Assembly: GCA_020629835.1 (NCBI GenBank)
Contig: JAHDCO010000014.1
Span: 7,788-49,409, forward strand
Length of the DNA stretch: 41,622 nt
Direction: 5' to 3'
Origin: Granulosicoccaceae bacterium
GTDB taxonomy: Bacteria; Pseudomonadota; Gammaproteobacteria; Granulosicoccales; Granulosicoccaceae
Under the pieces are notes generated by a model. It was not told the origin of the DNA and made no database searches. It saw nothing but the letters and a program-made list of their open reading frames with translations. Below are positions 1 through 41,622 of the stretch, piece after piece. The stretch's first letter is position 1. The number at the start of each line of letters is the position of its first letter. The position numbers were made by a program, and so were the translations under genes.

Positions 1-15
1 AACCGAAATACCGTT

Positions 16-498
16 CTAGCGCGGACTGAGCAAACGCGCCTTATCCCGTTGCCAGTCTCGCTCTTTAATCGTTGCCCGCTTGTCGTATTCCTTTTTACCC
101 TTAGCCAGGCCAATTTCCACTTTCACATTGCCGCGGTTCCAGTACAGCCGCATACCCACAATCGTGAAACCTTTACGCTCAACTGAGCCGATGAGTCTTG
201 CCAATTCACGCCGGTGCAGCAGGAGCTTTTTCGGCCGTTGAGAAACGGCGGCGTGGTGGGTTGAGGTACTTATTAGCGGCGTGACTCCGCAACCGTACAG
301 CCACGCTTCTCCGTTGCGAAGTTGCACAAACGCATCCGTCAGCTGGACTTTGCCGGCCCGCATACTTTTGACTTCCCAGCCTTGTAGAACCAGGCCGGCT
401 TCAAACTTCTCACTAATTTGATAATCAAAGGTGGCGCGTTTATTCTTCGCAATCTGGCCGTCTCCGACCTTCTTAACTGGTTTATTCTTCTTGCCCAT
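16..498 (-). CDS. smpB: SsrA-binding protein SmpB
   Basis: SmpB binds tmRNA and delivers it to stalled ribosomes for trans-translation. The 160-residue product has the usual size and the family's basic C-terminal tail that enters the mRNA channel (KGKKEYDKR followed by the helix IKERDWQRDKARLL). The N-terminal core contains the family stretch GWEVKSMRAGKVQL. The ATG at 498 is preferred over an upstream in-frame GTG at 543, because MGKKNK is a normal family start and the longer form would leave almost no room before the divergent ratA. The gene is head-to-head with ratA, as in many gammaproteobacteria. The tmRNA gene is not in the window. Confidence 0.97.
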   Translation of the reverse strand: MGKKNKPVKKVGDGQIAKNKRATFDYQISEKFEAGLVLQGWEVKSMRAGKVQLTDAFVQLRNGEAWLYGCGVTPLISTSTHHAAVSQRPKKLLLHRRELARLIGSVERKGFTIVGMRLYWNRGNVKVEIGLAKGKKEYDKRATIKERDWQRDKARLLSPR

Positions 499-545
499 TG
501 GGGAATTATACGTTTCCTCGTCGAAAGCGTTGTAACCGAGCACTT

Positions 546-980
546 ATGCCCATCATTGAACGATCTGCTTTAGTACCGTATTCCGCCGATGATATGTATC
601 TCATCGTGACGGACGTGGGTGCTTACCCAGAGTTTTTGCCATGGTGTTCCGGTGCCTCGGTGCAGTCGCAAACTGAGTCGGATCAGCAGGCGTCGGTGTC
701 AATTAACGCGGTGTTCTCACAAACTGAGTTCCAAACACGTAACCAGCTGGAACCGGGTGAAAAAATTACTATGCAGCTGGTGGAAGGCCCGTTTAAGTAC
801 TTGAAAGGCGAGTGGGACTTTAAGCAACTGGGCGATTCGGGCTGTAAAGTTACTTTGGTGGTGGATTTCGAATTTTCAAACCGTGTGCTTGGTCGAGCGA
901 TATCCCCGGTATTTACCAAAGTCTGCGACACACTGGTAGATGCGTTTATCAAGCGCGCTCACAGTCAGCTTAACTCCTAA
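546..980 (+). CDS. ratA: RatA / coenzyme Q-binding COQ10-like START-domain protein
   Basis: A 144-residue single-domain protein of the polyketide-cyclase/START family (COQ10 type). It begins MPIIERSALVPYSADD and contains YPEFLPWCSG, both typical of RatA/YfjG. Relatives bind hydrophobic ligands such as ubiquinone; E. coli RatA has also been reported to bind the 50S subunit and block 70S assembly. An in-frame start at 498 would overlap the smpB start codon and add a non-conserved leader, so the ATG at 546 is chosen. The rnfH gene follows about 30 bp downstream, the standard ratA-rnfH (ratAB) pair next to smpB. Confidence 0.93.
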   Translation: MPIIERSALVPYSADDMYLIVTDVGAYPEFLPWCSGASVQSQTESDQQASVSINAVFSQTEFQTRNQLEPGEKITMQLVEGPFKYLKGEWDFKQLGDSGCKVTLVVDFEFSNRVLGRAISPVFTKVCDTLVDAFIKRAHSQLNS

Positions 981-1011
981 CGGCCAGGTTGATTATGAGC
1001 GGAATCCCATC

Positions 1012-1332
1012 ATGATTTCCAAGACGTCTGTGGCCGAAACCCCTGCTGTAGAAGTTATCTTCGTAACCCCGCTACGAACTCAGCGGGTCAGTTTGTCTCT
1101 TAATCAACCCATGAGCGCTCGGGAGGCGGTTCGCTTGGCGGTGCTTCAAGGGCTTGATTTAGACGGTTTTAACATCACGCCTGAAGATGCACCCCTAGGG
1201 GTTTATGCGGAACGTGTATCTGATGATTACGAAGTTAAACCCGGTGACCGGGTTGAGATATATCGCCCGCTGCAACAAGATCCGATGGACCTACGCCGAC
1301 AGCGCGCCGCGCAATCACGATTGCGGCGCTAG
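1012..1332 (+). CDS. rnfH: RnfH family ubiquitin-like-fold protein (RatB)
   Basis: A 106-residue protein of the UPF0125/RnfH family, a small beta-grasp fold of unknown biochemical role. Family signatures are VEVIFVTPLRTQRVSL near the start and the end motif GDRVEIYRPLQQDPMDLRRQRA. The ATG at 1012 gives the normal family length and has a GCGGAA ribosome-binding site about 8 nt upstream; an in-frame start at 940 would lie inside ratA. It is probably cotranscribed with ratA. Its last 18 bases overlap the end of the convergent bamE gene. Confidence 0.92.
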   Translation: MISKTSVAETPAVEVIFVTPLRTQRVSLSLNQPMSAREAVRLAVLQGLDLDGFNITPEDAPLGVYAERVSDDYEVKPGDRVEIYRPLQQDPMDLRRQRAAQSRLRR

Positions 1333-1725
1333 GATTTCCCACCAACGCCGCTTCTGCGGGATAACTCCGGTTGTGGTGTCCGCGTTTGAGCTGATAGACG
1401 CAACCACGCCATTGTCGAAGCGCAGAGTGACACGACGCGCTTCGATGGCGAAGCCGGAAGGCCCCTTCGTGTAGGCGTAGTCCCACTGGTTTTCGTGAAA
1501 AGGTGATTGGCTAACCGGTGCACCGAGTAATGACTGAACCTCTGCCTGGCTCATCCCCACCTCAATGCGCGCGACCTGTTTTTCCGAGAGCAGGTTGCCT
1601 TGCTGAATCGTGATTTTGTGTGCGGGTGGCAGCCAAATCGGATCTCCACCGCACGCAGTAAGGCCAAAGCTCAAGCTGCAGGCTGCGATGGCGAGGAGGT
1701 GAACGGGCTTTTTAATCGCTTGCAT
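1315..1725 (-). CDS. bamE: Outer membrane protein assembly factor BamE (lipoprotein)
   Basis: BamE is the small lipoprotein of the BAM complex that inserts beta-barrel proteins into the outer membrane. The 136-residue product starts MQAIKKPVHLL, has a lipoprotein signal peptide ending in the lipobox LTAC with lipidated Cys25, and then the SmpA/OmlA domain with IEVGMSQAEVQSLLGAP and WDYAYTKG. An in-frame extension to 1785 would put the signal peptide inside the protein, so the ATG at 1725 is chosen. Its tail overlaps that of rnfH, the usual convergent neighbour. nadK ends 37 bp upstream of its start on the same strand, so the two may be cotranscribed. Confidence 0.93.
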   Translation of the reverse strand: MQAIKKPVHLLAIAACSLSFGLTACGGDPIWLPPAHKITIQQGNLLSEKQVARIEVGMSQAEVQSLLGAPVSQSPFHENQWDYAYTKGPSGFAIEARRVTLRFDNGVVASISSNADTTTGVIPQKRRWWEILAPQS

Positions 1726-1762
1726 AGTGGGAGTATCGTACAGATCGCACCGGTTTGCCGAA

Positions 1763-2623
1763 TCAACCCCAATTGAGTTTTTCACGCAGGATTCGGTGGT
1801 AGTCGTAGGTGGTGGGGTGCAACAGCGTAACTCGTTGAGATTTAACGCGTGTTTCTACCATGTCACCTAACGTAGCAGCCATATAAACTTGCCCGTCGCA
1901 TACCACCTGTGCTTCCATGACATTGTCGTCCCAGATGTGCACGCGGACCACGCTGCTGGCATCCACCATCAGCGGGCGTGAGGTGAGTGTGTGCGGGCAA
2001 ATCGGTTGCAGAATCACAGCGTCAATGGTGGGACCCACAATGGGTCCGCCGTTAGACAATGAGTACGCGGTAGAGCCCGATGGCGTTGCCATGATTAAAC
2101 CATCGGCGCGCTGATGTGTAACGAGAACATCATCTATGATGATGTCGAAATCCATGATTTGCAGTACGTCCTTCACTCTGACAACGGTGTCATTGAACGA
2201 GTAACTGGTGTTAATGCATTCCCCGTCCCGTAATATGCGCGTCTCAAGAATAATGCGTTGTTCGGCGTGATGTTCACCGTTAAGAATGTGAGTGAGTTGC
2301 TCCATGCCATCATTCGGCGGAACGTCGACAAGAAAACCCAGTCGTCCTCGATTAATGCCCACGAGCGGGACGTGGTAATCGACTAACTCACGAGCGGCGT
2401 GCAACAGGGTGCCGTCTCCGCCAATGACGATGGCTAAGTCACACCGTTCACCGATTTCAGATAGCGTAACCGCTGTCATGTCATCGGACAGCGGCTGAGC
2501 ACTTTTTTCAATCAGCGCATCGATCGACTGCGCCTCCAGAGCGTTCAGCACGTCTCGTAATGTTTGAGCAGCGCCATCATCGCCTTGTTTAACAATGATG
2601 CCTGCGGTTGAAAATTCAGTCAT
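1763..2623 (-). CDS. nadK: NAD kinase
   Basis: Phosphorylates NAD to NADP in the cytosol. The 286-residue protein matches the usual length and carries the diagnostic GGDGT motif at residues 68-72, followed by VGINRGRLGFL and the TPSGSTAYSLSNGGP substrate-binding segment. The ATG at 2623 starts MTEFSTAGIIVK, a normal family N terminus. It lies between mutS (30 bp upstream) and bamE (37 bp downstream) on the same strand, so mutS-nadK-bamE may form one transcription unit. Confidence 0.97.
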   Translation of the reverse strand: MTEFSTAGIIVKQGDDGAAQTLRDVLNALEAQSIDALIEKSAQPLSDDMTAVTLSEIGERCDLAIVIGGDGTLLHAARELVDYHVPLVGINRGRLGFLVDVPPNDGMEQLTHILNGEHHAEQRIILETRILRDGECINTSYSFNDTVVRVKDVLQIMDFDIIIDDVLVTHQRADGLIMATPSGSTAYSLSNGGPIVGPTIDAVILQPICPHTLTSRPLMVDASSVVRVHIWDDNVMEAQVVCDGQVYMAATLGDMVETRVKSQRVTLLHPTTYDYHRILREKLNWG

Positions 2624-2653
2624 AGCAGCAAGATAACACGTACACGGTGCGGC

Positions 2654-5269
2654 TCAGTGAGCAGAGGTTAAATCCTTTAGCTCAAATAAATGCTCTAAAG
2701 CGGCTCTAGGAGTGGTGTCATTTGGGTCCAAATTGGCCAGATAATCCACTATGGGGTGCGGGGCGGCGAATAGATCCAACTGAGGTGCGCTGGGTTCTGC
2801 TGCTGCGGGTAGAGGCCTTGAGGCTTCAAGTGGTGCTGGGTCGGCAATGTCTTGAGTTAGGTGTCTGGATTGTTTTTCCAGCGCTGACAAATGTGTTCTC
2901 GCCGTTTGCAATGCCGCCGCTGGTAACCCAGCCAGCTCGGCCACCTGAATGCCATAACTTTTGTTTGCCGCACCTTCTCTGACCTGGTGCATAAATACGA
3001 TTTTGCCATCGTGCTCCACGGCGTCCAGATGTACATTACGAATACTGTCCAGCCGCTCAGCCATATCGGTTAGTTCAAAATAATGCGTGGCAAACAAACA
3101 TAACGCGCCGTTTACTGTGGCCAGGTGCTCCGCCGCTGCGGTTGCCAACGCCAGACCATCAAACGTGCTCGTACCACGGCCAACTTCGTCCATGAGCACC
3201 AGGGATTCCGGGGTGGCGTTGTGCAAAATATTCGCTGTCTCAGTCATTTCCACCATGAAGGTTGATTGCCCACTGGCCAAGTCATCGGACGCGCCGATGC
3301 GTGTAAATATTCGATCAATGGGCCCAATGATGGCGCGGTTCGCGGGTACGTAACTGCCCACACACGCGAGCAATGTGATCAATGCGTTTTGACGCATGAA
3401 CGTAGACTTACCGCCCATGTTGGGACCGGTGACAATCAGCATGCGTTGTGATGCCGTCAGTAGTAATGAATTACCAACAAACGGATCGGTACTGATCGAC
3501 TCAACCACGGGGTGTCTGCCCAATTCGATATCGATGCCAGGTGTATCAACCAGTTCCGGTGCGCACCAATCTTCGTTGGCCGCCACCGTAGCTAATGACT
3601 GCAATGCATCGGATTGAGCAAATACATCGGCTATTCGAGTCAATTCGTTTAAGTGCGGCTGCAACCTGTCCAATAACTGTCGGTATAACTCTTTCTCGCG
3701 GGCCAGTGCTTTCTCTCTGGCACCGAGAACTTTGTCCTCGTGTTCTTTGAGTTCGGCAGTAATGTAACGCTCGGTGTTCTTAAGCGTTTGACGACGAATA
3801 AAATGTTCCGGTGCAGCTTCGTTTCGGCTGGTTTCAATGTAAAAGCCGTGCACACGGTTGTATCCAACCTTCAGTGAAGCTATGCCGGTTGCTTCCCGTT
3901 CACGCGTTTCGATACCTTTTAAAAAATCATCGGCGTTGGTGCTTAACGCATTCAGTTCATCCAGCTCAGCGTCGAAACCGGGTTTGATAAAACCGCCGTC
4001 TCGAATCGTCACTGGCGGTTCATCAACGATGGTGTTTACAAGTACTGCTTCGGCATCCGGCGCGTGTTCAACTGCTGTGGCCAACGCACGCCAAATCGGG
4101 TTTTGGCTAAGTACATCATGCACAGCCTGTCGGCTGGCCAGGCTGGATCGGAGTCTGTCGAGTTCTTTTGGTTGCACGGTTTTCAGGTGCACTCTTGTCA
4201 GGATACGTTCCATATCGCTAACCGATTTCAACGCATCCTGCATAGACTGCCATTGGCCATTTTCGATGAATGCGCGCACACGCGTTTGCCGCTCACGAAT
4301 CAGTTCGTGCAATCTCGATGGCTGCTCGATCCAGTCTTTTAATCGGCGCGCACCCATGGGTGTCACGGTGCGATTCATCACACCGAACAAGGTGTGTTGA
4401 AGCATGCCCGACTGACTTTGGGTTAATTCCAAGTGCCGCCGTGTTCCGGCGTCCAGGATGACCGTGTCGGCAGTCTGCGCAACCGACAGTGAGATAACCT
4501 GCCGTAGATCGCTGACGTGAGTTTCTTTCGCGTATCCCAATGCAACCGCTCCAGCGGCTATCGCTAACGGTTGATTGGCGCAACCGAAACCGTTGAGGTG
4601 TTGTGTTTTAAAGTGCTCGTTCAAGACGCTTGCTGCGCGCTCAGCATCAAACAACCACGGTGCGCGTTCGGTTATGGCCGTTTTGCTCAGGGTTTTGGCA
4701 AGTACGCTACCTTCCGCTACCAACACCTCGCTGGGATTCAGTCGGGCAAGCTCGGTTGCAAGTTCTTCATTGTCTCGAAGTTCCTGAACAATAAAACGTC
4801 CGCTGGCTACATCCAACGCCGCCAAGCCAAAGTTGTGCTCGCTTTTCGTGGCTCGTTTTTGCTGCTGGGTTTCAGCAATGGCCACTAGCCAAGCGGTTTG
4901 TTGGGCGTCCAACAGATGTTCTTCGGTCAAGGTGCCGGGTGTCACGATTCGCACGACTTCGCGTTTTACCGGGCCTTTTCCCGTGACATCACCGGTTTGT
5001 TCGCAAATAGCGACCGAGATACCCTGGCGCACCAGGCGGGCCAAATAATTATCCACAGCGTGATACGGAACGCCCGCCATGGGGATGGACTCACCCTCGT
5101 TTTTCCCACGCGCGGTTAAGGTGATATCCAGCAGCTCAGCTGCTTTTTTTGCGTCATCGAAGAAAAGCTCATAGAAATCTCCCATGCGATAGAACAACAG
5201 GTGATTGGGATGATTGGCTTTGATTCCGAGATACTGGCGCATCATCGGGGTGTGCGTGCTGGCGACCAT
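2654..5269 (-). CDS. mutS: DNA mismatch repair ATPase MutS
   Basis: Recognises base mismatches and starts mismatch repair with MutL. At 871 residues it is close to the E. coli protein (about 853). The N-terminal mismatch-binding domain shows [15 protein letters not shown] near residue 30, containing the Phe-x-Glu wedge (FYE). The C-terminal ATPase domain has Walker [10 protein letters not shown] at 615-623, the Walker B region [17 protein letters not shown], and the switch histidine in FATHYFELT. The last residues resemble the C-terminal tetramer region. It is divergent from pncC with 62 bp between the two starts, which must hold both promoters. Confidence 0.98.
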
Positions 5270-5331
5270 GCCCGAAAGTGTAACGAATCAACCATAATCC
5301 GTGCTTCTAAAACACTTCTTAAGAGCCACGC

Positions 5332-5886
5332 TTGACTGTACAAGACCCTGAGCAACCCAGGAATCATCTAGAACCTGAGGGTGTCAATGCCGCATCGATT
5401 CAGCGAATCGCAGAAGAGCTCGCCGATCGCCTCGTGCGCTTACAGCTCTCGATTACGACCGCAGAATCCTGCACGGGTGGATTGATTGCCGCCGAATTAA
5501 CCAGCCTGTCGGGCAGCTCTGCGTTTTTTCACAGCGGCATCGTTAGCTACAGCAACGAAGCTAAGCGCAGACTACTGGATGTGCCAGCCAGTGAACTGGC
5601 GGCTCACGGTGCTGTAAGCGCACCGGTTGTTGAAGCGATGGCCGCTGGTGCTTGCCACAGGGAAAACGCTGACATCGCTATTGCCGTAAGCGGTATCGCA
5701 GGCCCCAGTGGCGGCAGTGCAGAAAAACCGGTTGGTACGGTCTGGCTTGGGTGGTCGTTCCTGCGTCAGGGCAGACGCTGTGTTGAGTCCGAAGTCTTTT
5801 GTTTTTCCGGTGATCGGCGCGCGGTTCGTCAGGCGGCGGTGTTTGAAGCGCTGCGTGGTACCATCGCGCGGTTACCAGCATCGTAA
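5332..5886 (+). CDS. pncC: Nicotinamide-nucleotide amidase (CinA C-terminal domain)
   Basis: A stand-alone CinA_C protein of 184 residues. PncC hydrolyses NMN to nicotinate mononucleotide and ammonia in pyridine-nucleotide recycling. The catalytic motif TAESCTGG is at 43-50 (nucleophile Ser46), followed by SYSNEAK and the glycine-rich GIAGPSGG. The start is a TTG at 5332 with AAGAG six bases upstream; no in-frame ATG or GTG was found before the conserved region. The gene stands upstream of recA, the same arrangement as pncC-recA-recX-alaS in E. coli, but here a small coiled-coil gene separates it from recA. Confidence 0.92.
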   Translation: MTVQDPEQPRNHLEPEGVNAASIQRIAEELADRLVRLQLSITTAESCTGGLIAAELTSLSGSSAFFHSGIVSYSNEAKRRLLDVPASELAAHGAVSAPVVEAMAAGACHRENADIAIAVSGIAGPSGGSAEKPVGTVWLGWSFLRQGRRCVESEVFCFSGDRRAVRQAAVFEALRGTIARLPAS

Positions 5887-5908
5887 AACCGATAGGGAAA
5901 AAGACGCC

Positions 5909-6259
5909 ATGATGGGGTTGTCAGGTCAAGCAAAGTCAAGATCCAGCCGCCTTGGGCTTGCGGTTGGCGTGCTCTGTTTTGCACTGCTAGGTGCAGGTAG
6001 CGCTATGGCACAGCAATCAATGACCGTTGAAGAGCTCGAAGCCTATATCGAAAAGAAAAAACAGGCGCTGCAAAACGCAGTTGAGCAGCGTGATGCCACG
6101 CTGAAAGAGCAGGAGGCCATCGAAAAGCAGCGTGAAGAACAGCAGGCCCGTCAACAACAAATTGAACAAGAATTGCGCGAATTATGTGAGCAGCGAGAGA
6201 CAACTGAACCCGGATCGCTGCAAGCTTGCCTGGAAGAGATGAACATCGCAGCCGAGTGA
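5909..6259 (+). CDS. Small exported coiled-coil protein, function unknown
   Basis: A 116-residue protein not assigned to a named family. It has a signal peptide (basic start, hydrophobic GLAVGVLCFALLGAG, cleavage after SAMA near residue 34). This is followed by an uninterrupted Glu/Gln/Lys-rich helix from about 40 to 95, predicted as a coiled coil, and a short acidic tail with two cysteines (LCEQRE and QACLEE) that could form a disulfide. The ATG at 5909 has a GGGA ribosome-binding site and a second Met follows at once. It lies 22 bp after pncC and upstream of recA, so it is probably cotranscribed with pncC. The product is likely periplasmic. Confidence 0.75.
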   Translation: MMGLSGQAKSRSSRLGLAVGVLCFALLGAGSAMAQQSMTVEELEAYIEKKKQALQNAVEQRDATLKEQEAIEKQREEQQARQQQIEQELRELCEQRETTEPGSLQACLEEMNIAAE

Positions 6260-6428
6260 ATCTTCCTCGATGGGCGCGTGAATGACGCCTTCGATGGAAT
6301 ACTGAAAAAATTACCAGTAGTTCTCATTTTTGCGCTAAGCTTTGTGCATCGAGTGTGAAATACTGTTCGTCAGTTGCTGCAGGACGCAATAACACTCACT
6401 TATTACGAGACATCGACGGAGAAAGATA

Positions 6429-7487
6429 GTGGACAACAATCGCAAAAAAGCGCTTACCGCTGCACTAGGGCAGATTGAAAAGCAATTTGGCAAAGGCGCC
6501 ATCATGCGCATGGGCGATTCAACTGATACTCGGGATATCGACGTTATATCAACCGGCTCTCTGGGGCTGGACGTCGCTTTGGGTATAGGCGGTTTACCTC
6601 GCGGGCGTGTATGCGAGATCTATGGGCCGGAGAGCTCGGGTAAAACGACGTTGACCTTGCAGGTCGTCGCACAATGTCAGAAGGCAGGCGGCACAGCGGC
6701 CTTCGTTGATGCTGAACACGCGCTTGACCCAACCTATGCGGCCAAGCTTGGCGTCAACGTGGATGATTTGTTGATTTCTCAGCCGGATACGGGCGATCAG
6801 GCCCTGGAAATAACCGACATGCTGGTTCGGTCGGGTGGGGTTGACGTCATCATTGTAGATTCAGTAGCAGCCCTTACACCGAAAGCCGAAATTGAAGGGG
6901 ATATGGGGGATTCGCACGTTGGCTTACATGCCCGTTTGATGTCCCAGGCGCTGCGTAAGCTCACGTCCAATATCAAACGAACCAACACGCTGGTTATCTT
7001 CATCAACCAAATTCGCATGAAAATCGGTGTGATGTTTGGAAGTCCGGAAACAACCACCGGTGGTAATGCATTGAAGTTCTATTCATCCGTGCGCATGGAT
7101 ATCCGCCGCATTGGCGCCATCAAAAAAGCGGACGAAATTGTGGGTAATGAAACCCGGGTGAAGGTCGTTAAGAACAAAATGGCGCCACCGTTCAGACAAA
7201 CGGAATTTGAAATTCTCTACGGTGAGGGCACGTCTCGCGAGGGTGAACTTATTGACTTAGGTGTGCAGCACAACCTGGTCAACAAGGCGGGTGCCTGGTA
7301 CAGCTACAAAGAAGATCGAATCGGGCAGGGCAAGGAGAATGTTCGCACGTACTTGAAAGAGAACCCCGCCATAGCCGATGAGATTGAAAAGAATTTGAGA
7401 GCAATCCTGCTCTCATCGCCTGCGGACAAGGACGCTGAAGGCAAAAAGGGCAGTGAGGAGGAAAAAGGCGAGCTCGAAGAAGCCTAA
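6429..7487 (+). CDS. recA: Recombinase RecA
   Basis: The central homologous recombination and SOS coprotease protein. The 352-residue product has Walker A GPESSGKT at 66-73, the VDAEHALDP segment, loop L1 around EGDMGDSH, the [15 protein letters not shown] core and loop L2 around [16 protein letters not shown]. The C terminus is acidic and lysine-rich, as usual. It starts with GTG at 6429, with GGAG seven bases upstream. The 169-bp leader holds its promoter, but no CTGT-N8-ACAG LexA box was recognised there. An inverted repeat between recA and recX probably attenuates read-through. Confidence 0.99.
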
Positions 7488-7501
7488 CGCCTTATCCAGT
7501 G

Positions 7502-7545
7502 CTTGGCAGGCGGTGAATCGTTCCCCAGAAAAGTCGCCTGCCAAG
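7502..7545 (+). terminator. recA-recX intergenic hairpin (attenuating terminator)
   Basis: A perfect 11-bp inverted repeat, CTTGGCAGGCG at 7502-7512 and CGCCTGCCAAG at 7535-7545, separated by 22 nt. It is followed by a modest T-rich stretch (TTCATTTCG). It sits just after the recA stop. In E. coli a stem-loop in the same place lets only a fraction of recA transcripts continue into recX; the same role is inferred here. Confidence 0.7.
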
Positions 7546-7590
7546 TTCATTTCGTAACCCCCACCAACCCTTGCGTTAAGGAGACCCTCG

Positions 7591-8103
7591 GTGAGCGCCG
7601 TACCCGCACATGAGCATGACGAAGAGTCGGCAGAGGTATATCGGCAGGCCTACTTACAGGCCGTCAAGTTGCTTGTTACGCGAGAGCATACGCGGCTGGA
7701 AATAGAAACCAAGCTGGCCAAAAAGCAGGTTCCGTGTCACATCATTGACCGAGTGCTTGAACAGCTCCAGCGTGAGGGGTATCAGTGCGATGTGCGTTTT
7801 GCCACGCTGTTTACTGAGCAGCGGCAGCGAAAGGGTTTTGGACCGCTGTCTATTCGAGCAAAGCTGCAAGAGCGAGGTGTTGAGCGTTCGGTCATAGCCG
7901 ATGTTATCGATGGCCTGGATACCGACTGGGGTGCTCAAGCGGCAGAAGCGCTGCGTCGCAGGTTCAGTGCAGACGAACTGACGGATGATTCACAAAGACA
8001 ACGTAGCCGGGTAGCCCGATTCCTTCAATCCCGTGGGTTTTCACCCAGCATTGCCCGCAGGGCACTGGATAATTGTTTGAACGAGCTGTCTGACGAAACC
8101 TGA
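7591..8103 (+). CDS. recX: Regulatory protein RecX
   Basis: RecX binds RecA filaments and limits recombinase activity. The 170-residue product is alpha-helical and shows the three-helix repeats of the family, for example [32 protein letters not shown] and the final [17 protein letters not shown]. It starts with GTG at 7591 behind a strong AAGGAG site seven bases upstream. It follows recA by 103 bp across the hairpin, and alaS follows 55 bp later. Confidence 0.93.
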
Positions 8104-8119
8104 ACATGAGCTAACTGGC

Positions 8120-8157
8120 TACAATTGTAGGGTTTTTCGATTACGTGCAGAAACCCT
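8120..8157 (+). promoter_or_regulatory. Putative alaS promoter -10 and leader inverted repeat
   Basis: TACAAT at 8120-8125 matches five of six bases of a -10 box and overlaps the palindrome ACAATTGT. No convincing -35 is seen. A 7-bp inverted repeat, AGGGTTT at 8129-8135 and AAACCCT at 8151-8157, ends one base before the alaS ATG. No Shine-Dalgarno sequence is visible. The inferred transcript start (about 8132) would fall inside the left arm. Confidence 0.4.
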
Positions 8158-8158
8158 C

Positions 8159-10768
8159 ATGACCTCAACGTCTGATATTCGCAAGAAGTTCCTCGACTTC
8201 TTCGCCGAACGTGGCCACGAAATTGTTGCCTCCAGCCCACTGGTTCCTAGCAACGACAAAACCCTGCTATTCACCAACGCAGGCATGGTGCAGTTCAAGG
8301 ATGTCTTCACGGGTCTGGATGTGCGCAGCTACAACCGGGCAACCACGTCGCAGCGTTGCGTTCGTGCCGGTGGAAAGCACAATGATCTGGACAACGTGGG
8401 CTACACCGCACGGCACCACACGTTTTTTGAAATGCTCGGCAATTTCAGTTTTGGCGATTACTTCAAAGAGGATGCTATTCGCTACGCCTGGGAATTTTTA
8501 ACCGATGTGCTCGGATTGCCTGAGGAGAAATTGTGGATAACGGTATTCGAAGAAGACGATGAAGCTGAGTCCATCTGGATAAACAAGATGGGTGTGCCAG
8601 CTGAACGCGTTATCCGCATTGGCGCAAAAGACAATTTCTGGATGATGGGCGACACTGGGCCTTGCGGGCCTTGTTCAGAAATTTTCTACGATCACGGCCC
8701 GGAGATCTGGGGGGGGCCTCCAGGCTCTCCGGAGGAAGACGGCGATCGATATATCGAAATTTGGAACCTGGTTTTCATGCAGTACGACCGAACGGCTGAC
8801 GGCGTGATGCATCCGTTGCCAAAGCCTTCTGTTGATACCGGGATGGGCTTGGAACGTATGGCAGCGGTCATGCAGCACGTTAACAACAACTATGAAATTG
8901 ACCTGTTCGACAGCATAATCAAATCGGCTGCAGAAATTATCGGTACCGATGATTTGAGCAACCCGTCATTGAAGGTCGTAGCGGACCATATTCGAAGTTG
9001 CGCTTTTTTAATCACCGATGGCGTCTTACCAGGTAATGAAGGACGCGGGTATGTATTGCGACGCATCATTCGTCGTGCGGTTCGCCACGGGCATAAGTTA
9101 GGTGCGACCGATGCCTTTTTCCATAAACTGGTTGCGCCGCTAGTTGCGGTTATGGGCGAAGCCTACCCTGAGCTGACCAAGGTCGCAGATCATGTCAGTG
9201 AGCAGTTACTGTTAGAAGAACAGCGCTTTGCTAAAACACTCACATCCGGGCTAGCGATACTGGATGCTGAAATTGCTCAGTTGAAATCGGACACCCTGCC
9301 AGGCGAAGTGGTGTTCAAGTTGTACGACACTTACGGATTTCCAGTTGATTTGACGGCAGACATTGCGCGCGAACGCGAACTCAGCGTCGACAACGACGGG
9401 TTTGAAGAACACATGGAAGCCCAGCGCGCCCGTGCTCGAGCCGCCAGTAATTTTGCCGCCGATGTCGCTGCAAACATCAAGAGTTCCGCACAGACTGAAT
9501 TTCTCGGCTACGACAATACGCACAGCGTGTCCGCTGTTGTGGAGTTGTATGTCGACGGTGAACCGGTTGACTCGTGCAAAGCGGGTCAGGCGTGTGTGGT
9601 GGTGTTAGATCAAACACCTTTCTATGCAGAGTCTGGCGGACAAGTCGGAGACACCGGGCAACTCACCACGAATGAAGGCACCTTGGTAGACATTCTGGAT
9701 ACCCAAAAAAGCGACAAGGCGTTTTTGCATTCCGCTCATGTCAGTGCGGGCACACTATCCGTAGGTGATTCCATTGAAGCCTCGATTGACACGCACCGCC
9801 GTAATCGGATTCGCTCGCACCATTCGGCTACTCACTTATTGCATGGAGCGTTACGAGAAGTATTGGGCGTGCACGTGGAACAACGTGGTTCACTGGTCAA
9901 TGACGCACAGCTTCGCTTCGATTTTTCTCACACAGGCCCCATTGATCGGGAACAGCTGACTCGCATTGAGCGGTGGATCGACGAAGAAATTCGCCACAAT
10001 AATCCTTGTGTCATTGAGGAAATGGGCATGCAGGAAGCCTTGGATGCCGGTGCTATGGCGTTGTTTGGTGAAAAGTACGGTGAACGTGTTCGGGTCGTAA
10101 AGCTAGGGCCTAATTCAGTTGAACTGTGTGGCGGGACTCACGTTGGCGCTACCGGGGATCTTGGCGCTGTACGCGTCGTGTCTGAAGGCGGTGTGGCGGC
10201 AGGGGTTCGACGCATTGAGGCCTACAGCGGTGATGCCGCCCTGCAATACAATCAAGCAAACGATGCCACCTTGCGTGATTGTGCTGCACTACTTAAAACC
10301 AGCCCAGCGGACTTATTGTCAAAGCTTGAACAAACGCTAAGCAAAAACAAAGAGCTGAGTCGGGAGGTTGAAAAGCTGTCGGCGAAGTTAAATGCTCAAG
10401 CCGGTAAATCTGTCGCGTCAGGTGCAGAGGACTTGGGCGGAGCGTCGTTTCTGGCTCAGGTGGTACCCGATGCAGACGCCAAGGCGCTGCGCACCGTCGT
10501 TGACCAATTACGCCAGGAACTGCCATCCCACGTGGTTTTACTAGCCAGTGAACACGGCGGTAAGGTGGCACTGATCACGGCCGTTAGCGATAACTTGCAC
10601 ACGCATTTTAAAGCCGGTGATTTAATGAAAACGGCTGCTGCTGCTATGGGTGGGCGTGGTGGTGGCCGTGCCGATTTGGCACAGGGTGGAGCGGATTCGC
10701 TCGACAACATCGATAAAGCAATTTCTGACGTACGTGATTACGTCGTACAGCATATGGGCAAGGGCTAA
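8159..10768 (+). CDS. alaS: Alanine-tRNA ligase
   Basis: Charges tRNA-Ala with alanine. The 869-residue product has the full class II architecture. The catalytic core begins at [18 protein letters not shown] and includes [19 protein letters not shown] and [12 protein letters not shown]. The editing domain has the zinc-binding HHSATH at 554-559 and CGGTH at 657-661. The C-terminal C-Ala domain ends in the glycine-rich [14 protein letters not shown]. The ATG at 8159 gives the usual N terminus. Its TAA stop overlaps the lysC ATG by one base, implying translational coupling. Confidence 0.99.
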
Positions 10769-12006
10769 TGGCCTTTTTAGTTAAAAAATTTGGTGGCACA
10801 TCCGTCGGTACAGTTGAACGCATTCAGCGGGTTGCACAGCAATTAAAAACGGCGAAGGAAGCCGGAGACGACATCGTTGTTGTGGTCTCAGCGATGTCTG
10901 GTGAAACCAATCGTTTGGTGGGCCTGGCAAAAGAGATTCAGCCCTCAACGGTGGATGTGCGTGAGCTAGATGTGCTGTTAGCCACGGGTGAACAGGTCAC
11001 GATCGCTCTTCTGTCGATGGCATTAAAAGCACTGGGCTGCGAAGCCCGTTCGTACACTGGTGGGCAGGTAAAGATACTTACTGATAACGCGCACAGCAAA
11101 GCACGAATTGAATCCATCGACACAGAAAACCTCATGAAAGATGTTCGTGCTGGTTCCATTGTCGTGGTCGCTGGGTTTCAAGGCGTGTGCGCCGATGGCA
11201 GCATCACGACCTTAGGTCGCGGCGGTTCTGATACATCTGCCGTGGCGTTGGCTGCTGCATTAGGTGCTGATGAATGCCAGATATTCACCGATGTCGATGG
11301 TGTCTATACCACTGACCCGCGTGTTGAATCGAACGCACGGCGGTTAGATAAAATCACATTTGAAGAAATGCTGGAAATGGCCAGCCTGGGTTCAAAGGTG
11401 TTGCAAATCCGAGCGGTGGAGTTTGCAGGAAAATACAACGTGCCTTTGCGGGTACTGTCTACCTTTGAGCCTGGTGAAGGCACTTTAATTACTTACGATG
11501 ATGAGGAAACAACCATGGAACAAGCGCTCGTATCGGGCATTGCGTTTAGCCGAAATGAAGCGCAGGTCACTGTCGTTGGTGTTGCTGATCAGCCAGGCAT
11601 CGCCTACAAAATATTAGGCCCCGTGTCTGATTTAAACGTTGAAGTTGACATGATTGTGCAAAACAAAGGCACCGGGGACACAACTGACTTTACGTTTACG
11701 GTTGATCGTAACGACTACACGAAAGTAGTCGATTTCTTGACGGCAAAAAAAGCTGAATTAGCGGCGGATTCTGTCATCGGCAACGACAAAATCGTTAAGT
11801 TGTCCATCGTCGGTGTTGGTATGCGTTCTCATGCGGGTATCGCCAGTCGCATGTTTCGTGCGTTGGCAGAAGCCGGCATCAATCTTCAGTTAATCAGTAC
11901 GTCTGAAATAAAAGTATCGGTTGTTATCGATGAGAAATACCTGGAGCTGGGTGTTCGGGCGCTGCACGAAGAGTTTGAATTAGCCGCCCCCAGTGTTACC
12001 GAGTAA
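10768..12006 (+). CDS. lysC: Aspartate kinase
   Basis: Phosphorylates aspartate, the first step towards lysine, threonine, methionine and diaminopimelate. The 412-residue monofunctional enzyme starts with the signature KFGGTSVG at 7-14. It has the RGGSDTSAVALA motif and IFTDVDGVYTTDPR in the kinase domain, and two C-terminal ACT domains for allosteric feedback (around VTVVGVADQPGIAYKI and LSIVGVGMRSHAGIAS). It overlaps the alaS stop by one base. The order alaS-lysC-csrA is common in gammaproteobacteria. Confidence 0.98.
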   Translation: MAFLVKKFGGTSVGTVERIQRVAQQLKTAKEAGDDIVVVVSAMSGETNRLVGLAKEIQPSTVDVRELDVLLATGEQVTIALLSMALKALGCEARSYTGGQVKILTDNAHSKARIESIDTENLMKDVRAGSIVVVAGFQGVCADGSITTLGRGGSDTSAVALAAALGADECQIFTDVDGVYTTDPRVESNARRLDKITFEEMLEMASLGSKVLQIRAVEFAGKYNVPLRVLSTFEPGEGTLITYDDEETTMEQALVSGIAFSRNEAQVTVVGVADQPGIAYKILGPVSDLNVEVDMIVQNKGTGDTTDFTFTVDRNDYTKVVDFLTAKKAELAADSVIGNDKIVKLSIVGVGMRSHAGIASRMFRALAEAGINLQLISTSEIKVSVVIDEKYLELGVRALHEEFELAAPSVTE

Positions 12007-12063
12007 ACGACTAAAAAAGCACACGCCAATTCGACTTGTCCTGTCATACTGCAACCACGGTTC

Positions 12064-12142
12064 ACTGAGGGACCGCAGTCATTTACAAAAAAGTGCATCC
12101 TCACTGTCGAGCATGCCGCTTCTATGTAAACAAACTGAGGAA
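12064..12142 (+). promoter_or_regulatory. Candidate CsrA binding sites in the csrA leader
   Basis: The leader between lysC and csrA holds two copies of ACTGAGG. The first (12064-12070) is in ACTG-AGGGACCG-CAGT, a small hairpin that would show GGA in its loop. The second (12134-12140) is ACTGAGGA, which overlaps the csrA ribosome-binding site. CsrA proteins bind GGA in loops and at Shine-Dalgarno sites and repress their own translation in E. coli; the same is inferred here. Confidence 0.4.
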
Positions 12143-12152
12143 TTGTTAAGCC

Positions 12153-12377
12153 ATGTTGATTCTGACAAGACGAGTTGGTGAAACGCTGATGATCGGCGAT
12201 GAGGTTACGGTTACCGTTCTAGGTGTTAAAGGGAACCAGATTCGAATTGGTGTGCACGCACCTAAAGACGTAGCAGTGCACAGGGAAGAGATCTACCAAC
12301 GTATTCAGCAAGAGCAGGATGGCTCCGAAGCGGGTGGTTCTGAAAGTGCCAAACAGGTTGAAAACGAAGCCACTTAA
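12153..12377 (+). CDS. csrA: Carbon storage regulator CsrA
   Basis: A small dimeric RNA-binding protein that controls translation and stability of many mRNAs. The 74-residue product has the canonical N terminus [16 protein letters not shown], with Arg6-Arg7 context, and the second RNA-binding strand region [19 protein letters not shown]. The C-terminal tail (from about residue 55) is a longer, Gly/Ser/Glu-rich extension that is commonly variable. A TGAGGAA site precedes the ATG. The gene stands between lysC and the tRNA-Arg/Ser genes, as in other gammaproteobacteria. Confidence 0.98.
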
Positions 12378-12410
12378 TTTGTTTTGACGCGGCTGCATCG
12401 CCGAACCTGT

Positions 12411-12443
12411 TTAAGCCTGACAATGCCGACGGCATGGGCTTAA
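12411..12443 (+). terminator. Hairpin downstream of csrA
   Basis: A two-part stem: TTAAGCC at 12411-12417 pairs with GGCTTAA at 12437-12443, and inside it ATGCC at 12423-12427 pairs with GGCAT at 12431-12435. No T-tract follows, so it may be a 3'-end stabilising or Rho-dependent structure rather than a classical terminator. Confidence 0.45.
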
Positions 12444-12481
12444 TAAGGACAAAAGATTCGTCAGTAGTTACTTAGATTTGG

Positions 12482-12510
12482 TTGACGCACGCGATGGTGT
12501 GGGTCATACT
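12482..12510 (+). promoter_or_regulatory. Sigma-70 promoter for the tRNA-Arg/tRNA-Ser pair
   Basis: TTGACG at 12482-12487 and CATACT at 12505-12510 are separated by 17 bp, an ideal spacing. The predicted start at about 12517 is 15 bp before the mature tRNA-Arg. Confidence 0.6.
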
Positions 12511-12531
12511 TCGGATCTTGCAATTGACCAC

Positions 12532-12608
12532 GCGCCCGTAGCTCAGTTGGATAGAGTACCTGGCTACGAACCAGGCGGTCGGAGGTTCGAATCCTTCCGG
12601 GCGCGCCA
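12532..12608 (+). tRNA. tRNA-Arg (anticodon ACG)
   Basis: A complete cloverleaf of 77 nt including an encoded CCA. The acceptor stem pairs GCGCCCG with CGGGCGC, the D arm is GCTC-AGTTGGATA-GAGT, the anticodon stem CCTGG/CCAGG closes the loop CTACGAA with anticodon ACG, and the T loop is TTCGAAT with one G-U pair in its stem. ACG is expected to be deaminated to ICG to read CGU, CGC and CGA. In E. coli tRNA-Ser(GCU) and tRNA-Arg(ACG) genes also follow csrA. Confidence 0.97.
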
Positions 12609-12649
12609 TTTGCAAAACGGCTTTTTTAAAAAGAGCCTGAATACGGTGT

Positions 12650-12740
12650 GGAGAGATGGCTGAGTGGTCGAAAGCGCTCCCCTGCTAAGGGAGTATACGT
12701 TAATAGCGTATCGAGGGTTCGAATCCCTCTCTCTCCGCCA
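12650..12740 (+). tRNA. tRNA-Ser (anticodon GCT)
   Basis: A 91-nt class II tRNA with encoded CCA. The acceptor stem pairs GGAGAGA with TCTCTCC, the anticodon stem CTCCC/GGGAG closes the loop CTGCTAA (anticodon GCT, reads AGC/AGU), a long variable arm pairs TACG with CGTA, and the T loop is TTCGAAT. It lies 41 bp after tRNA-Arg and is probably processed from the same transcript. Confidence 0.97.
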
Positions 12741-12809
12741 ACACACCCAAAGCGTGCTATGTTTCGTAACACACGCGGGTCCGTTCCGCTTCACGCTCCC
12801 TAACTCGCC

Positions 12810-13814
12810 ATGACGCCACACTATCTTGATTCATTGGGTGTGCACGAAGGCAGGGGTCAAGTTCATACCGGCTTCCTGCTTCAAGACACGTTCGCCATGA
12901 TGCCGTTCATCTCATCGCTCGAGCCGATGAGAGCCGCTAACCGCTACAGCGAAAAGCACTTATACAGTTGGCAACTCTTTAGCGAAACCGGTCAGCCTGT
13001 CATAGGCTCAAACGGTTTACCGATGAGTGTTGATGATGCGTTCAGTGATCAATGGAAACTGGACCGTTTGATCGTTTGCGGAGCGCACGATCCTAAAACG
13101 TTGTGTGCACCGGATACCCTACGTGCATTGCGTCGATTCAGCGGCCGAGGGGTTAGAATCGGCGCTCTGGACACCGGTTGCTACATGCTGGCCCGGGCGA
13201 ACCTTATAGGTTCCCGTCGTTGCACTGTGCATTGGGAAAACATGCCCGGTTTTCGACAAGAGTTTCCGCAGTTAAAAGTCTCTAGCGAATTGTTTGAGAT
13301 CGACGGCAATTTGTTTACGTGTTCGGGTGGGCACGCCGCACTCGACATGATGCTAACTATGGTCTCAGAAGATCACGGCCATGAGTTGGCGTCTAAGGCG
13401 GCAGAATTATTCATCCACAGCACCATCAGAAACTCAAACGAGTCCCAGCGCATGAGTGTTGTTGAAAGGGATGGTATTTTTCACCCTAAGTTGGTCAGCG
13501 CCATCGAGCTGATGGAAGCGAACATCGATAACCCCTTACGCAGTGAAGAGCTTGCCAACATTGTCAATCTATCGAAGCGCCAATTGGAGCGACTGTTTCG
13601 TTCGCACCTCGACGCTACGCCCACAATGCATTACCAACAAATCCGCTTGCGTGCTGGCCATAATTTACTGCTCCAGACCAGCTTATCTGTATTGGAGGTA
13701 GCGGACGCCTGCGGCTTTAGTTCGGCAGACCACTTTTCGAAACGATTCCGAGCCTTTTTTGGCCAAAGCCCTACCGATTTAAGGCAGCAACACTTTGGCC
13801 AGCGAAAACGTTGA
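12810..13814 (+). CDS. GlxA-family transcriptional regulator (DJ-1/PfpI-like plus AraC HTH)
   Basis: A 334-residue activator-type protein. The N-terminal DJ-1/PfpI-like sensor domain (about 15-200) keeps a cysteine at the nucleophile-elbow position, DTGCYMLA with Cys124. The C-terminal AraC/XylS DNA-binding domain (about 225-330) has two helix-turn-helix units, SEELANIVNLSKRQLERLF and VLEVADACGFSSADHFSKRFRAFFG. This architecture is shared with GbdR and CdhR, which control glycine betaine, dimethylglycine and carnitine catabolism in Pseudomonas. The next genes are an MttB-like methyltransferase and a DMGDH-like enzyme, so it is inferred to control them in response to a methylated amine. The ligand is not known. 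Confidence 0.85.
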   Translation: MTPHYLDSLGVHEGRGQVHTGFLLQDTFAMMPFISSLEPMRAANRYSEKHLYSWQLFSETGQPVIGSNGLPMSVDDAFSDQWKLDRLIVCGAHDPKTLCAPDTLRALRRFSGRGVRIGALDTGCYMLARANLIGSRRCTVHWENMPGFRQEFPQLKVSSELFEIDGNLFTCSGGHAALDMMLTMVSEDHGHELASKAAELFIHSTIRNSNESQRMSVVERDGIFHPKLVSAIELMEANIDNPLRSEELANIVNLSKRQLERLFRSHLDATPTMHYQQIRLRAGHNLLLQTSLSVLEVADACGFSSADHFSKRFRAFFGQSPTDLRQQHFGQRKR

Positions 13815-13819
13815 AGTGA

Positions 13820-13846
13820 TGTCGCCTTGTCGCAATTGCTAGTCGC
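13820..13846 (+). promoter_or_regulatory. Direct repeats, candidate activator site for the mttB-like operon
   Basis: TGTCGC occurs at 13820-13825 and again at 13828-13833, with a related AGTCGC at 13841-13846. This is just after the regulator's stop codon and about 120 bp before the methyltransferase start. A weak -10 (TATACC, 13855-13860) lies downstream, which would place the repeats over the -35 region, as expected for an AraC-type activator. Confidence 0.45.
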
Positions 13847-13911
13847 GTAAAGACTATACCGACCCTCCTTACCCATCAATAATCAAGATTAGAGGCATAC
13901 AACTGCCCGTT

Positions 13912-13934
13912 GAGAAAGCGACCCTCGCTTTTTC
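13912..13934 (+). promoter_or_regulatory. Terminator-like leader hairpin before the mttB-like gene
   Basis: GAGAAAGCGA (13912-13921) pairs with TCGCTTTTTC (13925-13934) across a CCC loop, with one G-U pair. It ends five bases before the strong AGGAGG ribosome-binding site (13939-13944). The run of five T is inside the right arm. It could stop read-through from the regulator gene or act as a leader element. Confidence 0.5.
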
Positions 13935-13951
13935 GTTTAGGAGGTTTTTCA

Positions 13952-15514
13952 ATGAGTGCAAACCCTAATGTGGCTCGTCGCCGTGGTGCGAGAGCCGCCA
14001 AGCGTGCGCTGCGCGCGGCACCCTTATCCGATGCGGATCGAGCGGTTAGACCCGGCATGTCCGGCGGCGGCTTTCAACCGCTAAAACCCGAGGATTTGTT
14101 AAAGGTCAATGAGGCCGTTATGCACACCCTCGAACATATTGGCTTGTCTCAAGCAATTCCGTCTTGCGTTGACGCGGTGGTTAATGCCGGTGGTACTTAT
14201 AAAGACGGGCGGCTTTACTTCCCAAGATCCATGGTGGAAGACACCTTAGCCAACTGCGCGCGGAACTTCGTTTTGCACGGTCAGGATCCCAAGCACGATA
14301 TGGAAGTCTCCGGCAACAAAGTTTATTTCGGAACTGCCGGAGCGGCGGTTCATATTGTCGATATTGAGAATAAGCATTACCGGGAATCGACGTTAAAAGA
14401 TTTGTATGACATGGCGCGACTGGTCGATGAATTGGATCATATTCATTATTTCCAGCGCTGTTTGGTGGCTCGGGACGTTGATGAGCCTGCCGACATGGAT
14501 TTCAACACCTGTTACGCGGCTGTAAGCGGTACTTCGAAACATGTCGGAACCAGCTGGGTAATGCCCGAGCATGTCGAAGCATCACTGAAAATGCTGCATG
14601 TCATCGCCGGCGGCGAAAAGCAATGGCGAGAGCGCCCCTTTGTAAGTCAATCGAACTGTTTTGTCGTTCCGCCACTTCGCTTTGCTGAAGATGCCTGCGC
14701 TTGCATGGAAGTGGCTGTGCGAGGCGGCATGCCCGTACTGCTGCTGGCCGCCGGTCAGGCGGGGGCTACAAGTCCTGCGGCGTTAGCTGGCAGTGTGGTG
14801 CAGGAGGTGGCAGAGGTATTAGCCGGTTTGGTGTGGGTGAATTTAATGGTGCCTGGGCATCCGGCCATGTACGGCACCTGGCCGTTTGTGTCGGATTTAC
14901 GCACCGGTTCAATGAGTGGCGGTAGTGGAGAACAAGCCGTGTTGATGGCCGCCTGTGGTCAGATGGGTCGTTACTACGATCTTCCCACCGGAATTGCTGC
15001 CGGAATGACGGACGCCAAGTTACCGGATGCGCAGTCTGGTTTTGAGAAAGGTTATACGGTGACTCTGGCAGCACACAGCGGTGCCAATCTTGTTTACGAA
15101 TCGGCCGGTATGCATGCCTCTTTGCTGGGCTGTAGCTATGAATCGATGGTTATCGACAACGACATGCTGGGTGCCATCAACCGCACGGTTCGAGGTATTG
15201 AAGTCAATGACGAAACCTTGTCCCTGGATGCAATAAAAGATGTGTGTGTTGATGGACCTTCTCACTTTCTAGGTCACGGCCAAACTCTGGAATTGATGCA
15301 AAAGGAGTACATCTACCCAGAGGTGGGCGACCGGACAAGCCCTAAGGAATGGGTTGAACAGGGCAAACCAGATCTCATTTCTACCGCACGTAAACGCGTG
15401 GATCAGATCTTAGCGACGCATCATCCTGTGCATGTGTCGGCTGAGGCCGATGCCGCCATTCGAAAAGAATTTAATGTGTTGTTCGAAAAAGCACCCTTGC
15501 AACCTAACAGTTAG
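13952..15514 (+). CDS. MttB-family (trimethylamine methyltransferase-like) protein, non-pyrrolysine type
   Basis: A 520-residue member of the MttB superfamily (COG5598). Archaeal MttB moves a methyl group from trimethylamine to a corrinoid protein and contains pyrrolysine at an in-frame TAG. This reading frame has no internal TAG, so it belongs to the non-Pyl group, which includes glycine betaine, proline betaine and carnitine methyltransferases. Recognisable regions include FGTAGAAVHIVDIE and GSMSGGSGEQAVLMAACGQMGRYYDLPTG (split here by a note: GSMSGGSGEQ then AVLMAACGQM). The start at 13952 is set by AGGAGG seven bases upstream; an earlier in-frame start is not supported. The flavoprotein gene follows after 9 bp. 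No corrinoid-binding partner gene is in the window. The substrate is probably a methylated amine but is not defined by the sequence. Confidence 0.88.
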   Translation: MSANPNVARRRGARAAKRALRAAPLSDADRAVRPGMSGGGFQPLKPEDLLKVNEAVMHTLEHIGLSQAIPSCVDAVVNAGGTYKDGRLYFPRSMVEDTLANCARNFVLHGQDPKHDMEVSGNKVYFGTAGAAVHIVDIENKHYRESTLKDLYDMARLVDELDHIHYFQRCLVARDVDEPADMDFNTCYAAVSGTSKHVGTSWVMPEHVEASLKMLHVIAGGEKQWRERPFVSQSNCFVVPPLRFAEDACACMEVAVRGGMPVLLLAAGQAGATSPAALAGSVVQEVAEVLAGLVWVNLMVPGHPAMYGTWPFVSDLRTGSMSGGSGEQAVLMAACGQMGRYYDLPTGIAAGMTDAKLPDAQSGFEKGYTVTLAAHSGANLVYESAGMHASLLGCSYESMVIDNDMLGAINRTVRGIEVNDETLSLDAIKDVCVDGPSHFLGHGQTLELMQKEYIYPEVGDRTSPKEWVEQGKPDLISTARKRVDQILATHHPVHVSAEADAAIRKEFNVLFEKAPLQPNS

Positions 15515-15523
15515 GAAACGAAT

Positions 15524-17950
15524 TTGAAAACTCACGCTCGTGTTGTCGTCATCGGCGGTGGTGTGGTGGGCGCTAGTACGCTGTACCACCTGGCCAAACG
15601 CGGTTGGACCGATACTGTTCTGGTTGAAATGGATGAGTTAACGTCCGGTTCAACGTGGCACGCCGCTGGCAACATTCCAACGTTCTCATCGTCGCGCAAC
15701 ATGATCAAGTTGCAGCACTACAGCACGCAGCTTTACGCTGAGCTTTGCGATCAGGAGGATTACCCGTTTGCTTACCACCAAACCGGCTCTATCCGTTTGG
15801 CACAGAACCAACCTCGCTGGGAAGAGTTTGAACACGTAACCGCTATGGCCAATGCCATGGGCTTTGGGTACGAGTTGATTGATAACGCAGAAATGAAACG
15901 CCGTCATCCGTATCTGGAAGATCACGGTTTGCAGGGTGCTTTGTGGGATCCCAACGACGGTGACATCGACCCGAGTCAGCTTACTCAGGCGTTGGCTTCC
16001 AAGGCTCGGAAAATGGGTGCAGAGATTAACCGTTTTACCCGGGTGACAGCGTTCGAACGAACCGATAACAATGAGTGGCTGGTCAAAACAGATAAGGGCG
16101 ACATCACGTGCGAATACATCGTTAATGCCGGTGGGTACCGTGGGCACGAAGTATCGGATATGGCGGGTAAGTTTTTACCGATTGCTACGATGGAACATCA
16201 GTACCTGGTAACTGAATCTATCCCTGAATTAGAGTCGTTGGATGAGTTGCTACCGCTGGTACGTGACCCCGACGATTCTTACTACTTACGGCAGGAAAAA
16301 CAGGGCTTGATCCTCGGGCCTTATGAGTGGGGCGCCACACCGCATTGGACTGACGGCAAAGTGCCCGATAATTTTGCTTACGAGCTATATCCCGATGATT
16401 TGGATCGTTTGGAGTGGTACATCGAACGCGCGTGTGAGCGTATGCCTATCCTGGGTAGCGTAGGCGTTCAACGAGTGATTAATGGCCCTATACCGTACGC
16501 GCCTGACGGTTTACCGTACATCGGTCCTGCATTTGGTTTACCAAACTTTTATCACTGCAACAGTTTCAGCTTTGGTGTGTGCCAGGGTGGTGGTGCAGGT
16601 AAGTCAATGGCGGAATACATCATTGACGGTAAGCCGGAATGGGATCTTTGGATGGCTGATCCTCGACGATACACAGAGTACGCCGATCAGAAGTACGTTG
16701 TGGCTCGTGCAACAGAGTTGTATCAGCGCGAATACGCCATTGCGTTTCCACACGATGAATGGCCTGCAGGTCGTCCTGCATTAACGTCTCCGCTCTATGA
16801 GCGATTGAAAGAGAAGGGTGCACAGTTCGGTGCGCGTGGCGGCTGGGAACGAGCTACATGGTTTCCTAAAGAAGGCGACACCGTTGAAGCCGAAGCCAGT
16901 TACCACCACGAACATTGGTTCGATCGTGTCGGTGAAGAATGTCGTCATGTACGCTCAAAAGTGGGCGTTCTCGACTTGGGCGGCTTTGCAAAGTACGAAG
17001 TGCAGGGTGAGGGGGCGGCCGATTGGTTAGATTCAATCATTGCAGGCAATTTACCCAAAGTCAGCCGTTTATCGCTGTCTTACTTCTGTGCACCTGATGG
17101 CGGTGTGATGTGTGAAATGACTATCACGCGTTTGGCTGAAAATCACTTCTTATTGATCACCGCTGCTGCAGCTAAATGGCACGACATGCAGTGGTTGCAG
17201 GAACACCTTCCCGCTGAACACGCGATAGAAATTACTGACATTACGAAGGACTGGGACACGTTGGTTGTGGCCGGCCCCGATGCAAGAAGGCTTTTGCAAA
17301 AGCTAACTAACGCGGGCTTGGATAACCAATCCTTTCCATGGTTAAGCTATCAGGCATTGCAAATTGGGGATGTCAGTGTGCGCGCGTTGCGTGTGAATTA
17401 CGTCGGTGAGTTGGGTTGGGAATTACATGTTAATCCAGGTAACACCTTGGCGGTCTACGACGCGTTGATGGAAGCTGGCGCTGAGTTTGATGTGCGTGAC
17501 TTTGGTTTGTATGCCATGGAATCCATGCGTTTGGAAAAGTGCTACCGCGCTTGGAAGGTGGAACTGGATAGCGAATATTCACCGCTGCGCTCAGGCCTGG
17601 ATCGTTTCGTTAACCTGGACAAGGATGCTTTTATCGGTAAACAGGCTATACAAGCTGAAGTAGATGCCGGGTTGAAAGATGTGTTCGTTCCTATGATTAT
17701 GGAAGGTGGAAACACCGAAGCTCTATATGGATGCCCCGTACGCCACGGAAATGACATCGTTGGTTATGTAACCTCAGGAGGTTATGGACATTGTCTGGAG
17801 AAGAGTATCGCGCTGGGCTATGTGCGAACGGATTTGGCAACCGCAGGTACAACGGTAGAAATCCAGGTACTGGGTGAGTGGCGCTCGGCTGAGATTGGCA
17901 CAGAACCCTTGTTTGATCCAACTAACGAACGACCACGCGCTGACGCTTAG
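15524..17950 (+). CDS. Dimethylglycine/sarcosine dehydrogenase-like FAD protein with GcvT folate domain
   Basis: An 808-residue two-part enzyme. The N-terminal FAD-dependent DAO domain (about 1-390) has VVVIGGGVVGAS at 7-18 and the motif SGSTWHAAGN, in which His46 matches the histidine that carries covalent FAD in DMGDH relatives. A FAO_M-type linker follows. The C-terminal GcvT/aminomethyltransferase folate-binding domain (about 440-800) includes NYVGELGWELHV and YAMESMRLEKCYRAW. Such enzymes oxidatively demethylate dimethylglycine or sarcosine and pass formaldehyde to tetrahydrofolate. The start is TTG at 15524 with AGGAAA upstream that overlaps the previous stop, so the pair is surely cotranscribed. 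The exact substrate is inferred from family and context. Confidence 0.88.
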   Translation: MKTHARVVVIGGGVVGASTLYHLAKRGWTDTVLVEMDELTSGSTWHAAGNIPTFSSSRNMIKLQHYSTQLYAELCDQEDYPFAYHQTGSIRLAQNQPRWEEFEHVTAMANAMGFGYELIDNAEMKRRHPYLEDHGLQGALWDPNDGDIDPSQLTQALASKARKMGAEINRFTRVTAFERTDNNEWLVKTDKGDITCEYIVNAGGYRGHEVSDMAGKFLPIATMEHQYLVTESIPELESLDELLPLVRDPDDSYYLRQEKQGLILGPYEWGATPHWTDGKVPDNFAYELYPDDLDRLEWYIERACERMPILGSVGVQRVINGPIPYAPDGLPYIGPAFGLPNFYHCNSFSFGVCQGGGAGKSMAEYIIDGKPEWDLWMADPRRYTEYADQKYVVARATELYQREYAIAFPHDEWPAGRPALTSPLYERLKEKGAQFGARGGWERATWFPKEGDTVEAEASYHHEHWFDRVGEECRHVRSKVGVLDLGGFAKYEVQGEGAADWLDSIIAGNLPKVSRLSLSYFCAPDGGVMCEMTITRLAENHFLLITAAAAKWHDMQWLQEHLPAEHAIEITDITKDWDTLVVAGPDARRLLQKLTNAGLDNQSFPWLSYQALQIGDVSVRALRVNYVGELGWELHVNPGNTLAVYDALMEAGAEFDVRDFGLYAMESMRLEKCYRAWKVELDSEYSPLRSGLDRFVNLDKDAFIGKQAIQAEVDAGLKDVFVPMIMEGGNTEALYGCPVRHGNDIVGYVTSGGYGHCLEKSIALGYVRTDLATAGTTVEIQVLGEWRSAEIGTEPLFDPTNERPRADA

Positions 17951-17981
17951 TTTTGTTTATAAGCTTTGCAGGCTGAGCTTT

Positions 17982-19622
17982 CTAAGCAGATTTTTTCATT
18001 GGTGGGCTGTTTGGCTTTGGATTTCCGCTATTGGAAATCCGGGCCAACGTCTCGGCCAACGGAGCAGCCTTACCGACCAGTGGTCCACTGAAATGGTAGA
18101 TGCCAAGTCCGGCTAAATGCGTTGCGTCCTTATGGTTATCCATATGTCCCGCAACTACTCGGGTTCGACGTTGTTTTGCGATTCCCACTAAAAACTCAAT
18201 AGCTGCGAATACGCTCGTCCCGGGTCGCAGGTTCCGGGTCAACTCCGGACTCAAATACACTTCATCGAACGACACTTTCTGCAGAGGAGTCAACACATCC
18301 AACGTCGTTGTTCTGATCTCATAGGCGAGCCCGACGTCGCTTGCAGCCATACGTTGTTGAAACGCTTGAACAAGCGCTACATCGTGCTCAGGTGTCAGGT
18401 CTACAAGCTTAAGCACCAGGTGGCGTAATGGAAGTGTTGATAACGCGTTAATGCGCATCAATTCCTCTCCTAAATTCGGATATGAAATAATCGCATTAGC
18501 AGGGATCGGCAACACAAAGCCTACGTGGTCGACATATCTTGAATCCAAACGAGACACATCAAGCAACGCACTCGATATGACCCAACGTGCCAAGTCCGCC
18601 CCGCCATCATCGCCACTCGCAGCTTCCGCAAACAACTCGCGTTTTTGAAGCTCAGGGTTTTTTGCGTTGCTGGATGTTCGAGGTTCGGTGAGAACCCAAT
18701 TGTGAATTGAGTGACGGCTGCGCGAGCCTGATCGCGTATCTGGAGTCGTGGATTGTCTGATTGCTGATGCAATGACATTGGCGAATAACGTATGGCGTTC
18801 TTTTCGGGCGGGTTCCACGGGGCGCGACTTTTGAAATGTATCGGCCGTGTTCGCACCCAGCTGTGTAAACGCTGATGGTTTACCTGTGGTTGACTGGGGC
18901 GTCGCCAGAAATGCGACCCCACGACCAGCTTCTTTGGCAGCGTATAAGGCTTCATCGGCTGCGGCCATAAGATCCGCTATTTTTAACCCGGGTTTGGCGA
19001 TGTGAACTACACCGATACTGGTACCCACCGTAATACGGTGACCTTCCCAATCCAGGCGATAATTTTTCACGAATTCCAACGCTCGTACCGACACCGCTTC
19101 GGCAACTTGAGCGTTGGTTGAATTAAGCAAAATGGCGAACTCATCACCGCCAAGACGGGCAACGGTGTCGCGAGGGGTAACAATCTTTGAAAGGCCTGCA
19201 GATATTTCAACCAGCAGCGCATCGCCCGCAGCGTGCCCATATAAATCGTTCACTGGCTTAAACCGGTCCAGGTCCAACATCAGCAACACGTGCTTGGGCC
19301 GTGGATCTTTAACCATCGCTTCAAGGCGCTGTTCAAACTGTCGGCGATTAGCCACGCCCGTTAATGGGTCGTGCATGGCCGCGTGATTCTCAACGCCGCT
19401 CGCTTTCACCAGAAGCCGGTTACGTCTAAAGACGCGCTTTAGCGTGGTGCCGAGCAAGCTTATGCAAACCACCGCACTGGCGAGCAATCCAAGCGCTATT
19501 TGCCCGGGTGTATTGACTATCAATTCGGGTGCCACGACCACGGAGCCTGCTACTAACCCAATAACCGCTACCGAAGCACCGAAAAGAGTGAGTCGCTCAG
19601 CTCTATTGAAGTCCTTCAGCAC
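17982..19622 (-). CDS. Membrane GGDEF diguanylate cyclase with degenerate EAL domain
   Basis: A 546-residue signalling protein. Two hydrophobic segments (about 13-31 and 42-60) anchor it in the inner membrane. The GGDEF domain (about 80-245) has an intact GGDEF at 158-162 and DLDRFKPVND, so cyclase activity is plausible. The inhibitory RxxD site five residues before it reads TPRD and lacks the arginine. After a Ser/Thr-rich linker (about 250-345) the C-terminal region (about 350-535) resembles an EAL domain, but the catalytic EAL and the AEGVE-type motif are lost (VAGHMDN). It is therefore probably not a phosphodiesterase. It starts with GTG; a leader hairpin covers the ribosome-binding site. 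It is convergent with the DMGDH-like gene. Confidence 0.88.
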   Translation of the reverse strand: MLKDFNRAERLTLFGASVAVIGLVAGSVVVAPELIVNTPGQIALGLLASAVVCISLLGTTLKRVFRRNRLLVKASGVENHAAMHDPLTGVANRRQFEQRLEAMVKDPRPKHVLLMLDLDRFKPVNDLYGHAAGDALLVEISAGLSKIVTPRDTVARLGGDEFAILLNSTNAQVAEAVSVRALEFVKNYRLDWEGHRITVGTSIGVVHIAKPGLKIADLMAAADEALYAAKEAGRGVAFLATPQSTTGKPSAFTQLGANTADTFQKSRPVEPARKERHTLFANVIASAIRQSTTPDTRSGSRSRHSIHNWVLTEPRTSSNAKNPELQKRELFAEAASGDDGGADLARWVISSALLDVSRLDSRYVDHVGFVLPIPANAIISYPNLGEELMRINALSTLPLRHLVLKLVDLTPEHDVALVQAFQQRMAASDVGLAYEIRTTTLDVLTPLQKVSFDEVYLSPELTRNLRPGTSVFAAIEFLVGIAKQRRTRVVAGHMDNHKDATHLAGLGIYHFSGPLVGKAAPLAETLARISNSGNPKPNSPPMKKSA

Positions 19623-19631
19623 GTTGTCGGG

Positions 19632-19657
19632 GCCCTCAGATGGTCGATAGTGAGGGC
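19632..19657 (-). promoter_or_regulatory. Hairpin covering the ribosome-binding site of the GGDEF gene
   Basis: On the minus strand GCCCTCA (19657-19651) can pair with TGAGGGC (19638-19632) across a 12-nt loop. The right arm holds the GAGGG that serves as Shine-Dalgarno sequence for the GTG start at 19622. The structure would hide the site. Confidence 0.45.
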
Positions 19658-20116
19658 GAGAGCGTTACTCGAGCCCCATTGATATGAGGTAGATATCGGC
19701 GCTGCAATTTGATTCTGTATTGTCTTCGGGCGATAAATTCATGACTACACAGCGTAAGGGTTGACCGTGAGCGTTGGTTCTCAAAAATTGGGCTGTACAA
19801 ACCCGACAGTCTAATTAACGCGTTCAATTTTCAGTGTGCCGCCGGTGGATTGACTACGCCTATTTCGGTCTCAATAAGTTGCAAGGCCTATGAAACCTCC
19901 CTAGCTCGTTAAAGGCGCAGGCCTCTGGGCATTCGAGCGAAAAAATCGAAGATTATTTGTGACTCAAAAATGTGCATGCTGAACTAAGCGAGGGCAATGT
20001 CGTTTATAGGCTTTCAAGAGTCTCAAAATTGGCCCCTCACAAGGTGGTTCCGTGGCACACATACCCCGGCAGTTCCGGCTACCATAAGCCTTCGCTTCTC
20101 GGTGAGTCCCAATTCC
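19658..20116. other. 459-bp region with no supported gene
   Basis: Lies between the divergent GGDEF gene and ABC ATPase gene and must contain both promoters. A 63-codon minus-strand frame (19636-19827) has no family resemblance or ribosome-binding site and is not called. The ABC ATPase frame is open back to 19997, but the extra 40 residues are not family-like. No clear -35/-10 pair, repeat or RNA structure was recognised. Confidence 0.5.
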
Positions 20117-20914
20117 ATGGCAGATTTAATTTCCGACAACCTCAATATGGTGTTCACCACACCAGCGGGGGAGTCTGTGCACGCGCTAAAAGACGTGACG
20201 TTTACGCTGAAAAAAGGCGAACTACTGTCCGTGCTGGGCCCTTCGGGCTGCGGTAAGACAACACTACTGAACATCATCGCGGGTTTTTTGCGTCCGACCG
20301 GTGGATCAATCTCGTTAGACAAGAACGAAATCGACGGGCCGGGTGTGGAGCGCGGTATGGTCTTTCAGCAAGGCGCGCTATTCGAATGGTTGACCGTGGC
20401 TGAAAATGTTGATTTCGGGTTGCGCATGAGAGGGGCCAGCGGGAAGGACACAGCGAAGAAAGTGGAGGAATGGCTCGAGATTGTTGGCCTGCAGGGGTTT
20501 GGTAACGTTCCCACCTATCAACTGTCTGGCGGCATGCAACAGCGGGTAGCGCTGGCGCGTTGCTTGATCAACGATCCTGACGTGATCTTGATGGATGAAC
20601 CGTTGGGTGCCCTGGATGCGCTGACTCGGGAAAAGATGCAATCGCTGGTACTGAAAATCTGGAAGGAGACCGGCAAGACCATCATGATCATCACCCACTC
20701 GGTAGAAGAAGCGCTGCTACTGGGTGAGAGACTGTTTGTTATGGCACCCAGACCTGGACGACTGCACAAAGAGTATCGCTTGCCGTTTGCTGAGTGGGGT
20801 CTCGACCAAGACCTTCGAGATGTCAAAAACAACGAGCAGTTTGGTCAAAACCGCGAAGAAATTCTGGCGATGATCTGGAATATGGAAGAAGAAATCATGG
20901 GGAAGGCTAGCTGA
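20117..20914 (+). CDS. ABC transporter ATP-binding protein, taurine/nitrate/sulfonate type
   Basis: A 265-residue NBD of the TauB/SsuB/NrtD group that powers small-molecule import. Walker A GPSGCGKTT is at 41-49, the signature LSGGMQQRVALAR follows, then Walker B VILMDEPLGALD and the switch histidine in IIITHSVEEAL. The ATG at 20117 (MADLISDNLN) is chosen because the upstream in-frame ATG at 19997 adds 40 non-conserved residues and has its GAGGG only two bases away. GGTGAG lies about ten bases before 20117. Its TGA stop overlaps the ATG of the permease by one base. There is no binding-protein gene beside this pair. Confidence 0.92.
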   Translation: MADLISDNLNMVFTTPAGESVHALKDVTFTLKKGELLSVLGPSGCGKTTLLNIIAGFLRPTGGSISLDKNEIDGPGVERGMVFQQGALFEWLTVAENVDFGLRMRGASGKDTAKKVEEWLEIVGLQGFGNVPTYQLSGGMQQRVALARCLINDPDVILMDEPLGALDALTREKMQSLVLKIWKETGKTIMIITHSVEEALLLGERLFVMAPRPGRLHKEYRLPFAEWGLDQDLRDVKNNEQFGQNREEILAMIWNMEEEIMGKAS

Positions 20915-22827
20915 TGGATACGTCACCACGTGGCCTCATCGTAGGCTTCCTGTTTATTGCATTGCTTGCAACGCTGGTTTGGACCTACTTGCACGGTCGT
21001 AAAATCATCGCAACTGAAAAAACCGATGCGGTGTTTGGTAATCCCGAGCGAGCATTGGGTGGATATCACTGGGTAATTGCCGGTGTATCCACGGTGCTGC
21101 TGTTTTGGTTGTTCTTCTCCTGGGATGCAGCGCGATCGTATTTCCCGAGAGCAGCGAACGAGTTGTGCCAGGTTGCCAAAGTCACTTCGGCTTTGAACCC
21201 GATACGCAGTGCGTTTCCGATTGAAACTCGGCTACTACGAGGCACACAGCTGTTGGCTCGTGATGCGCGGCAGTTGGATGATTTGGAAGCGCAGTTAGAG
21301 ACCTTATCGGTAAGCGATGCTGATCGCGCGGAGCTGCAAAATTCGGTCGACACTTTGCGCACCATGTTGGTGTCAATGGCCAGCACCGATAACTTAGGCG
21401 ACGATACCAAAGCAGCCATATCTGACGTCGCGAATCAGATCAAAACGGTCACCGCTAATCTAAGCTCTGCGAATTATCCAGAAAACATTGATTCTGCTGA
21501 AATGGAGGCGGGATTAGCACAACCGGGTTGGGGCAGAGGAACGACAGAAATACCATCATTACCTGCTTCACCTCGTGGGTTTAAGTTTGACGCAGCTGCC
21601 ACCGAATTGCAGGCAATCGCCCAGACGTTCTCCGGAATTCGCAACACGGGCCCTGTGTTTGAGAGCAACCTGGCCGCTGTGCAAGCGCAGCTAGATGTTA
21701 TCGAGGAGTCTCCAGATGTCCTGGATGATGAGGCTCTGGATGCACGCGATCGCTTTGTTAAAAACCTTGGAAAAATCGCTAAGCGAATTGATGACGGTAA
21801 GTTATTTCCCGCCCAGGCGTTAAATCCGATCGAAGACGCGGTGATAGGGATTGAGCAGGCTAAGCGCGACGAACAGGGTGGTCTGCTGTGGATAGACCGA
21901 CTGGCCATGCCATCCGGGACAATCGTGGCTGGTAACACCGCCTGTTCAGAACAGGGCTCCGGCCGATGGTTACCCAAACCTTCGGATACCGTAGCGACGC
22001 TTGCTCGCATTGCGAATCCGAACATCGGATACAAGAACATCCCGTTGCTTTGGTACGAAATGCGCCCAGCAGGAGAACTCTTGGCCATGATCATTCCGGA
22101 CTGGGTGGCAGATCTGGTTCCTGGTGATTACCCACGGCACGACGAGAACGGTAATGTGCCAGACAACTTTAAGTCCAAGGTGCTGAACGTTGCCACAGGC
22201 GATTATTCAACGTTCAATTTGCCAGTACCGATCGGCCACATTTGGGATTCGGTAGTGCGCGTGGTAATCGGCTTGTTCCTGGGCATATTGCTGGGTGTGC
22301 CGCTGGGGCTCTTTATGGGTTTATCGCGCTTTGCCAAAGGCTTCTTTGATCCCATGATTGAGCTTTATCGACCCGTACCGCCACTGGCATGGGCTCCGTT
22401 GATTTTGACAATCTTCGGGATTGGTGACGACGGAAAGATCTTCTTACTCTTTATGGTGGCGTTCGCCATCATGGTTATCTCGGCTCGAACCGGTGCGACC
22501 GGCACTCAGTTGTCGAAGATTCACGCAGCGCATTCGCTGGGTGCCAGTAGTCGACAAATCATCCGGCGCGTGATCCTGCCGAATTCTTTACCTGAAATCT
22601 TGACCGGGATTCGTATTGCTATTGGGGTCTGCTGGGGAACCTTGGTCGCGGCTGAGATGCTTGCCGGTACCACGGGTATCGGGTTTGTGGAGAATGTTGC
22701 GCGTAAGCAGTCAGACTACGAGACCATCTGGATGACCATTATATTGCTGGGTCTACTCGGTCTCATTTTTGACCTGATCATGCGCTGGGTGATCAACCGC
22801 ACAATCCCATGGCGTGGCAAGGGGTAA
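20914..22827 (+). CDS. ABC transporter permease with very long N-terminal extension
   Basis: A 637-residue inner-membrane protein. The C-terminal third (about 440-637) is an ordinary TauC/SsuC-type permease with several membrane segments and the EAA loop GASSRQIIRRVILPNSLPEI near 543-562. The first 440 residues are unusual. Two membrane segments (about 8-24 and 52-70) are followed by some 350 residues that are rich in Asp, Glu and Ala, partly coiled-coil-like, and likely face the periplasm. Family permeases are usually about 250-280 residues. The gene is translationally coupled to the ATPase. The extension may take part in substrate capture or anchoring, since no binding protein is encoded next to it; that is inference. 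Confidence 0.88.
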   Translation: MDTSPRGLIVGFLFIALLATLVWTYLHGRKIIATEKTDAVFGNPERALGGYHWVIAGVSTVLLFWLFFSWDAARSYFPRAANELCQVAKVTSALNPIRSAFPIETRLLRGTQLLARDARQLDDLEAQLETLSVSDADRAELQNSVDTLRTMLVSMASTDNLGDDTKAAISDVANQIKTVTANLSSANYPENIDSAEMEAGLAQPGWGRGTTEIPSLPASPRGFKFDAAATELQAIAQTFSGIRNTGPVFESNLAAVQAQLDVIEESPDVLDDEALDARDRFVKNLGKIAKRIDDGKLFPAQALNPIEDAVIGIEQAKRDEQGGLLWIDRLAMPSGTIVAGNTACSEQGSGRWLPKPSDTVATLARIANPNIGYKNIPLLWYEMRPAGELLAMIIPDWVADLVPGDYPRHDENGNVPDNFKSKVLNVATGDYSTFNLPVPIGHIWDSVVRVVIGLFLGILLGVPLGLFMGLSRFAKGFFDPMIELYRPVPPLAWAPLILTIFGIGDDGKIFLLFMVAFAIMVISARTGATGTQLSKIHAAHSLGASSRQIIRRVILPNSLPEILTGIRIAIGVCWGTLVAAEMLAGTTGIGFVENVARKQSDYETIWMTIILLGLLGLIFDLIMRWVINRTIPWRGKG

Positions 22828-22882
22828 AACGGCACCGATTCGGTGTAATGCGAATTAGCACCAATCGGTTCTAAAAGCGACA

Positions 22883-22917
22883 GGCTATGGCGTGGAAAAC
22901 CCGCCATAGCCTTTTTT
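22883..22917 (+). terminator. Rho-independent terminator after the ABC permease
   Basis: GGCTATGGCG (22883-22892) pairs perfectly with CGCCATAGCC (22902-22911) and is followed at once by six T residues. It closes the ATPase-permease operon and separates it from the dipeptide-type transporter. Confidence 0.93.
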
Positions 22918-22985
22918 ATGGCCGTTCTACTGGCTTGTCATCTGCTCTGCCCACTAGACCGCAATACCTTGTTGGTTGGTACGTG

Positions 22986-23028
22986 TATAGTAAATGGAAT
23001 AGGAGATGTGCTGGATCAAGTGATCCAG
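22986..23028 (+). promoter_or_regulatory. Candidate -10 and 18-bp palindromic operator upstream of the binding-protein gene
   Basis: TATAGT (22986-22991) matches five of six -10 bases; no good -35 is visible. Twenty bases downstream is CTGGATCAAGTGATCCAG (23011-23028), two perfect 8-bp arms around a 2-bp centre. Its size and place just after the likely start point fit a dimeric repressor site. The regulator is not identified. Confidence 0.55.
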
Positions 23029-23171
23029 AAACGCCCTTGCGCTAAGGCCAGACCGTTCGTGCATTCGCTATCACTAAAGCGAGTCTCGCCACCTTGATTG
23101 ATTGTTACGTGGTGTGCGGATAACGACGCGATGGGTTTGGAAAAGATGCATCGTCAAAACTAGAGAGAAAA

Positions 23172-24785
23172 ATGACTGACCACTTGAAGAGAGAAATGAA
23201 AGAGGCGCTGATTCGAGACGCCAAAACGGGCGGCATGAGCCGTCGCGACTTTTTAACCTACAGCGTTGCAGCCGGAATGAGTGTGTCGGCCGCGTCTGGT
23301 TTATGGACCTCCGATGTTTCTGCATCCACACCTGAGCGAGGCGGTAAATTCCGCATTGGTGTGCACGATGCAAACACATCAGATACCCATGATCCGGGCA
23401 CTTATTTAAGTGTTGGCCAAATCCAGCTTGCACACACGCACCGCAGCTACCTGACCGAAATCACCCCGGAAAATGGTTTAGGCCCTGATATGGCCACTGA
23501 ATGGAGCGCATCTCCAGACGCAATGGAGTGGACGTTCAAATTAGCTGAAAACGCAACGTTCCATGATGGTCGTAAGTTCATGGCTAAAGATGCCATAGCA
23601 TCGCTCAACCATCACCGTGGTGAAGAATCCACGTCTGCAGCGAAAGCACTGTTGGACTCGGTCGTTGACATCAAAGCCGACGGAGACCACACGATTGTCA
23701 TGACGCTTAACCAGGGGTTTGCTGATCTGCCTTGGGTAATGGCTGACTATCACTTAACCATGTTACCGGCGAACGATGATGGCACCATCGACTGGGAATC
23801 CGGAATTGGTGCAGGTCCTTACAAAATTGTGGGCCACGAGCCTGGCATCGGAACCGAGCTCGTACGCCACGACGGTTGGCACCGTGAAGGCGCTTACTTC
23901 GATTCGATTGAGTTCATTGCACTCAACGATCCGAATGCACGTCAAACCGCTTTGATCACCGGCGACGTTGACTCGATCACCTCCGTAGATCTGAAGACCA
24001 TGGCACTGCTGCAACGCAATAAGAACCTGGTGGTTGATAACGTACCCAGTGGTTCGGCCATCACACTGCCTATGTTCTGTGATACCGCGCCGTTCGATAA
24101 TGTCGATGTGCGCCTGGCCCTGAAATACGCAATCGATCGTGATGACTTGGTTGAGAAGATTATGTTCGGCACGGCAACCGCGGGTGACGACTACCACGTA
24201 TCGCCTGGAATGCCGTACGCACCAACCGATATCGAACGCCGACCTTATGACCCTGATAAGGCTATGTTCCACTTAAAGAAGGCAGGCTTGAGCTCTTTAG
24301 ATGTATCGCTGTCTGCAGCCGATAGTGTGTTGCCTGGTGCAGTGGACTTAGTGGTTCTCTACAGTGAACACGCCAAGAAGGCCGGCATCAACATCAAGCC
24401 AGTCCGTGAAGCTAATGACGGCTACTGGGCGGACGTCTGGATGAAGAAGCCTTGGGTATTCGTAAAGTGGGGCGCTCGCCCAACACCGGATAACATGCTT
24501 ACTCTGGCATACAAAGATGACGCACCGTGGAATGAGTCACGCTGGCAGAACGCGCGTTTTAACGAGCTATTGCTGCAAGCTAAGGCGGAACTCAATGACA
24601 CACTGCGCGCTGAAATGTACCGTGAAATGTGCATGTTGGCTCGTGATGACGGCGGCACTGTTATTCCGTTCTTTGCGAACTTTGTGTACGCACGAAACAA
24701 GAACGTCGCTCATAGCGATAGCTTGTCATCTGCATGGGAAAATGACGGTGGCCGAAGCACTCACCGCTGGTGGTTCACTAGCTAA
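23172..24785 (+). CDS. Tat-exported solute-binding protein, dipeptide/oligopeptide (family 5) type
   Basis: A 537-residue periplasmic receptor of SBP family 5 (DppA/OppA-like). The N terminus carries a twin-arginine signal, SRRDFLT at 23-29, followed by a mild hydrophobic stretch, so it is exported folded. The mature part has GLGPDMATEWSASPDAMEWTFKL and FHDGRKFMAKDAIASL, the standard family regions, and DVRLALKYAIDRDDLVEKI further on. It starts at an ATG behind AGAGAG. A strong stem-loop after it (24820-24853) separates it from the permeases, which commonly lets the binding protein be made in excess. The family imports peptides, opines, nickel, sugars or small amines; the ligand here is unknown. 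Confidence 0.92.
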   Translation: MTDHLKREMKEALIRDAKTGGMSRRDFLTYSVAAGMSVSAASGLWTSDVSASTPERGGKFRIGVHDANTSDTHDPGTYLSVGQIQLAHTHRSYLTEITPENGLGPDMATEWSASPDAMEWTFKLAENATFHDGRKFMAKDAIASLNHHRGEESTSAAKALLDSVVDIKADGDHTIVMTLNQGFADLPWVMADYHLTMLPANDDGTIDWESGIGAGPYKIVGHEPGIGTELVRHDGWHREGAYFDSIEFIALNDPNARQTALITGDVDSITSVDLKTMALLQRNKNLVVDNVPSGSAITLPMFCDTAPFDNVDVRLALKYAIDRDDLVEKIMFGTATAGDDYHVSPGMPYAPTDIERRPYDPDKAMFHLKKAGLSSLDVSLSAADSVLPGAVDLVVLYSEHAKKAGINIKPVREANDGYWADVWMKKPWVFVKWGARPTPDNMLTLAYKDDAPWNESRWQNARFNELLLQAKAELNDTLRAEMYREMCMLARDDGGTVIPFFANFVYARNKNVAHSDSLSSAWENDGGRSTHRWWFTS

Positions 24786-24819
24786 GACGGGTTAACGTTT
24801 TAGTTGGTATTGCAATAGC

Positions 24820-24853
24820 CAAGGCTTGGTGCGCTTATGCGCGCCAAGCCTTG
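24820..24853 (+). terminator. 15-bp stem-loop between binding protein and permease genes
   Basis: CAAGGCTTGG at 24820-24829 pairs with CCAAGCCTTG at 24844-24853, and TGCGC continues the stem with GCGCG (one T-G pair) around the loop TTAT. No strong T-tract follows, so it is more likely a partial attenuator or an mRNA 3'-end stabiliser for the binding-protein transcript. Confidence 0.75.
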
Positions 24854-24897
24854 TGTCGTTTAAGCCGGAAAAAAAAGAAAGCGGTGTGGGGTAACTT

Positions 24898-25854
24898 ATG
24901 GGTGACGTGCTAGGCATAGTAGCCAAGCGTTTAGGGTTGGGCTTACTGACGCTGCTGATCATCTCAGCGCTGATATTTATTGCTGTGGAGCTGCTGCCTG
25001 GGGATATTGCCCAAGCGGTGCTCGGACAAGGGGCAACTGAAAGTAATTTGGCGGCCAAACGGGCCGAGTTAGGGCTTAACGATCCAGCGCCTGTTCGGTA
25101 CCTTCGCTGGTTAGGGGGGGCGGTTACAGGAGACTTTGGCGTGTCGCTGGTGAGTTCTGAATCCGTCACAGAAGCCATAACTCCGCGCTTTAAAAACACA
25201 TTGTTTCTGGCGCTTTATGCGGCTGCGATTGCTGTGCCCATCGCTATTGGGTTAGGCGTATTAGTCGCGCTGTTTCGCAACAGTCTGTTCGATCGTGTAG
25301 CTAATGTACTGACGCTGACTTCCATATCTTCGCCCGAGTTCTTCCTGGGTTACATTCTTATTTTGTACTTTTCAGTGAACACCGGTTGGTTTCCATCGAT
25401 TGCAAAGGTAGACCCCGATATGGGCATGGCCGAGCGATTGGAAAGAACCTTCTTACCAGCCTTGACGTTGGTTCTGGTAGTCGTGGCGCACATGATGCGC
25501 ATGACGAGAGCTGCCATTATTAACTTACTCGCATCTCCTTATATTGAAATGGCTCGGTTAAAAGGCACGCCTGCCTGGAAAGTCATCGTGAAACACGCGC
25601 TGCCGAATTCCTGGGCACCGATTATTAATGTGGTTGCTTTGAACCTGGCGTATCTCATTACTGGCGTGGTGCTGGTGGAGGTGGTGTTTGTCTATCCCGG
25701 TATCGGCCAGCTGTTGGTTGATAGTGTAAGTAAACGTGACTTCCCGATCGTGCAAGCCTGCTGTTTAATATTCGCTGCCACGTTTATTCTGTTGAATCTG
25801 GCCGCCGATATTGGCTCCATTCTTACTAACCCGCGCTTGCGGCACCCGAAATAG
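24898..25854 (+). CDS. ABC transporter permease, DppB type
   Basis: A 318-residue membrane subunit of the dipeptide-type importer. Six membrane segments are evident, starting with LGLGLLTLLIISALIFIAVELLPGD. The N-terminal domain ARxxLGL motif appears as AKRAELGLNDPAPVRYLRWL, and the EAA loop is EMARLKGTPAWKVIVKHALP. It follows the binding-protein gene across the stem-loop and is 12 bp upstream of the second permease. Start at the ATG at 24898 behind GTGGGG. Confidence 0.93.
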   Translation: MGDVLGIVAKRLGLGLLTLLIISALIFIAVELLPGDIAQAVLGQGATESNLAAKRAELGLNDPAPVRYLRWLGGAVTGDFGVSLVSSESVTEAITPRFKNTLFLALYAAAIAVPIAIGLGVLVALFRNSLFDRVANVLTLTSISSPEFFLGYILILYFSVNTGWFPSIAKVDPDMGMAERLERTFLPALTLVLVVVAHMMRMTRAAIINLLASPYIEMARLKGTPAWKVIVKHALPNSWAPIINVVALNLAYLITGVVLVEVVFVYPGIGQLLVDSVSKRDFPIVQACCLIFAATFILLNLAADIGSILTNPRLRHPK

Positions 25855-25866
25855 GAGGCCTGAAAC

Positions 25867-26811
25867 ATGGAAGCCTTAGAAAGTTGGATGCCGTTGTTAA
25901 CTACGTTGGGCAAAGGCGCACTGGTTATCGCCGCCGCCGTGGTTGTGTCAATTATCTTTAAAGCGTTGTTGGTTGCTGTGCTGCCGGGTGAGGGTGCCAA
26001 AGTCATGCGCACAGCACCGTTAACCGCGTCATTTGGATTGTTCATTATTCTGGTGTACGCCTTGGCGGGTATATTCGCACCGTGGATTGCGCCGTACGGT
26101 GAAGCTGAGATTGTGTCAACCTCGTTCGCACCGCCGGATGAAAACCTGATACTCGGCGCCGATCAACTCGGTAGAGACATGTTCAGTCGAGTGATCTTCG
26201 GTGCGCGTAATACGGTCGGTATCGCACTGCTTGCAACCAGCCTTGCGTTTTTAATGGGAGCTGTAGCGGGGCTTATTGCCGCCACGCGTGGCGGTTGGAT
26301 GGATCAGGTGCTGGGCCGCAGCGCTGACGTCATCATGTCAATTCCTTCGTTAATCTTTTCCCTGCTGTTATTGAGTATCTTTGGTTCAAGCATGTTCGTG
26401 CTGATTATTATCATCGCGATTATCTATGCACCTCGCGTGTTTCGCCTAACGCGCGCAGTGGCCGGTGATGTGGTTGTCATGGATTACATTGAAGCGGCGA
26501 GATTAAGAGGTGAAGGCTTGTGGTACTTAATCAGAAAAGAAATCTTACCTAACTCAAAAGCACCGCTAATTGCAGAGTTTGGCTTGGAATTTTGTTTCGT
26601 TTTCTTGCTGATTGCGGGGCTGTCGTTCCTCGGTTTGGGTATTCAACCCCCGACGGCCGATTGGGGTTCCATGGTACGTGACAATGCCACGTTGATATCG
26701 TTTGGTGAAATCACACCGCTGATTCCCGCAGCGGCTATCTCATTGTTAACAGTAGCCGTGAATTTTGTGGTGGATTGGATGTTGTACCGATCATCTGGTT
26801 TGAAGGAGTAA
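25867..26811 (+). CDS. ABC transporter permease, DppC type
   Basis: The 314-residue partner permease. It has an extra amphipathic/hydrophobic N-terminal segment (about 10-40) before the usual first membrane segment, LFIILVYALAGIFAPWIAPYG. Family landmarks are the LGADQLGRDMFSRVIFGAR motif and the EAA loop EAARLRGEGLWYLIRKEILP. A strong AGGAGG overlaps the stop codon of the upstream gene (25853-25858), eight bases before the ATG, showing tight coupling. Only 4 bp separate it from the ATPase gene. Confidence 0.94.
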   Translation: MEALESWMPLLTTLGKGALVIAAAVVVSIIFKALLVAVLPGEGAKVMRTAPLTASFGLFIILVYALAGIFAPWIAPYGEAEIVSTSFAPPDENLILGADQLGRDMFSRVIFGARNTVGIALLATSLAFLMGAVAGLIAATRGGWMDQVLGRSADVIMSIPSLIFSLLLLSIFGSSMFVLIIIIAIIYAPRVFRLTRAVAGDVVVMDYIEAARLRGEGLWYLIRKEILPNSKAPLIAEFGLEFCFVFLLIAGLSFLGLGIQPPTADWGSMVRDNATLISFGEITPLIPAAAISLLTVAVNFVVDWMLYRSSGLKE

Positions 26812-26815
26812 GGGT

Positions 26816-28453
26816 ATGACTGACGCTTCAGAACACAAAGATTTGTTGTTAAAAATTCGTGACCTTCGTATTGAAGGCTACTCAGATGAGAGCTGGGTTG
26901 AGATTGTTCATGGCATCAATCTCGATTTACATCGTGGAGAAGTGCTGGGTTTAATTGGTGAATCCGGCGCTGGCAAATCCACGATTGGATTGGCCGCTAT
27001 GGGTTTCACTCGAGATGGTTGTCGCATATCCGGTGGCAGCGTGAACTTCGATGGCATCGAACTTACCAAACAATCGAAGCGAGACCTACGCAAGTTACGA
27101 GGGGTTCGAATTGCCTACGTAGCGCAGTCGGCGGCCGCATCGTTTAATCCCGCACATAAACTGATCGACCAGCACACCGAAGCACCGGTGCACTACAACG
27201 TTAAGTCTCGCGTTGATAGCCAGGAAGATGCAAAAGAGCTGTACGAGAAGTTACGTTTACCTAATCCTCAGGAGATTGGCTTTCGCTATCCGCACCAGGT
27301 GTCAGGCGGACAACTGCAGCGCGCTATGACAGCGATGGCTATGGCGTGCCGACCCGACTTAATCATCTTTGATGAACCCACAACGGCCCTGGACGTGACC
27401 ACGCAGATTGAGGTGCTCGCCGCTATCCGTGACATAGTTGAACAGTTCAATACAGCGGCCATTTACATCACACACGATTTAGCCGTGGTTGCACAGATGG
27501 CGGATAGGATCAAGGTGTTACTGAAAGGTGATGAGGTTGAAGAGGCGGATACAGCGACGATGCTGTCCAGCCCTCAAGAGGAATACACTAAATCGTTATG
27601 GGCGGTGCGTAGTTTCAGAAAGCCGCAAAAAAGTCGTCCGGAAGCATCGAGTTCTGAGCCGCCGGTGGTTTCAGTAGATGGGGTAGATGCATCCTACGGA
27701 AAACTCAAAGTACTTAACGATGTTTCGTTTGATGTTTATCGTGGCATGACCGTGGCCGTGGTAGGTGAATCAGGATCTGGTAAATCGACAACTGCTCGGT
27801 GTATAACCGGCTTGCTGCCACCAACAAAAGGTACCATTCGTTTCAATGGGCAGGAGCTGCCTAGCAGCTATAAGAATCGAACCACTGATCAGCTGCGCCA
27901 GGCGCAGATGATTTATCAAATGGCGGATACCGCGTTAAATCCTCGAATTAAGATATGCGACATCATCGGCCGGCCCGCTCAGTTTTACAGTGGCTTAAAC
28001 GGAGCTCCGTTAAAAACACGTGTTGAGGAACTGTTGGACCTTATCGAATTAGAACCTTCTCAGTATTACAACCGATACCCACCCGAACTCTCAGGCGGGC
28101 AAAAACAGCGCATTGGTATTGCGCGTGCATTGGCTGCAGAGCCTTCGTTTATTATTTGTGATGAAGTAACAAGTGCACTGGATCAGTTGGTAGCTGAGGG
28201 AATTTTAAAGCTATTGGATCGTTTGCAGAGTACGTTGGACTTAGCGTACATGTTCATCACGCACGATCTGGCGACGGTGCGTTCCATCGCTGATGAAGTG
28301 GTTGTCATGAAAGAAGGGCGGGTGGTTGAGCAGGGCCCTAAAGATACGATGTTTACACCACCCCACCACGACTATACGGATCTACTGCTGTCGTCCGTGC
28401 CTGAAATGGATCCCAACTGGCTAACCCAATTGCTTGAAGAACGCGGCGTATAA
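26816..28453 (+). CDS. Fused double ABC ATPase (DppD-DppF type)
   Basis: A 545-residue protein with two complete nucleotide-binding domains in one chain, taking the place of separate DppD and DppF subunits. NBD1 (about 10-260) has Walker A GESGAGKST at 48-56, signature VSGGQLQRA and Walker B LIIFDEPTTALD. NBD2 (about 285-540) has GESGSGKST, LSGGQKQR and FIICDEVTSALD. Each half ends with a switch histidine (YITHDL and FITHDL). It energises the two permeases upstream and ends the operon; mtkB converges on it from the other strand 9 bp away. Confidence 0.95.
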   Translation: MTDASEHKDLLLKIRDLRIEGYSDESWVEIVHGINLDLHRGEVLGLIGESGAGKSTIGLAAMGFTRDGCRISGGSVNFDGIELTKQSKRDLRKLRGVRIAYVAQSAAASFNPAHKLIDQHTEAPVHYNVKSRVDSQEDAKELYEKLRLPNPQEIGFRYPHQVSGGQLQRAMTAMAMACRPDLIIFDEPTTALDVTTQIEVLAAIRDIVEQFNTAAIYITHDLAVVAQMADRIKVLLKGDEVEEADTATMLSSPQEEYTKSLWAVRSFRKPQKSRPEASSSEPPVVSVDGVDASYGKLKVLNDVSFDVYRGMTVAVVGESGSGKSTTARCITGLLPPTKGTIRFNGQELPSSYKNRTTDQLRQAQMIYQMADTALNPRIKICDIIGRPAQFYSGLNGAPLKTRVEELLDLIELEPSQYYNRYPPELSGGQKQRIGIARALAAEPSFIICDEVTSALDQLVAEGILKLLDRLQSTLDLAYMFITHDLATVRSIADEVVVMKEGRVVEQGPKDTMFTPPHHDYTDLLLSSVPEMDPNWLTQLLEERGV

Positions 28454-28462
28454 CGGCGCCGC

Positions 28463-29356
28463 TTATGCCACTTCGGCACTCATAACGCTGGCAATGGTGG
28501 AACCGATATCCGAGGGATGTTCGGCCACCGTGACGCCAGCCTGTGAAAGTATTTCGACTTTTTCTGACGCACTCTCACCAAACGCTGAGATGATGGCGCC
28601 GGCGTGGCCCATGGTTTTACCCACTGGAGCGGTAAGTCCGGCCACATAAGCAACCACCGGCTTTGACATGTGCTTGCGAACGAATTCGGCCGCCTCAGCT
28701 TCCTGCGGGCCTCCGATTTCGCCGATCAAACACACGACTTCGGTTTCCGGATCCTCTTCGAATAACATCAGAATATCTTTGAAGGATGCGCCGTTGATCG
28801 GGTCGCCACCAATTCCCACCGATGTGGTGATACCTAAACCGAGTGCCTTTAACTGAGAGGCGGCTTCATAACCGAGCGTGCCTGAACGGCTGACAATGCC
28901 CACAGGCCCTGGCTCATAGATGTGGCTGGGCATGATTCCGAGCATCGCCTTACCCGGGCTTATGGTTCCTGCGCAGTTTGGCCCCGTGAGCGTCATACGT
29001 TTGTCTTTTGGGAAACGAAACATGTAGCGCTTCACCATCATCATATCTTGCGCGGGTATGCCATCGGTTACGCACACGCAATAGCGAATGCCTCCATCGG
29101 CCGCTTCCATAACACTGTCTGCTGCAAAAGGCGGTGGCACTATAACTAGACTCGCTTCAGCTCCAGTGGCTTCGACCGCTTGTTTGACCGTGTCAAAAAC
29201 CGGTATGCCGTCTACCTCATCACCCGACCGGCCGGGCACAACACCGCCGACAATCTGGGTACCGTATTGCGCCATTTCAGCGGTGTGAAAGCGCGCCATT
29301 TTGCCCGTAATGCCTTGAACGATGACACGCGTTTGATTATCCAGAAGAATGCTCAT
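28463..29356 (-). CDS. mtkB: Malate-CoA ligase (malate thiokinase) subunit alpha/small
   Basis: Together with MtkA forms malyl-CoA from malate, ATP and CoA in the serine cycle. The 297-residue product starts [19 protein letters not shown] and keeps the CoA-binding Rossmann domain and the phosphohistidine motif GHAGAII with His251. It resembles Methylobacterium MtkB as recalled (for example [45 protein letters not shown]) more than typical SucD. Its ATG overlaps the mtkA TGA (ATGA), so the two are translationally coupled. A succinyl-CoA synthetase role cannot be excluded from sequence alone, but the adjoining aminotransferase, malyl-CoA lyase and hydroxypyruvate reductase favour the serine cycle. 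Confidence 0.9.
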
Positions 29357-30612
29357 GATGTTGTCTTCGCGTCCACAGCCTGCCGAACAGCTCTAGCCTT
29401 GGCTTTTACTTTTTTGGAAGGTTGTTTTTTTCGTTGAGAGAGTTGTTTGGAGTTTTCCCAGGCATTTACTACGCGTTCTGCGGCTTCAATTAAAGTACCC
29501 GCGCGTATTATGGGAAGCCCGCTACTGGCTAATATGCGTTGCCCGGCCTCAACATTTGTCCCGGCTAAACGAGCCACAACCGGAACATCGACTGGATTGT
29601 CTTTCAAGGCCTGCACCAGGCCTTCAGCAACCCAGTCGCATCGGTTTATACCTGCGAAGATGTTAACCAGGATCGCTTCGACGTTGGCATCTGAGATAAC
29701 TAAGCGGATGGCCTTAGCCACTCGTTCAGGTGTGGCGCCACCGCCGATGTCCAGAAAATTTGCCGGTTCCCCTCCAGCCATTTTTATCGTGTCCATCGTG
29801 GCCATCGCTAACCCGGCACCGTTTACTACACAGCCTATTTGACCGTTTAGTCCTACGTAACTTAAACCCCTGTCTGCCGCGCGGCATTCTCTTGGGTCCT
29901 CCTGGCTTTTGTCTCGAAGTTCAGCGATCTGCGGATGACGGAACAATGCGTTGTCATCGAAGGTCATTTTGGCATCGAGTGCCAAAACTCGGCCTTCCTC
30001 AGTGGTGACCAGCGGATTAATTTCCAGCATGGTGGCGTCCAGCTCCCGGAATGCGCGATAGCACCCTTCAAGCAGACGAACAAAATTCTGAACAATTGAG
30101 TTATCGATGCCGAGCGAGAATGCGATTTCCCGGCATTGAAATTCACGCAGTCCTACCGCGGGTTCAACCGTCGCCCGAATAATAGAGGTGGGACGAGATT
30201 GAGCGATATCCTCAATCTCCATACCGCCTTCGGCTGATGCCACAATCATGACTCGCTGCGTGGTTCTATCCAGCACTAAGCCAAGGTAGTACTCATTAAC
30301 AATCGATACAGCGCCTTCCACATACACGCGGTAAATCCCTTTACCGTCTGGCCCTGTTTGATGGGTCACGATTTTGTGACCGAACATCGATTCACACGCT
30401 TGCTGAATTTCCGTGTCGGAAGTACAAACTTTCACACCGCCGGCTTTACCGCGGCCACCGGCGTGCACCTGGGCTTTTACCACCCACTTATCACCGCCGA
30501 TTTCCCGGCTACGGTATGCCGCTTGTTCCGGGCTATAGGCCAATGCACCTGGGGGTGTATCGATACCGTACTGTTTAAGCAATTCTTTTGCTTGGTACTC
30601 ATGTATATCCAT
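29353..30612 (-). CDS. mtkA: Malate-CoA ligase (malate thiokinase) subunit beta/large
   Basis: The ATP-grasp subunit that binds nucleotide and part of the active site with MtkB. The 419-residue product begins [17 protein letters not shown], has the glycine-rich [12 protein letters not shown] loop near 52-63 and the conserved [10 protein letters not shown] in the ligase domain. It is about 30 residues longer than the Methylobacterium protein as recalled, owing to a Lys/Arg-rich C-terminal tail starting around residue 390 ([17 protein letters not shown]). It lies 53 bp downstream of the aminotransferase on the same strand, so the three probably form one operon. Confidence 0.92.
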
Positions 30613-30665
30613 GATCAGCCCGAGTTAAAGTGAAAGAAGTACTGCGGCGTCAAGCAATAAGTGGG

Positions 30666-31910
30666 TTAGGCAACAGCAGCTTCAATTTGATAGTGCTGTT
30701 CAAGAAATTGCTTAACCGCCGGCAGATCAACGTCGCCACCTAATTCTTCAATCGCGTTTGCGAAGCGGGTAACGATGTCAGTTATGGCATCGATGTCCAA
30801 CTGATTCAGAATGCCAATACGCACTTGCACAGGCTCACTGAGCGTTGGCCAAATGCCAAAGCCACGGCTGCGGCATAACTGCACTAATTCCATTTCTCGA
30901 CCAGCCAACGCCTCGGGAAGGTTTAAGACTACAAGGCTTGTCATGTTCGAAGTGACCGTGCAACCCATCATCTCTACAGCGCCTCTTACGGCCGCCTCAT
31001 GGAACGTATATCGCTGCGCTCTTACGGCTAAGGTTTCAGTGAGTGTCAGTCGTAGCGCTTCATGGAAGGCAGCAACGGCGTAACTTGAGTGGGTGCGATG
31101 GTAGCTGCCCTTCTCAACATCTTCGCCATCGACAATGCCCCAGTGACGAGCTTCCATGATGGGGTGATGGACAAACGTACGCGCACCGCGTGCCTTCAGA
31201 ACGTTGATGTACTGGTCGGTGAAGCTAACGGGTGCGTATGTGAGTGGCAAACAGCAAATACCTTTCTGCGGGCAGGATGCCCAGGCGGCAACGCCCGGGT
31301 AGTCATCAATTGCAAAGTCATCGATACCCAATGACGACACGGCGTCGACTAAACCCATGGCACCGTGCTTTTCGCAACTGGCTGAGAACGCAGCTACGTC
31401 GTTGATTCGACCAGAACCAGTTTCGTAGTGAGCCATGAACGCCCATTGCGGCGAATGCTTGGCCAGCGCAGCTTCAATTACTTCAGCGCCAACTGATTCG
31501 CCGTGCGGGACTTCGATGACCGTTACGGATGCAGCCGTTGGGTTGCTCGGGTTTTCAGCCAGCTCTTCGGCTGTGGCAGCCTTCATGCGAAGCGTTAAGC
31601 CGTCGATGCCAGAGAAGGTGCCATTGACGAAGGCCACCACCGAATCCCCTGGCATGACCGCACTCATCATGGCGTCCAAACCGCTCCAGCCAGTGCCCGC
31701 AACGCCAAACGTATGGATGTTCTTGGTGCCCATTACCGAGCGCAGCATCTGCTTGCATTCAATCATGCCGCGCAGCACATCCGGCTGCATGTGGTCAGCC
31801 ACGCCAGCGGTGGCAAACTGGGACAACACGCGTGGATCTGTGTTGCCTGGTCCGGGGCCTGCAGCGAGTGTGTGGGGGATTTCTAACCGGTCAAAGATGG
31901 TGTGGCTCAT
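30666..31910 (-). CDS. Class V aminotransferase, serine-glyoxylate aminotransferase-like
   Basis: A 414-residue PLP enzyme of the alanine/serine-glyoxylate aminotransferase group. It keeps the PLP-contacting AGTGWSGLDA, Asp189 in VDAVSSLG and the PLP lysine Lys216 in CPQKGICCLP, where the usual family motif is SQKG. In the serine cycle this enzyme makes hydroxypyruvate and glycine from serine and glyoxylate. Its neighbours (mtkAB downstream, mclA divergent, a hydroxypyruvate reductase 2 kb away) fit that role. A related function with other amino donors, such as aspartate-glyoxylate transamination, is possible. Start at the ATG at 31910. Confidence 0.82.
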   Translation of the reverse strand: MSHTIFDRLEIPHTLAAGPGPGNTDPRVLSQFATAGVADHMQPDVLRGMIECKQMLRSVMGTKNIHTFGVAGTGWSGLDAMMSAVMPGDSVVAFVNGTFSGIDGLTLRMKAATAEELAENPSNPTAASVTVIEVPHGESVGAEVIEAALAKHSPQWAFMAHYETGSGRINDVAAFSASCEKHGAMGLVDAVSSLGIDDFAIDDYPGVAAWASCPQKGICCLPLTYAPVSFTDQYINVLKARGARTFVHHPIMEARHWGIVDGEDVEKGSYHRTHSSYAVAAFHEALRLTLTETLAVRAQRYTFHEAAVRGAVEMMGCTVTSNMTSLVVLNLPEALAGREMELVQLCRSRGFGIWPTLSEPVQVRIGILNQLDIDAITDIVTRFANAIEELGGDVDLPAVKQFLEQHYQIEAAVA

Positions 31911-31998
31911 GGGCGCTGGTCTCTTGGATTACGTAATGTACCAATTAAAGCCCGTTTGGATAATATTCAAAACCCTAGAAATTACTGCTAAAGAGTAG

Positions 31999-32030
31999 AC
32001 ATAAGTATTAATATAAACCCACCCTTATGT
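31999..32030. promoter_or_regulatory. Inverted repeat between the divergent aminotransferase and mclA
   Basis: ACATAAG (31999-32005) and CTTATGT (32024-32030) are perfect inverted copies separated by 18 bp of AT-rich sequence. The position, midway between two divergent serine-cycle genes and 17 bp before the mclA -35 box, suggests a shared regulator site. Confidence 0.4.
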
Positions 32031-32046
32031 GCTGGTTAATTTTGTA

Positions 32047-32075
32047 TTGACAAAGGATCATCGCTTGGATTTAAC
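32047..32075 (+). promoter_or_regulatory. Sigma-70 promoter for mclA
   Basis: A perfect -35 TTGACA (32047-32052) and TTTAAC (32070-32075, four of six) are separated by 17 bp. The predicted start near 32082 leaves a leader of about 27 nt before the mclA ATG. Confidence 0.55.
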
Positions 32076-32108
32076 TACGCCACCTCCGTCTAGCCACAAG
32101 GCACCGCT

Positions 32109-33083
32109 ATGAGTTTTCATGCCATCGACCCAGCACCCGCTCGCCTTAATCGCAGCGAACTCGCCGTGCCAGGGTCTCAGCCCAGCCTGTTTGAAAAGGC
32201 GGCCAGTTCGGCGGTGGACGTGGTGTTCCTCGATTTGGAGGACGCGGTTGCACCGAATGAAAAAGAACAAGCGCGACGTAACATCATTGCCGCTATCAAC
32301 GACATCGACTGGGGCAACAAAACATTGTCTGTGCGAATCAATGGGCTGGATACCCATTACATGTACCGAGATGTTGTTGATGTGCTTGAACAAGCGGGAC
32401 AACGTTTGGATCTTTTGATGATTCCAAAGGTAGGAACGGCTGCCGATGTTTACGCGCTTGATATGTTGGTGACACAAATTGAAGCGGCCATGCAGTTGCA
32501 GAAACGTATCGGGTTCGAATTAATTATTGAGACCGCTCTGGGCATGCAGAATGTGACCGAAATTGCAGCGGCATCGCGGCGAAATGAGAGCTTACATTTT
32601 GGCGTTGCCGACTATGCGGCTTCCACCCGCGCAAGAACTACGGTCATTGGTGGCGTTAACCCTGACTACGCCGTACTGACAGATCCACTTGGTAATCAGG
32701 AAAGACAAAGCCACTGGGGCGATATGTGGCACTACGCATTGGCCAGAATGGTGGTGGCTTGTCGTGCAAACGGGCTTCGCCCAATTGATGGTCCGTTTGG
32801 AGATTTTCAGGATGCCGATGGATACACCGCTGCCGCGAAGCGCGCTGCCGTGTTGGGGTGTGAAGGGAAGTGGGCAATACACCCGTCACAAGTGGCGTTG
32901 GCAAATGCCGTTATGAGCCCTTCCGAAGCTGAAATTACACAAGCAAAACGTATTTTAGAAGCAATGGCAGAGGCTGAAAAAGCGGGTAAAGGCGCCGTGT
33001 CTTTGGATGGACGACTGATTGACTACGCCTCCATCCGGCAGGCTACGGTTATGGTTGAAAAGGCCGCACAGCTTAGTGATTAA
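32109..33083 (+). CDS. mclA: Malyl-CoA lyase (L-malyl-CoA / HpcH-HpaI-CitE family)
   Basis: Cleaves malyl-CoA to glyoxylate and acetyl-CoA, the step that closes the serine cycle. The 324-residue product closely follows the Methylobacterium enzyme as recalled, from LNRSELAVPGSQPSLFEKAA through VFLDLEDAVAP (42-48) and SVRINGLDTHYMYRDVV to KWAIHPSQVALAN and GAVSLDGRLIDYASIR. Arg77, Glu141 (IIETALGM) and Asp168 (FGVADYAAS) match substrate- and Mg-binding positions of known Mcl structures. It is divergent from the aminotransferase operon. Confidence 0.94.
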   Translation: MSFHAIDPAPARLNRSELAVPGSQPSLFEKAASSAVDVVFLDLEDAVAPNEKEQARRNIIAAINDIDWGNKTLSVRINGLDTHYMYRDVVDVLEQAGQRLDLLMIPKVGTAADVYALDMLVTQIEAAMQLQKRIGFELIIETALGMQNVTEIAAASRRNESLHFGVADYAASTRARTTVIGGVNPDYAVLTDPLGNQERQSHWGDMWHYALARMVVACRANGLRPIDGPFGDFQDADGYTAAAKRAAVLGCEGKWAIHPSQVALANAVMSPSEAEITQAKRILEAMAEAEKAGKGAVSLDGRLIDYASIRQATVMVEKAAQLSD

Positions 33084-33124
33084 TTGGGCCGACCAGTTCC
33101 TTTACGCATCGACGCTAGACGCCT

Positions 33125-33736
33125 TTATGTTTGAGATAGCGAATAGTACAAGGCGATGGCCTGGCTGCGATTGTTTACTGACAATTTGTCGTACAAATTG
33201 CGCAGATGGAATTTGACTGTGTTTACGGCAATACCATGGTCTTCAGCTAATTCTTTGTTGGTTCTACCAAGCGCTAAGGACGACAACAGCGCTCGTTCTG
33301 TTTTCGTTAAAGATTGCAGCGGATCTCGCAATTCGCGCACATCAATGTAGGGGAAAACCATCTTGCCTTGTGATACATCCCCGATAACATCCAATAGTTC
33401 TTCTGACGCATCGGTGTGGCAAAAAAATCCCGCGGCTCCCGCTGCAATAGCGCGTTTAGGAACGTCGTTGGATTCAGTGTGTGTACACACCACAACTCGC
33501 ATTGGCGATTCTTGTTCGCGTAGCACACGAAGAATTTGTTCAGCACCTAAGGTGGGAATTCCCCAGTCAATAACTAACACATCACTGGGTAGCGTTAGCG
33601 CGGCTTGTAAACACGATTCTGCTGAGGTGACCGTACTTATCAAACTAAAGCGCCCGTCCGCTTCAACCAACTCAGAGAGCGCTGTCAGCATGAGCGCATT
33701 GCCTTCTGCAATGATGACTTCGATTTTGTCAGCCAA
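33125..33736 (-). CDS. LuxR/NarL-type response regulator with atypical receiver
   Basis: A 203-residue two-domain regulator. The receiver (about 5-125) keeps Asp57 (VIDWG) and Thr85, but the acidic pair is reduced to Glu11 and the conserved lysine is His107 (GFFCHTDA). The C-terminal GerE HTH (about 141-203) is normal: LTKTERALLSSLALGRTNKE then VNTVKFHLRNLYDKL. No histidine kinase is nearby. The start is a TTG at 33736 with GGAAAA upstream. It is divergent from the hydroxypyruvate reductase and convergent with mclA, so it may regulate serine-cycle genes, perhaps without normal phosphorylation. Confidence 0.87.
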   Translation of the reverse strand: MADKIEVIIAEGNALMLTALSELVEADGRFSLISTVTSAESCLQAALTLPSDVLVIDWGIPTLGAEQILRVLREQESPMRVVVCTHTESNDVPKRAIAAGAAGFFCHTDASEELLDVIGDVSQGKMVFPYIDVRELRDPLQSLTKTERALLSSLALGRTNKELAEDHGIAVNTVKFHLRNLYDKLSVNNRSQAIALYYSLSQT

Positions 33737-33780
33737 GTGGTGTATTTTCCGTAAAAATTTGCCTGTTTGGGCCTGTCAAC

Positions 33781-33795
33781 AACCACTTAGTGGTT
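33781..33795. promoter_or_regulatory. 15-bp palindrome between the response regulator and the reductase
   Basis: AACCACTTAGTGGTT has perfect 7-bp arms around one base. A further half-site AAGTGGT lies at 33735-33741, at the start codon of the response regulator. The position between two divergent genes suggests a binding site for the LuxR-type regulator or another dimeric factor. Confidence 0.5.
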
Positions 33796-33877
33796 TCGTG
33801 ATTACGCGGTAAATACCATACCATGAACGTTTGAAAGAACCATAAACGACTTAAATTAGAGAACGGGTGCATATCCA

Positions 33878-34852
33878 ATGAAAGCAAAGGTGATCCTGAC
33901 ACGGCGCTGGCCAACGGCAGTGGAACAGCAACTTGCAGAACAGTATGACGTGACGTTGAATGATACCGATGAACCGATGTCGCCTGAGCAATTACGCGCT
34001 GCCATGCAGGAGTACGATGCTGTGTTGCCAACCGTCACGGATCGATTTACCGCGGAAGCTTTTGACGGATTAACAGCGGATAACATTCGCACAAAAATTA
34101 TTGGCAACTATGGAGTGGGTTTTAGTCACATCGATCTGGATAGTGCGAAGCGACTGAACATAGCTGTGACCAATACACCCGATGTGCTGAGTGAATGCAC
34201 AGCCGACATCGCTATTTTATTGATGTTGATGGCTGCTCGCCGTGGAGGCGAGGGTGAACGAGAGGTGCGTTCAAATCAATGGACAGGCTGGCGGCCGACC
34301 CACATGATCGGGCACAAGGTCAGTGGGGCAACGTTTGGCGTTGTGGGCTTTGGCCGTATTGGACAAGAAACTGCCCGACGAGCGAAAGGCTTTGGCATGA
34401 ACGTGCGCGTATTCAATCGTTCGAAAGTCGATGCCGCAGTTTTGAGTTCCTTTGAAGCTACGCAAGTTGACACCTTGGCCGAGTTGGCGGCAAGTGTGGA
34501 CTTTCTATCGTTACATTGCCCAGGCGGTGCTGCCAACACTCACTTGATAAATGCCGACATTCTTAAACTCATGAAGCCTTCTAGTTTTTTAATCAACACG
34601 GCCAGGGGCGAAGTGGTTGATGACAAAGCGCTAGTTGTTGCACTAAAAACCGGCCAAATAGCGGGGGCTGGCTTAGATGTGTTCGAAGGCGAACCAGCGC
34701 TAAATCCAGATTTACTCAAACTTGAAAACGTTGTGCTGTTACCGCACCTGGGCAGTGCAACCGCCACGACCCGTGAAGCGATGGGATTTCGAGTCAGCGA
34801 CAATCTCGCACAGTATTTCCGGGGCGAAGAGCCAACGGACCGCGTCGTTTAG
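33878..34852 (+). CDS. D-isomer-specific 2-hydroxyacid dehydrogenase (hydroxypyruvate/glyoxylate reductase)
   Basis: A 324-residue NAD(P)-dependent reductase. The Rossmann motif VGFGRIG is at 156-162, and the catalytic triad of the family is seen as Arg243 (NTARGEVVD), Glu272 (EGEP) and His290 (LLPHLGSAT). The GNYGVGFSHIDL segment at 76-87 is typical of glyoxylate and hydroxypyruvate reductases. In the serine cycle this enzyme reduces hydroxypyruvate to glycerate. The gene faces away from the response regulator and converges on terC with 15 bp between stops. Confidence 0.9.
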   Translation: MKAKVILTRRWPTAVEQQLAEQYDVTLNDTDEPMSPEQLRAAMQEYDAVLPTVTDRFTAEAFDGLTADNIRTKIIGNYGVGFSHIDLDSAKRLNIAVTNTPDVLSECTADIAILLMLMAARRGGEGEREVRSNQWTGWRPTHMIGHKVSGATFGVVGFGRIGQETARRAKGFGMNVRVFNRSKVDAAVLSSFEATQVDTLAELAASVDFLSLHCPGGAANTHLINADILKLMKPSSFLINTARGEVVDDKALVVALKTGQIAGAGLDVFEGEPALNPDLLKLENVVLLPHLGSATATTREAMGFRVSDNLAQYFRGEEPTDRVV

Positions 34853-34867
34853 TGTTGGGTGAAGCGT

Positions 34868-35665
34868 TTATACGGGCGGAATGGTTCGGCCCGATTCACG
34901 CTTCGCCAGCAGCAACTTTTTCTGATACCGGCCTTGCACAAGATCTATTAACACCAGCACGCCAATAACGAAGTAGAAGGTGGTTTTGCTCATAGGTTCA
35001 ACTGGATAGCCGAACAACATGATGTGCGCTAAGTGCCCGCCTTCGCCGATGAGCATGATGCCAACGATAAACAGGATAAATAAACCGAGCACTTCGTACA
35101 TACGATTTTTTTCAAGGAAATCGGCAACACGGTCAGCCAGCCAAATCATCAGCAGTCCACCGATCACGATGGCGGTGGTCATGACCCACAGAACGTCGGT
35201 CAGCGCCATAGCACTCAGGATAGAGTCAAAAGAGAAAACTGCGTTCATTAAGACAATCCAAAAAATGACTGCACCCACAGATTTTTGAGAGGTGTCTCCG
35301 TGATGAATATCTTCCAGGCTCATCATATGCAGCACTTCTTTGGTGGCGGTGTATAAAATGAAAACACCGCCGATAAGTACAATAATGCTGTGTAAATTGA
35401 ATTCGCTTTGAATGATGTTGCCAATGTTGATACCGAACAGAGGATCCTGTACATACGAAATCAACTGCACTAGCACGAACAGCAGAGCGATACGCAACAG
35501 AACGGCGAGCCCGATTCCTACCTTTCTAACCATGGCCTGCTTGTCCGCGGGCGCTCGTTTGGACTCTAGAGAGATGTACAGCAGGTTGTCAAAACCCAGC
35601 ACCGCCTGCAGTAGAACCAACGCCCCCAAGGTGGCAAAATTTTCCAGATTAAATAAGGTTTCCAT
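34868..35665 (-). CDS. TerC family integral membrane protein
   Basis: A 265-residue inner-membrane protein with about seven hydrophobic segments. The acidic motifs typical of TerC/Alx transporters are present: LGFDNLLYISLES near residue 24 and FSFDSILSAMALTDVLW further on. Family members are linked to manganese export and tellurite resistance; no tellurite genes are nearby, so a metal (Mn) role is the more likely guess. It is divergent from glk with 170 bp between starts. Start at the ATG at 35665. Confidence 0.9.
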   Translation of the reverse strand: METLFNLENFATLGALVLLQAVLGFDNLLYISLESKRAPADKQAMVRKVGIGLAVLLRIALLFVLVQLISYVQDPLFGINIGNIIQSEFNLHSIIVLIGGVFILYTATKEVLHMMSLEDIHHGDTSQKSVGAVIFWIVLMNAVFSFDSILSAMALTDVLWVMTTAIVIGGLLMIWLADRVADFLEKNRMYEVLGLFILFIVGIMLIGEGGHLAHIMLFGYPVEPMSKTTFYFVIGVLVLIDLVQGRYQKKLLLAKRESGRTIPPV

Positions 35666-35835
35666 AGCTTGCCTGCGTCCAGCATCAATCGGTGCAACGG
35701 AGTGTAGCGCAATCGTGGAAGGCCACCGATCTTAGTGAACGCAGTTGTTCCTCCAGGCGCGAGATAATTCAGCCAAAATGACAACCACTCGGCAACGACG
35801 TTACAGCGGTTCAGAATAAGGATTAATAAAACACT

Positions 35836-36789
35836 ATGAGCGAACGACTGGTAGGAGACATAGGCGGCACGAATGCCCGGCTCGCACTGCTAGGTCCGGA
35901 TGGTTGGCCCGTTGATCCGATTACCTACGCATGCAACGATTTTCCCGGATTGAAGGAGGCCATTGAGGCGTTTATGGCTGAGCGTCAGGTAGCGGAGATA
36001 ACGGATGCCGTTATCGCTGTGGCCACACCCGTAACCTCAGATTTGGTCAATTTAACCAACAACCATTGGGCGTTCTCCATCAGTGAACTTGAGGGCTCTT
36101 TATCGATGGACAAAGGGCATTTTCAGGTCATTAACGATTTCACGGCATTAGCGCTGTCTGTGCCCCACCTTAAAGCTGAGGACACTAAAAAAGTGGGCGG
36201 TGGTGAAGCAAAACCAGGCCGATCAATTGCGGTTATCGGCCCCGGTACGGGACTCGGCGTTTCGGGACTCCTGCCAACGCGCGACGGTGGTTGGGTACCT
36301 TTGCAAGGCGAGGGTGGTCACGTTTCTATTGGGGTAAGAACCGATCGCGAGATTGCCATTTATGACGTGCTGAATGAGCGTTATCGGCATGTATCGGCTG
36401 AGCGATTTCTATCCGGTGAGGGCCTTGAGAATATCTGCGCGGCTCTGCGGCAAATTGATGACCTTGAACCACTTGAGATGACGCCTGCGCAAATTTCTGA
36501 AAAAGGCCTCAGTGGTGAGGACTCGGTGTGTGCCGAGGCCTTGGTGATTTTTGCTGAACTGCTGGGTTCCTGCGCAGGTAACCTGGCACTGACCCTAGGA
36601 GCCGAAGGTGGCGTATATATCGGTGGCGGGATAGTGCCTCGCTTGGGTGATTGGTTTGGCCGATCAAATTTCAGGGAACATTTTGAAGCTAAAGGGCGGA
36701 TGTCCGCGCTGCTTTCGAATATCCCGACTTACGTCATCGTTGCGCCGTATCCGGCACTGACCGGAGCGGCCAGCGTGCTAATGGAATGA
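35836..36789 (+). CDS. glk: Glucokinase
   Basis: Phosphorylates glucose with ATP. The 317-residue protein belongs to the E. coli-type Glk family. It has the phosphate-1 motif VGDIGGTNARLAL at 6-18, the catalytic Asp in VINDFTALA, IGPGTGLGVSGL, LQGEGGHVS and the adenosine motif GGVYIGGGIVPR near the C terminus. It is probably cotranscribed with the cryptochrome-like gene that starts 7 bp after its stop. Confidence 0.95.
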   Translation: MSERLVGDIGGTNARLALLGPDGWPVDPITYACNDFPGLKEAIEAFMAERQVAEITDAVIAVATPVTSDLVNLTNNHWAFSISELEGSLSMDKGHFQVINDFTALALSVPHLKAEDTKKVGGGEAKPGRSIAVIGPGTGLGVSGLLPTRDGGWVPLQGEGGHVSIGVRTDREIAIYDVLNERYRHVSAERFLSGEGLENICAALRQIDDLEPLEMTPAQISEKGLSGEDSVCAEALVIFAELLGSCAGNLALTLGAEGGVYIGGGIVPRLGDWFGRSNFREHFEAKGRMSALLSNIPTYVIVAPYPALTGAASVLME

Positions 36790-36796
36790 ACTAAAC

Positions 36797-38287
36797 ATGC
36801 GTACTGCCGGGCTGATTTTTCCGCACCAACTCTTTAAGCATCACCCGGTACATAAAGCAAAACCCGAACAGATCTGGCTCGTAGAGGATTCGCTTTTTTT
36901 TCAGGATCAGCAGTACCCGGTTGCTCTGCACAAGCAAAAAATTGCGTACCACCGCGAAACCCTGCTGGCCTACGAAAAACAGCTCGCGAAACGTTCCACG
37001 GTTAACCTTGTGCAGTGGGCCGGAAAACGCCCTTCACTAAACGCTGTTTGTAAAGCGATAGCGGCTGAAGGTTTTGATACGGTTGCCGTGTGCGATGTGC
37101 ATGACCATACGCTGCAGAAGCGGTTAACCATTGCAACGAAAAAGAACAAGTTGTCTCTGCAGTGGTTAGACACGCCCATGTTTCTAAACACCAGCAAAGA
37201 CAATTCAAGCTATCGTGCCAGTAAAAAGCGTTGGTACATGGCCGACTATTATCAATGGCAGCGGCGCCGCCTGGATGTCTTAATGGATGGTGATGAGCCA
37301 GCGGGCGGAAAATGGAGTTTTGACGAGGATAATCGAAAAAAACTGCCAAAAAAAATGATCGCAGATCTTCCCGGCATTCCCACCGTTCGGCCAGGCGCGA
37401 CCCGGACAGATGCCCTTGCGTTTGTGAACAGCAAATTCAAAACAAACCCAGGCTCTGCGGACAGTGCTTACTACCCGGCCACACATACTGCTGCTGCACG
37501 TTGGCTGGACACATTTCTTGAACAGCGATTTGAACTCTTCGGGCCCTACGAAGATGCCATTGTGGAACGCGAAAATTGGCTGTACCACAGCGTGTTAACA
37601 CCCATGCTTAATGTGGGGTTACTAACACCACGGCAAGTGGTTGATAAAGCACTGGGTGCGGCCGATGAGTACAAGACACCCATTGCAAGTGTTGAGGGTT
37701 TTATCCGGCAGATAATCGGCTGGCGAGAATTTATGCGCGCAACCTATGAGGATTTAGGTGTGCCGATGCGCACCACCAACCATTGGAATCATACAAGGCC
37801 GATGCCCGATGCGTTTTACACCGCGACCACGGGCATCGATCCTGTCGATGACTGTATTGCACGCATCCTGGAGACCGGTTATTGCCACCATATCGAGCGT
37901 CTGATGGTGTTGGGTGGGTTTATGTTTTTGTGTGAGATCGATCCGGATGACATCTACCGCTGGTTCATGGAGATGTTCATTGACAGTTACGACTGGGTGA
38001 TGGTGCCCAATGTGTACGCAATGAGCCAGCACGCCGACGGCGGTGCCATAACAACAAAGCCGTATTTTTCAGGCTCAAACTATGTAATCAAGATGAGCCA
38101 TTACAAAAAGGGTGAGTGGAGTGAGGTTTGGGATGCGTTGTTTTGGCGCTGGATACTAAATAACAAAGCACAGCTGGCGGGCAATCATCGTTGGTCGATG
38201 ATGTGTAAGAACGCCGAACGTATGGATGCGGCCAAAGTAAAGCACGTGCAAACGACAGCGGAACGTTACCTTCGTGCGCTGAACTAA
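36797..38287 (+). CDS. Cryptochrome/photolyase family protein (FeS-BCP-like, iron-sulfur cysteines missing)
   Basis: A 496-residue flavoprotein of the prokaryotic (6-4) photolyase/CryB group. The N-terminal domain starts GLIFPHQLFKHHP. The FAD-binding C-terminal domain has GWREFMRATYE, CHHIERLMVLGGF (Cys363), YDWVMVPNVYAMSQHADGG and KPYFSGSNYV. Founding members such as Agrobacterium PhrB hold a 4Fe-4S cluster with three clustered cysteines after the SNYI-KMS region. Here that segment reads KMSHYKKGEWSEVWDALFW and has no cysteine, so a normal cluster is not expected. Function could be DNA photorepair or light sensing. The stop codon overlaps that of the convergent lipoprotein gene (38284-38287). 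Confidence 0.9.
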   Translation: MRTAGLIFPHQLFKHHPVHKAKPEQIWLVEDSLFFQDQQYPVALHKQKIAYHRETLLAYEKQLAKRSTVNLVQWAGKRPSLNAVCKAIAAEGFDTVAVCDVHDHTLQKRLTIATKKNKLSLQWLDTPMFLNTSKDNSSYRASKKRWYMADYYQWQRRRLDVLMDGDEPAGGKWSFDEDNRKKLPKKMIADLPGIPTVRPGATRTDALAFVNSKFKTNPGSADSAYYPATHTAAARWLDTFLEQRFELFGPYEDAIVERENWLYHSVLTPMLNVGLLTPRQVVDKALGAADEYKTPIASVEGFIRQIIGWREFMRATYEDLGVPMRTTNHWNHTRPMPDAFYTATTGIDPVDDCIARILETGYCHHIERLMVLGGFMFLCEIDPDDIYRWFMEMFIDSYDWVMVPNVYAMSQHADGGAITTKPYFSGSNYVIKMSHYKKGEWSEVWDALFWRWILNNKAQLAGNHRWSMMCKNAERMDAAKVKHVQTTAERYLRALN

Positions 38288-39111
38288 CGACGATCTAACC
38301 AGGCCTGTAGTCGTGCAGTCAAATCGGTCAGTGGGGAATCGCAGCCGGCACCGTTCGCTTGGGTTATGGTCCCGTCAGATAAGCTGATTGTGCATTGATA
38401 TTGTGACGTTGGTGCACTGGGTAGGCTAGCCAGATTCAGGTGGCTCTCGTCAGTATTAAAATCCGCACTGCCGCTTGGATAGGGTTGGGGTAAGCCAACA
38501 TTCGGAGTGGTCCATTCCACGGGTACCATCACGTTCGCACTCACTAGATAACAATTGCTTGCGTCCAGACCGAGCAAACCTGCGTTGCACTCACTGCTGG
38601 CGGCCAGTGTGCCTTCGTAAAGGTAAATCGGTTGCGCCGTATTGATTAATGCCAGACGTCCCTCGCCACAATCCAGGCGCGTAGCGGCTTCGCCTATGGC
38701 GGGGTCATAACTTCCTAAGCATTGGTTTTCTGCGTCACTGAGTAATTCACCGGACTGCAGTTTTTGATTCATGTCGACTAGGGCGCTGCGCACAACGTTT
38801 TGCAGTACCACCGAAAATTGCTGAACGTTTTGCGCGTTATTGGATAAATCCGGGACACCCAGTTCGGCAAGCGTCGGCTCTTCCAGTGGTGGATTGGTCT
38901 GCGGTAACGGCGTCGCAGGGACCGAAGGTGTACCATCTTCTGACGGTGGTGCCCCGGTAGTGCCGCCGGGAACATCGGGTGATTCAACCGATGCATCGTC
39001 CGCAGGCTCTGTAGAACTTGAGCCTCCGCCACTGCTACAAGCGGCCAATGACGCCAGTAGCGCTGCCAAACAAATTTTCTTAAAACCTGCGTGAAAAGTA
39101 GATGGGAGCAT
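38284..39111 (-). CDS. Putative lipoprotein, function unknown
   Basis: A 275-residue protein not matched to a named family. The lipoprotein signal ends in the lipobox LAAC with a Ser-Gly-rich start of the mature chain. Next is a low-complexity Pro/Glu/Thr/Ser linker (to about residue 80), then a globular part with six or so cysteines (QCLGSYD, RLDCGEG, SECNAG, SNCYLV, QYQCTIS, AGCDS) that may form disulfides. The ATG at 39111 gives a normal signal peptide; in-frame starts at 39123 (ATG) and 39153 (TTG) lengthen it without a better ribosome-binding site. Its stop overlaps that of the cryptochrome-like gene. The mature protein is probably on the outer membrane. Confidence 0.75.
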
Positions 39112-39267
39112 CGCGATCAACATATTGTTTGTCGTGCGCAGACCATACGACAAAAGACTCTGCGCTGTACACTTCGCAGTAGTGACGGTTTCGGAATAAT
39201 CCGGAATTGGACCGCTATCCTTCAGAAAAAATGCGCACCGGTTCGCGGAGCTGAGTTAAGAGAAGCT

Positions 39268-40143
39268 ATGAGTAAAGTAATTGACGGTAAGGCGTTCGCC
39301 GAATCGGTTAGACAGGACGTTGCCAAGCAGGTGGCTTGGTTGAAAGACGAGCATGACATTACTCCGGGGCTTGCTGTGGTGTTGGTCGGTGAAGATCCTG
39401 CCAGTCAAGTTTATGTTCGAAATAAAGGCATTCAGACTAAAGCGGCGGGTATGAACTCGTATGAACATAAGCTCGATACGTCGGTCACTGAAGACGAACT
39501 CTTAGCGCTGATTAACACACTGAATAACGACAGCTCCGTTCACGGTATTTTGGTGCAGCTCCCGCTGCCTTCACATATTGAAGAATCTGCGGTTATCGAT
39601 GCCATTGACTACCGAAAGGATGTGGATGGTTTTCACTTAACGAACGTAGGGTTACTGAACACGGGCGGTGATGGTGTTGTGCCGTGCACGCCGCTTGGCT
39701 GCATCATGATGCTTAAGGATCGCTTGGGTGATTTATCTGGTAAGAACGCAGTGGTCGTCGGCCGTTCAAATATCGTTGGCAAGCCCATGGCTGCGTTGCT
39801 GTTAAAGGAAAGCTGCACCGTCACAATCGCGCACTCACGTACGCAGGATCTGCCGGCGGTTTGCCGTGAAGCGGACATCCTGGTGGCCGCGGTCGGCCGC
39901 CCGGAAATGGTTCCTGGTGACTGGGTTAAACCTGGTGCGACGGTTATTGACGTGGGTATTAATCGCATCGAGCGAGATGGCAAAACAAAACTGGTGGGCG
40001 ATGTGGACTACGCCAGTTGCGAAGCGGTGGCAAGTGCTATCACACCCGTGCCCGGCGGCGTTGGCCCAATGACAATTGCGTGTTTATTGCACAACACGTT
40101 GCAGCAGGCGGCTCGTTTACACGGGGTCACACTGCCCGAATAA
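39268..40143 (+). CDS. folD: Bifunctional methylene-THF dehydrogenase / methenyl-THF cyclohydrolase
   Basis: Interconverts methylene-, methenyl- and 10-formyl-tetrahydrofolate with NADP. The 291-residue enzyme has the standard length. It shows Tyr49 and Lys53 of the active site (SQVYVRNKG), [20 protein letters not shown], the NADP-binding [10 protein letters not shown] and the C-terminal [14 protein letters not shown]. The ATG at 39268 has GAGAAG upstream; the frame is open further back to 39091, but that stretch overlaps the divergent lipoprotein start. In this organism it could also carry methyl-derived C1 units from the DMGDH-like enzyme. Confidence 0.97.
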
Positions 40144-40228
40144 TGAGTGGGTTTCGCGTTGTGGGCTACATTGCACACAGCGAGATGACAGTTGCATCAC
40201 CCGCCATTAGCGGGATGCCATAAGAAAG

Positions 40229-40711
40229 TTAGATTGCCGTGCCGCGTCGTTTCGGAGCAATGGGGTACACAGATTCTGTCATCCATATGCCCTCAAATTC
40301 TCCTGGGCCTTGTCGTCTCAGCTGAAACACATAGGCCACCTCGTCGCCGCTGGGTGTCGTGAGCCAGACGGGCTGTATTGCAATGTCGTCCTGCACTTCA
40401 ATCGGCCCATAGTCGCTGTCGATATGGTTCAGCATATCGCCGTAACCGCCCTTTAGCATCTTTGTAAAACGCTCTAAAGGCCCCGTCATGGCTTTGTTGC
40501 TGGGCGCTGCAAACCGCCAAACGGTGGCAATTCCGTCGTCTCCGGAATCTGGATTATTCACCCGCAGGGCATCCACAACAATCTGCACTACGTCGGCCGG
40601 TTCAATGCTTGCAGACGGAGCGATGTTCAGCGGGTACTTGGACTGGTCCGCCCAAACATTAGATGACAGTGTGAGCAACACTGTGAATATTAACGATACT
40701 GTGGTTCGCAT
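40229..40711 (-). CDS. Small exported protein, DUF4864-like
   Basis: A 160-residue protein with a signal peptide (TTVSLIFTVLLTLSSNVWA, cleavage near residue 21). The mature part resembles DUF4864: a helix around ADVVQIVVDALRVNN, then ATVWRFAAPSNKAMTGPLERF and a C-terminal beta-rich half ending in QLRRQGPGEFEGIWMTESV. The DUF name is from recognition of the pattern, not from a search. The gene has an AGAGGA ribosome-binding site. It stands alone, convergent with folD and divergent from the DUF1800 gene. The function is not known. Confidence 0.7.
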   Translation of the reverse strand: MRTTVSLIFTVLLTLSSNVWADQSKYPLNIAPSASIEPADVVQIVVDALRVNNPDSGDDGIATVWRFAAPSNKAMTGPLERFTKMLKGGYGDMLNHIDSDYGPIEVQDDIAIQPVWLTTPSGDEVAYVFQLRRQGPGEFEGIWMTESVYPIAPKRRGTAI

Positions 40712-40834
40712 TGTCGTTATCCTCTTGAGGGAAACCTGGGTGATCAGCTACTTCGTTGTACGTAATGTCGTCGGTTGATGGACTCGGGGTTCTGGTTCCA
40801 CTGATTTAACTTACGGTTGGAAAGGTTGAAACGG

Positions 40835-41622
40835 ATGCAGAGCATGATGAATGCGTGGTGTCGATCAGTTGCAACGGTTACCAAACGCCAGTGGCTGCTG
40901 CTGTGCTGGTGTGTAGCGGCTGCATTACCAGGGCTCACACATGCGGCAGAGACCACCAAACCTTGGCTGGTAGAAACCGTTTCCGCCGCGGATGCGCGTC
41001 ACTTACTGTCCCGAACGGGTTTTAGCGCAGAACCTGAGGCACAGCTTCGTATCGCGGGCCTGAGCCGTCAGGAGGCGATCGACAAAATAATGGCGGGATT
41101 CAAAATTCTGCCAGACAAACAAATGCCCATGTGGACGCAAGAACCGGCACCACTGTATTGGGCGCGACGCGATCTGGACGCTGAGCAAAGGCGACAATTC
41201 AATCGACTAAGAGACCAGGAACTGGCTGAATTACGTCAGTGGTGGATTGATGAAATGCTTACCACCTCATCGCCACAAACTGAACGCATGGTGTTGTTCT
41301 GGCACGACCACTTCGCCACCAGCTACGCAGGGCTAAACCGTCAGTCGCTGGCAATGGCCCGGCAGAATCAAACCTTTCGGCAACTCGGTATGGGGGACTT
41401 TGAATCTCTATTACGCGCCATGATACGAGATCCGGCGTTACTGAACTTTTTGGATAACGTGAGTAACCGTAAGCGCAGCCCAAATGAGAATCTGGCTCGA
41501 GAGCTCATGGAGTTGTTTACCTTGGGTGAGGGCAACTACACCGAATCGGATGTGCGAGAAGCTGCAAGAGCACTCACCGGCTACGGCGTGTCTCAAAATA
41601 AAAATCTGTCTGCGCGATTTAA
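40835..41622 (+). CDS. DUF1800 family protein, N-terminal part (cut by window end)
   Basis: An open frame runs from ATG 40835 to the last base, 262 codons without a stop. The N terminus has a signal peptide (hydrophobic WLLLCWCVAAALPG, cleavage near THAAE). The family signatures follow: ARHLLSRTGFSAEPE, LRQWWIDEMLTTSSPQTERM, VLFWHDHFATS, MIRDPALLNFLD, NENLARELMELFTLGEGNYTE and DVREAARALTGYGV. DUF1800 proteins are exported and are usually followed by a DUF1501 protein. Their function is unclear. The 123-bp gap to the divergent DUF4864-like gene holds both promoters. A start at 40844 is also possible. Confidence 0.92.
   Translation, partial: MQSMMNAWCRSVATVTKRQWLLLCWCVAAALPGLTHAAETTKPWLVETVSAADARHLLSRTGFSAEPEAQLRIAGLSRQEAIDKIMAGFKILPDKQMPMWTQEPAPLYWARRDLDAEQRRQFNRLRDQELAELRQWWIDEMLTTSSPQTERMVLFWHDHFATSYAGLNRQSLAMARQNQTFRQLGMGDFESLLRAMIRDPALLNFLDNVSNRKRSPNENLARELMELFTLGEGNYTESDVREAARALTGYGVSQNKNLSARF

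Follow-up and report, generated by a model that had tools for sequence, protein, structure and literature searches.

An MttB homologue beside a dimethylglycine dehydrogenase-like flavoprotein probably uses a corrinoid protein whose gene lies elsewhere in the genome

Among the closest described systems is the aerobic MtgB-MtgC-MtgD route of Ruegeria pomeroyi, published in 2025, in which mtgC and mtgD mutants do not grow on glycine betaine (PMC12478193). The genome studied here resembles that system in combining a PF06253 methyltransferase with a separate corrinoid protein and a pterin-binding methyltransferase (PMC12478193), in the MetF2, RamA and DUF1638 partners, in carrying several PF06253 genes, in the marine setting of the bacteria and in the frequent proximity of genes for the next demethylation step. 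It differs in that the corrinoid genes and the MttB gene considered here lie on separate contigs, and in that this MttB gene adjoins one for a flavoprotein resembling dimethylglycine dehydrogenase (DMGDH). A corrinoid requirement has been shown genetically only for glycine betaine use by R. pomeroyi and would extend to the present enzyme by analogy. In E. limosum, several MttB homologues are reported to be served by one corrinoid protein (PMC8604678). Among the matches listed from the open-licence PMC literature (titles and the starts of abstracts), none describes corrinoid-independent MttB action or an MttB/DMGDH-like pair, and none of the matches listed from that literature gives activity data on the type of MttB described here.

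We analysed a stretch of 41,622 nucleotides, referred to as the window, from a marine-type bacterium of the Granulosicoccaceae type. The features at issue are the following.

12810..13814, + strand: AraC-family regulator, GbdR-like, with DJ-1/PfpI and HTH_18 domains (PF12833, PF01965), 137 bp upstream of the MttB gene
13939..13944, + strand: ribosome-binding site AGGAGG, read from the sequence, 7 nt before the MttB ATG
13952..15514, + strand: non-pyrrolysine MttB-superfamily methyltransferase, 520 aa (PF06253, 387.8 bits)
14339..14341, + strand: Gly130 codon of the window MttB, equivalent to MttB Gly110; all 84 window-type rows have Gly
15005..15007, + strand: Met352 codon, at the Pyl334 position; of the 84 window-type rows, 70 have Met and 14 have Ile
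15095..15097, + strand: Tyr382 codon, equivalent to MttB Tyr364; 82 of the 84 window-type rows have Tyr, whereas MtgB 9yce has Leu
15524..17950, + strand: 808-aa flavoprotein resembling DMGDH and containing folate-binding GcvT domains (Pfam domains; matches to 5l46 and 1pj5)

Reading of the open reading frames (ORFs) confirmed both genes at these positions: the MttB frame runs from an ATG at 13952 to a TAG stop at 15512-15514, and the flavoprotein gene begins with a TTG at 15524, leaving the 9-bp gap given in the first-pass annotation. The upstream regulator scores 333.4 bits against NF052371 (GbdR), below the equivalog cut-off of 480, and is by this profile GbdR-like only. Its ORF family occurs in 11 of 85 neighbourhood records, the window included, and immediately precedes MttB in 8 of the 10 others.

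The PF06253 profile covers the window MttB from positions 1 to 489 of 500 (cut-off 25 bits), whereas TIGR02369, the profile for trimethylamine methyltransferase MttB proper, gives 373 bits and so falls short of its cut-off of 525. Reading of the whole ORF revealed no internal in-frame TAG, and Met352 aligns with Pyl334 of Methanosarcina barkeri MttB. The protein thus lies outside the pyrrolysine-type MttBs proper, which bears out its initial description as a non-pyrrolysine homologue. The predicted structure (mean pLDDT 74.3) has the MttB/MtgB fold: its top match is M. barkeri MttB (7xcl, Z 48.6, 29% identity; also 7xcn), its Z to the MttB subunit in the MttB-MttC complex is 48.2, and it matches the non-pyrrolysine MtgB of Desulfitobacterium hafniense (2qne, 9yce) with Z 46.7-46.8 (46.7 to 9yce; 200 bits). 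The window type keeps the equivalents of M. barkeri Gly110 and Tyr364, whereas MtgB, which comes from an anaerobic host and is 26% identical to the window MttB in the structural alignment, has Tyr and Leu at these sites and Leu in place of Pyl334. We did not retain the corrin-contact residues as a test of corrinoid use; the contacts described in the literature involve the backbone or variable residues, and the positions taken from MttB-MttC (Gly372 and Glu225) are unconserved in the window type and likewise in MtgB (Phe and Lys).

The genome holds eight open MttB genes, including that of the window, and a further paralogue on contig C68 that carries an internal stop. In the phylogeny that the first-pass annotation had called for, 9yce groups with five canonical paralogues and nine second-copy MttBs (100/100), and the window type falls in the other half of the tree, outside the characterised MtgB branch; in this tree 7xcl is a long branch whose position, like that of the root, is unsure, and SPO2108 and SPO2134 were left out. 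Judged by sequence, the window-type MttBs branch separately from MtgB and are often paired with DMGDH-like enzymes, a modest novelty. That this branch, with Met or Ile in place of pyrrolysine and that site's Gly and Tyr retained, acts on a substrate class new for non-pyrrolysine MttBs seems to us unlikely, if likelier than corrinoid-free methyl transfer in air.

The partner flavoprotein matches Pfam profiles for DAO, FAO_M, GCV_T and GCV_T_C, the four-domain architecture of dimethylglycine dehydrogenase. It gives full-length matches to mitochondrial DMGDH (5l46, 625 bits, residues 2-803 aligned; also 4p9s) and to N,N-dimethylglycine oxidase (DMGO; 1pj5, 307 bits), and has the STxHA motif in common with these enzymes. 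At its Glu531, DMGDH likewise has a Glu, whereas DMGO has Asp552, presumably a folate-site residue. Of the 80 loci fetched, 49 have a DMGDH-like ORF no more than 500 bp from the window-type MttB, so the pairing is more than chance; in five of the 49 the two ORFs, taken from their longest starts, overlap by 4 bp. No DMGDH-like ORF is present in 22 of the 69 loci with at least 900 bp of flank on each side, and the flavoprotein is therefore not an obligate methyl acceptor. Because 24 of the 80 loci have at least two flavoproteins, and a relative on the R. pomeroyi megaplasmid has an additional aminotransferase and an Xsc-like enzyme at its locus, substrates probably differ among relatives.

The first-pass annotation had noted that the pair stands without a corrinoid partner gene. 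This holds for the window, as profile searches of the genome's contigs found no B12-binding match on the window's contig, but not for the genome, in which PF02310 matches six places, every one of them on other contigs. On C15, at 21336-22043, a stand-alone corrinoid protein with B12-binding and B12-binding_2 domains, here called MtgC as a candidate orthologue of SPO2160 of R. pomeroyi, matches MttC (7xcn_M) with 132 bits and is 76-77% identical to proteins of three Rhodobacteraceae/Rhodobacterales genomes (G042, G043 and G073). Beside it on the same strand are DUF1638, MTHFR (MetF-like), Pterin_bind and RACo domains, the Pterin_bind protein being an MtgA-type methyltransferase and the RACo protein a RamA-type activase; the gene set on C15 also includes DUF5981/MetV. 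The cobalt-ligand motif G.V.GD[IV]H[DS][IV]GK is present in 55 of the 56 corrinoid loci examined, that of the window's genome included. A genome search proposed in the first-pass annotation for MttC/MtgC-like and MtgA-like proteins thus finds both on C15; that annotation would have given up a corrinoid-free route if a corrinoid protein and a THF methyltransferase were present in the genome and required for activity, and their presence is now established.

The other B12-binding matches were considered as partners. The C38 protein, which has both B12 domains, was rejected: it adjoins genes that we take to be chlorophyll-synthesis-like (L008), and we assume it to be a light regulator. Also rejected were the matches on C9 and C147, whose reading frames span 731 and 1128 residues and are presumably mutase-like, and that on C37, whose 502-aa ORF reads as a probable radical-SAM protein. 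A further match on C57 lies in a frame of 497 residues. Homocysteine-methyltransferase-like genes on C18 and C65 are candidates for MtgE.

Across 398 genomes drawn evenly from the phylum, the window's among them, MtgC is present in all 29 that have a window-type MttB, compared with 13 of the 369 that do not (Fisher p about 3e-34, a value that is overstated because 27 of the 29 carriers belong to two families). A second sample, of 80 genomes picked by MttB alone, yielded an MtgC orthologue in 69 and a distant homologue in 2; among the 9 without MtgC, 5 have an MtgA-like and 6 a RACo-like gene. MtgC, MtgA and RACo all went undetected in 3 of the 80: G005, a 4.6-Mb metagenome-assembled genome, and G018 and G076, which are small (1.5 and 1.4 Mb) and probably incomplete. 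Four Actinomycetota carriers (G038, G041, G045 and G079) have MtgC at 79-81%, so the MttB-MtgC link crosses phyla, and in two loci (L070 and L072) the window-type MttB is clustered with MtgC, DUF1638 and a homocysteine-methyltransferase-family ORF. Four of seven single-cell genomes had no detected MtgC (G047, G048, G050 and G076). We rejected a corrinoid-free group among them: their sisters G074, G077 and G078 carry MtgC at 76-77%, and three of the four keep MtgA-like and RACo-like genes.

We consider it very probable (about 0.9) that the pair is an osmolyte-demethylation cassette in which MttB draws on a corrinoid protein from another part of the genome and the flavoprotein acts after it; such a partner acting from elsewhere was the first of the two options left by the first-pass annotation. 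A quaternary amine, either glycine betaine or a different betaine, would give up one methyl group, which MttB would move to the Co(I) of the shared MtgC, from which the pterin-binding MtgA/MtgD-type enzyme would pass it to tetrahydrofolate (THF). The MetF/MetV-like proteins would oxidise methyl-THF to methylene-THF, and the activase, with DUF1638, would hold the cobalt reduced. The adjacent flavoprotein would then oxidise the tertiary amine left by MttB and deliver the next methyl carbon straight to THF, such that the enzymes work one after the other and a corrinoid is needed by MttB alone. MtgC could be common to all eight open MttBs; it may also be kept for methionine synthesis and other MttBs, and its co-occurrence is therefore no proof that the window MttB uses it.

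The other option, that MttB passes its methyl group directly to THF on the flavoprotein, or that the two demethylate jointly without cobalt, in air, would fit the close pairing and ORF overlaps, the folate-binding GcvT domain, the contig free of B12-binding matches, the unconserved corrin contacts (a feature shared with MtgB) and the three carriers with no detected corrinoid component. It is difficult to reconcile with MtgC in every evenly drawn carrier and in most of those picked by MttB, with MttB loci that have no DMGDH-like ORF, with the two clusters joining MttB to MtgC, and with the fit to the MttB of the MttB-MttC complex. Corrinoid independence is thus very unlikely on genomic grounds, and the suggestion that the pair works without a corrinoid protein found no support. 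It is equally improbable that the window MttB, through decay or moonlighting, lacks methyltransferase activity and merely accompanies a working DMGDH. The number of paralogues and the internal stop on C68 would allow this, but the ORF is intact and follows a strong ribosome-binding site, and an alignment of 26 diverse sequences has a mean column identity of 69% with many invariant residues.

More credible, at a little under an even chance, is that the corrinoid mechanism is kept but the substrate is a dimethyl or trimethyl betaine other than glycine betaine, such as proline betaine, with the flavoprotein taking a further methyl group; this overlaps with the corrinoid-dependent cassette proposed above, which leaves the substrate open. 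The separate branch, the distinct active-site set (Met/Ile at Pyl334, Gly130 and Tyr382) and the varied enzymes at related loci point this way, and the five same-genome paralogues that group with MtgB are better glycine betaine candidates. Against it, the upstream regulator is of the glycine-betaine regulator family, albeit under the cut-off, and no gene adjoining the pair fixes a substrate. Because the flavoprotein coupled to MttB should act on the demethylated product, the substrate could be quick to find.

With a B12 protein encoded elsewhere in the same genome, the pair seems to belong to a seldom-studied branch of established chemistry and not to a B12-free route. The claim of new chemistry gives way to a picture in which one MtgC and its activase may serve up to eight MttBs, and the availability of B12 could control many osmolyte-degrading cassettes together. 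The MttB branch is widespread, in Pseudomonadota and Actinomycetota, and uncharacterised as far as the literature was searched. The nearest transporter genes in the window lie at 19997-22827, past an opposite-strand gene.

The first-pass annotation placed the window's MttB homologue and a dimethylglycine dehydrogenase-like (DMGDH-like) flavoprotein gene side by side, and the coordinates and 9-bp gap match. These genes and the one that precedes them are:

12810-13814, AraC-family GbdR-like regulator, preceding the pair
13952-15514, MttB homologue, from ORF reading and domain profiles
15524-17950, DMGDH-like gene, starting 9 bp past the MttB homologue

The next gene, which encodes a GGDEF/EAL protein, is on the opposite strand, so the two genes appear to form a unit of their own. 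The window MttB is 90% identical to proteins of two Granulosicoccaceae MAGs (loci L020 and L081), which makes it very likely that the host belongs to this family of Gammaproteobacteria.

We searched the G000 assembly that holds the window (4.34 Mb, 149 contigs, 97% complete; window at C148:7788-49409) for the corrinoid partner gene that the first-pass annotation had found lacking. The B12-binding profile PF02310 matched six places, none of them on contig C148. The claim therefore stands for the window but not for the genome, where contig C15 encodes a stand-alone 235-residue corrinoid protein (MtgC) with two B12-binding domains and the motif GDIHDIGKN. It is followed on its own strand, in this order, by genes for DUF1638, DUF5981/MetV-like, MetF-like, Pterin_bind (MtgA-type) and RACo-type corrinoid activase proteins, so that both MtgC-like and MtgA-like genes are present on C15. 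By what is established for these families, such a gene set is required for methyl acceptance by cobalt, transfer to THF, methyl oxidation and repair of oxidised cobalt. The two frames of G000 that match PF02574 have 374 and 294 residues, and no full-length MetH was seen in this search, consistent with the split form of methionine synthase reported for MtgBCD bacteria.

We assessed co-occurrence in genomes selected with the window MttB as sole bait, taking the best 80 of 110 relatives and searching each genome throughout with the C15 protein. An orthologue was present in 69 of the 80 (75-98% identity); that of G062 is split into two pieces of 83 and 69% identity. Two genomes had only a distant homologue (G015, 51%, in a CmuA-like fusion protein; G069, 45%), and nine had no match. 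These 11 were searched again with the MtgA-type gene and activase included. Among the nine, five have an MtgA-type gene and six an activase; only three of the 80 genomes (G005, G018 and G076) lack a match to all three components. The G015 fusion (L156 211-2091, from a MarineAlpha3 MAG) is a 626-residue protein whose C-terminal part carries the match, with a longer N-terminal domain that we take to be CmuA-like; a ferredoxin-like protein adjoins it.

Among 398 genomes drawn evenly from the phylum, G000 included, window-type MttB (E <=1e-100) occurs in 29 and the corrinoid protein (E <=1e-45) in 42. All 29 MttB carriers have the corrinoid protein, compared with 13 of the 369 other genomes (Fisher's p ~3e-34, a value inflated by the concentration of 27 of the 29 carriers in two families, f52 and f56). 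The link is not confined to one phylum: the corrinoid protein was also found, with 79-81% identity, in the Actinomycetota carriers G038, G041, G045 and G079. Methionine synthesis and other MttBs probably draw on MtgC as well, and its presence alone is therefore no proof of use by window-type MttB. In L070 and L072 (Aestuariivirga and a Rhizobiales MAG), a window-type MttB (59-60%) and the corrinoid protein (75-81%) share one stretch with DUF1638 and an ORF of the homocysteine S-methyltransferase family, for which a PF02574 match was seen in the L074 member.

The alternative, that the pair works without a corrinoid protein, is not supported, whereas a corrinoid protein acting from elsewhere is well supported by the C15 gene set, the co-occurrence and the L070/L072 linkage. 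In R. pomeroyi, mtgC and mtgD were shown to be needed both to grow on glycine betaine and to make methionine; the same report notes mtgC homologues from SAR116, SAR324 and SUP05, genes of the next demethylation steps often near mtgBCD, and up to seven PF06253 ORFs in one genome (PMC12478193). An E. limosum model has several MttB homologues served by one corrinoid protein (PMC8604678). Given these accounts, a corrinoid gene far from its MttB is expected rather than strange.

The flavoprotein is a frequent but non-obligate companion of window-type MttB. By an ORF rule that undercounts (one L063 copy, for example, was missed), 49 of 80 loci have a DMGDH-like ORF no more than 500 bp from MttB. A single such ORF was counted in 28 loci and at least two in 24, but 22 of the 69 loci whose flanks each span at least 900 bp have none. 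This is the pattern expected of a next pathway step, not of an obligate methyl acceptor.

Gene content, domains and co-occurrence are observations, whereas the reactions, contacts and substrate of the cassette are inferred. MttB would demethylate a quaternary amine and pass the methyl group to Co(I)-MtgC, from which MtgA would transfer it to THF for oxidation by the MetF/MetV-like proteins, with RACo and DUF1638 keeping the cobalt active. The DMGDH-like enzyme would oxidise the tertiary amine left by MttB, yielding methylene-THF, which would be the end point of both methyl groups.

An AlphaFold2 model of the window MttB (26-row alignment, mean pLDDT 74.3) has the MttB fold, with Z scores of 48.6 against 7xcl, 48.2 against MttB of the MttB-MttC complex and 46.7 against MtgB; residues 411-472, which include the equivalent of the MttC-contacting dimerisation loop, are poorly predicted. 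The pyrrolysine position is Met352 in the window and Met (70/84) or Ile (14/84) across window-type rows. Gly130 (84/84) and Tyr382 (82/84) are equivalent to MttB Gly110 and Tyr364, which have been linked to pyrrolysine activation (PMC9842639), whereas MtgB has Tyr and Leu there. A phylogeny did not place the window type with MtgB: in a 53-row tree, MtgB, five canonical G000 paralogues and nine second-copy MttBs form one group (100/100) with the window type apart, the pyrrolysine enzyme being a long branch of unsure position. The window-type branch appears uncharacterised and deserves assay.

PF06253 matches nine places in G000, eight without internal stops: the five canonical paralogues (633-763 bits) and three lower-scoring open genes (320-388 bits) in the window, on C102 (contig edge) and on C33. 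The ninth (C68:14688-15236) has a TGA inside its frame. In the stretch L197 7338-15434 (contig C57), the neighbours of an MttB paralogue include genes for a Rieske oxygenase and a 2-oxoadipate-dioxygenase-like (HGLS) protein as well as a DMGDH-like gene. GCV_T matches 22 places, 21 above cut-off and 14 of those in frames of ~800-1000 residues, a large set of flavoproteins that are folate-linked and probably demethylating.

Other neighbourhoods hint at substrates. The R. pomeroyi DSS-3 megaplasmid (L233 8926-18246, NC_006569.1) has a related MttB (49%) and, after it, genes for a class III aminotransferase, for two DMGDH-like flavoproteins and for a thiamine-diphosphate enzyme resembling Xsc (401 bits, under cut-off); a betaine could possibly be stripped to a primary amine, then transaminated and cleaved, as for a taurine-betaine-like compound. 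In uncultured Alphaproteobacteria of the AG- series (L089, L090, L092 and L094-L097), MttB occurs with DMGDH-like genes (a pair in six of the loci and a single one in L092, which is shorter) and acyl-CoA dehydrogenase-like, CaiB-type CoA-transferase-like, ribokinase-like and TPP-enzyme ORFs, a conserved set pointing to a betaine carboxylate activated by CoA.

L070 also encodes (7588-8259) a small protein, cysteine-rich and ferredoxin-like, that has no Pfam match and whose ORF family occurs in 6 of 85 neighbourhood records; a 28% homologue in G000 (L204 701-1495) adjoins a homocysteine-methyltransferase-like gene. These proteins may be helpers in cobalt reduction. Another G000 B12-binding protein, on contig C38, adjoins putative genes for dark-operative protochlorophyllide reductase subunits, chlorophyll synthase and geranylgeranyl reductase (L008 3016-13900), names read off the sequence, the domain scan having covered the B12 protein only; by these names, aerobic anoxygenic phototrophy is a possible lifestyle of the host.
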